DNA of 64,000 nt from Roseicyclus sp. (lineage in GTDB: Bacteria; Pseudomonadota; Alphaproteobacteria; Rhodobacterales; Rhodobacteraceae): contig NZ_JAGYJN010000006.1 in assembly GCF_018402035.1 (NCBI RefSeq), positions 62,001 to 126,000 on the forward strand, given 5' to 3'. The position numbers and the translations under genes were made by a program. Of this stretch, positions 1-64,000 are shown in pieces (the stretch's first letter is position 1; each line of letters starts with the position of its first letter). The notes under the pieces were generated by a model. The model ran no database searches. It had not been told where the DNA came from and saw only the letters and a list, made by a program, of their open reading frames with translations.

Positions 1-136
1 CCCAAATTTCGGCTAAATTTTCACAATGACCGCGCTTTCGGCGCGCTTGTCCGGTTGCACCTTGGGCAGCGGCGTGATTTTGTCTTTCGTGCGTCTATAT
101 ACGCTTTTGTAACGTGATCTGCGCGAAAGTATTTCG

Positions 137-709
137 ATGTTGGTTGAGGAAACGGGAATACCCGATTTGCGGGTGATCACGCCGCCGCGGTTTGGTGATG
201 CGCGCGGGTTTTTTGCGGAGACCTATAGCCGCGACAAGCTGGCGGCGCATGGCATTACGCTTGATTTCGTTCAGGATAATCACTCGCTGTCGGCGCAGGC
301 GGGCACGGTGCGGGGCTTGCATTTTCAGGCGCCGCCGCGTGCGCAGGCCAAGCTGGTGCGCTGTGGGCGGGGGGTGTTGTTCGATGTGGCGGTCGATATC
401 CGGCGTGGCTCGCCCAGCTATGGGCGTTGGTTCGGGATCGAGCTGAGCTTTGAGAATGGCAAGCAATTGCTGATCCCCGCGGGCTTTGCGCATGGGTTTG
501 TCACCCGCGCGCCCGATACCGAGATCATCTATAAGTGTTCGGATATCTACGCACCCCAGACTGAGGGGGCGCTTGCTTGGGACGACCCAGATATCGGCAT
601 CGATTGGGCGATGGGCGATGTTTCCCCGATCTTGTCAGCCAAGGATGCAGTGGCGGGTGCTTTTGCGGATTTCGACAGCCCCTTTGTCTATGACGGGGGC
701 GCATCATGA
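137..709 (+). CDS. rfbC: dTDP-4-dehydrorhamnose 3,5-epimerase
   Basis: 190 aa, the usual length for RmlC/RfbC. It epimerises C3 and C5 of dTDP-4-keto-6-deoxyglucose in dTDP-L-rhamnose synthesis, in the cytoplasm. The cupin fold signature is clear: RGLHFQ around residues 59-64 with the expected catalytic His62, the RFGDARGFF segment near residues 18-26, AGFAHGF near 115-121, and a Tyr at 132 in the position of the family's catalytic Tyr. The stop overlaps the start of rfbB, so the two are probably translated together. It is the first gene of the glycan operon; the 136 bases before it hold no gene or promoter that I can defend. Confidence 0.95.
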
Positions 710-1746
710 AGCTTTTGGTAACAGGGGGCGCGGGGTTCATCGGCTCGGCCGTGGTGCGGCTGGCGGTGGCGCGCGGGCATCATGTCGTCAATGTCGACAA
801 GCTGACCTATGCCGCCTGCCTCGATAATCTGGCCCCTGTGGTGGACAGCCCGCTTTATGCCTTTGAACAGGCTGATATTTGCGACCGCGCCGCGATGGAC
901 CGCATTCTTGCACAACATCGCCCCGATGCGATCATGCATCTGGCCGCCGAAAGCCATGTGGACCGGTCCATCGACGGGCCGGGCGCGTTTATCGCGACCA
1001 ATATCACTGGCACCTACACGCTGCTCGAGGCCGCGCGCGCCTATTGGGTTCGCGAAGGTCGGCCCGAGGGGTTCCGCTTTCACCACATCTCCACCGATGA
1101 GGTCTATGGCACGCTGGGGGCCGAGGGGCTCTTTACCGAAGACACGGCCTATGCGCCCAATAGCCCCTATTCGGCGTCCAAGGCGGCCTCGGACCATCTC
1201 GTGCGCGCGTGGCATGAGACCTATGGATTGCCGGTTGTCGTCACCAATTGCTCGAACAACTACGGACCCTATCATTTCCCCGAAAAGCTGATCCCTGTGG
1301 TGATCCTGAACGCTTTGGCGGGCAAGCCGATCCCCGTCTATGGCAGGGGAGAGAACGTCCGCGATTGGCTTTATGTCGAAGATCACGCCGATGCGTTGCT
1401 TCTTGTTTGCGAGAAGGGGGTCGTGGGCCGCAGCTACAACATCGGCGGCAATAATGAGCGGCGCAATATCGATCTGGTGCGCATGATCTGCGCGCTGCTC
1501 GACAAACGCCGCCCTGAGGCCGCACCCCATGACCGGCTGATCACCTTCGTCACCGACCGACCCGGCCATGACCTTCGCTATGCCATCGACGCCAGCCGCA
1601 TCCGCGAAGAGCTGGGCTGGCAACCCTCGGTCACAGTGGAAGAGGGGCTGGCGCGCACCGTCGATTGGTATCTCGCCAACGAAGACTGGTGGCGCGCGTT
1701 GCAAGAGCGGGATGGTGTCGGGCAACGGTTGGGCAAGGTGGGTTAG
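706..1746 (+). CDS. rfbB: dTDP-glucose 4,6-dehydratase
   Basis: 346 aa, normal for RmlB. It converts dTDP-glucose to dTDP-4-keto-6-deoxyglucose with bound NAD. The N-terminus has the Rossmann motif [10 protein letters not shown] (residues 5-14). The short-chain dehydrogenase active site is visible as STDEVYG (129-135, with the paired Asp131/Glu132 that define dehydratases) and YSASK (155-159). The N-terminal half is the NAD domain and the C-terminal half binds the sugar nucleotide. The ATG overlaps the rfbC stop by four bases. The four rhamnose genes are all present in this operon, in the order C-B-(GT17)-D-A. Confidence 0.96.
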
Positions 1747-1749
1747 ATT

Positions 1750-2535
1750 ATGGCACGCCTGATCGACTGCACGCTATTTTTCAACGAGTTTCGCCTGCTT
1801 TCATTGCGGTTCAACATCTTGCGCGACGCCGTCGATCGCTTTGTCATCGTTGAGGCCGACCGAACCTTTTCTGGCCAACGCAAACCATTGCGCTTGCGCA
1901 AGTGGATTACAGAGAATGCGTCTGATCTCGCCGATCGGATTTCCGTGATCGAAGTCACTGATTCTCCCCACAATAAGAACCCGTGGATTGCAGAGGTACA
2001 TCAACGCAACGCCGTGATGCGTGGCTTGTCCGATGTGCAGGATAACGACATCCTGATGTTCTTCGATGTCGATGAGATACCCTGTGTCGATGCGATCCTC
2101 GCGCGGTTGCCATCCGATGATCTGGCGGCAGTAGAGCAGGATTTCTACTATTATTATCTGAACTTACATCGCGGAAAGTGGGCACGGGGCACTGCCACCT
2201 ATGCGCGTAACATGACGGTCTCGCCCCAAGAGGCGCGAACGCTCTTCCATCGCCCTGTCATCGAGAGCGGAGGTTGGCATTTCAGCTATCTCATGTCCGC
2301 CGAGGATATGGCATCCAAGATACGCGCCTTTTCGCATCAAGAATTTAATGCGCCGCGCTTCACCGACATCGAGACGCTTCGGGCAAGAATAGCCGCGCAT
2401 CAGGATCTTTTCGGGCGCAAGAACCAACCCGCGCTGGCCGTGCGCCCCCTTGATGACAGTTTCCCGGAATTCCTGTTGAAAAATCGCTCGGATTACGCCG
2501 ATCTGATCCTTGCGCCACCGGGGCTTGCGGCATGA
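1750..2535 (+). CDS. family 17-type glycosyltransferase
   Basis: 261 aa. The N-terminus (LIDCTLFFNEFRLLSLR) and the segment MFFDVDEIP (about residues 103-111) resemble glycosyltransferase family 17, whose eukaryotic founder is the beta-1,4 N-acetylglucosaminyltransferase MGAT3; bacterial members sit in surface-polysaccharide loci. DVD at 106-108 would be the metal/nucleotide-sugar binding motif. It begins three bases after rfbB and overlaps rfbD by four bases, so it is embedded in the rhamnose operon. Donor and acceptor cannot be read from sequence. No signal peptide or membrane segment is visible, so it should act on the cytoplasmic side. Confidence 0.8.
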   Translation: MARLIDCTLFFNEFRLLSLRFNILRDAVDRFVIVEADRTFSGQRKPLRLRKWITENASDLADRISVIEVTDSPHNKNPWIAEVHQRNAVMRGLSDVQDNDILMFFDVDEIPCVDAILARLPSDDLAAVEQDFYYYYLNLHRGKWARGTATYARNMTVSPQEARTLFHRPVIESGGWHFSYLMSAEDMASKIRAFSHQEFNAPRFTDIETLRARIAAHQDLFGRKNQPALAVRPLDDSFPEFLLKNRSDYADLILAPPGLAA

Positions 2536-3386
2536 CCAAGACCCTCGTCTTCGGCACCACTGGCCAAGTGGCTACGGAACTGCGCGGTCTGGCACCCGTC
2601 ACTGCATTGGGTCGCACGCAGGCGGATTTGTCTGATCCTGCGGCTTGTGCCGCGGCAATCCATGCCCATCGCCCCCGCGCGGTGATCAATGCGGCCGCCT
2701 ACACGGCCGTCGACCGCGCCGAGAGCGAAGAGGCGCTTGCCACCACAATCAACGCTGATGCCCCGGCTGCAATGGCGCGGGCTTGTGCCGATTTGGGCAT
2801 CCCCTTTGTTCATATCTCGACCGATTACGTCTTTGCGGGCGGGGGCGACCGCCCTTGGCACCCCGATGCGCCCACCGCGCCCTTGGGGGCCTATGGGCGC
2901 AGTAAATGCCTGGGCGAAGAGGGGGTCCGCGCGGCGGGGGGCGTGCATGCGATCTTGCGCACTTCTTGGGTCGTTTCCGCGCATGGGCAGAATTTCGTCA
3001 AGACGATGCTGCGCCTTGGGGCCGCGCGCGATCACCTCAGCGTCGTGGCCGATCAGATCGGCGCACCCACGCCCGCGCGCGCTATCGCCGCCGCCTGCCT
3101 CAGCATCGCGGACCAGCTTGCCGCCGACCCCGCCAAAAGCGGCACCTATCATTTCGCGGGCAACCCCGCGACATCCTGGGCCGATTTCGCCCGCGCCATC
3201 ATGGATGCGGCGGGCCTGTCTTGCGTCATTACCGACATCCCCACCAGCGCTTACCCAACCCCAGCCAAACGCCCGCTCAATTCGCGCCTTGATTGCCGCG
3301 CGACCGAGGCCGCCTTTGGCATCCCCCGTCCCGATTGGCGCTTGGGGCTAGTCGATATCTTGAAAGATCTGGAGGTTAGCCAATGA
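2532..3386 (+). CDS. rfbD: dTDP-4-dehydrorhamnose reductase
   Basis: 284 aa, typical of RmlD. It performs the last step to dTDP-L-rhamnose, reducing dTDP-4-keto-rhamnose with NAD(P)H. Visible motifs: nucleotide-binding VFGTTGQVA at residues 6-14, a STDYVF segment near residues 96-101, and the YGRSK active-site Tyr121/Lys125. Start and stop both overlap the neighbouring genes by four bases, consistent with translational coupling. Nothing unusual apart from being separated from rfbB by the GT17 gene. Confidence 0.95.
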   Translation: MTKTLVFGTTGQVATELRGLAPVTALGRTQADLSDPAACAAAIHAHRPRAVINAAAYTAVDRAESEEALATTINADAPAAMARACADLGIPFVHISTDYVFAGGGDRPWHPDAPTAPLGAYGRSKCLGEEGVRAAGGVHAILRTSWVVSAHGQNFVKTMLRLGAARDHLSVVADQIGAPTPARAIAAACLSIADQLAADPAKSGTYHFAGNPATSWADFARAIMDAAGLSCVITDIPTSAYPTPAKRPLNSRLDCRATEAAFGIPRPDWRLGLVDILKDLEVSQ

Positions 3387-4252
3387 CTGCGCGCAAAGGC
3401 ATCATTCTGGCCGGTGGATCAGGCACCCGGCTTTACCCCATCACCATGGGCCTGTCGAAGCAGCTTTTGCCGATCTACGACAAGCCGATGATCTATTACC
3501 CGCTGAGCGTCTTGATGCTGGCCGGTATCCGCGAGATCGCGGTGATCACCACGCCGCAAGACCAAGACCAGTTCCGCCGCACACTTGGCGATGGCGGCCA
3601 ATGGGGCCTGTCCTTGCATTATATCGAACAGCCCAGCCCCGATGGGTTGGCGCAGGCCTATCTTCTTGCACAAGATTTCCTCGCCGGGGCGCCCTCGGCC
3701 ATGGTTTTGGGCGACAACATCTTTTTCGGCCACGGCCTGCCTGATCTCTTGGCCGAGGCGGATGCGCAGCCTGTGGGCGGCACGGTCTTTGGCTACCGCG
3801 TGGCCGACCCCGAACGCTACGGCGTGGTCGATTTCGCCCCCGATGGCAGCGTGCGCGCGATCATCGAGAAGCCGGAAAAACCGCCCTCGCATTTCGCGGT
3901 GACGGGGCTTTACTTCCTCGACGGCACGGCACCCGAACGCGCCGCCGCGGTCACACCCTCGCCGCGCGGCGAGTTGGAGATCACCTCGCTTTTGGAAAGC
4001 TACCTTGCCGATGGCGCGCTGCAAGTCAGCCGCATGGGCCGGGGCTTTGCATGGCTCGATACCGGCACCCACGCGAGCCTGCTTGATGCCGGCAACTTCG
4101 TGCGCACGCTGGAACAACGCCAAGGCATGCAAACCGGCAGCCCCGAGGAGATCGCCTATCAAAACGGCTGGATCACCGCCCAAGACCTCGCCACCCGCGC
4201 CAAGCTTTTCGCCAAAACCGATTATGGGAAATATCTCGAAGGATTGATCTGA
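3383..4252 (+). CDS. rfbA: glucose-1-phosphate thymidylyltransferase
   Basis: 289 aa, the normal RmlA length. It makes dTDP-glucose from dTTP and glucose-1-phosphate, the entry step to dTDP-rhamnose. The pyrophosphorylase signature GGSGTRLYP starts at residue 11, followed by SKQLLPIYDKPMIYYPLS, the classic RmlA signature, and a VLGDNIFFGHG segment. The start overlaps the rfbD stop by four bases. About 38 bases separate its stop from the large glycosyltransferase downstream, the only real gap in the operon before the sulfotransferase. Confidence 0.96.
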   Translation: MTARKGIILAGGSGTRLYPITMGLSKQLLPIYDKPMIYYPLSVLMLAGIREIAVITTPQDQDQFRRTLGDGGQWGLSLHYIEQPSPDGLAQAYLLAQDFLAGAPSAMVLGDNIFFGHGLPDLLAEADAQPVGGTVFGYRVADPERYGVVDFAPDGSVRAIIEKPEKPPSHFAVTGLYFLDGTAPERAAAVTPSPRGELEITSLLESYLADGALQVSRMGRGFAWLDTGTHASLLDAGNFVRTLEQRQGMQTGSPEEIAYQNGWITAQDLATRAKLFAKTDYGKYLEGLI

Positions 4253-4290
4253 TGTTGCCGACCCGTCTGGTGCGCTGACCGAAGCTGCAC

Positions 4291-6810
4291 GTGTTTATTC
4301 GCCTTTACGCCCTTTACCTGCGCTATGCCGCACGCCATGCCGACCGGCTGGCAGGCTTTTCGTTGCCGCGCCATCACGGGCGGCGACTTGGCCATGTGGA
4401 GCGGATTTGGCGCGCCGACGGTGTGACGCGCATCGTTGGCTGGACGAGCGCATCGGCGCTGCGGGTCAGTTGGCCCGGGGGCGCTGTGCATTGCGTGCCG
4501 CATATCCAGCGATCCGATGTCATGCATCGCTTTGGCCTTCCCCTTGAGTGCGGGTTCGAGATTGACCTGCCCGAGGCGGCGCGCGATCTGACCTTGCATG
4601 TCACGCTGGCCGATGGGCCAGAGATATCTTTGCCGCTTGCCCATCCCTCTGATCCGCCAAGCCCGGCGGCGCGTCGTAGGCTTTGGCGCGCCTTTGCTGT
4701 CGATTTGTGCCGTGCTTTGCCCGTGATGCTGCGCGTGGCCGTCATGCGCGATGGTGTGGCGCGCACGCGGGCCAAGCATCTGCTCGGGCTCGAGGCGCAT
4801 GCCGAGGGGCTGCCGATTGATGCGCGGTTCTTGGGCCATGGGCCTGTCGCGCGCGCGCGTCATCCCGTCACGATCATCGTGCCGGTGCATAATGCCTTTG
4901 ACATGCTGGTTGCCTGCCTGCGGCGCGTGGCGGCCCATACGGATGTCGCGTGGCACATGATCTTGATCGATGATGCATCGACCGATCCACGGGTGCGCCC
5001 GTTTCTGCGCGCTTTCGCGGATGAGCATGCCACCTGTGTCACCTTGCTTGAGTTGGAGCAAAACCTTGGCTTTGTGGGTGCGGTCAATCGCGGTTTTGCC
5101 GTGGCCGAGGGGCATATGGGCCATGTCGTCTTGCTCAATTCCGACGCGATGGTGCCCGCCGATTGGGCATCGCGCTTGATCGCGCCTTTTGATCGCGACC
5201 CGCGCATCGCCTCGGTCACGCCGATGTCGAACAATGCCGAGATTTTCTCTGTGCCCTTTATCTGCGAAGCGGTGCCTTTGCCCCATGGTATGGTTGACCG
5301 GGTCGATGCGATTGCCCAAAGCCTGAGCTTGCCCGATCCGTTGCCAACGGCACCCACGAGCGTGGGGTTTTGCATGGCAATTAATGCGCGGTGGTTTAGC
5401 CGGGTGCCGCGCTTTGACACCGCCTTTGGCCGTGGCTACGGCGAAGAGGTGGATTGGTGCCAAAAGATACGGCTTGCCGGTGGCCGTCATGTTGGGCTGC
5501 CTACCTTATTTGTCGAGCATCGCGGCGGCCAAAGCTTCGGTGCCGAGACCAAAAGGAAGGCTGTGCTGCGCGCCAATGCCATGATCGCGCGCCGCTATCC
5601 CGCCTATGATTTGGAGGTGCAGGGCTATATCGCCAATGACCCTTTGCGCACCGCGCGCCTTGCCTTGGCCGTGGTGGTGGCGGGCGAACTGGCCATCGGC
5701 CCCTTGCCGCTCTTTGTTGCCCATTCGATGGGCGGTGGGGCCGATCATGCCCTTGCTGCTGAGATCGCGTCATTTACCGCGCAAGGCCAATATGCGCTGG
5801 TGCTGCGCGTTGGTGGGCCAATCCGCTGGCAGTTAGAGCTGCATGGCCCGCTTGGCGTGGTGATGGGCGCGACCGAAGATTTCGGGCATATCCGCCGCTT
5901 GCTGGCCCCGGTGCCCGTGCTGCGGGTGGTTTATTCCTGCGGTGTGGGTGATCGCAATCCCATCGAATTGCCCGATGCGATGTTGGGCCTGATGCGTCAA
6001 GATCGCCCTGACCGGCTTGAGGCGCGGCTGCATGATTACTTCGTGATGAGCCCCTCTTACTGCCTGCTCAACGCCGATGGTCGCTATCGTGGCCCGGTCT
6101 TGCGCGACAATCCCGACCCCGCCCATCGCCAGCGCCGCCCAGAGGGGGGGATCGTGTCATTGGCAAGCTGGCAAGCGGCTTGGGAGGGGTTCTTGGCGCG
6201 CTGTGATGAGATTACCGTTTTCTCGGAAACAAGCCGGCAGCATTTGCTTGCGGCCTATCCCGGACTTGCCCGCAACATCGTCTATCGGCCGCATGCGACG
6301 GTCGCCCGGATTGATCGGATCAAGCACGGCGCCCATGGCGGCGCGACGCTTGCGGTGTTGGGCAACCTCAGCCGCCAAAAAGGGGCTGGTGTCTTGTGCG
6401 ATCTGGCCGAGCGTGTCGCGCGTGACGGTGGGCCAAAGCTTGCCTTGATCGGCAATATCGACCCGGCCTTTTCATTGCCGCCCTCTGTCCGGCTGCATGG
6501 GAGTTATGTGCCCGCCGACATCCCGCATCTGGCCGAGCGCTACGGGGTGGGGGCGTGGCTTGTCCCCTCGATCTGGCCCGAGACATTTTCCTTTGCCACA
6601 CATGAGATGTTGGCAACGGGCCTGCCTGTCTATGGCTTTGACATCGGCGCGCAGGGCGAGGCGCTGAGGCGCGCGCCTAATGGCATTCCCATTCCTTTCG
6701 ACCCCGATGGCGATCATGCGGCGGCGATTACCACGATGCTCGCGGCACGCGGGCCTTGGCGTATGGCGCAAGACACCAGTTTGCCAAGATTTGATAAGGC
6801 GGCAGAATGA
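4291..6810 (+). CDS. large two-domain glycosyltransferase (GT2-like plus GT4-like)
   Basis: 839 aa with a GTG start. Residues 1 to about 190 match no family I know but contain a stretch rich in beta strands. From residue 193 there is a GT2-type nucleotide-sugar domain (TIIVPVHNAFDM, then LIDDASTD, NLGFVGAVNRG and the LNSDA motif). From about 450 a second transferase unit begins (LFVAHSMGGGADHAL); it ends in a GT4/GT-B nucleotide-binding half with AVLGNLSRQKG near 685 and an EX7E motif, Glu764 and Glu772 in ETFSFATHE. So one polypeptide probably carries two sugar-transfer activities for the rhamnose-containing glycan. No membrane segments. Its end overlaps the sulfotransferase start by four bases. 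Sugar specificities are unknown. Confidence 0.85.
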   Translation: MFIRLYALYLRYAARHADRLAGFSLPRHHGRRLGHVERIWRADGVTRIVGWTSASALRVSWPGGAVHCVPHIQRSDVMHRFGLPLECGFEIDLPEAARDLTLHVTLADGPEISLPLAHPSDPPSPAARRRLWRAFAVDLCRALPVMLRVAVMRDGVARTRAKHLLGLEAHAEGLPIDARFLGHGPVARARHPVTIIVPVHNAFDMLVACLRRVAAHTDVAWHMILIDDASTDPRVRPFLRAFADEHATCVTLLELEQNLGFVGAVNRGFAVAEGHMGHVVLLNSDAMVPADWASRLIAPFDRDPRIASVTPMSNNAEIFSVPFICEAVPLPHGMVDRVDAIAQSLSLPDPLPTAPTSVGFCMAINARWFSRVPRFDTAFGRGYGEEVDWCQKIRLAGGRHVGLPTLFVEHRGGQSFGAETKRKAVLRANAMIARRYPAYDLEVQGYIANDPLRTARLALAVVVAGELAIGPLPLFVAHSMGGGADHALAAEIASFTAQGQYALVLRVGGPIRWQLELHGPLGVVMGATEDFGHIRRLLAPVPVLRVVYSCGVGDRNPIELPDAMLGLMRQDRPDRLEARLHDYFVMSPSYCLLNADGRYRGPVLRDNPDPAHRQRRPEGGIVSLASWQAAWEGFLARCDEITVFSETSRQHLLAAYPGLARNIVYRPHATVARIDRIKHGAHGGATLAVLGNLSRQKGAGVLCDLAERVARDGGPKLALIGNIDPAFSLPPSVRLHGSYVPADIPHLAERYGVGAWLVPSIWPETFSFATHEMLATGLPVYGFDIGAQGEALRRAPNGIPIPFDPDGDHAAAITTMLAARGPWRMAQDTSLPRFDKAAE

Positions 6811-7619
6811 CAGCGACACCAACCCCCGAGATGGCCGATGATCGGCCCTTGTTCATCATCGGCTCGGTCCGCTCTGGCACGACGCTGACGCGCGATCTCT
6901 TGCGGCGTGTGCCTGATTTCATTTGCCCCGAAGAAACCCATTTCTTTCGCTGGTCCGAGCCATTTCGCACGCCACATAGCTGGCAGCCATATCGCAATAG
7001 CGCGCTGCTCAAGACCCATCGTGCGATGGACGGGGTGGATGAAGAAACCTTTGCCTCCATCCTCGCACAAAGCAGGACCAAGGTTGAATTGCAGCGCCGC
7101 TATATTGCGGCCTTCGCCCGTGCAAAGGGCATCACCGGGCCGTATCGCTGGTTCGACAAGACGCCGCAGAATATCTATGGCGCGGCCCTGATCGCGCAGC
7201 AGATGCCAAAGGCGCGCTTTTTGTTCATGGTGCGCAACCCGCTGAATGTCGTGGCCAGCATGAAGCTTGGCCGTCAGGTCAAGGTCGCCGATCTTTTTGG
7301 CGCATGCAATTATTGGCTCGAGGCGGCGGCGATTTATGAAACCCTGCGCGTGGCATATCCTGAGCGGGTGATGTGTCTGCGATACGAGGATCTTGTTGCC
7401 GATGTTCCCACGGCGATGACAGGCATCTTGCACCACATGGGTTTGCCGACACAGCCCGCGCTATTTCATAAGCGCGATGCGCATGGCGAAAAGAACCTCT
7501 GGCTGAACGCATTGAGCGCGGAGGAAGCCGCCCAATTGCGCGATCAATGCGATGCTGTTGCTGCGACATTCGGCTATGATCTGGGGGCTGATCTTGCCGC
7601 GGCCGGACTGGCCGCATAA
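6807..7619 (+). CDS. sulfotransferase family protein
   Basis: 270 aa. The 5'-phosphosulfate binding loop IGSVRSGTT lies near residue 15 and the 3'-phosphate motif is seen in MVRNPLNVVASM, both expected of PAPS-dependent sulfotransferases. It overlaps the large glycosyltransferase by four bases and ends the operon, so a role in sulfating the surface glycan or its lipid carrier is a reasonable inference, not something the sequence proves. No signal peptide. The copA promoter follows directly. Confidence 0.8.
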   Translation: MTATPTPEMADDRPLFIIGSVRSGTTLTRDLLRRVPDFICPEETHFFRWSEPFRTPHSWQPYRNSALLKTHRAMDGVDEETFASILAQSRTKVELQRRYIAAFARAKGITGPYRWFDKTPQNIYGAALIAQQMPKARFLFMVRNPLNVVASMKLGRQVKVADLFGACNYWLEAAAIYETLRVAYPERVMCLRYEDLVADVPTAMTGILHHMGLPTQPALFHKRDAHGEKNLWLNALSAEEAAQLRDQCDAVAATFGYDLGADLAAAGLAA

Positions 7620-7638
7620 CGGGCAGGGTAAACACCCC

Positions 7639-7669
7639 TTGACCTTCCAGCTACGGGAAGCCCTATCTA
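7639..7669 (+). promoter_or_regulatory. CueR-type copper-responsive promoter of copA
   Basis: A -35 element TTGACC (7639-7644) and a -10 element TATCTA (7664-7669) are separated by 19 bases, the overlong spacer typical of MerR-family promoters. Inside the spacer is the dyad CTTCC-N7-GGAAG (7644-7660), close to known CueR operators. It lies 22 bases before copA, and the cueR gene is downstream in the same transcript, so copper would induce both pump and sensor. Confidence 0.85.
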
Positions 7670-7691
7670 CCGGTTAACCGGAGGGCTGCAC

Positions 7692-10121
7692 ATGCCGCGC
7701 GATACAACACAGATCACCCTGCGCTATGGCGTGGACAACTTGCATTGTGGCGGCTGTGTCGGTCGGGCCGAGGCCGCGATGGCGGCGGTGCCGGGGGTCA
7801 TCTCGGCACAGGTCAATCTTGCGACCAAGCGGGCGGCGATCACCGCTGATGCGGGTTTTGATGCCCAAGCCTTCGCGGCGCGGCTGGCCGCGGCGGGTTA
7901 TCCCTTGCATGCGCTGGATGAGCAACTTGTGCGCGTCAGCGTCGATAACATGACCTGTGGCGGCTGTGCCGCGCGGGCCGAGACCGCCTTGCGCGCGCTT
8001 CCCGATGTGCTGGAGGCAGATGTGAACCTTGCGCTCAAGCGCGCCGATCTGCGCATTGCCGCCGGTGCCGATTGGTCCGTCATCGCGGATGGGATGCAAA
8101 AGGCAGGCTACCCGGTGACGCGGATTGATGCGCCAAGTCCGGCCACCCAACCACCTGACGAGGCAGCGCCGATGCGGCGTGCCTTTCTCACTGCGCTGAT
8201 CTTGTCGCTGCCTGTCGTGGTGCTGGAAATGGGCGGTCACCTGATCCCCGCTTTCCATCATTGGCAGATGCAAGCCTTTGATCCGCTCGCCTTGGGCATT
8301 GTGAAATTCCTGCTCACCACCGCCGTGCTGGCCGGGCCGGGGCGGGTGTTCTTCCGCTTGGGTATTCCCGCGCTTTTGCGCGGTGCGCCCGAGATGAACA
8401 GCCTTGTGGTGCTGGGCACGACGGCGGCTTGGGGTTGGTCGAGCGTGGTGACATTCGCGCCTGCGCTGGTGCCGGAAACCGGGCAATATGTCTATTTCGA
8501 AGCCGCCGCCGTGATCGTGACGCTGATCTTGCTTGGTCGCTGGCTTGAGGCAGGCGCGCGTGGCCGCGCCGGTGCCGCGATCCGCAAGCTGATGGCGCTG
8601 CGCCCCGAGACGGCAACCCGCATCGCAAATGGTGCCGAGGGGGAGGTTGCGCTTGCCGATTTGCGGCGCGGCGATCTGATCCGCCTAAAACCCGGCGGGC
8701 GCGTGGCCGTTGATGGCGTCGTCACCGATGGCGAAAGCTGGATCGATGAGGCGATGCTGACAGGTGAGCCCGTGCCGGTGTCCAAACGCCAAGGCGACGC
8801 GGTGACGGCTGGCACGGTGAACGGCACCGGCACGCTTGTCTATCGTGCGACGGCTGTTGGGGCCGATACGGTGCTGGCCCGCATCGTTGCCATGGTCGAG
8901 GATGCGCAGGCCACGCGCCTGCCTGTGCAATCGCTGATCAACCGCGTGACGGCGATCTTTGTGCCTGTGGTTTTGGTGATTGCCGCTCTGTCGGCGGGCG
9001 CATGGCTGATCTGGGGCCCTGATCCGGCCAAGGCTGTGGTTATCGCGGTTTCGGTTTTGATCATCGCCTGCCCCTGCGCGATGGGTTTGGCGACGCCGGT
9101 GTCGATCTTGGCCGGAACGGGGCGTGCCGCCGAACTGGGCGTTCTGTTTCGCAAGGGCGACGCGTTGCAGGGGTTAGGTCGTGTCGATCTGGTGGCTTTC
9201 GACAAGACAGGCACCCTGACCGAGGGCAAGCCGCGTGTCGTCGCAGTTCACCCCGTTGCGCCCTGCGATGCGCATACCCTCCTTGGCCTCGCCGCTGGCG
9301 CCGAGGCCGCGTCGGAGCATCCCCTTGCCCGCGCCATTCTGGCCGAGGCAGAGCTGCGCGGGATCACGCCTGCGACGGTAACGGGGTTCAAGGCGCAAAC
9401 CGGGGCGGGTGTGGTCGTGCAGATCGCGGGTGAAACGCTGCGCCTTGGCAGTCGCGCCTTTTTGGCGGGGGAGGGGGTGGAGGTTCCCGCCACCGATTCC
9501 AGCGCCGCGACCGAGGTGCATCTGGCGCGCGGCACTGTCTATCTGGGCCATCTGGCCTTGGCGGACCCGATCAAACCCGATGCGGCCCGCGCGGTTGCCG
9601 CCCTTAAGGCGCGCGGCGTTGCGGTGGCCATGATGTCGGGCGATGCCGAGGGGCCGGTTGATGCGGTGGCCCGCGAACTGGGCATCGACACTGCATTGGC
9701 GCGCCTATCGCCCGCCGATAAGCGCGCGCAGGTCATCGCGTGGCGCAAAGCTGGGCGGCGCGTGGCCTTTGTGGGCGACGGGATCAACGACGCCGCTGTG
9801 TTGGCCGAGGCCGATGTCGGTATCGCGCTTGGCACTGGCACCGATGTGGCGATCGAGGCGGGCGATGTCGTGCTGGTCTCGGGCGCGCCCATGGGCGTTC
9901 TGACCGCGATGGAGGTGAGCCGCCGCACGCTGAATAACATCGTGCAGAACCTTGTTTGGGCCTTTGGTTACAATATCGCCCTGATCCCGGTTGCGGCTGG
10001 GGTGTTGGCGCTTTTTGGTGGCCCATTCTTGAACCCGATGCTGGCGGCAGGCGCGATGGCCGCAAGCTCGGTTCTGGTGGTGTTGAACGCACTCCGCCTG
10101 CGCAAGATGAGGGCGCAATGA
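7692..10121 (+). CDS. copA: Cu(I)-exporting P-type ATPase
   Basis: 809 aa, a normal length for a CopA with two N-terminal metal-binding domains. The two heavy-metal-associated domains each carry CGGC (Cys19/Cys22 and Cys89/Cys92). The transmembrane Cu(I) site CPC is at 460-462 in IIACPCAMGLATP. The phosphorylated Asp504 is in DKTGTLTEGKP, the SEHPLA nucleotide-binding motif follows, and GDGIND begins near 695. It pumps Cu(I) (also Ag(I)) out of the cytoplasm. It is preceded by a CueR-type promoter and overlaps cueR by four bases. Confidence 0.96.
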   Translation: MPRDTTQITLRYGVDNLHCGGCVGRAEAAMAAVPGVISAQVNLATKRAAITADAGFDAQAFAARLAAAGYPLHALDEQLVRVSVDNMTCGGCAARAETALRALPDVLEADVNLALKRADLRIAAGADWSVIADGMQKAGYPVTRIDAPSPATQPPDEAAPMRRAFLTALILSLPVVVLEMGGHLIPAFHHWQMQAFDPLALGIVKFLLTTAVLAGPGRVFFRLGIPALLRGAPEMNSLVVLGTTAAWGWSSVVTFAPALVPETGQYVYFEAAAVIVTLILLGRWLEAGARGRAGAAIRKLMALRPETATRIANGAEGEVALADLRRGDLIRLKPGGRVAVDGVVTDGESWIDEAMLTGEPVPVSKRQGDAVTAGTVNGTGTLVYRATAVGADTVLARIVAMVEDAQATRLPVQSLINRVTAIFVPVVLVIAALSAGAWLIWGPDPAKAVVIAVSVLIIACPCAMGLATPVSILAGTGRAAELGVLFRKGDALQGLGRVDLVAFDKTGTLTEGKPRVVAVHPVAPCDAHTLLGLAAGAEAASEHPLARAILAEAELRGITPATVTGFKAQTGAGVVVQIAGETLRLGSRAFLAGEGVEVPATDSSAATEVHLARGTVYLGHLALADPIKPDAARAVAALKARGVAVAMMSGDAEGPVDAVARELGIDTALARLSPADKRAQVIAWRKAGRRVAFVGDGINDAAVLAEADVGIALGTGTDVAIEAGDVVLVSGAPMGVLTAMEVSRRTLNNIVQNLVWAFGYNIALIPVAAGVLALFGGPFLNPMLAAGAMAASSVLVVLNALRLRKMRAQ

Positions 10122-10516
10122 ATATCGGTGAAGTGTCCGAGGCGGCGGGCCTTCCTGCAAAGACGATCCGCTATTACGAGGATATCGGGCTGATCACGCC
10201 GCTGCGCGATGCCAATGGCTATCGCCGCTTCACGGATGCGCATCTGCACAAGCTGGCCTTTCTGGCGCGCGCCCGTGGCCTTGGGTTTTCCATCGAGCAA
10301 TGCCGCACCCTCTTGGCGCTTTACGAGGATCGCGCGCGCGCCAGCGCCGATGTCAAAGCCGTGGCCGAAACCCATCTGGCCGAGATCGATGCCAAGATGG
10401 CGGAACTTGCCGAGATGCGGCGCGTCTTGGCCGATCTGGTCCATGCCTGTGCGGGCGATCATCGGCCCGATTGCCCGATCTTGCTTGGCCTGTCGCAAGC
10501 GGCAAAGGGCGATTGA
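10118..10516 (+). CDS. cueR: copper-responsive MerR-family regulator
   Basis: 132 aa starting at the ATG that overlaps the copA stop; the longer upstream frame lies inside copA and is not needed. The N-terminal winged helix (MNIGEVSEAAGLPAKTIRYY) is followed by a coiled dimerisation helix and a C-terminal loop with Cys111 and Cys119, spaced C-X7-C as in Cu(I)/Ag(I)/Au(I)-sensing CueR rather than in zinc or mercury sensors. It should activate the promoter at 7639-7669 and therefore its own operon. Confidence 0.93.
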   Translation: MNIGEVSEAAGLPAKTIRYYEDIGLITPLRDANGYRRFTDAHLHKLAFLARARGLGFSIEQCRTLLALYEDRARASADVKAVAETHLAEIDAKMAELAEMRRVLADLVHACAGDHRPDCPILLGLSQAAKGD

Positions 10517-10568
10517 ACCGCACATCATGCGGGCGTAGGCTTGGGCCAGTTCCCTTGTGGATCCATCC

Positions 10569-11492
10569 ATGACCCCTTTGCGCGGCATCACTTTCAAGAT
10601 CCTGTCGGTTTGCGTTTTCGTGGCCATGTCGGCGATCATCAAGGCGACCTCTGACGATGTTCCGCCCGGCCAAGCGGTGTTTTTCCGCTCGCTCTTTGCC
10701 ATTCCGGTGATCGGTGTCTGGCTTGCTTTGCGGGGTGAGTTGCACACGGGCCTCAAGACCCGCGATCCGCTGGCCCATTTCTGGCGTGGGCTGGTCGGCA
10801 CGACGTCGATGGGCCTTGGGTTTGCGGGTCTTGGCCTTTTGCCTTTGCCCGAGGTCACGGCCATCGGCTATGCCGCGCCGATCCTTGTGGTGATCTTTGC
10901 AGCGATGTTTTTGGGCGAACAGGTGCGCCTGTTCCGCCTGTCGATGGTCGCGCTGGGTCTGGCGGGTGTTTTGGTGGTGCTCAGCCCACGGCTACAGGTC
11001 GACCCCGCGACCCTTTCCTCGCGCGAGACATTGGGCGCGGTGATCGTATTGCTTTCCGCCGTTTTTGCCGCGCTGGCGCAGATTTTCGTGCGCAAGCTGG
11101 TAAATACGGAAACCACATCGGCGATCGTGTTCTATTTCTCGGTCACGGCTTCGCTTTTGGCACTGTTGACGCTGCCTTGGGGCTGGGCGGTGCCGCCCTT
11201 GCATATCTTTGGCCTTTTGGTCCTTGCGGGGCTTTTGGGCGGTGTCGGCCAGATCCTGCTGACCACCAGCTATCGCAACACCGATGCCTCGTTGATCGCG
11301 CCTTTCGAGTACACCTCGATGATCTTGTCGATCATGGTGGGCTATACGATTTTCGGCGAGGTGCCGGGGGCCGCGACCCTTGCAGGTGGGGCCATGATCG
11401 TCATCGCGGGGATCTTGATCATTCTGCGCGAGCGGCAGCTTGGCCTCAAACGCACGCAGCAGCGCAAGGCCGGGCCGACCAACCCGCATTGA
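10569..11492 (+). CDS. EamA/DMT-family transporter
   Basis: 307 aa from the ATG at 10569; a GTG at 10557 in the same frame is the alternative start. About ten hydrophobic helices arranged as two EamA repeats are visible, the first ending near VLVVLSP and the second near MIVIAGILIIL. Members of the drug/metabolite transporter superfamily move small metabolites across the inner membrane; the substrate cannot be inferred. It stands alone downstream of cueR with about 50 bases between them and converges on the SRPBCC gene. Confidence 0.88.
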   Translation: MTPLRGITFKILSVCVFVAMSAIIKATSDDVPPGQAVFFRSLFAIPVIGVWLALRGELHTGLKTRDPLAHFWRGLVGTTSMGLGFAGLGLLPLPEVTAIGYAAPILVVIFAAMFLGEQVRLFRLSMVALGLAGVLVVLSPRLQVDPATLSSRETLGAVIVLLSAVFAALAQIFVRKLVNTETTSAIVFYFSVTASLLALLTLPWGWAVPPLHIFGLLVLAGLLGGVGQILLTTSYRNTDASLIAPFEYTSMILSIMVGYTIFGEVPGAATLAGGAMIVIAGILIILRERQLGLKRTQQRKAGPTNPH

Positions 11493-11508
11493 CGCGAACG
11501 CGACACGC

Positions 11509-11982
11509 CTAGCTGCGGTTCTGACGCCGATAGGCCGCCTCGACCGCGTTACCTTGGCGCACCAACATGCCCTGCAACCGTTGCAAAACCCGCCCGCGCG
11601 CCAGTTTGAGTGTTTGCAGCAAGAGCCGTGCTGTCAGCGTATCGGCCGCTAGCTCAAGCGTCATGCTGACGCGCGTTACCACCGGCGAGAGTGCGACAAA
11701 GCTGAACTCTTGATGGCATTTCATGCCGCCGATCCGGCTTTCGATCACGCAAAGCTCTTTGTCGGAAAACTGTGTGACCTTGGCGCTGATCGCGCGGGAT
11801 TTGCCGCGCACAATTACTTCGCCGCGCCATTCCACATCTTGAACAGTGCGCGTCCAATTGCCGACACGGTTGAGTGTCGCCCCGCGGCTACGGATATCTG
11901 CCTCGAAACCTGAGAAGTCGGTGAAGCGGTCCCAGACCATGTCATGTGGCGCATCCACATCTTCGGAAGCTTTAAATTTCAT
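11509..11982 (-). CDS. SRPBCC-family protein
   Basis: 157 aa. The start MKFKASEDVDAPHDMVWDRF and the following alternation of strands resemble the START/polyketide-cyclase-like (SRPBCC) fold, a hydrophobic-ligand-binding alpha/beta barrel. No catalytic motif or signal peptide is visible, and no substrate can be given. It is followed by the convergent end of the EamA gene and lies downstream of, and on the same strand as, a sulfotransferase. Confidence 0.7.
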   Translation of the reverse strand: MKFKASEDVDAPHDMVWDRFTDFSGFEADIRSRGATLNRVGNWTRTVQDVEWRGEVIVRGKSRAISAKVTQFSDKELCVIESRIGGMKCHQEFSFVALSPVVTRVSMTLELAADTLTARLLLQTLKLARGRVLQRLQGMLVRQGNAVEAAYRRQNRS

Positions 11983-12019
11983 GCCTCACCCACCAAGAGA
12001 ATCCGCACCGCGCCCAAGC

Positions 12020-12739
12020 TTAGTGACCCGTTCCCGTCATCGCCGCGCCGGGCGCAATGAAATCGGGCATGACCAACTGCGCATAAGGCGCCCAGTAGTC
12101 AGGAAATATCTGGAACGCGATGTCATGATGGCAAATATCGAGGATCTGAAACTGGAGATCTTCATCCAGCGCGAAGAAATCGAACTTGGGACTGCTTTTT
12201 TGCAACCACGGCATCTGGGCCTTGGTCTGGCAGGCGGTGTTGACGAAGTTGGTCAATGTCGTGAGTTCTTCAAGCTTGAAGATCCGCTCGAAATAGCTTG
12301 GGTCGTTGCCGATGAACTTTTGTTGCTTGAGAAAATGGCGTGCCAAGGGCTGTGAGCAGCGCAAGTAACCCACGTAATTCTCAAGAAATGTCGCCAAATC
12401 CGGATCAGGCGGCAGCCCCTCTTGCAACAGTGCTTTGCCTGCGGCTTCGACCGAAAGCTCGCGGTAATGCAGCACGCGGTTGGAATAGCCCGACAAGAAC
12501 CGCTTGACCGGATCGCGCACCACGGCAAAGCGGCGATAATCGCTCAGGGCTGCGTGATCGGTCCGGTTGAACCGATAGTTGGAGACCAATGTATTGGCAT
12601 CCATCGGCTTGCCTTGCACCATAAACTGTCGGAAGGCGGTTTTGTTTTCGACATGAAACAAGAACGCACGCAGCGATGTGCCACCTGATTTTGGTGAAAA
12701 GAAAAACGCCATCCGCTGCGCGGGCATGATGTAGGGCAT
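12020..12739 (-). CDS. sulfotransferase family protein
   Basis: 239 aa. PAPS-binding motifs are visible: FFFSPKSGGTSLRAF near residues 12-26 for the 5'-phosphosulfate loop and VVRDPVKRFLSGYSN for the 3'-phosphate site. The pattern is that of the carbohydrate (HNK-1/chondroitin-type) sulfotransferases found in marine bacteria and differs clearly from the sulfotransferase at 6807. An AGAGG ribosome site lies about eight bases before the ATG. No signal peptide. The acceptor is unknown. Confidence 0.72.
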   Translation of the reverse strand: MPYIMPAQRMAFFFSPKSGGTSLRAFLFHVENKTAFRQFMVQGKPMDANTLVSNYRFNRTDHAALSDYRRFAVVRDPVKRFLSGYSNRVLHYRELSVEAAGKALLQEGLPPDPDLATFLENYVGYLRCSQPLARHFLKQQKFIGNDPSYFERIFKLEELTTLTNFVNTACQTKAQMPWLQKSSPKFDFFALDEDLQFQILDICHHDIAFQIFPDYWAPYAQLVMPDFIAPGAAMTGTGH

Positions 12740-12853
12740 GATCTGACCTCTGCTCGATTGGTCTTTTTGATTATCTTTCGTTTACACTAGCAGAGGTGGT
12801 ATCGATCCGACAACTAATTCCCGTCATCTTTTTCAGTGCCGTGGCTGGTTTGC

Positions 12854-13831
12854 TTAACCCAACCGGTCGGCCAACCAGTGTTCCAACAAGAAATGCGCGA
12901 TGGCGCCTTTGCGGGCGGGGCGGATCTCGGGGTGGGTGCCTGCGAAAACCGTCAAGAGCTCGGATCGCGTGACCCAGCGTGCGGCTTCCAGTTCATGGGT
13001 ATCCACGGTGATCTCGGTCGTGATCGCCTCGCCCCGGCAGCCGATCATCAGCGATGCGGGGAAAGGCCACGGCTGACCGGCGACATAATCGACCGCGCCG
13101 ACCCTGACGGCGGTTTCCTCATAGACCTCGCGGCGCACTGCCGCCTCGATGGTTTCGCCGGGCTCAACGAACCCAGCCAGAAGCGAGAACATCCCCTCGG
13201 GCCAGCCTGGCGAACGGCCAAGCAGCACCTTTTCGCCCTGCGTGATCAGCATGATCACCACCGGATCGGTGCGTGGAAAGTGATGCGCGCCGCATGCGGG
13301 ACAAAGCCGTTGCCAGCCTGCCTCGCTCATGGTCGAGGCGACACCGCAGCGGGCGCAAAAGCCGTGGCTGTCATGCCAATTGATCAAGGCGCGCGCGGTT
13401 GCGGCCATCTCGGCGTCGCGTGCATCAAGCTGGTTCATCACCGTGCGCAGTTCGCGAAAGGCGCTGTCGTCGGGGGCGGCGGGGTGAAGCTGGATCGTTG
13501 GATCAAGAAAAGCGCCGATCTGCGCCTCATCGACGGGTTCGGTCGGCTTCCACGCGCTGATATCTTGCGCAAAGATCGGCGCACCGGCGATACGGCCAAG
13601 AAAAATCGGCGGTTGTGCCGAGGCTGACAAGACGGGGTGGCCCGCCGTGAGCCGCACCAGATGGCAAGGCCCTGTTTGCGGATCGCCCTGCACCAGCGGT
13701 TTGCCGCGCCACAGCGCGATGACCCCGGCCCCGTTGGCATGCGCCAGCGCGAGACTTGCCGCATCGCGCCGTTCCGCCGCCGACCGGTCAAGGTCAGAGC
13801 CGCCAAATGTCACCTTGTCCGCCAAGAGCAT
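12854..13831 (-). CDS. nudC: NAD(+)/NADH diphosphatase (Nudix)
   Basis: 325 aa from the ATG at 13831, chosen because AAGGTGG precedes it; the frame stays open further upstream without a better start. The middle holds a four-Cys zinc ribbon (CARCG and CPACG). The Nudix box reads GFVEPGETIEAAVRREVYEE, with Ala instead of Gly at the penultimate consensus position. It is followed by GQPWPFPAS, the signature that separates NADH pyrophosphatases from other Nudix enzymes. In E. coli the family also removes NAD caps from RNA. It is divergent from the nucleotidase gene at 13985. Confidence 0.93.
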   Translation of the reverse strand: MLLADKVTFGGSDLDRSAAERRDAASLALAHANGAGVIALWRGKPLVQGDPQTGPCHLVRLTAGHPVLSASAQPPIFLGRIAGAPIFAQDISAWKPTEPVDEAQIGAFLDPTIQLHPAAPDDSAFRELRTVMNQLDARDAEMAATARALINWHDSHGFCARCGVASTMSEAGWQRLCPACGAHHFPRTDPVVIMLITQGEKVLLGRSPGWPEGMFSLLAGFVEPGETIEAAVRREVYEETAVRVGAVDYVAGQPWPFPASLMIGCRGEAITTEITVDTHELEAARWVTRSELLTVFAGTHPEIRPARKGAIAHFLLEHWLADRLG

Positions 13832-13984
13832 GTTGCCACCTTTCTGCGTGCCACCTGAACAATGGTATGACCCGGCTGCCACAACTTGTGCAATCCATTC
13901 CCAAATCGATCAATGTCTTAGGGGCGAGGTGTTAACAGCGCGGCACCAAGGCGGCACAGTCACGCGGGGCATTTGGACAAAAAG

Positions 13985-15913
13985 ATGACCGTCACAACCA
14001 CAGTGGCGTCCTATCCGGCGGATCAGACCGGGGCGGATGTGTGTTTGCGCCTGCGTCTGTTGGCGACGACAGACCTGCATGCGCATTTGTTCTCGTATAA
14101 TTACTATGCCAATCGCCCTGATAACGGTGTCGGGCTTGCGCGGCTGGCCGCGCCGATTTTGCAGGCGCGCAGCGAAAGCGTGAACAGCTTGCTGTTTGAC
14201 AATGGCGACACGTTCCAAGGCGCGCCATTGGGCGATGCGGCGCTGTCTGATCTGATGCCTGCGGTGCGCGCGCATCCGATGATTGCGGCGATGAATGGGC
14301 TGGGCTTTGACGCGGCGTGCTTGGGCAATCACGATTTCGATTTTGGTGTTGCGGCGCTTGAACGGGTGATGTCCGGCGCGCGCTATCCCATCGTTTGCGC
14401 GAATGTCACAAAGGCCATCTGTGGCCGCCCCTTCGTGGCACACCACGCCATCATCGAACGCGGTATGATCGATAGCCAAGGTGCCTTGCGGATGATCCGG
14501 ATCGGGATCACCGGGGCGGTGCCGCCGCAGACCATGCAATGGGTGCGCCCGCAACTGGCCGGTCGGCTCGAGATTACCCCGATCTTGCCCGCCGTGGCGC
14601 GTGAGGTGGCACAGATGCGCGCGGCGGGCGCCGATCTGGTGGTCGTGCTTGCCCATACTGGCCTTGGCAGCGAACAGGCCGCGCCGGGCGATGAGAACGT
14701 GGCCCTTGCGCTGGCGCGGCTTGCGGGGGTTGATGCCGTGGTCGCGGGCCATACGCATCATGCCTTTGCCTCGGCCACGCCACCCCTTGGCACGGCACCG
14801 ATTGTGCAGCCCGGATTTTTTGGATCGCATCTCGGGCAGATCGATCTTGAACTGCGGCCATGTGCGGATCACGCCCTGCCAACCGGCATCCCGATGCGTT
14901 GGCGGGTTGTCGCAAGCGATGCGCGTTTGCGCATGGCCGAAGATGTTGATGCCGAACAGCGCCACACCCTGCGCCGAAAGCTTTACCGCTTGCCCAGTTT
15001 CCGCGCCGAGATGGCAAGGGGGCACCGCCTGACGCGGGCCTATTCGGCAAGGCCCCTCGGGCGGAGCGCCGTGCCGCTTGAGACTTATTTCAGCCTGTTG
15101 CGGCCTTGCGCGACCACGCAGTTGATTGCCGATGCGCAGCGCGCGGCTGTGGCCCCGATCATCGCGGCCGATCCCAGTTTGGCCGCCCTGCCGCTTTTGT
15201 CTTGCACCACCCCCTACAAGGCCGGCGGTCGCGGCGGCCCCGAGGCCTATTCCGATGTGCCGCAAGGCGCGCTGTTGCTGCGCCATGCGGCTGATCTTTA
15301 TCCATTTTCCAATGGGCTTGCACTGTTGCGTGCAACCGGCGCGCAGATCCGCAATTGGCTTGAGCGTGCGGCGGGGGCTTTTCGCCAGATCAACCCAAAC
15401 GCCGCGCCCGATGCGCCACCGCAAGCGATGTTGGATATGGCATTTGCCAGCTATAACTTCGACCGCTTGGATGGCTTGCGCTACAAGATCGACCTGCGCC
15501 AGCCCGCGCGGACCAATGCCGAAGGCGATGAGATCCGCGCAGGGCAGGGTCGCATCCGCGATCTGCGCCGTGATAACGGTGCGCCGGTTGCCGATGATGA
15601 TATCTTCTTGGTGGTCACCAACAGCTATCGCGCCGCCGGTGGCGGGCATTTCCCGGACCCGGCGATGTGCGAGACGGTCTATATCTCGCCCCATCCCGTG
15701 CGCGATGTGATCGCGGGCCATATCGCCACGATGCGCGGTGCTGTCGCGCCTGTGGTCAGCGATAGCTTTCGCTTCATGCCCTTGGGCGGTGTGCCTGTGA
15801 TCTATGAAACAGGGCCGGGCGCGGCCGCGCACAAGGAAAGATTGGCGCAGTTGGGGCTGATCTTTGCAGGGTTCAGCGACACAGGCTTTGCCCGCTATCT
15901 GCTGCGGCTTTAG
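13985..15913 (+). CDS. cpdB: 2',3'-cyclic-nucleotide 2'-phosphodiesterase / 3'-nucleotidase-like protein
   Basis: 642 aa from the ATG at 13985; a TTG at 13973 is in the same frame. The N-terminal calcineurin-like metallophosphatase domain has all expected metal ligands: TTDLHAHL, DNGDTF, GNHDFDFG, AHTGLG and GHTHHAF. The C-terminal part is the 5'-nucleotidase substrate-binding domain (TNSYRAAGGGHFP). Characterised CpdB proteins are periplasmic, but no hydrophobic signal peptide is visible here, so location is uncertain. It hydrolyses 2',3'-cyclic nucleotides and 3'-nucleotides. Confidence 0.88.
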   Translation: MTVTTTVASYPADQTGADVCLRLRLLATTDLHAHLFSYNYYANRPDNGVGLARLAAPILQARSESVNSLLFDNGDTFQGAPLGDAALSDLMPAVRAHPMIAAMNGLGFDAACLGNHDFDFGVAALERVMSGARYPIVCANVTKAICGRPFVAHHAIIERGMIDSQGALRMIRIGITGAVPPQTMQWVRPQLAGRLEITPILPAVAREVAQMRAAGADLVVVLAHTGLGSEQAAPGDENVALALARLAGVDAVVAGHTHHAFASATPPLGTAPIVQPGFFGSHLGQIDLELRPCADHALPTGIPMRWRVVASDARLRMAEDVDAEQRHTLRRKLYRLPSFRAEMARGHRLTRAYSARPLGRSAVPLETYFSLLRPCATTQLIADAQRAAVAPIIAADPSLAALPLLSCTTPYKAGGRGGPEAYSDVPQGALLLRHAADLYPFSNGLALLRATGAQIRNWLERAAGAFRQINPNAAPDAPPQAMLDMAFASYNFDRLDGLRYKIDLRQPARTNAEGDEIRAGQGRIRDLRRDNGAPVADDDIFLVVTNSYRAAGGGHFPDPAMCETVYISPHPVRDVIAGHIATMRGAVAPVVSDSFRFMPLGGVPVIYETGPGAAAHKERLAQLGLIFAGFSDTGFARYLLRL

Positions 15914-16080
15914 GCAGCCGGAAGGGCTTTGCCAAAAAAACTAGCAATTGATTTTCGGATCGCGCATGTTTTGTGCATTCGCGCCGTATCACTGTGCCGA
16001 GTCAATTGACCTTGCGACGGTACGGGGCTGTTGTGATGCAATTCGCGAAGAACGCGCTGCCAAGCCAAAGGAGAATTCGC

Positions 16081-17094
16081 TTGTTCAACCGTGCCATTCC
16101 CACATTCGCCGCCGCCTTGATGGTTGCTCTGCCCGCCGCGGCGCAAGAGACCGATATGAATTTCGCCCTTGATTGGCGTTTTGAGGGGCCGTCTGCGCCC
16201 TATTTCCTTGCCATCGACAATGGCCATTTCGCCGCCGCCGGGCTGGATGTTTCGGTTGTCGCGGGTGAAGGGTCGCTTGATGCGATCCCCAAGGTTGCCT
16301 CGGGTGCCTTCCCGATGGGCTTTGCCGATATCAACAGCCTTGTGCGTTTCCTCGATCAAAACCCCGGCGCGCCGGTGATCGCGGCGATGATGGTCTATGA
16401 CAACCCGCCCTTTGCTATCGTGGGTCGCGTCAGCCAAGGCATTACCGGCATCGCCGATCTCGAAGGGTCCACACTTGGCGCACCGCCGCCCGATGGTGCA
16501 TGGGCGCAGTTCCCGATCCTTGCCGCGGTGAACAATATCGATGTCTCGACCATGACGATCGAACCGGTGGGCTTTCCCACCCGCGAACCGATGCTGGCCG
16601 AAGGTAATGTCGATGCTGTGACCGGCTTTAACTTCTCGTCCTATCTGTCGCTGACGCGTTTGGGCATCCCTGAGGATGACATCACCACGATCCTCTACTC
16701 GGATCATGGCGTGGCGCTTTATGGCAACGCGGTCATCGTCAACACCGACTTCGCCGCCGCCAACCCCGAGATCGTGACAGCCACGCTTGGCGCAATCGCG
16801 ATGGGTGTGAAAGATGCGATTGCCGATCCCGCCGCCGGTGCGGCCGCTGTCATCGCGCGCAATCCCGCCGGAGATGTGGCGTTGGAAACCCGCCGTCTGG
16901 AACTGGCGCTTGATGCCAATATCGTCACCCCTTGGGTGCGCGCGAACGGCATGGGCGATATCGATCCGGCCCGCATGGCCACCGCGATTGAACAGCTTCG
17001 CCTGACCTATGAGTTCCAGAACGAACCCGATGCGGCGCTGTATTTCACCAATGCCTATCTGCCCGCGGCAGAGGTGCGGATGGTCGCACAGTAA
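16081..17094 (+). CDS. NMT1/THI5-like ABC transporter substrate-binding protein
   Basis: 337 aa if translation starts at the TTG at 16081, which I prefer because CAAAGGAG lies just upstream and the product then begins with a good signal peptide (IPTFAAALMVALPAAAQ). In-frame ATGs upstream (16036) lack a ribosome site and would bury the signal peptide. The mature N-terminus (NFALDWRFEGPSAPYFLAID) is that of the NMT1/THI5 periplasmic binding family, which takes up thiamine precursors, pyrimidines, taurine or nitrate-like ligands. ATPase and permease genes follow. No TPP riboswitch is visible upstream. Confidence 0.88.
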   Translation: MFNRAIPTFAAALMVALPAAAQETDMNFALDWRFEGPSAPYFLAIDNGHFAAAGLDVSVVAGEGSLDAIPKVASGAFPMGFADINSLVRFLDQNPGAPVIAAMMVYDNPPFAIVGRVSQGITGIADLEGSTLGAPPPDGAWAQFPILAAVNNIDVSTMTIEPVGFPTREPMLAEGNVDAVTGFNFSSYLSLTRLGIPEDDITTILYSDHGVALYGNAVIVNTDFAAANPEIVTATLGAIAMGVKDAIADPAAGAAAVIARNPAGDVALETRRLELALDANIVTPWVRANGMGDIDPARMATAIEQLRLTYEFQNEPDAALYFTNAYLPAAEVRMVAQ

Positions 17095-17170
17095 GGTCGT
17101 GATCGTATTGACATGAAACCGCCCGGGGCCGCCCATCGTGGCCCCGGGCACTTCATTGAGAAAGACCAAG

Positions 17171-17983
17171 ATGACAGCTTCCGCCCATATGATCGAGCTG
17201 CGTGATGTGACGCATGCTTATCGCACCAAGGCAGGCCCGCTTCCCGTGCTGGACCGCCTGTCGATCCAGATCCCCGAGAACAGCTTTTGCGCGGTCGTCG
17301 GCCCCTCGGGCTGTGGCAAGTCCACGCTAACGCGGCTGGTGTCTGGCCTGATGCGGCCCAATCAGGGCGAGGTCTGGCTACATGGCCAGCGCGTCACCAG
17401 CCCCCGCCCCACCGTTGGCATGGCGTTTCAGAACCCCGTACTGCTGGAATGGCGCACGATCTTGCAAAACGTGCTGTTGCCGATGGAAATCGTCAAATCG
17501 CCGATGTCCAAGGCCGAGGCGACCGAACGCGCGCATCACCTGCTTGATCTGGTCGGGCTGACGGGCTTTGCGGAAAAGCGCCCCTCCGAACTTTCGGGCG
17601 GTATGCGCCAACGCGCAAGCCTGTGCCGGTCGATCATCCACAAGCCCGATGTGCTGATCTTGGATGAGCCTTTCGGCGCGCTTGATGCCTTCACCCGCGA
17701 GGATCTGTGGTGCACCATGCATGATCTGCGCGCAGAAGAACCCTTTACCTGCCTTCTCATCACCCATGATTTGCGCGAAAGCGTGTTTCTGGCCGACCAA
17801 GTCGTCGTGATGTCGGGCCGCCCCGCCCATGCGCAATATGTGATGGAGGTGGATTTGCCCGGCAAACGCAGCCTTGACGATCTTTATTCACCCAAGGCGG
17901 TCGAGATGCTGGCCACGCTGCGCCACCAAATCCAAGTGGCCCAAGGCCGCACTGTCGACGACACGGCGGAGGCCAAAGCATGA
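17171..17983 (+). CDS. ABC transporter ATP-binding protein (NitT/TauT type)
   Basis: 270 aa from the ATG at 17171; a GTG at 17138 is in frame but less likely. Walker A GPSGCGKST, Q-loop MAFQNPVLLEW, signature LSGGMRQRAS, Walker B VLILDEPFGALD and the switch His in LLITHDL are all intact. It energises the importer formed with the binding protein at 16081 and the permease at 17980, whose start overlaps its stop by four bases. Confidence 0.94.
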   Translation: MTASAHMIELRDVTHAYRTKAGPLPVLDRLSIQIPENSFCAVVGPSGCGKSTLTRLVSGLMRPNQGEVWLHGQRVTSPRPTVGMAFQNPVLLEWRTILQNVLLPMEIVKSPMSKAEATERAHHLLDLVGLTGFAEKRPSELSGGMRQRASLCRSIIHKPDVLILDEPFGALDAFTREDLWCTMHDLRAEEPFTCLLITHDLRESVFLADQVVVMSGRPAHAQYVMEVDLPGKRSLDDLYSPKAVEMLATLRHQIQVAQGRTVDDTAEAKA

Positions 17984-18747
17984 ACGATACGCTGCGCAAA
18001 ATTCTGGCCCCGCTGCTGTTCATCATCGGCATCTTGGCCTTTTGGGAATGGATCGTGTGGTACAAGCAACTGCCTGATTTCCGCATGGCCAGCCCCTCGG
18101 ACCTGATCCCACGCTACATCCGCTTTTGGGATCTGTTCTTGATCAAGTCATGGGAAACGCTGTGGCGCACCGTGGCGGGCTTGGGCCTTGCCGTGATCTT
18201 TGGCACGCTGATCGGCATGGTCATGGGCTTTTCACGCTTTGCGCGTGAGGGGCTTTACCCGATCTTGGTGGGCTTTAACGCCATCCCCAAGGCGACGGTG
18301 GTGCCCATCGTGGCGCTGATGTTCGTGGGCCAGCATGATTTCAACACCGTGCTGATCGCCTTCATGATCTCGTTCTTCCCGATCGCGGTCTCGGTCTCGA
18401 TCGGTCTTTCGACCTTGGAGCCGGAATATCGCGATATCCTGCGCTCGCTTGGCGCATCGAACTTCACCATCTTTTGGAAGATCGCACTGCCCAAGACGCT
18501 GCCCGAGTTCTTTGGCGCGCTGAAGGTTGCTGTGACCTTGGCCTTTATCGGCACCAACCTGATGGAGATCGTGTCGCCCCATGGCCGTGGTTTGGGCGAT
18601 CTGTTCGATTCGGGCCGGATCAGCGCCGACTATCCGCTGATGTTTGCCGTGCTTTTCGCATTGGCGGCCCTTGGGATCGTGCTGTTTTATGTCGTGGTGT
18701 TTCTCGAGCGCATCTTTGCCGGATGGGCCGAGCGCAATCCGGGCTGA
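17980..18747 (+). CDS. ABC transporter permease (NitT/TauT type)
   Basis: 255 aa with about six membrane segments. The cytoplasmic coupling (EAA) loop is visible as RSLGASNFTIFWKIALPKTL, which docks onto the ATPase. Overlap with the ATPase gene shows a single operon. Substrate unknown; sequence similarity to the nitrate/taurine/pyrimidine class is as far as one can go. Confidence 0.92.
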   Translation: MNDTLRKILAPLLFIIGILAFWEWIVWYKQLPDFRMASPSDLIPRYIRFWDLFLIKSWETLWRTVAGLGLAVIFGTLIGMVMGFSRFAREGLYPILVGFNAIPKATVVPIVALMFVGQHDFNTVLIAFMISFFPIAVSVSIGLSTLEPEYRDILRSLGASNFTIFWKIALPKTLPEFFGALKVAVTLAFIGTNLMEIVSPHGRGLGDLFDSGRISADYPLMFAVLFALAALGIVLFYVVVFLERIFAGWAERNPG

Positions 18748-18790
18748 GCCCTTGGCCTTGCATGGCCGGGCGCTTTTGCCTATGTGACAC

Positions 18791-18888
18791 GCGAGAGGTT
18801 GGCGCGGGCAGGCGCCTCGCCAACCTGGTCAGGTCCGGAAGGAAGCAGCCACAACGAGCCCCGCTTGGGTCGATGTCCAGCCTCTCAC
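18791..18888 (+). ncRNA. ffs: signal recognition particle RNA (small bacterial 4.5S type)
   Basis: About 98 bases forming one long hairpin. The two ends pair (GAGAGG near the 5' end with CCTCTC near the 3' end), and the apical domain carries the highly conserved GGTCAGGTCCGGAAGGAAGC, including the GGAA tetraloop and the Ffh-binding internal loop. It lies between the ABC permease and dnaX, as in related alphaproteobacteria. Exact ends are estimated from the terminal pairing. Confidence 0.93.
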
Positions 18889-18991
18889 CCTAGCCTACTG
18901 CGCCAAAGGCGCGATGCGAATGTCCCCAGGGTCATCTCAAACAAGCGATCCCGAGAGGGCCACGGCCCTTGCGCCGCAACCGCCGCGCGGG

Positions 18992-19321
18992 TCAGACGAT
19001 TGAGACAAGCAGGTAGCTCAGGAACATACCAAGCAGCACAGCGCCCATGAAATAAAGCGTCGCCGCCTCGAGCAAGACGCGCCGCAGTTTTGGCAGACTG
19101 TGCCGTTGCCATTGCCACAGCAAGATGCCGACCACCGCAGCAAGGATATGGAAACTGGCGAAAATCGCCACGGTGCCCGGCCCAATCGTGGCGATCAGCC
19201 CCGATAGCCCCCCGCGCCAGACCGCACCGCCCATCCAAAAGGCCAAGGCCGCAAGCGCCATTGCCCAGAAAAACAGCGTCATCAGGCGCAAAAGAAACGG
19301 GGATGCTTTGTGTTCGCTCAT
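18992..19321 (-). CDS. small membrane protein, unknown
   Basis: 109 aa from the second of two adjacent ATGs (19324, 19321), with GAGG a few bases upstream. Three or four hydrophobic helices are visible: FLLRLMTLFFWAMALAALAF, a GTVAIFASFHILAAVVGILL segment, and a C-terminal FMGAVLLGMFLSYLLVSI. I do not recognise the family. It lies between the SRP RNA gene and dnaX on the opposite strand. Codon use looks like the neighbouring genes, so I take it as real. Confidence 0.65.
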   Translation of the reverse strand: MSEHKASPFLLRLMTLFFWAMALAALAFWMGGAVWRGGLSGLIATIGPGTVAIFASFHILAAVVGILLWQWQRHSLPKLRRVLLEAATLYFMGAVLLGMFLSYLLVSIV

Positions 19322-19432
19322 CATAATCCTCGGCTCGGGTGATGTGGTGCTAGCACAATGATGCGCCGCTTCACCATGGACCTTGTCGCCCAGCTTCACT
19401 AGGTTTCATTCCAGCAACTTGCCCGAGGGAAA

Positions 19433-21205
19433 ATGACCGACACATCCGACACCGGCTATCAGGTTCTGGCGCGCAAGTATCGCCCAGCGACATTCGCCGA
19501 TCTGATCGGGCAGGATGCGATGGTGCGCACGCTGAAGAACGCCTTTGAGGCCGACCGGATCGCGCAGGCCTTCATGCTGACGGGTATTCGCGGCACCGGC
19601 AAGACGACGACCGCGCGGATCATTGCCAAGGGTCTGAACTGTATCGGGGCCGATGGCACGGGTGGGCCTACGACTGATCCTTGCGGCATTTGCCAAAACT
19701 GCGTGGCGATCACGCAAGGCCGCCATGTCGACGTGATGGAGATGGACGCGGCCAGCAATACCGGCGTCCAAAACATCCGCGATGCGATCATCGAAACGGT
19801 CAGCTACCGCGCGGCGCAAGCGCGCTACAAGATTTTCATCATCGACGAGGTTCACATGCTCTCGACCAGCGCATTCAACGCGCTGCTCAAGACATTGGAA
19901 GAACCCCCGCCACATGTGAAGTTTCTGTTCGCCACGACCGAGATCCGCAAGGTGCCGGTCACGGTCTTGTCGCGCTGCCAGCGCTTCGATCTGCGCCGGA
20001 TCGAGCCTGAGGTGATGATCGCCCATCTGCAACAGGTCGCCGCCAAAGAGGGCGCGCAGATCGCCGATGACGCGCTCGCGCTGATCACACGCGCCGCCGA
20101 AGGGTCAGTGCGCGACGCGATGAGCCTTTTGGATCAGGCCATCGCCCATGGCGCGGGTGAGACGACAGCAACCCAAGTGCGCGCGATGCTGGGGCTGGCT
20201 GACCGGGGCCGGGTGTTGGATTTGTTCGAGGCGATCATGCGCGGCGATGCGGCTGGCGCGTTGAGTGAGTTGGGCGGGCAATATGCCGATGGGGCCGACC
20301 CCGTTGCCGTGTTGCGCGATCTGGCCGAGATCACCCATTGGCTATCGGTGGTGAAGATCACCTCTGAGGCCGCCGAAGACCCCACTATTGCCCCCGAAGA
20401 ACGTATCCGTGGCCGCGCCTTGGCCGACCGTTTGCCGATGCGGGTTTTGACGCGGATGTGGCAAATGCTGCTGAAGGCGCTGGAAGAGGTCGCCGTTTCC
20501 CCCAATGCGATGATGGCCGCCGAAATGGCGGTCATCCGCCTGACCCATGTGGCCGATCTGCCGACGCCCGGTGATCTGGTGAAAAAGCTGCAATCCAGCC
20601 CACCGCCATCAGGTGGCGGCGGCGGCGGTATGCGCGGGCCCGCAGCGATGGCACCGTCGGCCGCGCCGCGCGCGCAGGTTTCGGCCCCGCGTGGTGGTGG
20701 TGGCGGCGGTGCGGTGCAAGCGGCCTTGCAACACGCGCCCGGCCCCGATTTGTCGCTTTACCCCAGCTTTGCCAGCGTCGTGGCGCTGATCGAAGAGACC
20801 CGCGATATCAAGCTGCTGATCGAGGTCAAGAATTGCCTGCGCCTGATCAGCTACGCGCCGGGGCGGATGGAGTTTCAACTGACCGATGATGCGCCAGCCG
20901 ATCTGGTGCAGCGCCTCAAGCGCGCTTTGCAACTGGCCACGGGGGCCAATTGGATCATCTCGCTTGCCAATGAAGGCGGCGCGCCAACTTTGGCCGAGCA
21001 AGACCAAGCCGCCAGCCGCGCCATCGTGGCCGAGCTCGAGCGTCACCCGCTTTTGCAAGCGGTCAAATCGGCCTTTCCGAAAGCGCGTATCGCCGCCATT
21101 CGTACCCGCGCCGAGCTATTGGCCGCCGCACAGGCCGAGGCGCTGCCGGAACTGCCCGATCCTGATGATCTTCCCGAAGATTGGGATCCCTTTGAGGATG
21201 AATAG
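19433..21205 (+). CDS. dnaX: DNA polymerase III subunits gamma/tau
   Basis: 590 aa. The clamp-loader ATPase: Walker A GIRGTGKTTT near residues 44-53, a zinc-binding Cys cluster (CGICQNC), Walker B IIDEVHM, and the sensor/arginine-finger region SRCQRF. A flexible glycine-rich linker (two short runs of Gly around residues 390-425) joins it to the C-terminal tau-specific region that contacts the polymerase and helicase. It heads the dnaX-ybaB-recR cluster, a classic arrangement. I saw no clear slippery site for a separate gamma product. Confidence 0.95.
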   Translation: MTDTSDTGYQVLARKYRPATFADLIGQDAMVRTLKNAFEADRIAQAFMLTGIRGTGKTTTARIIAKGLNCIGADGTGGPTTDPCGICQNCVAITQGRHVDVMEMDAASNTGVQNIRDAIIETVSYRAAQARYKIFIIDEVHMLSTSAFNALLKTLEEPPPHVKFLFATTEIRKVPVTVLSRCQRFDLRRIEPEVMIAHLQQVAAKEGAQIADDALALITRAAEGSVRDAMSLLDQAIAHGAGETTATQVRAMLGLADRGRVLDLFEAIMRGDAAGALSELGGQYADGADPVAVLRDLAEITHWLSVVKITSEAAEDPTIAPEERIRGRALADRLPMRVLTRMWQMLLKALEEVAVSPNAMMAAEMAVIRLTHVADLPTPGDLVKKLQSSPPPSGGGGGGMRGPAAMAPSAAPRAQVSAPRGGGGGGAVQAALQHAPGPDLSLYPSFASVVALIEETRDIKLLIEVKNCLRLISYAPGRMEFQLTDDAPADLVQRLKRALQLATGANWIISLANEGGAPTLAEQDQAASRAIVAELERHPLLQAVKSAFPKARIAAIRTRAELLAAAQAEALPELPDPDDLPEDWDPFEDE

Positions 21206-21271
21206 CGCGCTTGTGGCGGTGATGCCGCCTGCGTAACTGTGATTCGAAACTGAAAGACGGAGATGTGATCG

Positions 21272-21625
21272 ATGCTGAAAGGTTTGGGCGGGCTTGGTGG
21301 GCTTGGCGATATGGCCAAGCTGATGAAACAGGCCCAAGAGATGCAGACCAAGATGGCCGAGATGCAAGATGCGCTGGCCTCCATGACGGTGGAGGGCCAA
21401 TCCGGCGCGGGTCTGGTCAAGGCAACGGCCACCGCCAAGGGCGAGTTGGTCGGTCTTGATATCGATCCCTCGATCTTCAACAAGGACGACAAGGAAGTGG
21501 TCGAGGATCTGATCTTGGCCGCGATCAAGGATGCCCAATCCAAGGCACAGGAAAAAAGCCAAGCGGAACTCGGCAAGCTGACCGAGGGGATGGGCCTTCC
21601 GCCCGGCATGAAATTGCCGTTCTGA
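21272..21625 (+). CDS. YbaB/EbfC-family nucleoid-associated protein
   Basis: 117 aa, the usual size. The N-terminal helix MAKLMKQAQEMQTKMAEMQ and the ATAKGELVGLDIDPS strand region are characteristic. Dimeric DNA-binding protein commonly found between dnaX and recR, as here; recR begins three bases after its stop. A purine-rich GACGGAG lies ahead of the ATG. Confidence 0.93.
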   Translation: MLKGLGGLGGLGDMAKLMKQAQEMQTKMAEMQDALASMTVEGQSGAGLVKATATAKGELVGLDIDPSIFNKDDKEVVEDLILAAIKDAQSKAQEKSQAELGKLTEGMGLPPGMKLPF

Positions 21626-21628
21626 TCC

Positions 21629-22228
21629 GTGAGCGACGCGCCCAAGGATATCGAAGCGCTGATCGAGATCATGGCGCGCCTGCCGGGGCTTGGCCCCCGT
21701 TCGGCACGGCGTGCTGTGTTGCATTTGATCAAAAAGCGCGGTGCCTTGATGCGCCCCTTGGCCCAGACGATGAGCCATGTGGCCGAAACGGCGCGCGAAT
21801 GTCTCAATTGCGGGAATATCGGCACGGGCGATCTTTGCCCCATCTGTACCGATGACAAGCGCGCCAATGGCCAGATCTGCGTGGTCGAGGATGTGGCTGA
21901 TCTTTGGGCGATGGAACGCGGCAAGGTCTTTGCCGGGCGTTACCATGTGCTGGGCGGCACGCTTTCGGCGCTCGATGATGTCGGCCCCGAGGATTTGCGC
22001 ATCCCGCGCCTGATCGACCGGGTAACGGGCGAAGGGGTGGGCGAGGTGATCTTGGCGCTCAACGCCACGGTCGATGGGCAAACCACCGCCCATTACATCG
22101 CCGATGCGCTGGCGGGCCGGGGGGTTGCCGTCACCTCGCTTGCGCAAGGTGTGCCCATCGGGGGTGAGCTTGATTATCTCGATGATGGCACGATTTCGGC
22201 CGCACTTCGGGCGCGCAAGGCAGTGTAG
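21629..22228 (+). CDS. recR: recombination mediator RecR
   Basis: 199 aa with a GTG start. The helix-hairpin-helix [12 protein letters not shown] is near residues 17-28, followed by the four-Cys zinc finger ([16 protein letters not shown]) and the Toprim domain ([14 protein letters not shown]). RecR acts with RecO (present here at 36678) and RecF to load RecA on gapped DNA. Last gene of its operon; a hairpin follows. Confidence 0.95.
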
Positions 22229-22246
22229 GCCGGGGCTGTTGGCCAT

Positions 22247-22281
22247 GACGCGGCGTCGATGAACCCTGCCGCGTCGATTTT
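22247..22281 (+). terminator. probable rho-independent terminator after recR
   Basis: GACGCGGC (22247-22254) pairs with GCCGCGTC (22268-22275) around a 13-base loop and is followed by GATTTT. It lies 18 bases after recR and before the etfB ribosome site. The short T run makes strength uncertain. Confidence 0.55.
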
Positions 22282-22365
22282 GACCTGTTTTCGATACCCC
22301 GAACGCACTAACACTGCCGCTTGAAGGTTTTCCGACGCCCCGGCGTCGCCAAGAGGAGAAACGCG

Positions 22366-23127
22366 ATGAAGGTACTTGTGCCCGTTAAGCGCGTGATCGA
22401 CTACAACGTGAAGGTCCGCGTCAAGGCGGATGGTTCGGGGGTCGATCTCGCCAATGTAAAAATGTCGATGAACCCCTTTGACGAAATCGCGGTCGAAGAG
22501 GCGATCCGCCTGAAAGAAGCCGGCAAGGCCGAAGAGGTCATCGTCGTCTCTATCGGTGTGAAGCAGGCGCAAGAGACGCTGCGCACCGCACTCGCCATGG
22601 GGGCGGACCGCGCCATTCTGGTCACCGCGACCGAAGATGTGCAGCAAGATATCGAGCCGCTGGCCGTGGCCAAGATCTTGGCCGCCGTCGCCAAGGAAGA
22701 GGGCGTTGGCCTTGTGCTGGCGGGCAAGCAGGCCATCGATAACGACATGAACGCCACGGGCCAAATGCTTGCCGCATTCTTGGGCTGGGCGCAGGCAACA
22801 TTTGCCAGCGAATTGGCCGTTGAAGGCGATCATGCCATTGTCACCCGCGAGGTTGATGGCGGCCTTCAGACGATCAAGGTCAAGATGCCCGCGATCGTGA
22901 CCGTCGATCTGCGCCTGAACGAGCCGCGCTACGCCAGCCTTCCCAACATCATGAAGGCAAAGAAAAAGCCCCTCGATGAAAAGACCGCCGCCGATTACGG
23001 GGTTGATGTCACGCCGCGCCTGACGGTGATCAAGACCGTCGAGCCGGGCAGCCGCAAGGCGGGCGTCAAGGTTGGGTCGGTCGATGAGCTGATTGCGAAA
23101 CTCAAAGACGAAGCGGGGGTGATCTGA
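22366..23127 (+). CDS. etfB: electron transfer flavoprotein, beta subunit
   Basis: 253 aa from the ATG at 22366, chosen for the AAGAGGAG just upstream and because [20 protein letters not shown] is the standard start. ETF accepts electrons from acyl-CoA dehydrogenases (such as the Mcd-like protein at 34422) and passes them to ETF:ubiquinone oxidoreductase. The beta-signature region near the C-terminus ([20 protein letters not shown]) is intact. One-base overlap with etfA. Confidence 0.96.
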
Positions 23128-24053
23128 TGGCTGTTCTTCTTCTTGCGGATGTGACGAACGGGCAATTGGCGGCCGATCAGGTCTCCAAGGCGCTGAGTGC
23201 GGTGTCGGGCTTGGGCGATGTGCATGTGCTGGTCGCCGGTCAAGGCGGTGACGCGGCAGCGGCCCAAGCGGCCAGTTTTGCCGGTGTGTCCAAGGTGATC
23301 TTTGCGGGCGATCACGGCTTTTGCCACATGCTGGCCGAGCCTGTTGCCGATCTGTTGGTCTCGCTTTCCGGGGGCTATAGCCATATCGCGGCGCCCGCGA
23401 CCTCGGATGCAAAGAATGTGCTGCCGCGCGTGGCGGCCCTTCTTGATGTGATGGTCATCTCGGAAGTGACTGCCGTGATCGATGCAGAGACATTCGAGCG
23501 CCCGATCTATGCGGGCAATGCCATCCAGACGGTGAAATCGGGTGACAAGGTCAAGGTCATGACCATCCGCACCGCTGGTTTCGAGGCGGCAGCGACGGGC
23601 AATAACGCACCGGTCGAGGCCTTGGCCACGGCGGCGGCAAGCGGGCTGTCGGAATGGGTCGAGGATAAGACCGCCAATTCCGACCGCCCCGAACTGACCA
23701 GCGCGGGGATCGTCGTCTCGGGCGGTCGCGGCGTCGGCAGCCAAGAGCAATTCGCGTTGATCGAGGGGCTGGCCGACAAGCTGGGTGCCGCGGTCGGCGC
23801 ATCGCGCGCAGCGGTCGATTCGGGCTATGCGCCCAATGACTGGCAGGTGGGTCAGACCGGCAAGGTCGTGGCACCCGATCTTTACGTCGCTGTCGGTATT
23901 TCCGGTGCGATCCAGCATTTGGCCGGGATGAAAGACAGCAAGGTTATCGTCGCGATCAATAAGGACGAAGAGGCACCGATCTTTCAGGTGGCCGATTACG
24001 GTCTGGTCGCCGATCTGTTCGATGCCATCCCCGAGTTGACCGCCAAGCTTTGA
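23127..24053 (+). CDS. etfA: electron transfer flavoprotein, alpha subunit
   Basis: 308 aa, the usual length. The FAD-binding C-terminal signature is visible as [20 protein letters not shown], preceded by VSGGRGVGS. It forms the ETF heterodimer with the upstream beta subunit. ATG overlaps the etfB stop (TGATGG). A strong hairpin terminator follows. Confidence 0.96.
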
Positions 24054-24079
24054 GCGCTTGCGCTTTTTGACCAAACATA

Positions 24080-24113
24080 CGCCCCGCGGCTTGGCCGTCG
24101 GGGCGTTTTCGTT
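24080..24113 (+). terminator. rho-independent terminator after etfBA
   Basis: CGCCCCG (24080-24086) pairs with CGGGGCG (24099-24105), with further pairing of CGGC and GCCG inside, followed by TTTTCGTTT. It sits between etfA and the convergent DUF6473-like gene and may serve both directions. Confidence 0.8.
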
Positions 24114-24932
24114 TCAGGCCAAAAGTGGCAGCAGCACCTTGGCCGCGCGATCATGCAAATCAGGGCCGGGCAGGGCGCGCGCTGCGGCCGCTTCCCTTGC
24201 GGTATAGATCATACCCCGTGTTGTTTCCGCCATCTGACCCTTGGCGGGGCAGATGATGCTGAGCGAGGCCGCCATTGCCGCAACCTCGGCCAGCATGTCG
24301 GGGGTGATGAACAGCGGATCAGGCCCCAGATGGCCGCTTTGTCCCTCATCCTCGGGGTGGTGGCGGGCCAGCCAAAGCAAATGCACCGGCACGGGGGTAT
24401 CGGCCAGAAAGCTGCGCATCCGCGCCAACCATGCGACGCGCAATTCAGCCGCGACGATGGCGAACCGCTCGGCTGAAATCCCCTGAAGATGGCTCAGCAA
24501 ATGGCGCGTGAAATGAAACTCGGTAAAATCGACGTCGCGGTAGATGGTGCGCAGCATCGCGGTCGCCTTGACGAAGCGATCATTGCGGCGCGGATGCACC
24601 GCATATAGCCGGTTCGAGAGGTTATGCGCCCCGGTGATCTGCAACACCACGGCGGCGGCGTTTCGTGTCGCGCGGGTGATGGCCGGATCATGCATCAAGA
24701 CATCCAGCCCGGCATTCATCACGCCCATATTGACCACATCGCGCGGCAGGCTTTTGGCCAATTGCTGCGCATAGGGCGCGTGCACGAAGCGGCCAAAGGT
24801 TTCCGACCCGCCCAAGCACAAGATAAATGGGCTGGCCATTTGTAATGGCGGCCCGCGAAACCGCAGGACCGAACCGGGATAGCACACAGGTTCATAGGTT
24901 AGGGGCAATAGGCCCCTTTGTTCGAAACTCAT
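24114..24932 (-). CDS. DUF6473-like protein
   Basis: 272 aa from the ATG at 24932, with AAGGAG seven bases upstream; the frame is open further back but without a ribosome site. PFILCLGGSETFGRFVHAPY near residues 34-53, then VVNMGVMNAGLDV and VVLQITGAHNLSNRLYAVHPRRNDRF, look like the family of roseobacter proteins annotated as DUF6473 or polysaccharide-biosynthesis-like proteins. The alternating hydrophobic strands suggest an alpha/beta SGNH-like fold, but I see no proven catalytic set. Function unknown; it converges on etfA. Confidence 0.7.
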   Translation of the reverse strand: MSFEQRGLLPLTYEPVCYPGSVLRFRGPPLQMASPFILCLGGSETFGRFVHAPYAQQLAKSLPRDVVNMGVMNAGLDVLMHDPAITRATRNAAAVVLQITGAHNLSNRLYAVHPRRNDRFVKATAMLRTIYRDVDFTEFHFTRHLLSHLQGISAERFAIVAAELRVAWLARMRSFLADTPVPVHLLWLARHHPEDEGQSGHLGPDPLFITPDMLAEVAAMAASLSIICPAKGQMAETTRGMIYTAREAAAARALPGPDLHDRAAKVLLPLLA

Positions 24933-25137
24933 CGCTCCTTCACTCCCACCAGATTGAAGTCTCACCCATTGGCAAGTTTGGCGCGTAGGTCTTTCGAAAA
25001 CGCTAAGCTTATAATTTATATTGGATTTTTGGAATTTCTGCGATGGGTTCGCCGAAATGGCATATGGCCACGCGGGCTTGTGCCGATCCGGCATGCGGGC
25101 CTATGGTGCGCCCATCAGCCAAGCGCGAGAGGCGAAA

Positions 25138-26013
25138 ATGGATATTTCTTCGATCGGTGTGGTCGGTGCAGGACAGATGGGCAACGGGATCGCCCATGTC
25201 TGCGCCTTGGCGGGCTATGATGTGATGATGACCGATATCAGCGCCGATGCGCTGGACAAGGCCGTGGCACTCATCGACCGCAACATCGCGCGCCAAGTTG
25301 GGCGCGGCAAGGTCAGCGAGGCCGAGATGGCCGCCGCCATGGCGCGTATCCGCACCACCACCAAGCTGGCCGAACTGGGCCAAACCGATCTAATCATCGA
25401 AGCCGCGACCGAGCGCGAGACAGTGAAACAGGCGATCTTTGAAGATCTGCTTCCGCATCTAAAGCCTACGACGATTTTGACCTCGAATACCTCGTCGATT
25501 TCGATCACCCGGCTTGCCTCGCGCACTGACCGGCCCGAGAAATTCATGGGGTTTCATTTCATGAACCCCGTGCCGGTGATGCAGCTCGTGGAATTGATCC
25601 GCGGGATTGCGACCGATGAAGAAACCTTTGCCGCGTGCAAATCCGTGGTCGACCGGCTGGGCAAGACAGCGGCCACGGCCGAGGATTTCCCGGCCTTTAT
25701 CGTTAACCGTATCTTGATGCCGATGATCAACGAGGCGGTTTATACGCTTTATGAAGGGGTGGGTAACGTCACCTCCATCGATATGGCGATGAAGCTGGGC
25801 ACCAACCACCCGATGGGGCCGCTGGAGTTGGCTGATTTCATTGGGCTTGATACCTGCCTTGCGATTATGAACGTGCTGCATGACGGGCTGGCGGATACGA
25901 AATACCGCCCCTGTCCGTTGCTCACAAAATATGTCGAGGCGGGCTGGCTGGGGCGTAAGACGCAACGGGGCTTTTACGACTATCGCGGCGAGGTGCCGGT
26001 TCCCACGCGCTAA
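25138..26013 (+). CDS. 3-hydroxybutyryl-CoA dehydrogenase
   Basis: 291 aa from the ATG at 25138; the reading frame is open for another 39 codons but the family starts at MDISSIGVVGAGQMGNGIAH. The NAD-binding GAGQMGNG motif is near residues 10-17, the catalytic HFMNPVPVM near 137, and the C-terminal FIGLDTCLAIMNVL belongs to the dimerisation domain. It oxidises 3-hydroxybutyryl-CoA to acetoacetyl-CoA, in polyhydroxybutyrate and fatty acid metabolism and adjoining the ethylmalonyl-CoA pathway. Named hbd or paaH in different genomes; I leave the symbol open. Confidence 0.92.
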   Translation: MDISSIGVVGAGQMGNGIAHVCALAGYDVMMTDISADALDKAVALIDRNIARQVGRGKVSEAEMAAAMARIRTTTKLAELGQTDLIIEAATERETVKQAIFEDLLPHLKPTTILTSNTSSISITRLASRTDRPEKFMGFHFMNPVPVMQLVELIRGIATDEETFAACKSVVDRLGKTAATAEDFPAFIVNRILMPMINEAVYTLYEGVGNVTSIDMAMKLGTNHPMGPLELADFIGLDTCLAIMNVLHDGLADTKYRPCPLLTKYVEAGWLGRKTQRGFYDYRGEVPVPTR

Positions 26014-26019
26014 TCGGGG

Positions 26020-26940
26020 TCAGGTTTCGCCCTGATCAGGTTCATCCCTGAGTGCCAAGGTGCGCGCGCGCAGCCACGCCATGAATTCGCGCGGCTTGCC
26101 GATTTGGCCTTCCCATTGGTCGGGTGTGATCGGCTTGCCGATAATGGGGGCTTGCGGCTTGTCAAAGCTGTGGACCACCTCGTGCAGCAGCAACCCCTGA
26201 CGCAGCACGGGCGAGATGCGGTTGGCGATGTGGTAAAGCCGAGAATTCGCGCCGGTGAAATAAAGTGGCACGATGGTCGCGCCTGATGTGCGGATCATCT
26301 TGGCGGTAAAGACGTTCCACTCGCCCTCGATCGCGGGGCCCCACATGCTTTGCGAGGCAGCGACTGCGCCCGAGGGGAACAATGCGATCAGCCCCTTTTG
26401 CGCCAAGTGCTCCATCGCCAAGGCGCGCATTTGCAGCATCTTTTCCTGTGCGTCCGTGTCATGGGGGAACGGCACCGGGATCATGTAGCCTGCGGCCGAC
26501 TCGTCCAGACCAGTCAAGAGCGCTCGGGTCAAAATGCGATAGTCGGGGCGGCGGCGGCCGATCAAATCGGCCAAGATCATGCCATCGACCAAACCATGGG
26601 GATGGTTGGCCACAAGAACGACCGGCCCATCGGTCGGGATGCGCGCAAGCTGGTGGGCAGGTGTGTTCAGGTCGATGCCCATCGCCTTCATGGTCGCGGG
26701 CCAGAAAGCCTGTCCCTTGACCTCGCCCATCCGCTCGAACTGGCGCACGCGGCGGATAATGGTGATCTTGCCCGTCATCCATTCCATGGTCCGCACAAGA
26801 TTGCGTATCCAAGGATTCTCGAAAGAATTGGAATAGGTCAGACTGCGCCGGTCATAGACACGGTCAGCCCCCGGCATCAGCGCAGGGCGTGGCGCATGGA
26901 TATTTCGCGTCGTTGTGTCGGTCACGCGCCCTTGTCCCAT
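26020..26940 (-). CDS. PlsC-type lysophospholipid acyltransferase family protein
   Basis: 306 aa. The acyltransferase motif is NHPHG (in VLVANHPHGLVDGM) in place of the commonest HX4D form: His-Gly-Leu-Val-Asp keeps the H-X-X-X-D core. A GAVAASQSMWGP segment and TIVPLYFTGAN follow as expected. The N-terminus is ambiguous: ATG at 26940, or a GTG six codons later with AAGGG just upstream. It converges with the hydroxybutyryl-CoA dehydrogenase and lies downstream of, and on the same strand as, the HPr gene. Substrate not known. Confidence 0.82.
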   Translation of the reverse strand: MGQGRVTDTTTRNIHAPRPALMPGADRVYDRRSLTYSNSFENPWIRNLVRTMEWMTGKITIIRRVRQFERMGEVKGQAFWPATMKAMGIDLNTPAHQLARIPTDGPVVLVANHPHGLVDGMILADLIGRRRPDYRILTRALLTGLDESAAGYMIPVPFPHDTDAQEKMLQMRALAMEHLAQKGLIALFPSGAVAASQSMWGPAIEGEWNVFTAKMIRTSGATIVPLYFTGANSRLYHIANRISPVLRQGLLLHEVVHSFDKPQAPIIGKPITPDQWEGQIGKPREFMAWLRARTLALRDEPDQGET

Positions 26941-26967
26941 CCCGGTTTTGCGCCGTCGCGGCCCCGG

Positions 26968-27249
26968 TCAGTTATCCTCGCCGAAACGATCCCCGATCAA
27001 CGTGGCCAGCGCATCTGCCAGCTTTTCCGCTTCGGAGCCTTTGGTTTCGACCTCAATAGTGGTTCCCATGGAAGCTGCCAACATCAAAAGCCCCATGATC
27101 GAGTCGCCGGCGGCACTCAGCCCGTCGCGCCGCACGGTCGCTTTGGCGTCATGTGCCTCGACGACCTCGACAAATCGGGCCGAGGCGCGTGCGTGCAGGC
27201 CTTTGACATTGATGATCTCAAGATTGCGGATCACGCGCGGCTCGTCCAT
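26968..27249 (-). CDS. ptsH: HPr-type phosphocarrier protein
   Basis: 93 aa from the ATG at 27249. The phosphorylatable His19 is in KGLHARASARF, and Ser50 in GDSIMGLL is the site used by HPr kinase. It is the last gene of the chvI-chvG-hprK-rapZ-EIIA-HPr operon. No sugar permease is nearby, so a regulatory phosphorelay role is more likely than sugar uptake; enzyme I is not in this window. Confidence 0.92.
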   Translation of the reverse strand: MDEPRVIRNLEIINVKGLHARASARFVEVVEAHDAKATVRRDGLSAAGDSIMGLLMLAASMGTTIEVETKGSEAEKLADALATLIGDRFGEDN

Positions 27250-27250
27250 C

Positions 27251-27640
27251 TCAGGGGGTTCCATCGAAGCTGTTGATATAGCGCCGCCCCGCATCGGCGG
27301 CGCGCGCCACGGCCTCATCCACGCCAAGGTTCCGCGATTTTGCCAGCTTGATCAGCATGGGCAGGTTCACGCCGGTCAGGATCTTGCGGTTTTGCGGCTT
27401 GCAGGCGGTCAAGGACAGGTTCGAGGGCGATCCGCCAAACATATCGGTCACCACCACCACACCCGAGCCATCATCAACCAAATCCGCCGCTTCGCAGATT
27501 TCGCGCGTGCGCGCCGTGCGGTCATCCTCGGGCCCGACCGAGATGGCGATCATCGCCGTTTGCCGACCCACGACATGTTCCGTTGCCCGCAGCAATTCAG
27601 AGGCAAGGCCCCCATGGGCAACGATGACGATGCCAATCAC
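27251..27640 (-). CDS. PTS EIIA component, mannose-type
   Basis: 129 aa, a single EIIA-Man domain with no IIB or membrane domain. The start MIGIVIVAHGGLASELL contains the phosphorylatable His9, and VVVTDMFGGSPSNL is the conserved second loop. It lies one base from the HPr gene and two bases from rapZ, so it is co-transcribed. A free-standing IIA of this kind accepts phosphate from HPr and probably signals. Confidence 0.9.
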   Translation of the reverse strand: MIGIVIVAHGGLASELLRATEHVVGRQTAMIAISVGPEDDRTARTREICEAADLVDDGSGVVVVTDMFGGSPSNLSLTACKPQNRKILTGVNLPMLIKLAKSRNLGVDEAVARAADAGRRYINSFDGTP

Positions 27641-27642
27641 GA

Positions 27643-28569
27643 CTAGTTTGCCTCTGGCGTTTGCGTGGCGTCGTTATTCTGGACGCGACGCAGTTCAACT
27701 TCCCGATGTCTTTTAGACACGGGCCACCCTGTCTGTGCAAGGTGGCTGGCAAGGATTTCGGTCAATGCGACCGAGCGGTGTTGCCCGCCGGTACACCCAA
27801 ACGCGATGGTCAAATGGCTTTTGCCTTCGGCGGCGAAGGCGGGCAGCAGCGTGTCGAGCATTGCGCCTACTTGGTCACGAAAGGTGGCGAACCTTGCATC
27901 GGCGGCGATATAGCGCTGCACGGCGGGGTCGCTGCCATCTTGTGGGCGCAGGCCCGGCTCCCAATGGGGGTTGCGCAAGAAACGGCAATCGAACACCAGA
28001 TCGGCCCCCGTTGGCAGGCCACGCCGATACGAGAAAGAAATGATCGTGATCGCCATGCGCCCGCCGCCCTCGGGGGCGAAAAGGCGGGTGATCTCGGCGC
28101 GCAGATCATGCGGGGTCAGGGTCGACGTATCGAGCAAAACACTTGCGCCCGCGCGTACCGGCCCCAAAAGCGCCAATTCCTGCGCGATGCCTTGCGCGGG
28201 GTCTGCATCGGGGGCCAAGGGGTGACGCCGCCTTGTTTCGGAATAGCGCCGTTGCAGCACATCGGCCGCACAATCGAGATAGAGCAGGTCGGGGGCATAG
28301 CCCTCGCTGTTTGCGAGGCGCGCGAATGCCTCCAAGAGCCCCGCCGCGGAATAGTCGCGATTGCGCGCATCGGTGCCAAGCGCCATGGGCCGTTCGGGGG
28401 GTGGCCCCTCCAGCAGACGGGGCAAAAGAGACAAGGGCAGGTTGTCGATCGCCTCAAACCCCAGATCTTCGAGTGCGTGAATAGCAGTCGAGCGGCCCGC
28501 CCCCGATGGGCCGGTGACGAATACCACGCGCGCTGGCGGCGGCGGCGATGGCGGTTCTACAGGCGGCAT
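27643..28569 (-). CDS. rapZ: RapZ/YvcJ-family nucleotide-binding protein
   Basis: 308 aa. The N-terminal P-loop reads GPSGAGRS (residues 20-27), with Arg in the usual Lys position, followed by AIDNLP. The C-terminal domain has SFSYRRGLPTGADLVFDCRFLRNPHW and the GCTGGQHRSV phosphate-binding-like motif, both diagnostic. In enterobacteria RapZ delivers small RNAs to RNase E; in alphaproteobacteria its role is less defined but its place between hprK and the PTS genes is conserved. Confidence 0.92.
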   Translation of the reverse strand: MPPVEPPSPPPPARVVFVTGPSGAGRSTAIHALEDLGFEAIDNLPLSLLPRLLEGPPPERPMALGTDARNRDYSAAGLLEAFARLANSEGYAPDLLYLDCAADVLQRRYSETRRRHPLAPDADPAQGIAQELALLGPVRAGASVLLDTSTLTPHDLRAEITRLFAPEGGGRMAITIISFSYRRGLPTGADLVFDCRFLRNPHWEPGLRPQDGSDPAVQRYIAADARFATFRDQVGAMLDTLLPAFAAEGKSHLTIAFGCTGGQHRSVALTEILASHLAQTGWPVSKRHREVELRRVQNNDATQTPEAN

Positions 28570-28587
28570 GTGCCCTATTGCCTCGTG

Positions 28588-29061
28588 TCAGGGTTCGGCG
28601 CGCCCATGCCGCATCATCAAAAGCAACGCAGGGGCAAGGTGATGTTCACCTGCAGCATGGATCAAAGGAACCCTGCTGTCACCTAGCGCGATGGTGTGCC
28701 GCAGGGGCAAACGTGCGGTTGCGGGGCGGTCAAGATCAATGGCCAAGGCCAAAGGGGCGCGGGCAAGTGTGGGGCCCGCCCGGATCAGCCCGACCCCGCG
28801 CGCCTCGATCAGATCGCGCGCCTGTTCGGGGCGCGCCAAAATGGCGGGTGTGCTGTCGCTTTGTAGCCAAACCCCATCATCCGAGATCAAGACAGCGCCA
28901 AGCGCCATCATCGCGATGGCGAGCGTCGATTTGCCCGATCCCGGCGCGCCAAGGATCACAAGCCCCTGACCATCGACGGCCACAGCCGTGGCGTTCAACC
29001 AAAGTGCTGTTCCATTGCGGGCCGTGACCCAGCGCGAAATCGGGTCAGGTTCGGGATGCAT
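28588..29061 (-). CDS. hprK: HPr kinase/phosphorylase, short alphaproteobacterial form
   Basis: 157 aa, about half the length of Firmicutes HprK because the N-terminal domain is absent, as is usual in alphaproteobacteria. The Walker A loop GAPGSGKS is at residues 38-45 and is followed by VLISDDGVWLQ. It should phosphorylate Ser50 of the HPr encoded at the end of the operon. It lies between chvG and rapZ with only short gaps. Confidence 0.92.
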   Translation of the reverse strand: MHPEPDPISRWVTARNGTALWLNATAVAVDGQGLVILGAPGSGKSTLAIAMMALGAVLISDDGVWLQSDSTPAILARPEQARDLIEARGVGLIRAGPTLARAPLALAIDLDRPATARLPLRHTIALGDSRVPLIHAAGEHHLAPALLLMMRHGRAEP

Positions 29062-29073
29062 GGCGTCGCGCGA

Positions 29074-30798
29074 TCAGATGGGAAGGCCGACGACAAAGCG
29101 CGCGCCCAGTGGCTCCGAGGTGGCATCAGCCTCGGTTGGGCGGATATTCTCGGCCCAGATCACACCGCCATGCGCCTCGACGATCTGCTTGGAGATGGCG
29201 AGGCCAAGGCCCGAGTGATTGCCGAATTGTTGCACGGGGCGTTCGGAATAGAATCGGTTGAACACTTTGGTCAGCGCCTCTTCGGGGATGCCGGGGCCGG
29301 TATCCTCGACCACGATCAGCACCCGGTTTTCCCGCCGCCTTGTCCAAAGCCTGACGGCGTCACCGTCTTCGCAGAAAGAAATCGCATTGGATAGAAGATT
29401 GACGAAAACCTGTGCCAACCGCCCCTCAAGCCCCGAGATGCGGATCGGCTCGAACGGGAGGTCGGTGACGAAATCGACGCCCTTCTTCTCGGCCTCGCCC
29501 GCGTGATATTGCGAGATGTTTTGCAAGGTGCGGACAAGGTCGAAAACCTCTTCCTCTTCCTTGACCAATTCGCTGTCGAGCCGCGAGGCGTTCGAGATGT
29601 CAGAGACAAGCCTGTCCAAACGCTGCACATCATGCTCGATCACCTCAAGCAGGCGGTTGCGCTGATCATCGGTCTTGGCCACGCGCAGCGTGCCCACCGC
29701 AGAGCGCAAGCTGGCCAGCGGGTTTTTGATCTCATGGCTGACGTCGGCGGCGAATTGTTCGTTCGAATCGATCCGGTCATAAAGTGCCGACACCATGCCG
29801 CGCAGCGCACCCGATAGCCGCCCAATCTCATCGGGTCGGCCCGTGAGATCAGGAATACGCACGCGTGTCGGGCTCATCTTGCGGGCGTTCTTGTCGCGGC
29901 CAAGCTCGGCTGCGGCGGCCAGATCGGCCAAGGGATGGGCGATGGTCGAGGCCAGAACAAGGCTCAACCCGATGGAGACCAAAAGCGCCACCGCGAACAT
30001 CTGGAGCAATTGCTCGCGCTCGACCCGCACAAGGTGATCGATCTCACCGGCTGCCGTGGTCACCACTACGACACCAACCTGACCCGAGGTCGCGAAAATT
30101 GGAGAGGCGGCGGCATAAAGCGTGCCTGTTCCGTCAAAGCCCCGGCTGAGTACCGTCAGACCCTCGGCCGTGGGTTCCACCAAGGCGCGCGCCAGTTCCG
30201 AGGCATCGCGGTGCATCGGTTCGGGACGCGCACTGGTCAACACCTCGGAAAGCCCTGACCAAATCCAGCCCAGAAAATCCGTGATGAGCAGCGCGTCTTG
30301 CCTTGTGTCTTCAAGCCCGCGCACCGGTCGCGCAGGATTACCCGACATGTTTTGCGTGGTTGCGACGAGCATATCGGGTGCAGTGAAAACAAAGACATCG
30401 ACACCTGCCGACAGGCTAAGCCTACTCAAGACAGATTGCGCAGCATCACCGCCGGGGGCGAAGGGATTGCCAGCCATCTCTTGGGGGATGCTGGCCTCGA
30501 ACACCTCGGCGATCAGCTGTGCCTCGACGGCAAGCGCACGCTCGCGTTGCACCACGAGGCTGTCGCGGAACGGGTTGAGATACATCACCCCCGCGACAAG
30601 GACCACCATCGCCAACAGGTTGAACAAGATGATCTTGCGCGAGAGCGGCGAGCGGTTGAGCGAGAGCATGTTGCGCCGCGCGCGCGCGGCCTTGAGCTCG
30701 TGCTCGACCGCGGCGGGCGGGCGATCCCAATCTTCGCCCAACACGATATCGGCGCGCTCATTGGCGCGACGATTGGTGAGGGACAAATCAGCGGGCAC
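29074..30798 (-). CDS. chvG: sensor histidine kinase ChvG
   Basis: 574 aa. A cytoplasmic N-terminus of about 55 residues is followed by a first membrane helix (56-74), a periplasmic sensor domain, a second helix (266-284), HAMP, then HisKA with the phosphorylated His355 in ADVSHEIKNPL. The ATPase domain has NLLSNAISF (N box) and EDTGPGIPEE (G1). ChvG/ExoS proteins sense acidity or envelope state and phosphorylate ChvI, encoded 11 bases upstream. Operon with hprK and PTS genes. Confidence 0.94.
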   Translation of the reverse strand: MPADLSLTNRRANERADIVLGEDWDRPPAAVEHELKAARARRNMLSLNRSPLSRKIILFNLLAMVVLVAGVMYLNPFRDSLVVQRERALAVEAQLIAEVFEASIPQEMAGNPFAPGGDAAQSVLSRLSLSAGVDVFVFTAPDMLVATTQNMSGNPARPVRGLEDTRQDALLITDFLGWIWSGLSEVLTSARPEPMHRDASELARALVEPTAEGLTVLSRGFDGTGTLYAAASPIFATSGQVGVVVVTTAAGEIDHLVRVEREQLLQMFAVALLVSIGLSLVLASTIAHPLADLAAAAELGRDKNARKMSPTRVRIPDLTGRPDEIGRLSGALRGMVSALYDRIDSNEQFAADVSHEIKNPLASLRSAVGTLRVAKTDDQRNRLLEVIEHDVQRLDRLVSDISNASRLDSELVKEEEEVFDLVRTLQNISQYHAGEAEKKGVDFVTDLPFEPIRISGLEGRLAQVFVNLLSNAISFCEDGDAVRLWTRRRENRVLIVVEDTGPGIPEEALTKVFNRFYSERPVQQFGNHSGLGLAISKQIVEAHGGVIWAENIRPTEADATSEPLGARFVVGLPI

Positions 30799-30809
30799 CG
30801 CGTGTCTGC

Positions 30810-31511
30810 CTATTCTTCGTTGTAGCGGTAGCCGATGCCATAAAGCGTCTCGATCGCCGAGAAATCATCATCGACGCTGCGCATCTTTTTCCGCAGGCGC
30901 TTGATGTGGCTGTCGATGGTGCGGTCATCGACATAGACCTGTTCATCATAGGCCACATCCATCAACTGATCGCGGCTTTTGACGAAACCGGGGCGCTGGG
31001 CCAGCGCTTGCAAGAGCAAGAACTCGGTCACTGTCAGCGACACATCCATGCCTTTCCAGTTCACCGCATGGCGCAGCGGGTCCATCGTCAACTGGCCACG
31101 CACCATGATGGTGCTTTCCTCGGGCACGCCTGCGGCATCAGATGCAATCGCGTCCTGCCGACGCAGGATAGAGCGGATACGCTCGACCAAGAGCCGCTGA
31201 GAAAAGGGCTTTTTGACGTAATCGTCAGCGCCCATGCGCAGTCCCATCAGCTCGTCGATCTCATCATCCTTGGAGGTCAGGAAAATGACCGGCATCCGGC
31301 TTTTCTGTCGCAGCCTTTGCAACAGGTCCATCCCGTCCATGCGGGGCATCTTGATGTCGAAAACACCCAGATCGGGGAGGCGGCGGTTAAAGGCGTCCAG
31401 CGCGGACTGACCGTCATTGTAGGTTTCGACGTCGAAGCCCTCAGCCTCGAGTGTCATCGATACAGACGTCAGAATATTCCTGTCGTCATCGACAAGTGCG
31501 ATCCTCGGCAT
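30810..31511 (-). CDS. chvI: response regulator ChvI (OmpR type)
   Basis: 233 aa. Receiver domain: acidic pocket VDDD (7-10), phosphorylated Asp52 in [11 protein letters not shown], Lys in FLTSKDD. The C-terminal winged helix has the OmpR-type end ([10 protein letters not shown]). First gene of the operon; divergent from pckA across 323 bases, so it may control pckA, as inferred in other alphaproteobacteria where this arrangement is conserved. Confidence 0.95.
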
Positions 31512-31834
31512 ACTCGTGATCCTTGTTACTGCTCAACTGCCTTGTTTTTTCCACATTCTCTCGATTTGGGCCGTGGGAATCAATCGTTAATCGCCGAATC
31601 GGGCGAAGCGCCATGTGCGAATTAATCTTTCGAGCGTTAATCAGTGATGAAACTGCCACAGCATTTGCCTTGCATCTTTCCTTACTGCACGCAGGGGTCC
31701 GAAAGAAAATGTCGGACTGGTTGCGCTAACTGGGTGACAGCGACCTGTTCAGCCATAAAACCGTCATGTTATAGGGCCGCATGGCACAGGCCCTGACCCA
31801 TAGGTTGCCACGACCGATCCAGGAGCAACATCAG
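31512..31834. promoter_or_regulatory. divergent chvI/pckA intergenic region
   Basis: 323 bases without a gene. It should hold promoters for both operons. Three copies of a (G/A)TTAATC heptamer occur on the plus strand at 31586, 31621 and 31636. AGGAG just before 31835 is the pckA ribosome site. I could not assign -10/-35 boxes. A plus-strand frame that reads into pckA from 31781 is not needed for that gene. Confidence 0.5.
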
Positions 31835-33433
31835 ATGACCACCCCTCGCGTTAACCCGTCACAGACTTTGGCCGCCCAAGGGATGACGGGCCTCGGCACG
31901 GTGCATTACAACCTTCTGGAACCGGCGCTGATCGAAGCGGCCATCGCGCGCGGCGAAGGGCGGCTTGGTTTGGGCGGCACGCTCTTGGTGTCGACCGGCA
32001 CCTTCACGGGCCGTTCGCCCAAGGATAAATTCGTGGTGCGCAGCCCGGCGGTCGAGGACCACATTTGGTGGGACAATAACAAGCCGATGACGCCTGATGC
32101 CTTTGATGTGCTGCATGCCGACATGCTGGCGCATATGCAGGGGCGCGATTATTTTGTACAAGATCTCTATGGTGGGGCCGATCCGGCGCATCGCCTTGAT
32201 GTGCGCGTGGTGTCGGAACTGGCGTGGCACAATCTGTTCATCCGCCACCTTCTGCGCCGCCCCGCCGCCGCAGAGCTAGCGACATTCGTTCCCGAGTACA
32301 CGATCATCAACTGCCCCAGCTTCAAGGCCGATCCCGCGCGCCATGGCTGCCGCAGCGATACGGTGATTGCGCTGAACTTCGACAAGAAACTGATTCTCAT
32401 CGCCAACACCGAATATGCGGGCGAGAACAAGAAATCGGTCTTTACGCTTTTGAACTACATCTTGCCCGGCAAGGGTGTGATGCCGATGCATTGCTCGGCC
32501 AACCATGCCACCGGCAACCCCGATGATGCGGCGGTGTTCTTTGGTCTTTCGGGCACCGGCAAGACCACGCTTTCGGCCGATCCGGGCCGCACACTGATCG
32601 GCGATGATGAACATGGCTGGGCTGATCGGGGCATCTTCAACTTTGAGGGTGGCTGCTACGCCAAGACGATCAACCTGCGCCAAGAGGCAGAGCCGCAGAT
32701 TTTCGCCACGACCAGCACCTTTGGCACCGTGATCGAGAATATGGTCTATGACCCCGAGACGCTGGTGCTGGATTTCGACGATGCCAGCCTGACGGCAAAC
32801 ACCCGCTGCGCCTATCCGCTGGAGCAGATCGAGAATGCCTCGGCCACGGGGCTTGCGGGCCATCCCAAGAATATCGTCATGCTGACCTGCGATGCCTTTG
32901 GCGTGTTGCCGCCCATCGCGCGGCTGACACCGGCGCAGGCCATGTATCACTTCTTGTCTGGCTTCACCTCCAAGGTGGCGGGAACCGAGCGCGGCGTGAC
33001 CGAGCCCGAGCCGACATTTTCGACCTGTTTCGGCGCACCCTTCATGCCGCGCCGCCCCGAGGTTTATGGCAAGCTCTTGCAAAACAAGATCAACCAGCAT
33101 GGCGCGACCTGCTGGCTGGTCAACACCGGCTGGACGGGTGGGGCCTATGGCACGGGCAACCGCATGCCGATCCGCGCCACACGCGCGCTCTTGACCGCCG
33201 CCTTGAACGGCTCGCTGGCCAAGGGCGAGTTCCGCCGCGATCCCAATTTCGGCTTCGATGTGCCGATGGCATGCGATGGCGTGGATGCGGGGCTGCTTGA
33301 TCCGCGCGGCACATGGGCAGATGCGGCGGGTTATGATCGTCAGGCGCAAAAGCTGGTGGGGATGTTTGCCGATAACTTCGCGCAATATGTCCCCTACATC
33401 GATGATGATGTGAAAGCGGCGGCGATTTCCTAA
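31835..33433 (+). CDS. pckA: phosphoenolpyruvate carboxykinase (ATP)
   Basis: 532 aa from the ATG at 31835, chosen because AGGAG precedes it. Decarboxylates oxaloacetate to PEP with ATP, the first committed step of gluconeogenesis. Intact motifs: [17 protein letters not shown] near the N-terminus, the P-loop [17 protein letters not shown] metal site, and [12 protein letters not shown] near the C-terminus. Divergent from chvI. Growth on acetate or other C2 substrates through the ethylmalonyl-CoA pathway would need it. Confidence 0.97.
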
Positions 33434-33442
33434 GCGATGCGC

Positions 33443-33472
33443 GCCGGATCACCCGCTTGCGGGTGGTCCGGC
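33443..33472 (+). terminator. strong hairpin between convergent pckA and tauE-type gene
   Basis: A 14-base-pair stem with one G-T pair (33443-33456 with 33459-33472; core CACCCGC/GCGGGTG) and a minimal loop. No T run follows on the plus strand, so it is a terminator or transcript-end stabiliser by position rather than by full signature. Confidence 0.5.
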
Positions 33473-33478
33473 CGTGGC

Positions 33479-34252
33479 TTAGCCAAGCAGGCCGCGCCGC
33501 ACCAGATTGGCCCCCGCCACGATCAGCACGACCAGCGTGACGCGGCGGAACATCTCGGGGTTCAGCCGATCCGACATCCAAAACCCCACCTGCATGCCCA
33601 AAAATGCCGGGATCAAGAGCGCCGCTGACCACGGCATCGTGACCGCGTTGAGCACCCCCGATTGCAAATGCCCGACCAATAGGCTGACGGAACCCAAGCC
33701 ATAGACCACGCCTTGCACCAGCATTTGTTTGGCCTTGGGCATGTTCAGCGCGATGAGGTATAGCACCGTGGGTGGCCCCCATGTGCCGGTCAGCCCACCG
33801 ATTGCCCCCGACAAAAAGCCCACCCCCCATTCGGAGGGGTGACGCCATCGCGGCGCGATGTGAAAGCGCACACCGCTGAGCTGGATCAGCGACAAGATCA
33901 CCACCGGTACGCCCAAGACGAGGTAGAATGTCTGCGTCGGGATCGCGGTCACGAATTGCGCGACCACCATGATCATCACGCAGACGATCAAGATATAGCG
34001 CCAGAACTCGCGCAAGACCGCGACGGCCTCAGGCAAGGGAAAACGCAAGACCTGCAACAGATTCGACATCACGATGGGAAAGACGATCCCCGCCACCGCG
34101 ACCAAGGGATCAAGAAACAGCGACAGGCCAGAGATCATCACCAGCGGCATGGCAAAGCCAACGGCACCTTTGACAAAGCCCGCGACCATCGTGACCCCGC
34201 AGGCCGCGACAAAGGCCCAAAGGGGCATAAGATCAAAACTCTCTTGCAGCAT
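33479..34252 (-). CDS. TauE/SafE-family membrane transporter
   Basis: 257 aa from the ATG at 34252, with GGAAGGGG upstream. About seven or eight hydrophobic helices. The family motif VAGFVKGAVGFAMPL near the N-terminus and GAIGGLTGTWGPPTVLYLIAL in the second repeat are typical of TauE/SafE sulfite or sulfoacetate exporters. Substrate cannot be assigned. It converges on pckA and is divergent from the mcd gene. Confidence 0.88.
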   Translation of the reverse strand: MLQESFDLMPLWAFVAACGVTMVAGFVKGAVGFAMPLVMISGLSLFLDPLVAVAGIVFPIVMSNLLQVLRFPLPEAVAVLREFWRYILIVCVMIMVVAQFVTAIPTQTFYLVLGVPVVILSLIQLSGVRFHIAPRWRHPSEWGVGFLSGAIGGLTGTWGPPTVLYLIALNMPKAKQMLVQGVVYGLGSVSLLVGHLQSGVLNAVTMPWSAALLIPAFLGMQVGFWMSDRLNPEMFRRVTLVVLIVAGANLVRRGLLG

Positions 34253-34358
34253 GGTAATCCCCTTCCGGCGCAGTTCTAGCGCGCAGTCGGGCGCGCTGCA
34301 CCGCAAAAAGACATGCGACATTTTCCTGCGTTCATGTGGAAAATTTGGTATTTTTGTT

Positions 34359-34379
34359 GCGCTGCACCTGCAAACACTT
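34359..34379 (+). promoter_or_regulatory. candidate regulatory motif upstream of mcd
   Basis: GCGCTGCAC, then C, TGCA, AA and CACTT. Almost the same string (two small length differences) occurs at 55360-55378 upstream of mcl1, the other ethylmalonyl-CoA pathway gene here. It lies about 43 bases before mcd. Function is inferred from this co-occurrence only. Confidence 0.4.
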
Positions 34380-34421
34380 TAAGCCACCAGAAAGCCCAAG
34401 CCGCGACTGAGGAGACCGACA

Positions 34422-36110
34422 ATGCCCCGTGATGCACAGCCGTTCGCCGAGACCCAAGTCATCCTTGACGATCTCTTGGCGCTGGGCGCTGCCGCCCTTT
34501 CGCCGGTTGAGGGGGTGTTGGACATCGCGCGCCTGCGCGTGGCGGCCTTGGTCACGGTCGATGGCCGCATCTCTGCCCCGGCGATCGAAGAGAACCAGAC
34601 CGCCGCCCATGGTTTGGCGTGGCTGGCCACTTACGTCGAATCGCTGCGCCAGATGCAGGCTTGGGCCGCGCGCTTGAGCGAACAGGGCAAGTTCGGCGAG
34701 GTGGAGCAACTGATCCACCAGATCGCCTTTGGCGAATATCTGTCCCAGCTTTCGGGCGGTATCCAGATGAACCAGGCCGAGATCTTGCGCCCGCAGGATA
34801 TGGGCCTGTCGCCCGAGGATATGCGCGGCCTGTTGTCCACGCCCGCTGTGATGATCCTGACCCAATCGGGCAATACCCAAGCCGCGCGGCTGCGCCTTGT
34901 CGCCCTGATGCAGGAACGCCGCGCCGAGATCACCGTGGGCAATGCCGGGCTGGATGACGAACTCGAGATGATCCGCGAACAGTTCCGCCGCTACGCGGTC
35001 GACCGGGTCGTGCCACACGCCCATGAATGGCATCTGAAAGATGAGTTGATCCCGATGGCGGTGATCGACGAATTGGCCGAGATGGGTGTGTTCGGCCTGA
35101 CCATCCCCGAGGAATATGGCGGTTTTGGCCTGTCCAAGGCGTCGATGTGCGTTGTCTCGGAAGAACTCAGCCGTGGCTATATCGGGGTGGGCAGCCTTGG
35201 CACACGTTCGGAAATTGCCGCCGAACTGATCCTTGCGGGCGGCACGCAGGCGCAAAAGGAAAAATGGCTGCCCGGCCTTGCCTCGGGTGAGATCTTGCCC
35301 ACGGCTGTTTTCACCGAACCCAACACCGGCTCTGACCTTGGGGCCTTGCGCACCCGCGCGGTCAAGGACGCGAACGGCGATTGGATCATCAAGGGCAATA
35401 AGACTTGGATCACGCATGCCTCGCGCACCCATGTGATGACGGTTCTGGCCCGCACAATCCCCGACACCACCGATTACCGGGGCCTGTCGATGTTTTTGGC
35501 CGAGAAAACGCCGGGCGATGACGCGAACCCCTTTCCCGATGAGGGCATTTCGGGCGGCGAGATCGAAGTGTTGGGCTATCGCGGCATGAAGGAATACACG
35601 GTCAATTTCGACGATTTTGCCGTGAAGGGTGAGAACCTTTTGGGCAGTGAAGAGGGCCAAGGCTTCAAGCAGCTGATGCAGACCTTCGAAAGCGCCCGCA
35701 TTCAGACGGCGGCGCGTGCCATCGGTGTGGCGCAGAGCGCGCTGGATGAGGGGATGCAATATGCCGAAGACCGCAAGCAATTCGGCAAATCCCTGATCGA
35801 CTTTCCGCGCGTGGCCAGCAAGCTGGCCATGATGGCGGTCGAGATCATGATCGCGCGGCAATTGACCTATTTCAGCGCATGGCAGAAAGACCATGATCGG
35901 CGCTGCGACCTCGAGGCGGGGATGGCCAAGCTGTTGGGTGCGCGCGTGGCATGGGCCTGCGCCGACAACGCGCTGCAAATCCATGGCGGCAACGGTTTCG
36001 CGCTGGAATACAAGATCAGCCGCATCCTGTGCGACGCGCGCATCCTCAATATCTTTGAAGGCGCCGCCGAGATTCAGGCACAGGTGATCGCACGGCGGCT
36101 GTTGGGTTGA
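34422..36110 (+). CDS. mcd: (2S)-methylsuccinyl-CoA dehydrogenase-type acyl-CoA dehydrogenase
   Basis: 562 aa, far longer than the roughly 380 aa of common acyl-CoA dehydrogenases because of an N-terminal extension of about 170 residues, as in Mcd of Rhodobacter sphaeroides. The dehydrogenase part starts near GLDDELEMIREQFRRYA and shows IPEEYGGFGLS, FTEPNTGSDLGALRT and QIHGGNGFALEY, all family signatures. Mcd oxidises methylsuccinyl-CoA to mesaconyl-CoA in the ethylmalonyl-CoA pathway and passes electrons to ETF. The assignment is from length and segment pattern; another acyl-CoA dehydrogenase remains possible. Confidence 0.85.
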   Translation: MPRDAQPFAETQVILDDLLALGAAALSPVEGVLDIARLRVAALVTVDGRISAPAIEENQTAAHGLAWLATYVESLRQMQAWAARLSEQGKFGEVEQLIHQIAFGEYLSQLSGGIQMNQAEILRPQDMGLSPEDMRGLLSTPAVMILTQSGNTQAARLRLVALMQERRAEITVGNAGLDDELEMIREQFRRYAVDRVVPHAHEWHLKDELIPMAVIDELAEMGVFGLTIPEEYGGFGLSKASMCVVSEELSRGYIGVGSLGTRSEIAAELILAGGTQAQKEKWLPGLASGEILPTAVFTEPNTGSDLGALRTRAVKDANGDWIIKGNKTWITHASRTHVMTVLARTIPDTTDYRGLSMFLAEKTPGDDANPFPDEGISGGEIEVLGYRGMKEYTVNFDDFAVKGENLLGSEEGQGFKQLMQTFESARIQTAARAIGVAQSALDEGMQYAEDRKQFGKSLIDFPRVASKLAMMAVEIMIARQLTYFSAWQKDHDRRCDLEAGMAKLLGARVAWACADNALQIHGGNGFALEYKISRILCDARILNIFEGAAEIQAQVIARRLLG

Positions 36111-36141
36111 GCCGAGGGCAAAAGGCGCGCTAGGTTGCCCC

Positions 36142-36681
36142 ATGCGCGCCTTTCTCGCCCTCGACATTCCCGATGATACCGCCGCTGCGCTGGTCCGGTT
36201 GCAATCGGGTATCCCCTTTGGCCGCCCCGTGCCCGAGGACAATCTGCACCTGACGCTCGCCTTTTTCGAGGACGCGCCCGAGGACGGGCTTGAGGCGCTG
36301 CACGAAATGCTCAGCGCCCTGCGCATGCCGCCCGTCGAGATCCGCTTTACTGGCATCGACAGCTTTACCGAAAGCCAGCACGGGCTGATCTTTGCCGATG
36401 TCGCGCGTAGCCAAGCGTTGCAGGCGCTTCATGACCGGATCGCCAGCCTTTGCCGACAGGCGGGGCTTGATCTGCCGCGCCGCCGCTTTCGGCCCCATGT
36501 CACCTTGATGCGCGCAAACCGTCGCCCTGATGGTGCGGGCCGCGACCGGCTGGCCGCAAGCTTGGGCGCGCGGTCCGATCTGCCGGGGTTTACTGCGCGT
36601 GCGGCGACGCTTTACCGCTCCAACCTTGGGCCGCGCGGCGCGATCCATGCGCCTTTGGCCGCCTATCCGCTTTCGGGCTAA
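36142..36681 (+). CDS. thpR: RNA 2',3'-cyclic phosphodiesterase
   Basis: 179 aa, the usual length of the 2H phosphoesterase ThpR/LigT. The two HxT/S motifs are present: HLTLAF near residues 37-42 and HVTLMR near 119-124. It opens 2',3'-cyclic phosphates on RNA ends. It follows mcd by 31 bases and ends in a four-base convergent overlap with recO. Confidence 0.9.
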
Positions 36682-37403
36682 GCTACGCGCGCCGCGATCA
36701 GATCGATCAGGCGCGTGCGCGCGGCGGGCAGGGGTTTGTTGCCCAGCGCATGGGCCAGATGCGTGGACAGGAAATGCCCCGTGGTCTGTAGGCCCAACAC
36801 CACCTCGCGCGGGTCATCACCGGGTACGCTGCGCATGACACCGGGCAGCGGCAACAGCCGATCCGCCCACGTCCCCGCCCCCGCGACCGAGACCGCGCGC
36901 CCCGAGCGCGGCGAGACATAGGCCAGACCTTGCGTCACCCCCGTGACGGCACAGGATGAAAGATCGAGGCCAAAGCCCGTTTCCTCTAACAGCGCTTGTT
37001 CCCAGCCAAGATAGGCCTCGACCCAGCGATCCGCGCCCAGCCCGTCAAGCAGGGCCGCGCTGCGCGCATAAAGCGCGGGGTAGGCTTGGCGTTCAGGCAG
37101 CGCAAAGGACAAAAGCGCGCAAACCGCGCTGAGCCCGGCCAGCATCAGCCGATCCTCCATCGCCGCCGCCGCGCGCCCCTTGACCAAGTCGATGGTATAG
37201 CTGCCCATGTGTTGGTCGAGCCGCGCCCGCCATGTCGCGTCAAGCTGTGCGCCGGGTTGCAACAAGGGCGCCATTTTGCGCGAGGCACCCCCGCGCACCA
37301 CGCCCAAGTGGCGGCCATGTTCGGCGGTGAAAAGATCGACGATCGCGGCATGTTCGCCATGCCGACGTATGCCCAAAACGATCCCCTCGGCGCGCCATTC
37401 CAT
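36678..37403 (-). CDS. recO: DNA repair protein RecO
   Basis: 241 aa. The N-terminal OB fold begins [20 protein letters not shown]; the region [15 protein letters not shown] follows as expected. RecO anneals ssDNA-SSB complexes and loads RecA with RecR. No zinc-finger Cys set is visible, as in many alphaproteobacteria. It lies in the recO - DUF1491 - era - rnc - lepB neighbourhood seen in relatives, though a plus-strand membrane gene lies between recO and DUF1491. Confidence 0.9.
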
Positions 37404-37468
37404 GGGGCGGAGTTAAGCCTTGCGGCCCCGGCTTGTCCATCGCGCAGGCACATGGCAGGTTTTCGCCC

Positions 37469-38086
37469 ATGTATCTGGTGTTGCCCCGTTCGGCCCGTCG
37501 CATGGCATTGGCGATCGCCTTTCTGGCGCTGGCCTCGCTTTGTGCGCAATTTATCCATCTGCATGGCCGCGCGGATGTGCCGATGGTCGTGACCGCATGG
37601 GATATGGCACGCTATTTCACGATTTTGACCAATCTTTTGGTGGTGCTCACCTTTGCGCTGATCGCGCGCCCGGTGCGTGCAGAGCTTGCCGCCCCTTGGT
37701 TGGCGGCATTGAGCTTGTCGGTCATGATGTCAGGGCTGATCTATCATCTGGCGCTGGCCCATCTTGTCAGCTTCACCGGGCTTGGATGGTGGGCCGATCA
37801 TGGGCTGCACAGCCTGACGCCTGTCGCCATCGCGCTGTGGTGGGTGTTCCATGCGCCCAAGCAACGGCTCGATTATGGCGATTTGCCGATTTTCCTGCTT
37901 TGGCCGTCGGTCTACGGCGCCTATGCGCTGGCGCGAGGTGCCGTGGATGGGGTCTATCCCTATCCCTTCATCGATCTGGCGCGTGAACCGCCCATCGTGG
38001 TGGCAACCCATTTAACAGGGCTTTTGGTGCTGTTCTTGCTGGGCGGTGTTGTGATGATCATGATCGGGCGTTTTGCTGACCGGTAG
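37469..38086 (+). CDS. Pr6Pr-family membrane protein
   Basis: 205 aa from the ATG at 37469; a TTG at 37433 is in frame. About six hydrophobic helices. The pattern FTILTNLLVVLTF, WWVFHAPKQRLDYGD and YPYPFIDL matches the Pr6Pr membrane family, distantly related to FAR-17a/AIG1 proteins. Function unknown. It converges on the DUF1491 gene and is divergent from recO. Confidence 0.7.
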   Translation: MYLVLPRSARRMALAIAFLALASLCAQFIHLHGRADVPMVVTAWDMARYFTILTNLLVVLTFALIARPVRAELAAPWLAALSLSVMMSGLIYHLALAHLVSFTGLGWWADHGLHSLTPVAIALWWVFHAPKQRLDYGDLPIFLLWPSVYGAYALARGAVDGVYPYPFIDLAREPPIVVATHLTGLLVLFLLGGVVMIMIGRFADR

Positions 38087-38091
38087 GTGCT

Positions 38092-38430
38092 TCAGGCCAA
38101 GCCATCTTCGCCGAGCAGATGCCGCCCCGCGCGATCCTCAAGCTCGATCACCCAAAGGTCGGGGTCAAAACCGCGTTGGCGGGCAATCGCGCGATCCACC
38201 TCGGCCTCGGGGCCTTGGGCCAGTTCCATCCAGCGGCTTTCGCCGCTCATCGGGTCGCTGCGGCGTTGAAACGCCACGGCCAGACCATCAAGCGTGCTGC
38301 ATTTGACCAACACCGCACCCGCCGTCGCATCGCCGCGCGCGATGACATAGGCGGGGATATCGGCCTGCCTGAGCCGCGCCAGATATGCCGCGACCCAAAA
38401 CTCTGCCGTCAGCCGGGCCACTGCCATCAA
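38092..38430 (-). CDS. DUF1491-family protein
   Basis: 112 aa (or 111 from the second ATG). RLTAEFWVAAYLARLR at the start and AIARQRGFDPDLWVIELEDR near the C-terminus are typical of DUF1491, a small alphaproteobacterial family usually found next to era. Start overlaps the era stop by four bases, so it is translated with era. Function unknown. Confidence 0.85.
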   Translation of the reverse strand: MMAVARLTAEFWVAAYLARLRQADIPAYVIARGDATAGAVLVKCSTLDGLAVAFQRRSDPMSGESRWMELAQGPEAEVDRAIARQRGFDPDLWVIELEDRAGRHLLGEDGLA

Positions 38431-39332
38431 TTCCCGTCGCGGAAATTAAGCCCCATCTCGGAATAGCGCTCGGCCTCGTCCAGCCAGTTTGGCCGCACCT
38501 TGACCTGCAAGAACAGATGCACGCGGCGGCCCATGAAAGCTTCTAATTCTTCGCGCGCGGCCTTGGAGACGGATTTGATCGTCTCACCACCCTTGCCCAG
38601 CAAGATGCCCTTATGGCCATCGCGGCTGACATAGACGATCTGGTCGATCCGCGCCGAGCCATCTTGGCGCTCTTCCCAATTCTCGGTCTCGACGGTGAGC
38701 TGATAGGGCAGTTCTTCGTGCAGGCGCAGGGTCAGTTTTTCGCGCGTCATCTCGGCTGCGATCATCCGCATCGGCAGATCGGCGATCTGATCCTCGGGGT
38801 AAAGCCATGGACCTTCGGGTAGGGATTGCCCCAGCCAAGCGCGCAGATCAGCGACGCCATAGCCCTTTTCCGCCGAGATCATATAGGTGCGCTCGAAGGG
38901 AAAGGCTTCGTTCATCTCTTCGGTCAGCTTGAGCAGCGTGGGTGCCTCGACCCGGTCGATCTTGTTGACCGCCAAGGCGACGCGCCGCCCACGGGCCTTG
39001 TCTTGCATGGCGGCCAGAATGGCCTTGACCCCTTCGGTCATGCCGCGATGCGCCTCGATCAACAGCACAATGATATCAGCATCAGCCGCACCACCCCACG
39101 CAGCGGCGACCATGGCGCGGTCCAGCCTGCGGCGGGGTTGAAACAGGCCGGGCGTATCGACGAACACGATCTGCGCCTCGCCCTCGATGGCGACACCGCG
39201 GATACGCGCGCGCGTCGTCTGCACCTTGTGGGTCACGATCGAGACCTTGGCCCCCACCATCCGGTTGAGCAGCGTGGATTTGCCCGCATTGGGCTCTCCG
39301 ATCAGGGCAACGAAACCGGCACGGGTGGTCAT
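38427..39332 (-). CDS. era: GTPase Era
   Basis: 301 aa. G1 GEPNAGKST, G3 DTPG and G4 NKID are intact; the C-terminal KH domain shows KGILLGKGGETIKSV. Era binds the 3' end of 16S rRNA and supports 30S subunit assembly. Upstream of DUF1491 and downstream of rnc, but here argC on the other strand separates era from rnc. Confidence 0.95.
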   Translation of the reverse strand: MTTRAGFVALIGEPNAGKSTLLNRMVGAKVSIVTHKVQTTRARIRGVAIEGEAQIVFVDTPGLFQPRRRLDRAMVAAAWGGAADADIIVLLIEAHRGMTEGVKAILAAMQDKARGRRVALAVNKIDRVEAPTLLKLTEEMNEAFPFERTYMISAEKGYGVADLRAWLGQSLPEGPWLYPEDQIADLPMRMIAAEMTREKLTLRLHEELPYQLTVETENWEERQDGSARIDQIVYVSRDGHKGILLGKGGETIKSVSKAAREELEAFMGRRVHLFLQVKVRPNWLDEAERYSEMGLNFRDGN

Positions 39333-39472
39333 GGGATATGTCCTTGGGATCTCTGGTCTGTGGTCCTAGCCCATCACGAGCGGATTTGCCACAGTCCACA
39401 GTTGCGCGAAACGGGCCTTTGGCTGTATGCGCGCGACACAGAAGCGATCATGCGGCGTAGAAGGGGATGATC

Positions 39473-40387
39473 ATGACGGCGAAGGTTTTCATCGATGGCG
39501 AAGTTGGCACGACCGGGTTGCAGATCCGCGCGCGTCTGGCACGCCGTGATGATATCAGCCTGATCTCGCTTTCCGAGGCCGACCGCAAATCGCGCGAGGC
39601 CCGGCTTGCGGCCTTTGCCAAAGCCGATGTCGCGATCTTGTGCCTGCCCGATGCGGCAGTCCATGACATCGCGCCCGATCTACGTGCCTTGCCCTGCCGG
39701 GTCATCGACGCCTCGACCGCGCATCGCACCGATCCCGATTGGGAGTTTGGCTTTGCCGAGCTTAACGCAGGCGCGCGCGCCCGGATTGCGGCCGCGAAAT
39801 ATGTCTCGAACCCGGGCTGCTATTCCACGGGTGCCATCGCGCTTCTCAGGCCGATGATCGATGCCGGGCTGATCGCGGCTGATCATCCGATCACGATCAA
39901 CGCGATCTCGGGCTATTCTGGCGGTGGCAAAGCGATGATCGCCGAGTTCGAGACCGGCGCGGTCACGGGTGGTTTCGTCTATGGCACCGCGCAAAAGCAT
40001 AAGCACCTGCCCGAGATCGTGGCGCGCGCAGGGCTTGCGCGCAAACCGATCTTCGTGCCGCAGGTGGGCCAGTTCGCCCAAGGCATGATCGTGCAAGTGC
40101 CGCTGCACCTCGCCCCCGGCGGGCCAGAGGCCGCGCTGGACGCGCTGCGCGCGCATTACGCAGGCCAGCATTTCGTGCAGGTGTGCGCGCGTGAGACCAT
40201 GGGCGACCGGATCGATCCGCAGCGCGTGAATGACACCAACAAGATGGAATTGACCGTTGATGGTGACGCCGACAGCGGGGCCACGGTGCTGATCGCGGTT
40301 CTGGACAATCTGGGCAAGGGCGCATCAGGGGCTGCGGTGCAGAACCTCAACCTGCTGTTGGGTCTTGATGAGGCGGTTGGCCTTTAG
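39473..40387 (+). CDS. argC: N-acetyl-gamma-glutamyl-phosphate reductase (type 2)
   Basis: 304 aa from the ATG at 39473, which has AGAAGGGG at good spacing; the ATG six bases earlier lies too close to it. NAD(P)-dependent step of arginine synthesis. Active-site Cys is in VSNPGCYSTGAI; IDGEVGTTGLQI is the nucleotide-binding start. The short form (about 300 rather than 340 aa) is the ArgC2 type. It sits opposite in strand between era and rnc. Confidence 0.93.
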   Translation: MTAKVFIDGEVGTTGLQIRARLARRDDISLISLSEADRKSREARLAAFAKADVAILCLPDAAVHDIAPDLRALPCRVIDASTAHRTDPDWEFGFAELNAGARARIAAAKYVSNPGCYSTGAIALLRPMIDAGLIAADHPITINAISGYSGGGKAMIAEFETGAVTGGFVYGTAQKHKHLPEIVARAGLARKPIFVPQVGQFAQGMIVQVPLHLAPGGPEAALDALRAHYAGQHFVQVCARETMGDRIDPQRVNDTNKMELTVDGDADSGATVLIAVLDNLGKGASGAAVQNLNLLLGLDEAVGL

Positions 40388-40428
40388 CGCCATCCGCCAT
40401 CATCTTTGCGCGTCACATCCGCGGGCGC

Positions 40429-41112
40429 TTAGTGTGCGCCGAGCCGATCGAGCAGGGCTTTTGCCGCGGCTTGTTCGGCCTGTCGTTTGACCCGCCCCTC
40501 GGCCTCGATTGCCTGACCATCGGCGAGCCGCGCTTCGACCCGAAAGACCGGTGCATGATCCGGCCCTTCGCGGGATACTTCACGATAGGCGGGTGGGGGC
40601 ATGCCACGCGCTTGCGCCCATTCTTGCAGCGCGGTCTTGGCATCGCGCGCATCATCGGCCACGCCCGCCACGCGCGCACCCCAAAGCCGCAACACCACCG
40701 CGCGCGCCGCTTCAAAACCGCCATCGAGATAGACGGCGGCGATCACCGCCTCCATCGCGTCGCCCAAGAGCGCGGTTTTGCGCCGCCCGCCTGTCGACAT
40801 CTCGGATTTGCCAAGCCGCAGCACCGCACCCAGATCAAGCTCGCGCGCGACCTCGGCGCAGGTTTCCTTGCGCACTAGAGCATTGAAGCGCGGGGCAAGC
40901 TGGCCTTCGCTGGCATCATTGTCTTGGGCCAGCACCGCCTCGGCCATCACAAGGCCAAGGATACGATCACCCAAGAATTCGAGCCGCTGATTATCCGGCC
41001 GTGTCGATGAGGACAGCGAGGCATGCGTGAGCGCGCGGGTGATCAACTCGGGCTGGGCAAAGCGATGGCCTAGCCGGTCGCAAAACGCCTCAAGCTCGCG
41101 TGCCAGCTTCAC
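40429..41112 (-). CDS. rnc: ribonuclease III
   Basis: 227 aa. The RNase III signature [13 protein letters not shown] is near residues 43-55, the second acidic site is in [16 protein letters not shown], and the C-terminal dsRNA-binding domain starts with [10 protein letters not shown] and ends [11 protein letters not shown]. Cleaves rRNA precursors and other double-stranded RNA. It overlaps lepB by four bases. Confidence 0.95.
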
Positions 41113-41894
41113 TCGATTGCCTCGAAGAAACGGTCAGACCGCCATGTCCAGAAATAGACCATGCGCTGGCCTGCCGATGAGAACATGACGCGGTCTGCAC
41201 GGCCCAAGATATTCTCAAACGGCACGAAGCCCACACCGCCAATCGATTGCGGAAAGCGCGAATCGACCGAATTGTCGCGGTTGTCACCCATCATGAAATA
41301 ATGACCCTCGGGCACGATGAATTCCGGCGTGTCGTCGCCCCGGCTGCCATCGGTGATGTTCAAGATCGCATGGCTGACCCCGTCGGGCAGCGTTTCGATG
41401 AAGCGCGGTTTTTCACAAACCCCGCCCGCACCGACCGGCGCATTGGCGCAGCGCGGCGGAAGACCCTGCGGCCCCTGCGGCGCAAAAGTCTCGAGAAATG
41501 GCGCGACGGAAACCATGCCGGCGGCGGTGCCGTTGAGATGCAGCACGCCCCGGATCATCTGGACCCGATCACCGGGTAGGCCGATCACCCGCTTGATGAA
41601 ATCCGTGCCTTCGGTGGGGTGGCGAAACACCACCACATCGCCGCGCGCAGGTTCGCGCGCAAAAAGCCGCCCCTCGAAGGGGCAGATCGAAAACGGGCAG
41701 GAATGGCGCGAATAGCCATAAGCCATCTTGTTGACGAAGAGAAAATCACCAATCAGCAGCGTGTCTTTCATCGAGCCCGAGGGAATCCAGAAGGGCTGAA
41801 AGAACAGCGTGCGAAACACACCCGCGATCAACAGCGCATAGACGATTGTCTTGACCGTTTCCAAGATGCCGTCTTGTTTGGCCGCTGCTGCCAT
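41109..41894 (-). CDS. lepB: signal peptidase I
   Basis: 261 aa from the ATG at 41894; an open frame extends a further 105 codons but is not typical of the family. One N-terminal membrane helix ([15 protein letters not shown]), the catalytic Ser in [14 protein letters not shown], the Lys region [13 protein letters not shown] and the [11 protein letters not shown] box are present. It removes signal peptides on the periplasmic face. Operon with rnc. Confidence 0.95.
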
Positions 41895-41970
41895 GATGCC
41901 CTGCCTTTTCGCGTTGCCTTTGTGCGCGGTCTTGGGCCAGCCCTGCGGCTGTGTCAAGAAATCTGGCGGA

Positions 41971-42594
41971 TCATCCGCGTGGCGGGCGCGGCTTATAGAC
42001 GGGAAGCTGCCACCCAAAGAGCAGTGATCCCGCACGCAACGCAAAGCAGATCGCCACACAGGCCACCAGCGACAGCACCTCGGAGGGCCAAAGCGCATCG
42101 GCGATGACTGCCGCGCCACTCCCGGCCAAGGCGGCGGTGACGTAAAGCTTGCCCGTGCGAATAAGCAGCGGCACTTCATTGGCGACGATGTCGCGCAAAA
42201 GCCCCCCAAAGCACCCCGTTGTGATGCCCATGATCAAGATGATCGGCACGCTTTGCCCGGTCTCGGTCGCAGCGCGCACGCCGGCCGCAACCGCGATGGG
42301 CAGGGCCAGCGCGTCGAGCCATGTCAGCACCATTTGGCGGCTTTCCAAAAGATGCGCCGTGAAAAACACCAAAACGGCGGCGGCGCAGGCGATGGCAAGC
42401 GGCGTGGGGTCAGCGATCCAGAACACCGGATTGCGATCCAGCAACAGGTCACGCACCGTGCCGCCGCCCAGCGCCGTCAGGCTGGCCAAGAAGGCAAAAC
42501 CGATCAGGTCAAGCTGCGCACGCGATGCGGCCAAGGCACCGGTCAGGGCAAAGACCAGCACTGCCGCGTAATCGAGGGCTGTCAGCACGCTCAT
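41971..42594 (-). CDS. trimeric intracellular cation (TRIC) channel-family protein (formerly UPF0126)
   Basis: 207 aa with about six or seven helices. Two repeats with the family motif: [11 protein letters not shown] in the first and [16 protein letters not shown] in the second. Bacterial TRIC proteins form K+-permeable trimers. It overlaps rnhA by four bases. Confidence 0.88.
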
Positions 42595-43040
42595 TTGAAG
42601 GGTTTCATGCCCGCGCGCGCCAATTCATCGGCGCGTTCATTCTCGGGGTGGCCGGCATGGCCTTTGACCCATTCCCAAGTGACGCGGTGGCGCGACTGCG
42701 CGGTATCCAAACGCTGCCAAAGTTCGATGTTTTTCACCGGCTTGTTGGTCGAGGTTTTCCAGCCATTGCGCTTCCAGCCGTGAATCCAGCCTGTGACGCC
42801 GTTCTTCACATAGGCGCTGTCGGTCACGATGGTGATGGTCGAGGGCCGCTCCAGCGCTTCGAGGGCGGCGATCGCGGCCAAAAGCTCCATCCGATTGTTG
42901 GTCGTGTCAGCCTCACCGCCGCTGAGCGCGCGTTCCTTGACGACGGTCTGGCCATCCTTGGCCTGCAACAGCGCACCCCAGCCACCCGGGCCGGGATTGC
43001 CGGAACAGGCCCCATCGGTATAGGCGAAAAGCTCAGGCAT
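42591..43040 (-). CDS. rnhA: ribonuclease HI
   Basis: 149 aa. Catalytic carboxylates are visible in [20 protein letters not shown] and [10 protein letters not shown], with the last in NERADELA. It degrades RNA in RNA-DNA hybrids. It lies between the TRIC-family gene (four-base overlap) and a small membrane protein gene. Confidence 0.95.
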
Positions 43041-43049
43041 CAGCGGACC

Positions 43050-43499
43050 TCATACCAGCACGCCGATGCCAAGGCAGATGACGACCACTGTGCTGAGCAT
43101 CAGGCGCAGCCGCATCCACCAGCCCGGTGCAAGCCCAAGGCGCGCCGCGCTAAGGTCGATGGCCAAAAGCGCGACGAAGCCCGCGATCAGCATGACCAAG
43201 CTTGCGCGTGGTTCGGCAAAGGCGGTGAGGAACACGAAAATCGCGGGGATAACGGAGAGCGCATAAAATAGTGTTGCCTGCTGCGCCTCGGCCTTGGCGG
43301 CAAAGCCCCAGATCACGCCCGCCATGAAACACAAAATGACGATGCCGTAGATTTGCAGCAGCGCGCGCCCGCTGTGATTGACGCTCCAGATTTGGCCCAA
43401 CCCGCCAAGCGCGGGCCATAGCACCGAGAGCGCCCCGTAGATGAAAGGCAAAAGGCCAGCAAGGCCAAGGATCAGGGCAGGGGCGGGGATGCGGTTCAT
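43050..43499 (-). CDS. DUF3429-like membrane protein
   Basis: 149 aa from the ATG at 43499; upstream ATGs at 43514 and 43520 are alternatives and none has a clear ribosome site. Five hydrophobic helices starting ALILGLAGLLPFIYGAL. The pattern resembles DUF3429, without known function. It is co-directional with rnhA, nine bases apart, and two palindromes lie just upstream. Confidence 0.6.
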   Translation of the reverse strand: MNRIPAPALILGLAGLLPFIYGALSVLWPALGGLGQIWSVNHSGRALLQIYGIVILCFMAGVIWGFAAKAEAQQATLFYALSVIPAIFVFLTAFAEPRASLVMLIAGFVALLAIDLSAARLGLAPGWWMRLRLMLSTVVVICLGIGVLV

Positions 43500-43543
43500 G
43501 ATCGGTTTGTGCATCGCCATGGATGTCTGGGCAAGGGATGTGC

Positions 43544-43594
43544 CGGATTTTCGTACGAAAATCCGCAATCTGCGATTTTTCGTACGAAAAATCG
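43544..43594. repeat. pair of 22-bp palindromes with TTTTCGTACGAAAA core
   Basis: Two perfect 22-bp palindromes, at 43544-43565 and 43573-43594, centres 29 bp apart. Both contain TTTTCGTACGAAAA flanked by GAT...ATC-type arms, the second with one extra T/A pair. They lie between ispH and the DUF3429-like gene, both on the minus strand. They could be operators, a processing signal or a dispersed element; the sequence does not decide. Confidence 0.8.
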
Positions 43595-43603
43595 TGCTCT
43601 CGC

Positions 43604-44554
43604 TCACACGGCTTCGCGCAAGAGCCTTGGCACTTTGAACTCGACATTCTCTTCGGCGGTGATCACGGGCTTTATCGTCACATCATAGCGGTCGCGGAAG
43701 GCGTCGATGACTTCGTTGACCAAGACCTCCGGTGCGCTGGCCCCCGCCGTGATACCCAAGCTTCCGATGCCTTCAAGCGCGCGCCAATCGATATCGGCGG
43801 CGCGCTGCACAAGCTGGGCGTAACCGCAGCCTGCGCGCGCCCCAACCTCGACCAGCCGTTTGGAGTTCGAGGAATTGGGCGCGCCCACCACCAGCATCGC
43901 ATCGCACAAGGGCGCCATGGCCTTGACCGCTTCTTGGCGGTTGGTGGTGGCGTAACAGATATCTTCCTTGTGTGGGCCGACGATGGCGGGAAAGCGCGCT
44001 TTCAATGCCGCGACGATATCGGCTGTGTCATCGACCGAGAGCGTGGTTTGGGTCACAAAGGCCAGCATTGCCGGATCGCGCACAGCGACCTGTGCAACAT
44101 CTTCCACCGTTTCGACCAGCAACACCTCGCCCTCGGGTAACTGACCCATGGTGCCGATGGTTTCAGGATGACCCGCATGGCCGATCATGACCATTTGCAG
44201 CCCGTTCTCGTGATGGCGCGCGGCCTCGATATGGACTTTGCTGACCAGCGGACAGGTGGCATCGACGAAAAGCATCTGGCGCGCTTGCGCTGCCGCAGGC
44301 ACGGATTTCGGCACGCCATGGGCCGAGAAGATCACCGGGCGGTCAAGGGGGCAGTCATCCAGCTCTTCGACAAAGACCGCACCTTTGGCCCGCAGATCGT
44401 CGACGACAAACTTGTTATGGACGATCTCGTGGCGCACGAAAACCGGCGCGCCCCATTTCGCGAGCGCCATCTCGACGATCTTGATCGCGCGGTCCACGCC
44501 CGCACAGAACCCGCGCGGTGCGGCAAGATGGATGGTAAGCGGCGGCTTGGTCAT
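43604..44554 (-). CDS. ispH: 4-hydroxy-3-methylbut-2-enyl diphosphate reductase
   Basis: 316 aa from the ATG at 44554 (the open frame upstream is much longer but does not belong to the family). Last step of the MEP isoprenoid pathway, with an iron-sulfur cluster. Cluster ligands are seen in [19 protein letters not shown] and the Cys of [10 protein letters not shown]-type end region; the TNRQEAV and [10 protein letters not shown] segments are conserved. Downstream genes on the same strand are the DUF3429-like gene and rnhA. Confidence 0.95.
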
Positions 44555-44698
44555 TTTGGGCCTCGGGCGGCATGGGCATGTGTCGTTATGCAACCAGAGG
44601 TAAGTGTTTCCTGTGCTTGCGTCCAGCCTTTGGGCTTGCCTTCCTGTAGGGGGAAGCATGCAAATGTCACCAAGCTCGGATCTGTTGGGAGGTTGTCG

Positions 44699-45175
44699 AT
44701 GCGCGTGCTTGGAATTGTGACGGGGCTTTGCATGACCATCGCGCTGGGTGCGGCGGTCTTTCCACCTTCTCTGGCGCGCGCGACGATTCCGACGGGTCAA
44801 ATCCTGCTTTGGCAAGATCGTGATGTGGTTGTAGCGGGGGCCGCGATTTATGCCGATACCTGTGCCGCGCGCCATGGTGGCGCGCTGGAGGGGCAGCAAG
44901 ATTGGCAAATCCGGATGGAGAATGGTCGGCTTCCCGCCCCGCCCCATGACCAAAGCGGGCATACTTGGCATCATCCCGACAAGCTTTTGATCGATATCGT
45001 CACCCGCGGCACGGCGGCGATCGTTGGGCGCGGCTATGAAAGCGACATGATGGGGTATGCTGATATTCTGACCGAGGCAGAGATCATCGCGGTGCTGAGC
45101 TTTATCAAATCAACCTGGCCTGCCGAGGTGATCGCCATTCACAACGATATCAACGCCCGCGCTGCGATGGAGTGA
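44699..45175 (+). CDS. small exported c-type cytochrome-like protein with altered haem motif
   Basis: 158 aa from the ATG at 44699, preceded by GGGAGG. A hydrophobic signal sequence covers about residues 1-28. The haem site should read CxxCH but is C55-A-A-R58-H59: codon CGC at 44870 in place of TGC. The rest looks like an intact class I cytochrome: [13 protein letters not shown] with candidate axial Met, and [15 protein letters not shown] as the C-terminal helix. With one Cys, haem attachment would be by a single thioether at most. A point mutation or base-call error is possible. Three bases before a methyltransferase gene. Confidence 0.75.
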
Positions 45176-45178
45176 GCG

Positions 45179-45811
45179 ATGGATACGACCGCCAAGGCGC
45201 ATTGGGATCAAGTTTATGGCAACCGAGACGAGGCTGAGCTGACTTGGTTCGAGGAGATGCCAGAAATCTCGGCAAGCTTGATCAGCGCATATGCAAAGCC
45301 CGATGCGCATGTGATCGACATCGGTGCGGGTGCGTCGCGCTTGGTCGATCTGCTGATCACGCGGGGCTATCAGCGGCTTCACTGTCTGGACCTGTCGCAA
45401 GCGGGATTGGATGTCAGCCGTGCGCGGCTCGGCGACAAAGCGCAATCGGTTGATTGGATCGTGGCCGATGTAACGCGCTGGACCCCTGATCCGGGGCTTT
45501 ACGCCCTATGGCATGATCGTGCGGCGTTTCATTTTCTGACCGATCCCGATCAACGCGCCGCTTATGTGGCGGTGATGGCCGCCGCCTTGCAGATCGGTGG
45601 CCACGCGGTGATCATGAGCTTTGCCCTTGACGGGCCGGAGCGCTGTTCCGGCCTTCCGGTTCAGCGCTATGACCCCGCGACATTGGCGGCCATGCTGGAC
45701 GCGCAGGCGCCGGGCGCATTTGCCCTTGTCGCGTCGCAGATGCACGCCCACCACACGCCAAGTGCAAACACACAGGCTTTTCAGATTTCGGTTTTTCGCC
45801 GCGTCGGGTGA
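45179..45811 (+). CDS. class I SAM-dependent methyltransferase
   Basis: 210 aa. Motif I is VIDIGAGASRLVDLLI (about 43-58), with acidic LHCLDLSQAG after it. The N-terminal AHWDQVYGNRDEAELTWFEE resembles TPMT-like or methyltransferase-12 members. Substrate unknown. It begins three bases after the cytochrome-like gene and converges on the NYN-domain gene. Confidence 0.82.
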   Translation: MDTTAKAHWDQVYGNRDEAELTWFEEMPEISASLISAYAKPDAHVIDIGAGASRLVDLLITRGYQRLHCLDLSQAGLDVSRARLGDKAQSVDWIVADVTRWTPDPGLYALWHDRAAFHFLTDPDQRAAYVAVMAAALQIGGHAVIMSFALDGPERCSGLPVQRYDPATLAAMLDAQAPGAFALVASQMHAHHTPSANTQAFQISVFRRVG

Positions 45812-46387
45812 TTAATCTTGCTCGTCATCGCCGCTGCGATTGCGGTCCTCGCGCGGTTCACGCGGGGGGCGGCCGATGACATCGCGCAGTTCATCGAGTT
45901 CGATGAAATTATCGGCCTGACGGCGCAAGTCATCCGAGATCATCGGCGGGTGCGAGCGAATCGTGGACACGACCGACACCCGGCACCCTTTGCGCTGCAA
46001 CGCCTCGACCAAGGAGCGGAAATCGCCATCGCCCGAGAACAGCACGATATGATCGACATGTTCGGCCGTCTCCATTGCGTCGACGGCCAGTTCGATATCC
46101 ATATTGCCCTTGATCTTGCGTCGGCCTTGGCTGTCGGTGAATTCCTTGGCGGGTTTGGTCACAATGGTGAACCCATTGTAGTTCAGCCAATCGACAAGCG
46201 GCCGGATTGGCGAAAAATCGTCGTTTTCCAACAAGGCCGTGTAATAAAATGCGCGCAACAGCTTGCCGCGTTGCATGAACTCGCTGCGCAGGCGCTTGTA
46301 GTCCATGTCAAAGCCAAGTGCCTTGGCGGCGGCATAAAGGTTGGCGCCATCGATGAATAATGCGAGACGCTCGTCACGGTAAAACAT
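45812..46387 (-). CDS. NYN-domain (LabA/DUF88-type) protein
   Basis: 191 aa from the ATG at 46387, with AAGGAAGAG upstream. PIN-like nuclease fold: LALFIDGANLYAAAKALG at the start holds the first Asp, DIELAVDAM the second, and LFSGDGDFRSLVEAL the third. A charged tail (GRPPREPREDRNRSGDDEQD) ends it. Such proteins are putative RNases; no target known. Divergent from folK. Confidence 0.88.
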   Translation of the reverse strand: MFYRDERLALFIDGANLYAAAKALGFDMDYKRLRSEFMQRGKLLRAFYYTALLENDDFSPIRPLVDWLNYNGFTIVTKPAKEFTDSQGRRKIKGNMDIELAVDAMETAEHVDHIVLFSGDGDFRSLVEALQRKGCRVSVVSTIRSHPPMISDDLRRQADNFIELDELRDVIGRPPREPREDRNRSGDDEQD

Positions 46388-46469
46388 AATCACTCTTCCT
46401 TGATGAATGTATTTTGAAAATCGGGCTTTGGGTTCTGTCACGCGTGTGGCGCGTGCAACCCTCAGATGA

Positions 46470-47087
46470 ATGCTTGGGAGTAATTGGCTTTTGATTGGAT
46501 CCGTTGAAAAACGCACCGCAGCGCGGGCATTGTTGGCTTTCGGAGGCAATCTTGCGCATTCTGGCCAGCTTCCGCAAGAGATCTTGCAAACCGCGGCCAG
46601 CATGCTTGGCGCGCGTTTGGCCGCGCCGCTTGAGATGAGCCGGCTTTACCGCACACCGGCTTTTCCAGAGGGGTCGGGGCCTGATTTCGTCAATGCAGCG
46701 GCGGCCGTCGCGTGGCATGGCAGCGCCGCCGCGTTGTTGGCGATCTTGCACGAGATCGAGGCCGCGCTGGGCCGCACCCGCCGCACGCGGTGGGAGGCGC
46801 GGGTGATGGATATCGATCTGATCGCGCTGGGAAACGAGGTTTGGCCCGATGCCCAAACCCAGCAAGGCTGGGCCGATCTGTCGGTGGAACATGCCGCCCA
46901 TCAAACGCTCGATCAATTGATCTTGCCCCATCCGCGTATGGCCGAACGTAGCTTTGTCCTTGTGCCTTTGGCTGATGTTGCGCCCGATTGGTGCCATCCG
47001 CTGACAGGGTTGAGCGTGGCGCAGATGTTGGCCGCCCGCCCCGCAGCCGAGCGTGCCAGTGTGGTCGCGTTGGACAGCAACGCCTGA
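46470..47087 (+). CDS. folK: 2-amino-4-hydroxy-6-hydroxymethyldihydropteridine diphosphokinase
   Basis: 205 aa from the ATG at 46470; a TTG at 46491 with GGGAG ten bases before it is an alternative. ALLAFGGNLAHSG is the start motif of HPPK, RTRRTRWEARVMDIDLIALG carries the catalytic RxxRW and the Mg-binding DIDL, and LPHPRMAERSFVLVPLADVAP is the C-terminal signature. Folate pathway. A possible terminator follows before rpoZ. Confidence 0.93.
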   Translation: MLGSNWLLIGSVEKRTAARALLAFGGNLAHSGQLPQEILQTAASMLGARLAAPLEMSRLYRTPAFPEGSGPDFVNAAAAVAWHGSAAALLAILHEIEAALGRTRRTRWEARVMDIDLIALGNEVWPDAQTQQGWADLSVEHAAHQTLDQLILPHPRMAERSFVLVPLADVAPDWCHPLTGLSVAQMLAARPAAERASVVALDSNA

Positions 47088-47122
47088 ACAAGCCGCTTGC
47101 GCGGTTCGGGCTTGTCATTTGC
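47088..47122 (+). terminator. possible hairpin terminator after folK
   Basis: ACAAGCC (47088-47094) pairs with GGCTTGT (47109-47115), followed by a short CATTTG. The loop is 14 bases and the T run weak, so this is tentative. Confidence 0.35.
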
Positions 47123-47185
47123 GCCGCCCGGGCTTAGATCGTGCCTTTCTGATGCCCCTGTGCAGAATCTGGAGGAGCCTCGCTT

Positions 47186-47539
47186 ATGGCCCGCGTCACC
47201 GTAGAAGATTGCGTCGATAAGGTTCCGAACCGGTTCGAGCTTGTCATGCTTGCAGCCCACCGCGCGCGCGAGATCACCGCAGGGTCGATGCTGACCGTTG
47301 ATCGTGACAATGACAAGAACCCGGTCGTGGCACTGCGCGAGATCGCGGATGAAACACAAGGTGCCGATGATCTGCGCGAGCGTCTGATCGAAAGCCTGCA
47401 AACCCAGATCGAGGTTGATGAGCCTGAAGATGACGCCATGGCGCTGCTGCAAGGTGTCGACGCAGACCGCCCGTCACATGACGATATGAGCGAAGAGCAA
47501 ATGCTGCGCGCGCTCATGGAAGCGCAAGGCCAGCGCTAA
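47186..47539 (+). CDS. rpoZ: RNA polymerase omega subunit
   Basis: 117 aa. [20 protein letters not shown] and the ARAREIT-like helix ([11 protein letters not shown]) are the family hallmarks; an acidic C-terminal tail is normal in alphaproteobacteria. GGAGGAG precedes it. It lies 29 bases upstream of the rel gene, the usual rpoZ-rel order, linking the polymerase subunit with the ppGpp enzyme. Confidence 0.95.
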
Positions 47540-47568
47540 GGGCCATGCGCAGACAGGTTGGATAGGGC

Positions 47569-49692
47569 ATGCTAGACGCCGACGACCTGATCTCACTGGT
47601 TCGAAACTACAACCCCAAGACGAATGAGGCGCTCCTCCGGGGCGCCTATGCCTATGCGCAGCGCATGCATGAAGGGCAAGCGCGCCATTCGGGTGAGCCG
47701 TATTTCACCCATCCCGTGGCTGTCGCCGCTATTTTGACCGAGCAGCGGCTTGATGATGCGACCATTGCGACCGCGCTGTTGCATGACACGATCGAGGATA
47801 CAAAGGGCACCTATACTGAGATTGCCAAGCTGTTCGGTGCCGATGTGGCCGAATTGGTGGATGGGGTCACCAAGCTGACCAACCTCGAGCTGTCCAGCCG
47901 CGAGGCAAAACAGGCTGAGAATTTCCGCAAGCTGTTGATGGCGATGTCCAAAGACCTGCGGGTGATCTTGGTCAAGCTGGCCGACCGGCTGCATAATATG
48001 CGCACGATCCGCCACATGAAGCCCGAAAAGCAGGCCAAGAAGGCGCATGAAACGATGGATATCTATGCACCGCTTGCGGGCCGCATGGGTATGCAATGGA
48101 TGCGCGAAGAGTTGGAGGATCTGTCGTTCCGGGTGCTCAACAGCGAGGCGCGCAATTCCATCATGCGTCGTTTCTTGACGCTGCAAAAGGAAACCGGCGA
48201 CGCGATCCCGCGCATCACCGACGATATCGAGGCCGTGCTAGAGCGCCACGGCGTCAAGGCCGATGTATTTGGCCGTGCGAAAAAGCCCTTCTCGATCTGG
48301 CGCAAGATGCAAGAAAAGGATCTGGCCTTTTCGCGGCTGTCCGACATCTACGGCTTTCGCGTGCTGACCGCGACCGAGGATGATTGCTACCGCGTCTTGG
48401 GCGCGATCCACCAGCGTTGGCGCGCCGTGCCGGGGCGGTTCAAGGATTACATCAGCCAGCCCAAATCCAACGGCTACCGCTCGATCCATACCACCGTGTC
48501 GGGGCGCGACGGCAAACGGGTCGAGGTGCAGATCCGCACACGCCAGATGCATGATGTGGCCGAATCCGGCGTCGCGGCGCATTGGTCCTATCGTGATGGT
48601 GTGCGCTCGGAGAACCCTTTTGCGGTCGATCCGGCCAAATGGCTTGAAGGGCTGACCGAGCGCTTTGAGGCGGCTGAGGATGGCGATGAGTTTCTCGAGC
48701 ATGTGAAGCTTGAGATGTATTCCGATCAGGTGTTTTGCTTCACGCCCAAGGGCGATGTGGTGCAATTGCCCAAAGGGGCCACGCCGATCGATTTCGCCTA
48801 TACGATCCATACCCGCATTGGTCATTCTTGCGTGGGGGCCAAGGTTGACGGGCTGCGCGTGCCGCTTTGGACAAGGCTTAAGAACGGCCAATCCATCGAG
48901 ATCATCACCGCCGAGGGACAGACCCCGCAGGCCAGCTGGATCGACATCGTTGTCACGGGCCGCGCCAAGGCCGCGATCCGGCGCATGCTGCGCGAGGAAG
49001 ACCGCGAGCGCTTTATCAAGCTGGGCCGCGAATTGGCGCGGGTGGCCTTTGAGCAGGTGGGCAAGAAGGCGACAGACAAGGCGCTTGAGACGGCGGCGCG
49101 CGCCATTGGGCTGAAAAGCGGGGCCGAGATGCTGGCGCGGATCGGCTCGGCCGAGCTTTCGGCGCGTTCGGTCGTGGCGCGGATTTATCCCGAACTCGCG
49201 GGGCAAACCGAGACCAACGCGGTCGAGGTGCGCCGCGCGGTCATCGGCCTTCCCGCAGGCGCCGAGACGCGCCGCGCGCAATGCTGCCAACCCGTGCCGG
49301 GCGAGCGGATCGTGGGCATCACCTATCTGGGGCGCGGTCCCATCGTGCATGCCATCGACTGCCCTGCGCTGGCTGATTTCGACGATAGCCCCGAGCGTTG
49401 GATCGATCTGCACTGGACAGAAGGGCGTCATGCCCCAATTCACAACGTGACCATTGATGTCACGATTTCGAACCAAAAAGGGGTGCTTGGACGCATCTGC
49501 ACATTGATTGGTGAGCAGAACGCCAATATCTCGGACCTGAACTTCATTGATCGGAAACTGGATTATTTCCGCTTGTTGATTGATGTCGATGTGCGCAACG
49601 CAGAGCATCTGCATGCGGTAATGATGGCAGTTGAATTGGATAGCGATGTGGCCAGTCTGCAGCGGTCCCGGAACCTCGACCGGCGCCCCTGA
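47569..49692 (+). CDS. bifunctional (p)ppGpp synthetase/hydrolase
   Basis: 707 aa, a long Rel/SpoT. The HD hydrolase domain is intact (RHSGEPYFTHPVAVA and ATALLHDTIEDT), the synthetase domain has YGFRVLTATEDDCYRVLG and NGYRSIHTTV, then TGS (FCFTPKGDVVQLPKGATPIDFAY) and a C-terminal ACT domain (DVTISNQKGVLGRIC). With both active sites present it should both make and degrade the alarmone. Called relA, spoT or rsh in different genomes. Confidence 0.95.
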   Translation: MLDADDLISLVRNYNPKTNEALLRGAYAYAQRMHEGQARHSGEPYFTHPVAVAAILTEQRLDDATIATALLHDTIEDTKGTYTEIAKLFGADVAELVDGVTKLTNLELSSREAKQAENFRKLLMAMSKDLRVILVKLADRLHNMRTIRHMKPEKQAKKAHETMDIYAPLAGRMGMQWMREELEDLSFRVLNSEARNSIMRRFLTLQKETGDAIPRITDDIEAVLERHGVKADVFGRAKKPFSIWRKMQEKDLAFSRLSDIYGFRVLTATEDDCYRVLGAIHQRWRAVPGRFKDYISQPKSNGYRSIHTTVSGRDGKRVEVQIRTRQMHDVAESGVAAHWSYRDGVRSENPFAVDPAKWLEGLTERFEAAEDGDEFLEHVKLEMYSDQVFCFTPKGDVVQLPKGATPIDFAYTIHTRIGHSCVGAKVDGLRVPLWTRLKNGQSIEIITAEGQTPQASWIDIVVTGRAKAAIRRMLREEDRERFIKLGRELARVAFEQVGKKATDKALETAARAIGLKSGAEMLARIGSAELSARSVVARIYPELAGQTETNAVEVRRAVIGLPAGAETRRAQCCQPVPGERIVGITYLGRGPIVHAIDCPALADFDDSPERWIDLHWTEGRHAPIHNVTIDVTISNQKGVLGRICTLIGEQNANISDLNFIDRKLDYFRLLIDVDVRNAEHLHAVMMAVELDSDVASLQRSRNLDRRP

Positions 49693-49766
49693 TCGGCCAG
49701 AGGAAGACGGGTTCGCGGTTGCACCATGAGGTGCGATGCGGGCCGTAACGGAAGGGCAGGCTCGTC

Positions 49767-50411
49767 GTGGTATTCAAGCGCCGCGATCCAAGATCGATCC
49801 TGCGGATCGTCGGTGAAGCGTTCTGGCCGCGTGGCGGCTGGATGCGCGGCTTTCAATATGTTCGCCACCGCATGCATCGCCTGCCCGGCACGCCCGAGCA
49901 GATTGCGCGTGGCGTGTTTGCTGGGGCTTTCACCATCTTTACACCATTCTTTGGCCTGCATTTCTTTGTCGCCGCCGCGCTGGCGCGGATGATGCACGGC
50001 TCAATCCTTGCGGCATTGCTCGCCACATTCTTGGGCAATCCGCTGACCTATGTGCCGATCGCGATCATTTCGCTGCAAATCGGCCACTGGATGCTTGGTA
50101 CAGATATGCGCGGCGAGGTGGATGATTCCATCTTTTCCAAATTCGCTGCTGCTGCTGGCGATTTATGGCATAATTTCAAGGCGATGTTTACCGATGAACG
50201 CGCCCATTGGGGCGATTTGCATCGGTTCTATGACGATGTGTTTTTCCCTTGGATGATCGGCGCGATCATCCCCGGCGTGATCTGTGGCGTGATTTGCTAT
50301 TACATCAGCGTGCCGGTGATCCGCGCTTATCAAAAGCGGCGTACGGCGCGGTTGCAAAAGAAGATGCAAAAGCTCCGCGATCAAGCTGGCGCAGCGGCGG
50401 CAAAACACTAG
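49767..50411 (+). CDS. DUF2062-family membrane protein
   Basis: 214 aa. Two or three hydrophobic stretches: [40 protein letters not shown] and a helix near [20 protein letters not shown]. The [18 protein letters not shown] segment and the GNPLT motif are typical of DUF2062, often found beside rel and pdxJ in alphaproteobacteria. Basic Lys/Arg-rich C-terminus. Function unknown. Confidence 0.88.
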
Positions 50412-50443
50412 ATCGCCCTTTGGGCATCAAGAGGATGACGGGA

Positions 50444-51187
50444 ATGGCACAGCGCCTCAGGCTTGGTGTGAATATCGATCATGTCGCGACATTGCGCAAC
50501 GCGCGGGGGGGGGCCATGCCCGATCCGGTGCGCGCCGCCGTGATGGCGCAGGCCGCCGGTGCCGATGGCATCACCGCGCATCTGCGCGAAGATCGCCGCC
50601 ATATCCGCGACGCCGATATCGGCGCGATTATGGATGCAATCACCATCCCGCTGAATTTCGAGATGGCAGCGACCCCTGAGATGCAAAAGATCGCGCTGAC
50701 CCATCGGCCCCATGCCGCCTGCATCGTGCCCGAACGCCGCGAAGAGCGCACCACCGAGGGCGGGCTAGAGGTTGCGGGAAACGCCAATTGGATGGGTGAC
50801 TATATCGCGCCCTTGCGCGACGCAGGGTGCCGGGTGTCGCTGTTCATCGCGGCCGACCCCGCACAGATCGACGCCGCCGCGCGCATTGGCGCGCCTGTGA
50901 TCGAGCTGCACACAGGTGCTTATTGCGATTTTGATGCCGAGGGTGATTTTGCGGCCCGCGACGCCGAACTTGCCCGGTTGATCGCAGGTGCCAAACAGGC
51001 CGCCGATCTGGGCCTTGAGGTGCATATGGGCCATGGGTTGAGCTACGCCAATGTCGCCCCCATCGCCGCCATCCCCGAGGTGGTCGAGCTGAATATCGGC
51101 CATTTCCTCATCGGTGAGGCGGTGTTTGTGGGCCTTTCTACCGCGATTTCCGAGATGCGCAGCCATATGGATGCCGCACGGCGCTAA
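50444..51187 (+). CDS. pdxJ: pyridoxine 5'-phosphate synthase
   Basis: 247 aa from the ATG at 50444 with AGAGG at nine bases; the ATG at 50435 abuts that site and is unlikely. [19 protein letters not shown] is the diagnostic start, [16 protein letters not shown] the phosphate-site loop, and [16 protein letters not shown] the C-terminal signature. It joins 1-deoxyxylulose 5-phosphate and aminoacetone phosphate to form vitamin B6. Confidence 0.96.
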
Positions 51188-51372
51188 ACGTGCGGCCATT
51201 GCGCAATCGCGCCGAATGGGCGAAGCTAGAAACTGTTCAAACCGCCGTCAGACCCGGAGGGTTTCGTGCACCAGATTTTCGCTGTCCTGTCGCGGGCGGC
51301 CGCCTGTTTGGCTTGCGCCATGGACAGGCGGTCTGTTGTCGTGCCGCGTCGGCCCGGCCGAGGGGTTTTGCA

Positions 51373-51825
51373 ATGATCCTCGGCATTGGCACCGATTTGG
51401 CGAATATCGAACGCATCCAGCGCGCGCTTGATCGCTTTGGTGACCGCTTTCGCGAGCGTGTCTTTACCGTGACCGAACAAAACCGCGCCGAGCGGATGAA
51501 GGAACCCGCCGCTGTCTATGCAAAGCGCTGGGCCGCCAAGGAGGCGTGCTCCAAGGCGCTAGGCACCGGGTTGCGGATGGGGATCGCGTGGAAAGATATG
51601 GCGGTGTCGAACCTGCCATCGGGCCAGCCGATCATGAAGGTGACGGGCTGGGCCAAGGAACGGCTCGATCAGATGACGCCAGATGGCTATACCGCCATCA
51701 TCCATGTCAGCCTGACCGATGACCACCCTTGGGCGCAGGCCTATGTGGTGATCGAAGCCATGCCCGATGCCGAAGCGGCAAAGCGGCCCAATGTCGGCCC
51801 GGTCTCGCGCCGCAAGATCAGCTAA
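51373..51825 (+). CDS. acpS: holo-[acyl-carrier-protein] synthase
   Basis: 150 aa from the ATG at 51373. [19 protein letters not shown] carries the Mg-binding Asp, and [15 protein letters not shown] the catalytic Glu and Lys. It transfers phosphopantetheine to acyl carrier protein. The 185 bases between pdxJ and this ATG show no gene; the frame stays open but does not resemble the family. In several relatives lepB follows here, but in this genome lepB is at 41109. Confidence 0.95.
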
Positions 51826-51828
51826 TTT

Positions 51829-52095
51829 TCAGCGACGTCTGTTCTTTTGTCGCCGCTGATAGGCGTATTCTGTAGGGATAAGGATCAAGGCTGCCGCCGA
51901 TCCGATGATCGCATCGATCCCCGGTGATCCAAAGCTCAGCCCAAAGAGCGACCGGATAAAAAACAGCACCAGAACCGCCCCAAAGGTGATCAGCACCGAA
52001 GGTAAGATGCCATTATGGCTCCAGCCCCATTTCTCGAACACAACCGCCACCACGCCCGCGATCATCAAAGAGCCGAAAAACGAAAACAACACCAT
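51829..52095 (-). CDS. small membrane protein, unknown
   Basis: 88 aa, three hydrophobic helices (FFGSLMIAGVVAVVF, GILPSVLITFGAVLVLFFI, IIGSAAALILIPT) and a strongly basic end (QRRQKNRRR). Not recognised. It converges on acpS with three bases between them and lies 14 bases downstream of fmt on the same strand. Confidence 0.65.
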   Translation of the reverse strand: MVLFSFFGSLMIAGVVAVVFEKWGWSHNGILPSVLITFGAVLVLFFIRSLFGLSFGSPGIDAIIGSAAALILIPTEYAYQRRQKNRRR

Positions 52096-52109
52096 GGCTC
52101 ATACCCCCA

Positions 52110-53006
52110 TTACAAAACCCGGCGCGATACGCGCGCCCGTAAATAGTCGTCGGCCGACATCCTTGGCTTGCCCTCGGGCTGAAGCGCGGTGATTTCGACC
52201 GCGCCTGTGGCGCAGGCGATCGTCAAACCCTTTAGCACCGTTCCGGGCGCGCCTGTGCCATTGGCCAACTGGCAGCCGATCAGCTTGACCCGCTTGCCCG
52301 CGATCATGGTCCAAGCGCCGGGAAAGGGCGAGAGGCCACGGATCTGGCGGTCAATTTCGATGGCTGGGCGTGTCCAATCGACCTGTGCCTCGGATTTGTC
52401 GATCTTGGCGGCATAGGTGACGCCTTCAGCGGGTTGGGGCTGCGGTGTCAGCCTATCCAGATCGGCCAGCGCGGTGACAATCGCCTCGGCACCCAAGCAC
52501 GCCAGCCGGTCGTGCAACGCGCTGGCGGTTTCCGTCTCGCCGATGGGAATAGCGCGGCAGAGCAGCACGGGGCCGGTATCTAATCCGGCCTCCATTTGCA
52601 TGATGCAGACGCCGGTTTCCGCGTCACCGGCCATAATCGCGCGCTGGATGGGCGCGGCCCCGCGCCAGCGCGGCAAAAGGCTTGCATGGATGTTGAGACA
52701 GCCCCGGCGCGGCGCATCGAGCACCGCTTGCGGCAAGATCAGCCCATAGGCCACGACGACGGCCACATCGGCATCGAGTGCTGCGAATTCCGCCTGCACC
52801 TCGGGGGTGCGGAGGCTTTTCGGATGCCGAACCGGCACCCTCATCGCCGCAGCGCGGGTATGAACGGGTGTGGGGCGTTCGGCCTGACCGCGGCCAGCCG
52901 GGCGGGGTGGCTGGGTATAGACGCAAGCGATCTCATGGCCCGCTTGCACCAGCGCCTCAAGCACCGTGACCGAAAACGCCGGCGTGCCCATAAAAACGAT
53001 CCGCAT
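52110..53006 (-). CDS. fmt: methionyl-tRNA formyltransferase
   Basis: 298 aa from the ATG at 53006; a GTG one codon earlier is possible. Formylates initiator Met-t[22 protein letters not shown] is the N-terminal signature; [20 protein letters not shown] holds the active-site His and the SLLP motif; the C-terminal domain starts near [14 protein letters not shown]. One-base overlap with the upstream deformylase-like gene, forming a def-like/fmt operon. Confidence 0.95.
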
Positions 53007-53509
53007 CACCGCGCCCCTTTTCTGGCCCGTTTGAGCAGCATCTCGCGCTTGGTCCGCGAGAGGCGGTCAAAATACATCCGTCCCGCCAGATGGTCGATCT
53101 GGTGCTGCACCGAGGTGGCCCAAAGCCCGGTGAAATCTTGACGGACCCGAAGCCCGTGGTGATCGGTAAAGTCCACGGTCACATTGGCTGGCCGCGTCAC
53201 CGATGCCCAGACACCGGGCAGGTTAGGGCTGGCTTCTTCATGGTCGTTCATCGCCTCGGATGCGGTGATGATCTCGGGGTTGGCCATGCGGATAGCTTGG
53301 CCGCGTGTGTCGCTGGCATCGACCACGGCCAGACGCAGCATCACGCCGATCTGCGGCGCGGCAAGGCCCACGCCCGGCATCGCCTCCATCGTTTCGATCA
53401 TGTCGTTCCAGATCACGCGGATTTCATCGGTGATCTCGCCCACATCCACCGCCGGCGTCCTAAGCCGCTTGTCGGGCCACATCACGAAGGGGCGCTTTGT
53501 GCCGCTCAC
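53006..53509 (-). CDS. peptide deformylase paralogue lacking catalytic residues
   Basis: 167 aa with the deformylase fold. Motif 1 is intact (GVGLAAPQ, residues 47-54). Motif 2, EGCLS in active enzymes, is replaced by EASPNLP (92-98), so the metal-binding Cys is missing. Motif 3, HEXXH, reads H136-Q137-I-D-H140, so the catalytic Glu is Gln. It is probably not a standard deformylase. Such degenerate copies beside def and fmt are found in related bacteria. It overlaps the def gene upstream by four bases and fmt by one. Confidence 0.88.
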
Positions 53510-54030
53510 GCCTTTTCCCGCGCGCGGTCCTTCTTGAGCTTGACCATCTTGCGGGTGATCAGCTGGCGGCGAAGGGGGGTGAGGTAATCGATAAACATGA
53601 TGCCGTTCAGATGATCGATCTCATGCTGCAGGCAGGTGGCCCAAAGACCATCGAAGGTTTCTTGCTTTTCGGTGCCGTTTGGATCGATCCAGCGCACCGT
53701 CACCTCGGCCGGGCGTTCGACATCGGCATAGATATCGGGGATCGACAGACAGCCTTCCTCGTAAATGCTGCGCGTCGTCGCTTTCGGCGATGATCTCGGG
53801 GTTGAACATGGCCAAGGGGCGCGGCGCGGCCCTTCGGCCTTGACGCAATCCATCACGATCAGCCGTGTGTCGACGCCGATCTGGGGTGCGGCCAGCCCGA
53901 TACCCGGCGCGGCATACATCGTTTCTAACATATCATCGGCAAGCAGGCGCAAATCATCCGACAGGTCGGTGATGGGCGGGGCAAGCTTTTTCAGCCGCGG
54001 GTCGGGATGGATCAGGATCGGGCGCTTCAT
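53506..54030 (-). CDS. def: peptide deformylase, with an internal double frameshift
   Basis: 174 aa as read. All three active-site motifs are intact: GIGLAAPQ, EEGCLSIP and QHEIDH. But the segment between about 53840 and 53780 makes no sense in this frame (APWPCSTPRSSPKATT), whereas the next frame gives the expected APRPLAMFNPEIIAESDD. So one base is missing near the G run around 53835 and one extra (or two missing) near 53780-53785. The net frame is restored. If real, a central strand is scrambled; a pair of consensus errors is more likely. Removes formyl groups from nascent proteins. Confidence 0.85.
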   Translation of the reverse strand: MKRPILIHPDPRLKKLAPPITDLSDDLRLLADDMLETMYAAPGIGLAAPQIGVDTRLIVMDCVKAEGPRRAPWPCSTPRSSPKATTRSIYEEGCLSIPDIYADVERPAEVTVRWIDPNGTEKQETFDGLWATCLQHEIDHLNGIMFIDYLTPLRRQLITRKMVKLKKDRAREKA

Positions 54031-54143
54031 GGGCGTTCATTTAGGTCAAGCGGGCGCGCGCCGCAATAAGCGCGACCATGGGCTTGCACCTGCCGCCTGC
54101 TGGGGTAGCGTGGCTTAGTGCAAATCTGACGGAGCCATTCCCC

Positions 54144-55313
54144 ATGTCCTTTGACGAGATTATCGACCGCCGCGGCACGCATTGCGTGAAATGGGACATG
54201 ATGGAGACGCTCTACGGCGTTAGCCCTGATGAGGGGATCGCCATGTGGGTGGCCGATATGGAGTTTCGCCCCCCGGCTTGCGTGCAAGACGCGCTGCAAG
54301 CGGTGGCCGATCACGGCGTCTATGGCTATTTCGGTGATGATCGCGCCTATCTGGAGGCGATTTGCTGGTGGATGGAACACCGCCACGGCTGGCGCGTCGA
54401 TCCGGCGGCGATTTTCACCACGCATGGCTTGGTCAATGGCACGGCCATGTGCGTCGATGCCTTCACCAAGCCGGGCGATGGAGTTGTGTTGTTCACGCCC
54501 GTCTATCACGCCTTTGCCCGCGTGATCCGCGCGGCGGGGCGCGAGGTGGTGGAATGCGAAATGCCTGTGGTCGATGGGCAATATACCCTCGATTTCGACG
54601 CATGGGATGCGCAGATGAAGGGGCATGAGAGCATGCTGGTGCTTTGCTCGCCCCATAATCCCGGCGGGCGTGTCTGGACGCGAGCAGAGCTTGAGGGGAT
54701 TGCCGCGTTTGCAAAGCGCCATGATCTGATCCTGGTCTCGGACGAGATCCATCATGATCTGATCTTGCCCGGACAGGCGCATATTCCCATGGCGCTGATC
54801 GATGGCATTGCGGAGCGTCTGGTGATGATGACGGCGGCAACCAAGACCTTCAACATTGCGGGCGCGCATGTGGGCAATGTGATCATCCATGATCCCGCGC
54901 TTCGTGCAAAATTCGCGACGCGGATGGCGGCCATGGGCCTGTCGCCGAATTCCTTTGGCCTTTACATGGTCACAGCCGCCTACTCGCCCGAGGGTGCGGC
55001 ATGGGTCGATCAGGTCCGCGCCTATATTGCCGAGAATGCGCGGATTTTTGACGAGGGGATCAATGCAATCCCCGGTCTTCGGTCAATGGCGTTGCAATCG
55101 ACATATCTGGCTTGGGTCGATTTTTCAGGCACGGGCATGAGCCGCGCGGAGTTTACGGCGCGGGTAGAGAAAGGCGCCAAGATCGCGGTCAATTACGGGC
55201 CGAGCTTTGGTTTGGGCGGCGACAGCTATTTGCGCTTCAACATTGCCGCCCCGCGCAGTGTGATCGTGGATGCGGTGGCGCGGATGCAAGCGGCGTTTGG
55301 TGATCTGCAGTAA
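54144..55313 (+). CDS. MalY/PatB-type PLP-dependent aminotransferase / C-S lyase
   Basis: 389 aa from the ATG at 54144 with GGAG upstream. Start MSFDEIIDRRGTHCVKWD and VSPDEGIAMWVADMEF are typical of PatB/MalY. The PLP lysine is in TAATKTFNIAGAHVG, and LVLCSPHNPGGRVWTRAEL is the conserved substrate loop. These enzymes split cystathionine-like C-S bonds or act as aminotransferases. It starts divergently from the def operon. Confidence 0.9.
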   Translation: MSFDEIIDRRGTHCVKWDMMETLYGVSPDEGIAMWVADMEFRPPACVQDALQAVADHGVYGYFGDDRAYLEAICWWMEHRHGWRVDPAAIFTTHGLVNGTAMCVDAFTKPGDGVVLFTPVYHAFARVIRAAGREVVECEMPVVDGQYTLDFDAWDAQMKGHESMLVLCSPHNPGGRVWTRAELEGIAAFAKRHDLILVSDEIHHDLILPGQAHIPMALIDGIAERLVMMTAATKTFNIAGAHVGNVIIHDPALRAKFATRMAAMGLSPNSFGLYMVTAAYSPEGAAWVDQVRAYIAENARIFDEGINAIPGLRSMALQSTYLAWVDFSGTGMSRAEFTARVEKGAKIAVNYGPSFGLGGDSYLRFNIAAPRSVIVDAVARMQAAFGDLQ

Positions 55314-55359
55314 AGCGCGGGTGCGCCTGAGGGCGCATCCGCGCCAGCCCAAATCGGTC

Positions 55360-55378
55360 GCGCTGCACTGCAGCACTT
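55360..55378 (+). promoter_or_regulatory. candidate regulatory motif upstream of mcl1
   Basis: GCGCTGCAC, then TGCA, G and CACTT, nearly the same as the string at 34359-34379 before mcd. It lies 72 bases upstream of the mcl1 start in the gap after the patB-type gene. Suggested role: joint control of ethylmalonyl-CoA pathway genes, inferred only. Confidence 0.4.
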
Positions 55379-55449
55379 GCATGCCGCAACGCAATATCCT
55401 ATCGCATGCGGCGAGATAGACGAAACATCCTTGCGCAAGGAATATTGCC

Positions 55450-56409
55450 ATGAGCTTCCGCCTTCAGCCCCAGCCTGTCGCCCGCCCGAATCGTTGCCAA
55501 TTGTTCGGCCCCGGCTCGCGCACAGCGCTGTTTGAGAAGATGGCGGCCAGTGCGGCGGATGTGATCAACCTCGATCTTGAGGATTCGGTCGCGCCTGACG
55601 ACAAACCCACCGCGCGCGCGAATATCATCCAAGCCATCGGTGACATCGATTGGGGCACCAAGACGCTGAGCGTGCGGATCAACGGGCTGGACACGCCATG
55701 GTGGTATCGCGATGTCGTGGACCTGTTGGAACAGGCGGGTGACCGGCTTGACCAGATCATGATCCCCAAGGTGGGTTGTGCGGCCGATCTTTATGCCGTC
55801 GATGCGCTGGTGACTGCGGTCGAGGCGGCCAAGGGGCGCAGCAAGCGCATCGCCTTCGAGGTAATCATCGAATCGGCCGCAGGCATTGCCCATGTGCACG
55901 AGATCGCCGCCGCCTCGCCGCGCTTGCAGGCGATGAGCCTGGGTGCCGCCGATTTCGCGGCCTCGATGGGGATGCAGACCACCGGCATCGGCGGGACGCA
56001 GGAGAATTATTACATGCTCCATGACGGTGCGCGGCATTATTCCGACCCGTGGCACTGGGCGCAAACCGCCATCGTCGCGGCCTGCCGCACCCATGGTGTG
56101 CTGCCCGTCGATGGGCCATTTGGCGATTTTTCCGATGATGAGGGCTACCGCGCCCAAGCGCGCCGCTCGGCCACGCTGGGCATGGTTGGCAAATGGGCGA
56201 TCCACCCCAAGCAGGTGGCGCTGGCCAACGAGGTTTTCACCCCGTCAGAGGCCGCCGTGACGGAGGCGCGCGAAATTCTCGCCGCGATGGAGGCTGCCAA
56301 GGCATCGGGGCAGGGCGCCACGGTCTATAAGGGGCGGCTGGTTGATATCGCCTCGATCAAACAGGCCGAGGTGATCGTGAAACAGGCCGAGATGATCGCG
56401 GCGGGGTGA
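55450..56409 (+). CDS. mcl1: L-malyl-CoA / beta-methylmalyl-CoA lyase
   Basis: 319 aa, the size of Mcl1 in Rhodobacter. CitE-like TIM barrel: LFGPGSRTALFEKMAAS near the start, INLDLEDSVAPDDKP with the metal-binding acidic residues, AFEVIIESAAGIAHVHEI and AMSLGAADFAASMGM. Cleaves malyl-CoA and methylmalyl-CoA to glyoxylate plus acetyl- or propionyl-CoA, steps of the ethylmalonyl-CoA pathway that also needs the mcd product. The assignment over other CitE-like lyases rests on length and overall pattern. Confidence 0.9.
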   Translation: MSFRLQPQPVARPNRCQLFGPGSRTALFEKMAASAADVINLDLEDSVAPDDKPTARANIIQAIGDIDWGTKTLSVRINGLDTPWWYRDVVDLLEQAGDRLDQIMIPKVGCAADLYAVDALVTAVEAAKGRSKRIAFEVIIESAAGIAHVHEIAAASPRLQAMSLGAADFAASMGMQTTGIGGTQENYYMLHDGARHYSDPWHWAQTAIVAACRTHGVLPVDGPFGDFSDDEGYRAQARRSATLGMVGKWAIHPKQVALANEVFTPSEAAVTEAREILAAMEAAKASGQGATVYKGRLVDIASIKQAEVIVKQAEMIAAG

Positions 56410-56487
56410 TCTGGCGCAGCCATAGTTGCATCTCACGCCTTGGCCCGCCATATACGCGCAAGGCCATTGTGATGGGGTGTAAGGCGC

Positions 56488-57450
56488 ATGACGACCTATC
56501 TCGACTTCGAAAAACCGCTTGCCGAGATCGAAGGCAAGGCCGAGGAGTTGCGCGCGCTGGCCCGCCAGAGCGAAGGCATGGATGTCGAGGCCGAGGCGGC
56601 AGCGCTTGACCGCAAGGCCGCCGATATGCTGCGCGATCTCTACAAATCGCTCTCGCCTTGGCGCAAATGCCAAGTGGCTCGCCACCCCGACCGCCCGCAT
56701 TGCCGCGATTATATCAGCGCGCTGTTTACCGAATACACGCCGCTTGCCGGTGATCGGAATTTTGCTGATGATCACGCGGTGATGGGCGGGCTTGCGCGGT
56801 TTCAAGATCGCCCGGTCGTGGTGATCGGCCATGAAAAGGGCCATGACACCAAAACGCGCATCGAACGTAATTTCGGCATGGCCCGTCCCGAGGGGTATCG
56901 CAAGGCGGTGCGCCTGATGGATATGGCCGACCGCTTCAACCTGCCGGTGATCACGCTGGTCGACACACCCGGTGCCTATCCCGGCAAGGGCGCAGAAGAG
57001 CGCGGCCAATCCGAGGCGATCGCGCGTTCGACCGAGAAATGTCTGCAAATCGGTGTGCCCTTGATCTCCATCATCATCGGTGAGGGTGGATCGGGCGGTG
57101 CTGTCGCCTTTGCCACGGCGGATCGTCTGGCGATGCTGGAGCATGCGATCTATTCGGTGATCAGCCCCGAGGGCTGTGCCTCGATCTTGTGGAAAGACGC
57201 CGACAAAATGCGCGAGGCGGCCGAGGCGCTGCGCTTGACTGCGCAGGATTTGAACAAGCTGGGCGTTTGCGATCAGGTGATCAAGGAACCCTTGGGCGGC
57301 GCGCAGCGTGACAAGGCCGCGACCATCGATGCTGTCGGGGCCGCGATTGCGCAGATGTTGGAGCAATTAAGCGCGATTGATCGCAAGGCGTTGATCGCTG
57401 GGCGGCGGCGCAAATACCTCGATATGGGTTCCAAGGGGCTGGCCGCGTGA
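56488..57450 (+). CDS. accA: acetyl-CoA carboxylase carboxyltransferase subunit alpha
   Basis: 320 aa. [24 protein letters not shown] is the usual helical start; [40 protein letters not shown] and [14 protein letters not shown] are hallmark segments. With AccD (not here) it transfers the carboxyl group from biotin to acetyl-CoA, giving malonyl-CoA. Its TGA overlaps the GTG of the next gene. Confidence 0.96.
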
Positions 57451-58161
57451 TCACCCGCCGCGCGGTTCTTGGGGCGGCTGTGTTTTTCGCCACCAAGCTC
57501 AGCGCAGGGCAGGAGGATCTCGCCATGACACCGGCCAGCGATCTGGATTGGACCTATTTGGCCGATACGGTCATGGGCGGTGTCAGCCAAGGTGGCGCGC
57601 GGATGGAGGCAGGTGTCCTGCGCCTAAGCGGGACAGTCTCGACCGCCAATCGCGGTGGGTTCATTCAAGCCCGTACCGAGATGCCGTCCGGATTGCCCAC
57701 CGATGCCACCGCCCTGCGCTTGCGGGTCAAGGGCAATGGTGAGCGGTATTTCGTGCACCTGCGGACCACCCGCACGCTTTTGCCTTGGCAGTATTACCAA
57801 CAGGGTTTTCGAGACAGGGCCAGAATGGGCCGAGGTGACGCTGCCTTTGGCTGATTTCACGGCCTCGGGGCGGATAATGGCAGGGGCGATCAGGCCCGAG
57901 AGTATCCGCTCTATCGGGATCGTGGCCTATGGGCGCGATCATGTCGCAGATGTGTCTGTTGCGGCGCTGGGCGTCTGTCTGAGGCGCGAGGGTTCTGTTG
58001 CGCGTGTCCCGCGCGGAAGGAAAGGTGCGAGGGGGCTGTCTGCCCCACTCGCGCGCAGACCGCGCGGAAGGAAAGGTGCGAGGGGGCTGTCTGCCCCCTC
58101 GCGCTCCCCCGAGGATATTTATGAAACGAAGAAGCTAAAGCGCCGCGTAGAGGGCGGTTAG
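57447..58161 (+). pseudogene. CIA30-like exported protein, frameshifted
   Basis: GTG start overlapping the accA stop. The first frame (57447-57854) begins with a twin-Arg-like signal TRRAVLGAAVFFATKLSAG, then DWTYLADTVMGGVSQGGARM and GGFIQARTEM, typical of the complex I intermediate-associated protein 30 (CIA30) domain. At the GGG near 57803-57805 the frame changes; the next frame continues with VFETGPEWAEVTLPLADF and SIRSIGIVAYGRD. One extra G would explain it (YYQQ-VFETG). The second frame does not stop but runs through the repeat at 58010-58097 and ends at 58161, inside the end of rlmJ. So its 3' end is also odd. Confidence 0.75.
58010..58097 (+). repeat. direct repeat, 37 bp units with 51-bp period, GC-rich hairpin
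   Basis: Two identical 37-bp copies at 58010-58046 and 58061-58097. Each holds GGGGG...CCCC arms: GCGAGGGG pairs with CCCCTCGC around GCTGTCTG-type loop, most perfectly in the second copy. After it comes CTCCCCCGAGGATATTT. I recall similar GAGGATATTT-containing strings as common intergenic elements in Rhodobacteraceae, so this may be a dispersed repeat with terminator function for the accA/CIA30 transcript. Confidence 0.8.
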
Positions 58162-58911
58162 GCGGGTTGCCTCGTCTTGCAGGCCAAAGGGTGGGTTGAG
58201 CACGAAGATGCCCGATCCGATCATGCCATGGCCGGGGCGGGCGGGGGGGAAGCGGACCTCGTGGCTGAGCGCCTCGGAATAGCTCATGCGCAGGGTTTGG
58301 GCCATCTGTGAGTGGGCTTGGTTGGCCAGCACCGGATACCACAGCATCACCACGCCGACATTCCATTTGCGGTGCAATTTGGCGATAAGGTCGGGGATGC
58401 GGTCGTAATCGGTTTTGACCTCGTAGCTGGGGTCAATCAGCATGACGCCGCGCCGCGGCTCGGGCGGGGTGCGCGAGAGCGCCATGGCGAGGCCGTCTTC
58501 TTGCAGCACTTGGAGATAGCGCTGCGGCATAGCTTGGCGCAGTGCCGCGACCTCGGCGGGGTGGAGTTCGGCTAGCGTCATATTGTCGAAGCCGCGCAGA
58601 AGTGCAGCGGCGATGAGCGGCGAGCCGGGATAAGATGCTGCCCCGTGTTCAGTGGCCACGATGGCACGGGCGCGGGCATAGGGGTGATCGGGGGCGAACC
58701 AATCGGCCACCCGCCCTATGCCTTGGGCGGCCTCGCCGGTTTTGCGCGCCTCAACCCCGTCGAGATGGTAAAGGCCGCGCCCTGCATGGGTTTCGAAATA
58801 GCTCAGCGCCTTATCCTTGCGCGTGAGGTAGTCGAGCGTGCAGGACAGGAGCGCATGCTTATGCACATCAGCCAGATTGCCCGCGTGATAGGCGTGTTGA
58901 TAGGAGAGCAT
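58135..58911 (-). CDS. rlmJ: 23S rRNA (adenine(2030)-N6)-methyltransferase
   Basis: 258 aa. MLSYQHAYHAGNLADVHKHA is the RlmJ start; YFETHAGRGLY is the SAM site and MLIDPSYEVKTDY holds the catalytic DPSY. FVLNPPFG closes the fold. It methylates A2030 of 23S rRNA. It is not frameshifted, unlike several neighbours. It ends 27 bases inside the convergent CIA30-like frame. Confidence 0.93.
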   Translation of the reverse strand: MLSYQHAYHAGNLADVHKHALLSCTLDYLTRKDKALSYFETHAGRGLYHLDGVEARKTGEAAQGIGRVADWFAPDHPYARARAIVATEHGAASYPGSPLIAAALLRGFDNMTLAELHPAEVAALRQAMPQRYLQVLQEDGLAMALSRTPPEPRRGVMLIDPSYEVKTDYDRIPDLIAKLHRKWNVGVVMLWYPVLANQAHSQMAQTLRMSYSEALSHEVRFPPARPGHGMIGSGIFVLNPPFGLQDEATRLTALYAAL

Positions 58912-58914
58912 CGC

Positions 58915-59115
58915 CTAGCACATCCGCTTGGACGCATGGGCGGGATCGATCAGGTCATTGACCCGCGTGTCGACATCATGGCCCGATCTGCGCAACAACG
59001 ATGCGGGCTGCATTTCCGACCAAGGGCCGGTGCACATGAACGCTTTGGCAAGCGACAAGGCGCCAGGGCGATCATCGCGCGCCGCGAGCATGACGATATT
59101 CTCAATGATCCGCAT
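58915..59115 (-). CDS. small protein, unknown
   Basis: 66 aa. MRIIENIVMLAARDDRPGAL then FMCTGPWSEMQPASLLRRSG. Not recognised. It is a reading frame with codon use like real genes here (G or C mostly in third positions), overlaps the plsC end by 14 bases and stops four bases before rlmJ starts, so it fits an operon position. No clear ribosome site. No membrane segment. Confidence 0.45.
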   Translation of the reverse strand: MRIIENIVMLAARDDRPGALSLAKAFMCTGPWSEMQPASLLRRSGHDVDTRVNDLIDPAHASKRMC

Positions 59116-59827
59116 GAAAGCCCGCCTCGGCCATCAGGCGGTTGGATGCGGTTTCGACATCATCTTCGAGTTTGCGCATGAACGCGTCGCGCTGCATGCC
59201 GGGGGCGATCCTTGGGAGGAACTCGACCACGGCCAGACCCGGTTTGCGCAACAGGCTGTGGCGTGGCCAGAAGACGCCGACATTGGCCGCGACCGGCACG
59301 CAGGGCTGGCCCAATTGTTCGTAAAGCGCGCCGGTGCCAACCTTGTAGGGGCGCGGCACGCCGGGGGCACGCGGGTGCCTTGGGGATAGATGATCAACTG
59401 GCCACCCTGACGCTTGCCGGATTTCACATCCGATAGCATCTTCGGCAATCGCTGCGCCGCGCTTGCCGCGATTGACCGGGACGCAGCCGATGCGCAGCCC
59501 GTATTGGCCCACGAAGGGCGCAAAGAGCAATTCGCGCTTCATGATGAACTTGCCGCGCGGCACGGCGTTGTAGATCATCAAGATATCCAGAAAGCTTTGA
59601 TGTTTGGCCGCAATCATCACATCATCGGTGGGTGGTGTGCCGCGCACTTCGCAGCGCAAGCCGGTCATCCAGCCAAGCGTCCAGATCACCCAGCGGCAAT
59701 AGGCATGGCAGGCCGCATGCGCCCCTGCAGCTGAGATGACAGCCCAAGGGAAATAGGCCACAGAAATGATCAGCATGGCGACATACATCTGAATGATGAA
59801 AGCCACGGAGCGCAGCAATTGGATCAT
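59102..59827 (-). CDS. plsC: 1-acyl-sn-glycerol-3-phosphate acyltransferase, with an internal double frameshift
   Basis: 241 codons from the ATG at 59827, which overlaps the ftsX stop. One N-terminal membrane segment (VAFIIQMYVAMLIISVAYF). Motif KHQSFLDILM is HX4D-type and GCVPVNRGKRGAA is the second block. Between about 59455 and 59363 the frame reads nonsense, while the next frame gives MLSDVKSGKRQGGQLIIYPQ and GTRVPP, the conserved third block (YPQGTR). The frame returns at a C run near 59363-59367. So two indels, restored. Without correction the third motif is lost. Makes phosphatidic acid. Confidence 0.78.
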   Translation of the reverse strand: MIQLLRSVAFIIQMYVAMLIISVAYFPWAVISAAGAHAACHAYCRWVIWTLGWMTGLRCEVRGTPPTDDVMIAAKHQSFLDILMIYNAVPRGKFIMKRELLFAPFVGQYGLRIGCVPVNRGKRGAAIAEDAIGCEIRQASGWPVDHLSPRHPRAPGVPRPYKVGTGALYEQLGQPCVPVAANVGVFWPRHSLLRKPGLAVVEFLPRIAPGMQRDAFMRKLEDDVETASNRLMAEAGFHADH

Positions 59828-60712
59828 CTCAATCCCTTCAGGGTGCGGAGGGCCGCGATACGCGTTGCCCAAAAGGCCGTGACCGCGGCCAGTGGGGGGA
59901 TGGTCAGTGGCCAAAGCCACCCTGCGCCTTGAAAGCCAAGGCCAGTGAGAAAGGCCCCTTCTTGTGCCGCGCGCGGCAAGAGCGCAATGGCCAGCATGCC
60001 AAACGCCGCGCCAAGCCCCGCCCCGGTCAAGGCGCGGTGGGTGAACCGCCGCACGAAGGCGCGTGCGATATAACTGTCTTGTGCGCCAACAAGGCGCATT
60101 ACGCGCAAAACCTGCACATTCGAGGCGAGCGCCGCTTGCGCGGCCAAGGTGATCATCGCCGCCGTCGCGCCAAGGATCAAGCTCAAGGATATCCAGCCCA
60201 GCAATCGCAAACGATCAGCGGCGGCAACCAAGGGACGGCGCCATCTGGTGTGATCATCGAGCACAGCGCCGGGGGCTTCGGCGGCGAGGCGCTGGCGCAG
60301 CCCAGCCGCGTCAAAGCCTGCGTCATCCTCGATGATCTCGATCAGGCGCGGCACGGGGAGATCGCCAAGGGGCAGATCAGGGCCGAACCATGGTTCAAGC
60401 AAGGCGCGCTGTTCATCATCTGACAGCGCGCGCGGCGGCGACGCCAGGTGTCTGGCCAAGCGCTGTCAGAACGGCGCGGGTCTGGATCTCGATCTGGTCA
60501 TCGGGGGCCGATAGGCGGATGGTCGCACTTTGCGCCAAGGCGGCTGACCAGCGATCGGCCAGCCGCCCGGCGGCAAGCGACAAGGCCAAGGCAAAGACGG
60601 CCAGAAAGGCCATGGCGGCTGATACCGCCAAGGTCAGGCGCGCGGTCTGGCCTGTGCGCGGTACGATCCGGTCGGCCTGCACATCGCCACGGAGCATTGT
60701 CATGATGTTCAT
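59824..60712 (-). pseudogene. ftsX: cell division protein FtsX, split by a frameshift
   Basis: N-terminal part at 60712-60416 (98 aa): cytoplasmic start, one membrane helix (LAVSAAMAFLAVFALALSLAA) and start of the periplasmic domain, ending LGQTPGVAAARAVR. C-terminal part in the next frame from about 60440 to 59824: ALSDDEQRALLEPWFG, then three helices typical of FtsX and IAALRTLKGLR. The shift is in the GC-rich stretch near 60425-60436; one extra base or two missing. FtsX and FtsE form an ABC-like complex controlling peptidoglycan hydrolases at division. It overlaps ftsE by four bases. Confidence 0.82.
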
Positions 60713-61385
60713 AGGTTCGTCCCCGCAGCGCTGAGCTTGCCATCGGCGATGCGGAGCACGCGGGCTTGCACCTGTGCTTTGGCCGCGCGAATGAGCGCAA
60801 GATCATGGGTCGCGATCACGATGGTTTTGCCCAAGCGGTTCAACTCGCACAGCAAGGTCAACAGTCTGAGCGACATCTCCCAATCGACATTGCCCGTTGG
60901 CTCATCGGCCAAGATCAGCTCTGGGTCCATCATGATCGCGCGGGCCAATGCGGCGCGCTGGCGCTCACCGCCTGATAATTCGGCCGGGCGGGCCGATGCG
61001 CGCGCGCTCAGGCCGACCCAAGCGATCAGTTCGCGCAGATTTGACGCGTTTTTCACCGCGTCGCGGCCCGACACGGTCAATGGCAGGGCAATGTTCTCGG
61101 CGATGGGCAGGTGATCGAGAAACTCGCAATCTTGATTGACCACGCCGATCCTTTGGCGGCTGCGCGCGATCCTGTCACGGTCGAGCGCCGCGGTATCTTG
61201 GCCGAAAACGCTCACGCGGCCTTGTGTGGCGATAAGCTCACCATAGCACAGCTTGAGAAATGTCGTTTTCCTGATCCTGATGGACCCGTCAGGAAATGAA
61301 ATGATCCCGGCGCAAGGCGTAGTGTCATATCCGACAGGATCGGGTCGGCTCCGTAGCCATAGGCGGCATCCTGCATGTCGATCAC
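60709..61385 (-). pseudogene. ftsE: cell division ATP-binding protein FtsE, frameshifted in Walker A
   Basis: GTG at 61385 preceded by AAGGAG. The first frame reads [15 protein letters not shown] and [17 protein letters not shown], then is wrong after the A run at 61266-61269 (TTTT on the plus strand). The next frame continues [45 protein letters not shown] and THD, all FtsE/ABC motifs. One missing A in the run would restore GSGKTT. FtsE is the ATPase of FtsEX. A true loss would kill ATP binding; error seems likelier. Confidence 0.85.
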
Positions 61386-61574
61386 GAAAGCACACTCCTT
61401 GGACCAGCACAACTACCGCGCCCGTCATGCAACGGATGCGCGCAGGTTGCAATCGGCGGGCCACCCATGCCCTTGGAATACAATGGGGGCGCTGCTACAA
61501 GCGAGGGCAATGACAGGCGGCGCGGCGCCCTAATGCGTTGTGCGCCGCGAGAATAGGGTAAGCGGAAACGGTAA

Positions 61575-62401
61575 ATGCGGCTGACCTGTCCGAATTGTGG
61601 CGCCCGGTACGAGGTTGCCGATAGCATGATCCCCCCGAGGGGCGCGATGTGCAATGTTCCAATTGCACCACGACATGGTTCCAACCCGGTCGGCCCAATG
61701 ATGCGCAGCCGAGGGATGAAGACGCGCCACCACCACCCCCGCCGCCGCCACCACCTGCGCAAGACGTCACAGACGCACCCGAAGTCGTCGAATTGCCCGA
61801 CGCGCCCGCGGTGGAGAACCCTGCGACTGCGCCCCAGCCGCCTGATCCGCAAGCCGCACTAACCCGTCAAGAGATTGACCCCGCGATCCGTGAGATCTTG
61901 CGCGAAGAGGCCGCGCGCGAGGCCCGTCTGCGCCAAGCCGAGGCGGATCTTGTGCAAAGCCAATCCGAGATGGCCTTGGTGCCTGATGACGCGGCACAGG
62001 CGACATCGCGCATGCGCCCCGAGCTTGACGCGGCGGTCGATGCCTTTGATGCGCGTGACCCCGCATTGGGCCGTGGCGTTGCAGCGCGCGATCTTTTCCC
62101 CGACATCGAACAGATCAATTCAACACTGCGCGACAGTGCGGACCGTTCTGCGCGTGAGGCAGATGCAAGCGATATCGACACGCTCGACACAATCCCGCGT
62201 CGCCGTCGCGGCCTGCGCATTGGGTTTTTCATTGCCGTTGGCGCTGCGGTGGGGGCGGCCATGCTTTATGCCAATGCCGATGCAATGGCGGTGCAAATAC
62301 CCGCGCTGGCAGAGGCGATCGAGGGCTATGTTCTCACGGTGAATGGCGTGCGTTTTTGGTTGGATGATCTGGTCCAAAGCTTGGCTAACGCCACGCAATA
62401 G
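61575..62401 (+). pseudogene. zinc-ribbon membrane protein, frameshifted
   Basis: Starts MRLTCPNCGARYEVADSMIPP at 61575, a MJ0042-type zinc ribbon with the first Cys pair. At the run of six C (61631-61636) the frame should gain a base: the next frame gives VQCSNCTTTWF, the second Cys pair. It then has a run of about ten Pro, an acidic/Gln-rich coiled region, a basic RRRRGLRIGFF and one membrane helix (IGFFIAVGAAVGAAMLYA). Function unknown; such proteins are common next to ftsE in Rhodobacterales. Divergent from ftsE. Confidence 0.82.
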
Positions 62402-62425
62402 CCATGCCCCAAGCGCCGCGCTGGA

Positions 62426-64000
62426 TCAGAATTGATCTAGCAAGCGGCGCAGGTAATCGCGTTCGACCTCGGGCCGGTCCTGTTCGGCCGAGCGGCGGCG
62501 CAGTTCATCAAGCAGTTCGCGTGAGCGGCGGAACGCTTCTTGGCGATCTGCCATCGCCTCGTCGCTGCCGAAGCTGCCGGAATTGCCAGCTTGGCGGCCC
62601 AGCGGGTCTTGCAATTGGCGGTTGGGGGCCATGTTGCCCTCGGCTTGGCCTTGGCCGGGGTCTTGCCCTGCCTGCGCTTCGGCCAAGGCGCGGCCCAGTT
62701 CGGTCATGCCTTCGCGCAGTGCCTCGAGTGCTTCGGATTGGCTGTCGAGTGCGCCCGCGATATCGTCGTTCTCGAGCCGCCCCTCGGCCTCTTCCATCGC
62801 GCGGCCCGCCCGGTCGAGTTGGCGCAGCGCCTCATCGCCCGCATCGGTCCCTGCGCCGGGCAGGCGGCCTTGCTGGTCCTCGAGCAGGCGGCGCAGCGCT
62901 TCTTGGCGTTCGGCCAAGCTCATGCCTTCGCCGTTCTCGCCGCCTTCACCCTCACCTTGGGGTTGGGCGTTTTCACCTTGACCCTGGCCCTGCTGCTGTC
63001 CGGGTTGTTGACCTTGCTGCTGGCCCTGTTGCTGGCCTTGCTGCTGGCCTTGTTGCGGGCGGTCGGGGTTCAGCCGATCTTGCAATTCGCGGAATGCATC
63101 ATCAGCGAGGTCTTGCTGATCGCGCAGCGTGTCTTGCAGACCTTCCATCGCTTGCTGGCCGGGGCTGCGAGGGCCATCGCCACCTTCGCCGCCTTGGGTC
63201 ACTTGCATATTCTCAAGCATCTGTTGCAGCGCATCGAGCATCGCTTGCGCCTCGGCCATGCGGCCTTGCTGCATCAGCTCTTCGATCTGGCGCATCATTT
63301 CCTCGAGGTCGGCCATCGACATTTCCATGCGCTCGCCATCTTGATCGGGGCGATCCTCGCCGGGTTCGGCATTCTCGGCGAGTTGCTGCATGTAGTCATC
63401 CATCGCCTCGCGCAGCTCTTGCATCAGTTGGGCAATCTCGGCGTCGCTGGCACCTTGGCGCATCGCCTCGGACAGGCGTTCTTGGGCTTGGCGCAGCCGT
63501 TCCAGCGCGTCATCCAAATCGCCGATCTCAAGGGTCATCGCGGCATTCCACAAGATCTCGGCCACTTGATCGCGGGTCTCGGGTGAAAGCGTATCGACCG
63601 CGCTTTCCAACCGCCGGATCGCGCTGCGGATTTGCAGATAGACACCTTCGTCAAGACCTGCCTCGGGGCTCCATGTCATCGCGCGCAAGAGTTGCGCAGC
63701 GCGGGTGGCATTCTCGCGCGACCACAGAATATCGCGGCGCATCTCGATCAGCGCATTGGCCAAGGGATCGAAGAACCGCCGCCCCGGAAGGCGGGGGATG
63801 TCATAGCTGACAGTGCCGATCTGGCCCGCCGCATCCGTCACGGTCAGCACCAGCGAGACGGGGAGATTGGCGAAAGGATGCTGTGACAGGTCTTCGACCA
63901 AGACCTCGGCAAAATCGGTGCGCTCGCCGCGAAACGGCATGGGCAGATCAAGCACCAACGCCTCGCGCAGCTCGGGGGCGGTGGCGAGGCCAAAGCGGCG
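62426..64000 (-). CDS. TIGR02302/DUF4175-type protein, C-terminal part (runs off the window)
   Basis: The frame is open at the right edge, so the N-terminal part is outside; 524 codons are visible. Long helical region rich in Glu/Gln/Met/Arg (MEMSMADLEEMMRQIEELMQQ), a low-complexity stretch of Gln-Gly repeats (GQQQGQQQGQQ, about 63000-63055) and repeated EALR/QEALRRLLEDQQG segments. It fits the low-complexity alphaproteobacterial family TIGR02302, which has N-terminal membrane helices not seen here. Function unknown. Confidence 0.8.
   Translation of the reverse strand, partial: RRFGLATAPELREALVLDLPMPFRGERTDFAEVLVEDLSQHPFANLPVSLVLTVTDAAGQIGTVSYDIPRLPGRRFFDPLANALIEMRRDILWSRENATRAAQLLRAMTWSPEAGLDEGVYLQIRSAIRRLESAVDTLSPETRDQVAEILWNAAMTLEIGDLDDALERLRQAQERLSEAMRQGASDAEIAQLMQELREAMDDYMQQLAENAEPGEDRPDQDGERMEMSMADLEEMMRQIEELMQQGRMAEAQAMLDALQQMLENMQVTQGGEGGDGPRSPGQQAMEGLQDTLRDQQDLADDAFRELQDRLNPDRPQQGQQQGQQQGQQQGQQPGQQQGQGQGENAQPQGEGEGGENGEGMSLAERQEALRRLLEDQQGRLPGAGTDAGDEALRQLDRAGRAMEEAEGRLENDDIAGALDSQSEALEALREGMTELGRALAEAQAGQDPGQGQAEGNMAPNRQLQDPLGRQAGNSGSFGSDEAMADRQEAFRRSRELLDELRRRSAEQDRPEVERDYLRRLLDQF

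Follow-up and report, generated by a model that had tools for sequence, protein, structure and literature searches.

Clustered small errors have been described in assemblies that draw on long reads. According to the available text of PMC8442456, short-read-first hybrid assemblies often show such clusters. The clusters there fall in non-repeat sequence too, indels outnumber substitutions, homopolymers are favored, and the resulting frameshifts shorten predicted proteins. In PMC9426551, open reading frames (ORFs) fragmented by uncorrected indels are described as common in most long-read MAGs whose short-read coverage was below 10x, and such fragmented ORFs mark unpolished bases. The cluster of frameshifts that we consider here is similar in all of these respects. 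It differs in that the errors described in PMC8442456 were measured with known reads, whereas we infer the read type from the damage itself, and in that the account in PMC9426551 scores whole MAGs, whereas the damage in our assembly is confined to patches.

We propose that this assembly contains local patches of low-accuracy consensus, and that eight frameshifts in six genes, along with three neighboring sites, are errors in the record (probability about 95%). The cluster is almost certainly not a biological feature.

The window is a stretch of 64,000 nucleotides (C56:62001-126000) from an assembly of 3,029,878 bases (3.03 Mb) in 89 contigs, and the contig C56 has 198,814 bases, without N. We compared it to 12 further genomes of the same genus, and the frame test took 14 genomes (its own and 13 relatives). 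All comparisons are between species, none being with a second assembly of the same species. In total we scanned about 399 kb, or an eighth of the assembly, and aligned 110,346 codons. Switches of frame were placed by frame-aware alignment of proteins from the relative G009 to DNA. C56:33.3-179.5 kb and the G009 contig are collinear, with DNA identities of 78-90% across the aligned blocks. Because the open frames of G009 supplied the queries, this genome is left out of the counts of relatives, as are relatives without a match in the compared stretch. At ftsE, the closest relative is G007 (86% DNA identity). At Rfam's gathering threshold, the only match was a small SRP RNA.

Table 1. Genes in the part of the window affected by frameshifts. 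Positions are those of the window; the last column gives relatives without the shift out of those with a match.
Gene	Position	Strand	Profile match	Frameshifts	Unshifted relatives
fmt (methionyl-tRNA formyltransferase)	52110..53009	-	TIGR00460, 272.5 bits, over cut-off	near 52139 (residue 292)	
second, tandem deformylase-like gene (intact)	53006..53509	-	PF01327, 139 bits	none	
def	53506..54030	-	PF01327, 156 bits	near 53772 and 53829, opposite	8/8
PatB-family C-S lyase (intact)	54078..55313	+	TIGR04350, 378 bits, over cut-off	none	
citE/malyl-CoA-lyase-type gene (intact)	55450..56409	+	every NCBIfam match under its cut-off	none	
accA (intact)	56488..57450	+	TIGR00513, 418.5 bits	none	
CIA30-like gene	57447..57975	+	PF08547, 68 bits, first part	near 57805	9/9
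rlmJ (intact)	58135..58911	-	no NCBIfam match	none	
remnant of a gene of about 200 aa (66 aa ORF)	58915..59115	-	both ends recognisable		
plsC-type acyltransferase	59102..59827	-	PF01553, 36.6 bits	near 59370 and 59442, opposite	12/12
ftsX	59824..60712	-	PF02687, 23.5 bits on second part, just below cut-off of 25.5	near 60432, at a GC-dinucleotide run	12/12
ftsE	60709..61385	-	PF00005, 78 bits	near 61268, at a run of four	12/12
zinc-ribbon gene	61575..62401	+	PF13717, 35.5 bits	near 61635, at a C run	12/12 (one partly covered)
TIGR02302-type gene (continues beyond the window)	62426..64000	-	TIGR02302, 290 bits, below cut-off (partial stretch)	about 64975, close to the start codon and just past the window end	

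The original prediction, made from this sequence alone, was that def (twice), a CIA30-like gene (once), plsC (twice), ftsX, ftsE, and a zinc-ribbon gene (once each) switch reading frame. The frame-aware alignment found all eight of these switches, and the five positions that had been given for individual sites match the alignment to within about 7 bases. The relatives also agree: none of the eight shifts is present in any relative with a match, with 8-12 such relatives per gene. The four genes that had been named as intact (patB, mcl1, accA, and rlmJ) align without a shift; mcl1 is the earlier name for the citE/malyl-CoA-lyase-type gene, and the name rlmJ comes from the same source. The DNA alignments at the shift sites agree with the protein alignments. 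In def, the second shift restores the frame, so that the error is limited to about 19 residues that separate motif I from motif II.

Three more sites extend the cluster. One is near the end of fmt and changes its last residues, as seen in a DNA alignment with six relatives. With the fmt protein from this assembly as the query, the shift appears against 6 of 8 relatives; the exceptions are G002, whose full-length alignment showed no shift, and G011, whose alignment ended at residue 291. The second is in the TIGR02302-type gene, and the third, at about 66028 and also just past the window end, is in what we take to be lysA. The fmt site and the start-proximal site in the TIGR02302-type gene are the least certain of the 11. 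The cluster that had been placed within 8 kb is thus real but longer, running from about 52.1 to about 66.0 kb in window coordinates, with 11 sites in about 14 kb.

To quantify the clustering, we used a second scan that prefers frames with changes at third positions. (A first automatic scan, with 47 shifts, was rejected, as many of them were in antisense frames or preceded the true start of a gene.) The second scan gave 48 shifts on C56, and 20 pass a fixed filter: 10 in C56:1-62000, 1 in 62001-114000, 7 in 114001-128100, and 2 beyond. Of the 10 events in C56:62001-198814 that pass this single automatic filter, 7 lie in the patch, which makes up 12% of the length that aligned (P = 4e-5). For the 11 sites kept by hand, the corresponding figure is 1e-10, but these were selected in knowledge of the patch. 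The scan missed plsC itself, and fmt, the zinc-ribbon gene, and the start of the TIGR02302-type gene failed the filter; these four were retained because of the comparison with several relatives. One of the seven passing events in the patch (123388) was dropped, as it is upstream of ftsE. Nine others that passed the filter (17809, 17727, 33125, 47436, 53141, 56811, 109160, 135856, and 161020) were dropped as non-coding, antisense, or upstream, which we judged by inspecting the overlapping ORFs. Candidate 150886 appears to be upstream of the true start, and 148010 and 165752 failed the filter.

All 11 sites are in C56:114001-128100 (15 alignments, 13.3 kb). In C56:62001-114000, 53 gene alignments covering 46.3 kb contain no confirmed shifts, so the earlier statement that none was noticed in 0-53 kb of the window is nearly right, the exception being the fmt site at about 52139. 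Nine candidates were listed in that stretch. Six fall at residues 1-24 of ORFs that were delimited from stop to stop, two are in upstream or antisense frames (101344 and 109160), and one (108440) has low identity and failed the filter. In a reverse scan, with this assembly's own ORFs aligned onto G009, 7 of 164 ORFs were flagged. Four of these mirror shifts in our assembly (def, the CIA30-like gene, lysA via an antisense frame, and gpsA), and the other three are at dropped sites. If gaps relative to G009 are simply counted along C56 at the DNA level, the patch does not stand out; it is visible only in coding frames. The patch is at 114-128 kb of the contig, so we rejected an effect of the contig end. 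We also rejected the idea that G009 has a broken plsC, as its plsC is intact.

Several of the sites had been described as lying at runs of one base, and we found that 6 of the 11 are at a homopolymer of at least 4 or a GC run of at least 6, as are 16% of random window positions (p = 0.004, with a criterion that was fixed after the sites were seen). The other five are off such runs.

Worse damage is found in essential genes elsewhere in the same assembly, and this is the strongest support for poor consensus. In the S10/spc ribosomal protein operon (C12:45.0-49.4 kb), alignment of the G009 proteins showed 28 frameshifts in eight successive genes (rplX 1, rplN 4, rpsQ 4, rpmC 1, rplP 4, rpsC 10, rplV 3, and rpsS 1), along with two in-frame stops. 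The 11 ribosomal protein genes that flank these (eight and three on the two sides) have no shifts. (The gene names are putative assignments from sequence; L14 was confirmed by its Pfam family.) L14 is at one locus, in two pieces, while in G009, G007, G001, and G003 positions 1-122 of 122 are matched. Similarly, the rpoC domain PF04998 is split between two frames of 1027 and 429 aa (C12, about 60.5 kb) but is unbroken in G009 and G007, and rpoC is also at a single locus. Ribosomal protein genes are essential and are normally single in bacteria. The fault is thus in the sequence and not in the organism, and in the living organism the affected genes are most likely intact.

At the DNA level, the patch on C12 is close to what raw reads would look like. 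Across C12:45.0-49.45 kb, there are 138 gaps relative to G009 whose length is not a multiple of three (73 with extra bases and 65 with missing ones). Such gaps number 0 and 1 in the two 1-kb bins that precede the patch, the one after it has 4, and the remaining bins in the 56 kb that aligned on C12 have 0 to 13. Mismatches are at 17-23% in three middle bins, vs. 6-8% in the bins just outside. At 46 kb, the high mismatch may be partly true divergence, because only 572 bases align there.

Errors in this assembly are patchy and unevenly spread. A second, smaller patch at about C56:11.7-17.7 kb affects what we take to be gpsA (one shift) and ahcY (two), as well as a variable gene (one or two). We used two contigs as controls. 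On C1 (71 genes and 24,236 codons), one of 13 candidates passed the filter; it is at residue 13 of its own ORF and therefore start-proximal. On C23 (52 genes and 17,104 codons), one of 7 candidates passed (270924).

How might such patches arise? They would be expected where the consensus was built from long, error-prone reads and accurate coverage was insufficient. Small insertions and deletions, biased towards homopolymers and dinucleotide runs, would then stay uncorrected. The long reads could have gone without polishing in places of thin accurate coverage, or they could have bridged gaps between short reads. The patch on C12, with its resemblance to raw reads, and the milder patch in the window suggest that this sequencing technology and low coverage are probably the cause.

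The patch could instead be a chimera of co-occurring strains, with small indels introduced where a metagenome assembler joined them. Conserved operons are where mixtures of strains would be expected to break assemblies. However, the mismatch to G009 in the window patch is 13.5-19% per 2-kb bin, much as in the rest of C56, and reading frames would mostly be preserved if intact strains were joined in a chimera. We consider a mixture unlikely, and it could be viewed as a variant of assembly error that is compatible with our main explanation.

Real mutations might also be hidden among the errors. The remnant next to plsC, which is inside the patch, lacks about 400 bases from its middle, as compared to G009, and the G009 protein has no match in this stretch of the assembly. 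The break points share a short stretch of similar sequence, and this deletion may be real or may be another assembly fault. We think it quite improbable that the deletion or one or a few of the shifts (the def and plsC pairs being the likeliest) are real.

The deletion could also be taken, along with the clustering of the shifts, as a sign of gene decay, either by a recent burst of inactivating mutations or by relaxed selection along a 14 kb segment. The original prediction considered decay to be less likely than poor consensus, and the selection on these genes bears this out. We computed dN/dS with the codons around the shifts left out. Between our assembly and G007, dN/dS was 0.106 for ftsX, 0.122 for ftsE, and 0.125 for plsC; between G007 and G009, where these genes are intact, it was 0.097, 0.074, and 0.101. 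So dN/dS in these three genes is about 0.1 and close to that of the intact orthologues, without clear relaxation, although constraint on ftsE is somewhat lower (0.122 vs. 0.074). For the zinc-ribbon gene, the values were 0.237 (vs. G007) and 0.259 (G007 vs. G009), and in comparisons with G009, lysA had 0.055 and def 0.095. Also against decay, ftsE has a single full-length DNA match in the genome, and def is the only one of the two deformylase genes that retains the EGC (II) and HE.DH (III) motifs. A very recent burst of mutations would leave dN/dS unchanged, but it would also leave the damage to the ribosomal operon unexplained. Damage of this kind is also found in rpoC and in eight genes for ribosomal proteins, all of them indispensable to a living cell, and this makes decay very unlikely.

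Programmed or tolerated frameshifting, in which the organism recodes at these sites, has a negligible probability: the opposite pairs in def and plsC do restore the frame, but we saw no common motif or shared slippery site by eye, the shifts are in both directions, the relatives are in frame, and rpsC alone would require 10 events.

Poor consensus, which had been proposed as the simplest reading, is thus favored by the intact relatives, the purifying selection, and the enrichment at runs (given the post hoc criterion), besides the damage to essential genes. Within such patches, it is not safe to call genes as absent, lost, or pseudogenes in this assembly. We expect that a plain gene caller would report ftsE, ftsX, lysA, rpoC, and several ribosomal proteins as truncated or missing. 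If frameshifts are found in a cluster, one can quickly check for such a case by testing the assembly's own essential genes.

We also note two further features of the window. The tandem deformylase-like gene (53006-53509, - strand) has EASPN in place of EGC, and so lacks the metal-binding cysteine of motif II, and it has HQIDH in motif III, without the glutamate. This variant recurs in relatives: among 20 loci of this type in the compared sequence (some sharing a genome), 17 have both changes, one is cut before motif III, and two have another motif II along with HQIDH. In the available text of PMC12690207, clustered deformylase genes are reported to be typical of Rhodobacterales.

Downstream of the CIA30-like gene, at 58011-58120 (+ strand), are two GC-rich stretches that resemble each other and lie at a distance of about 50 bases. 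After the second comes CCCCGAGGATATTT, a sequence with a single occurrence in the window.
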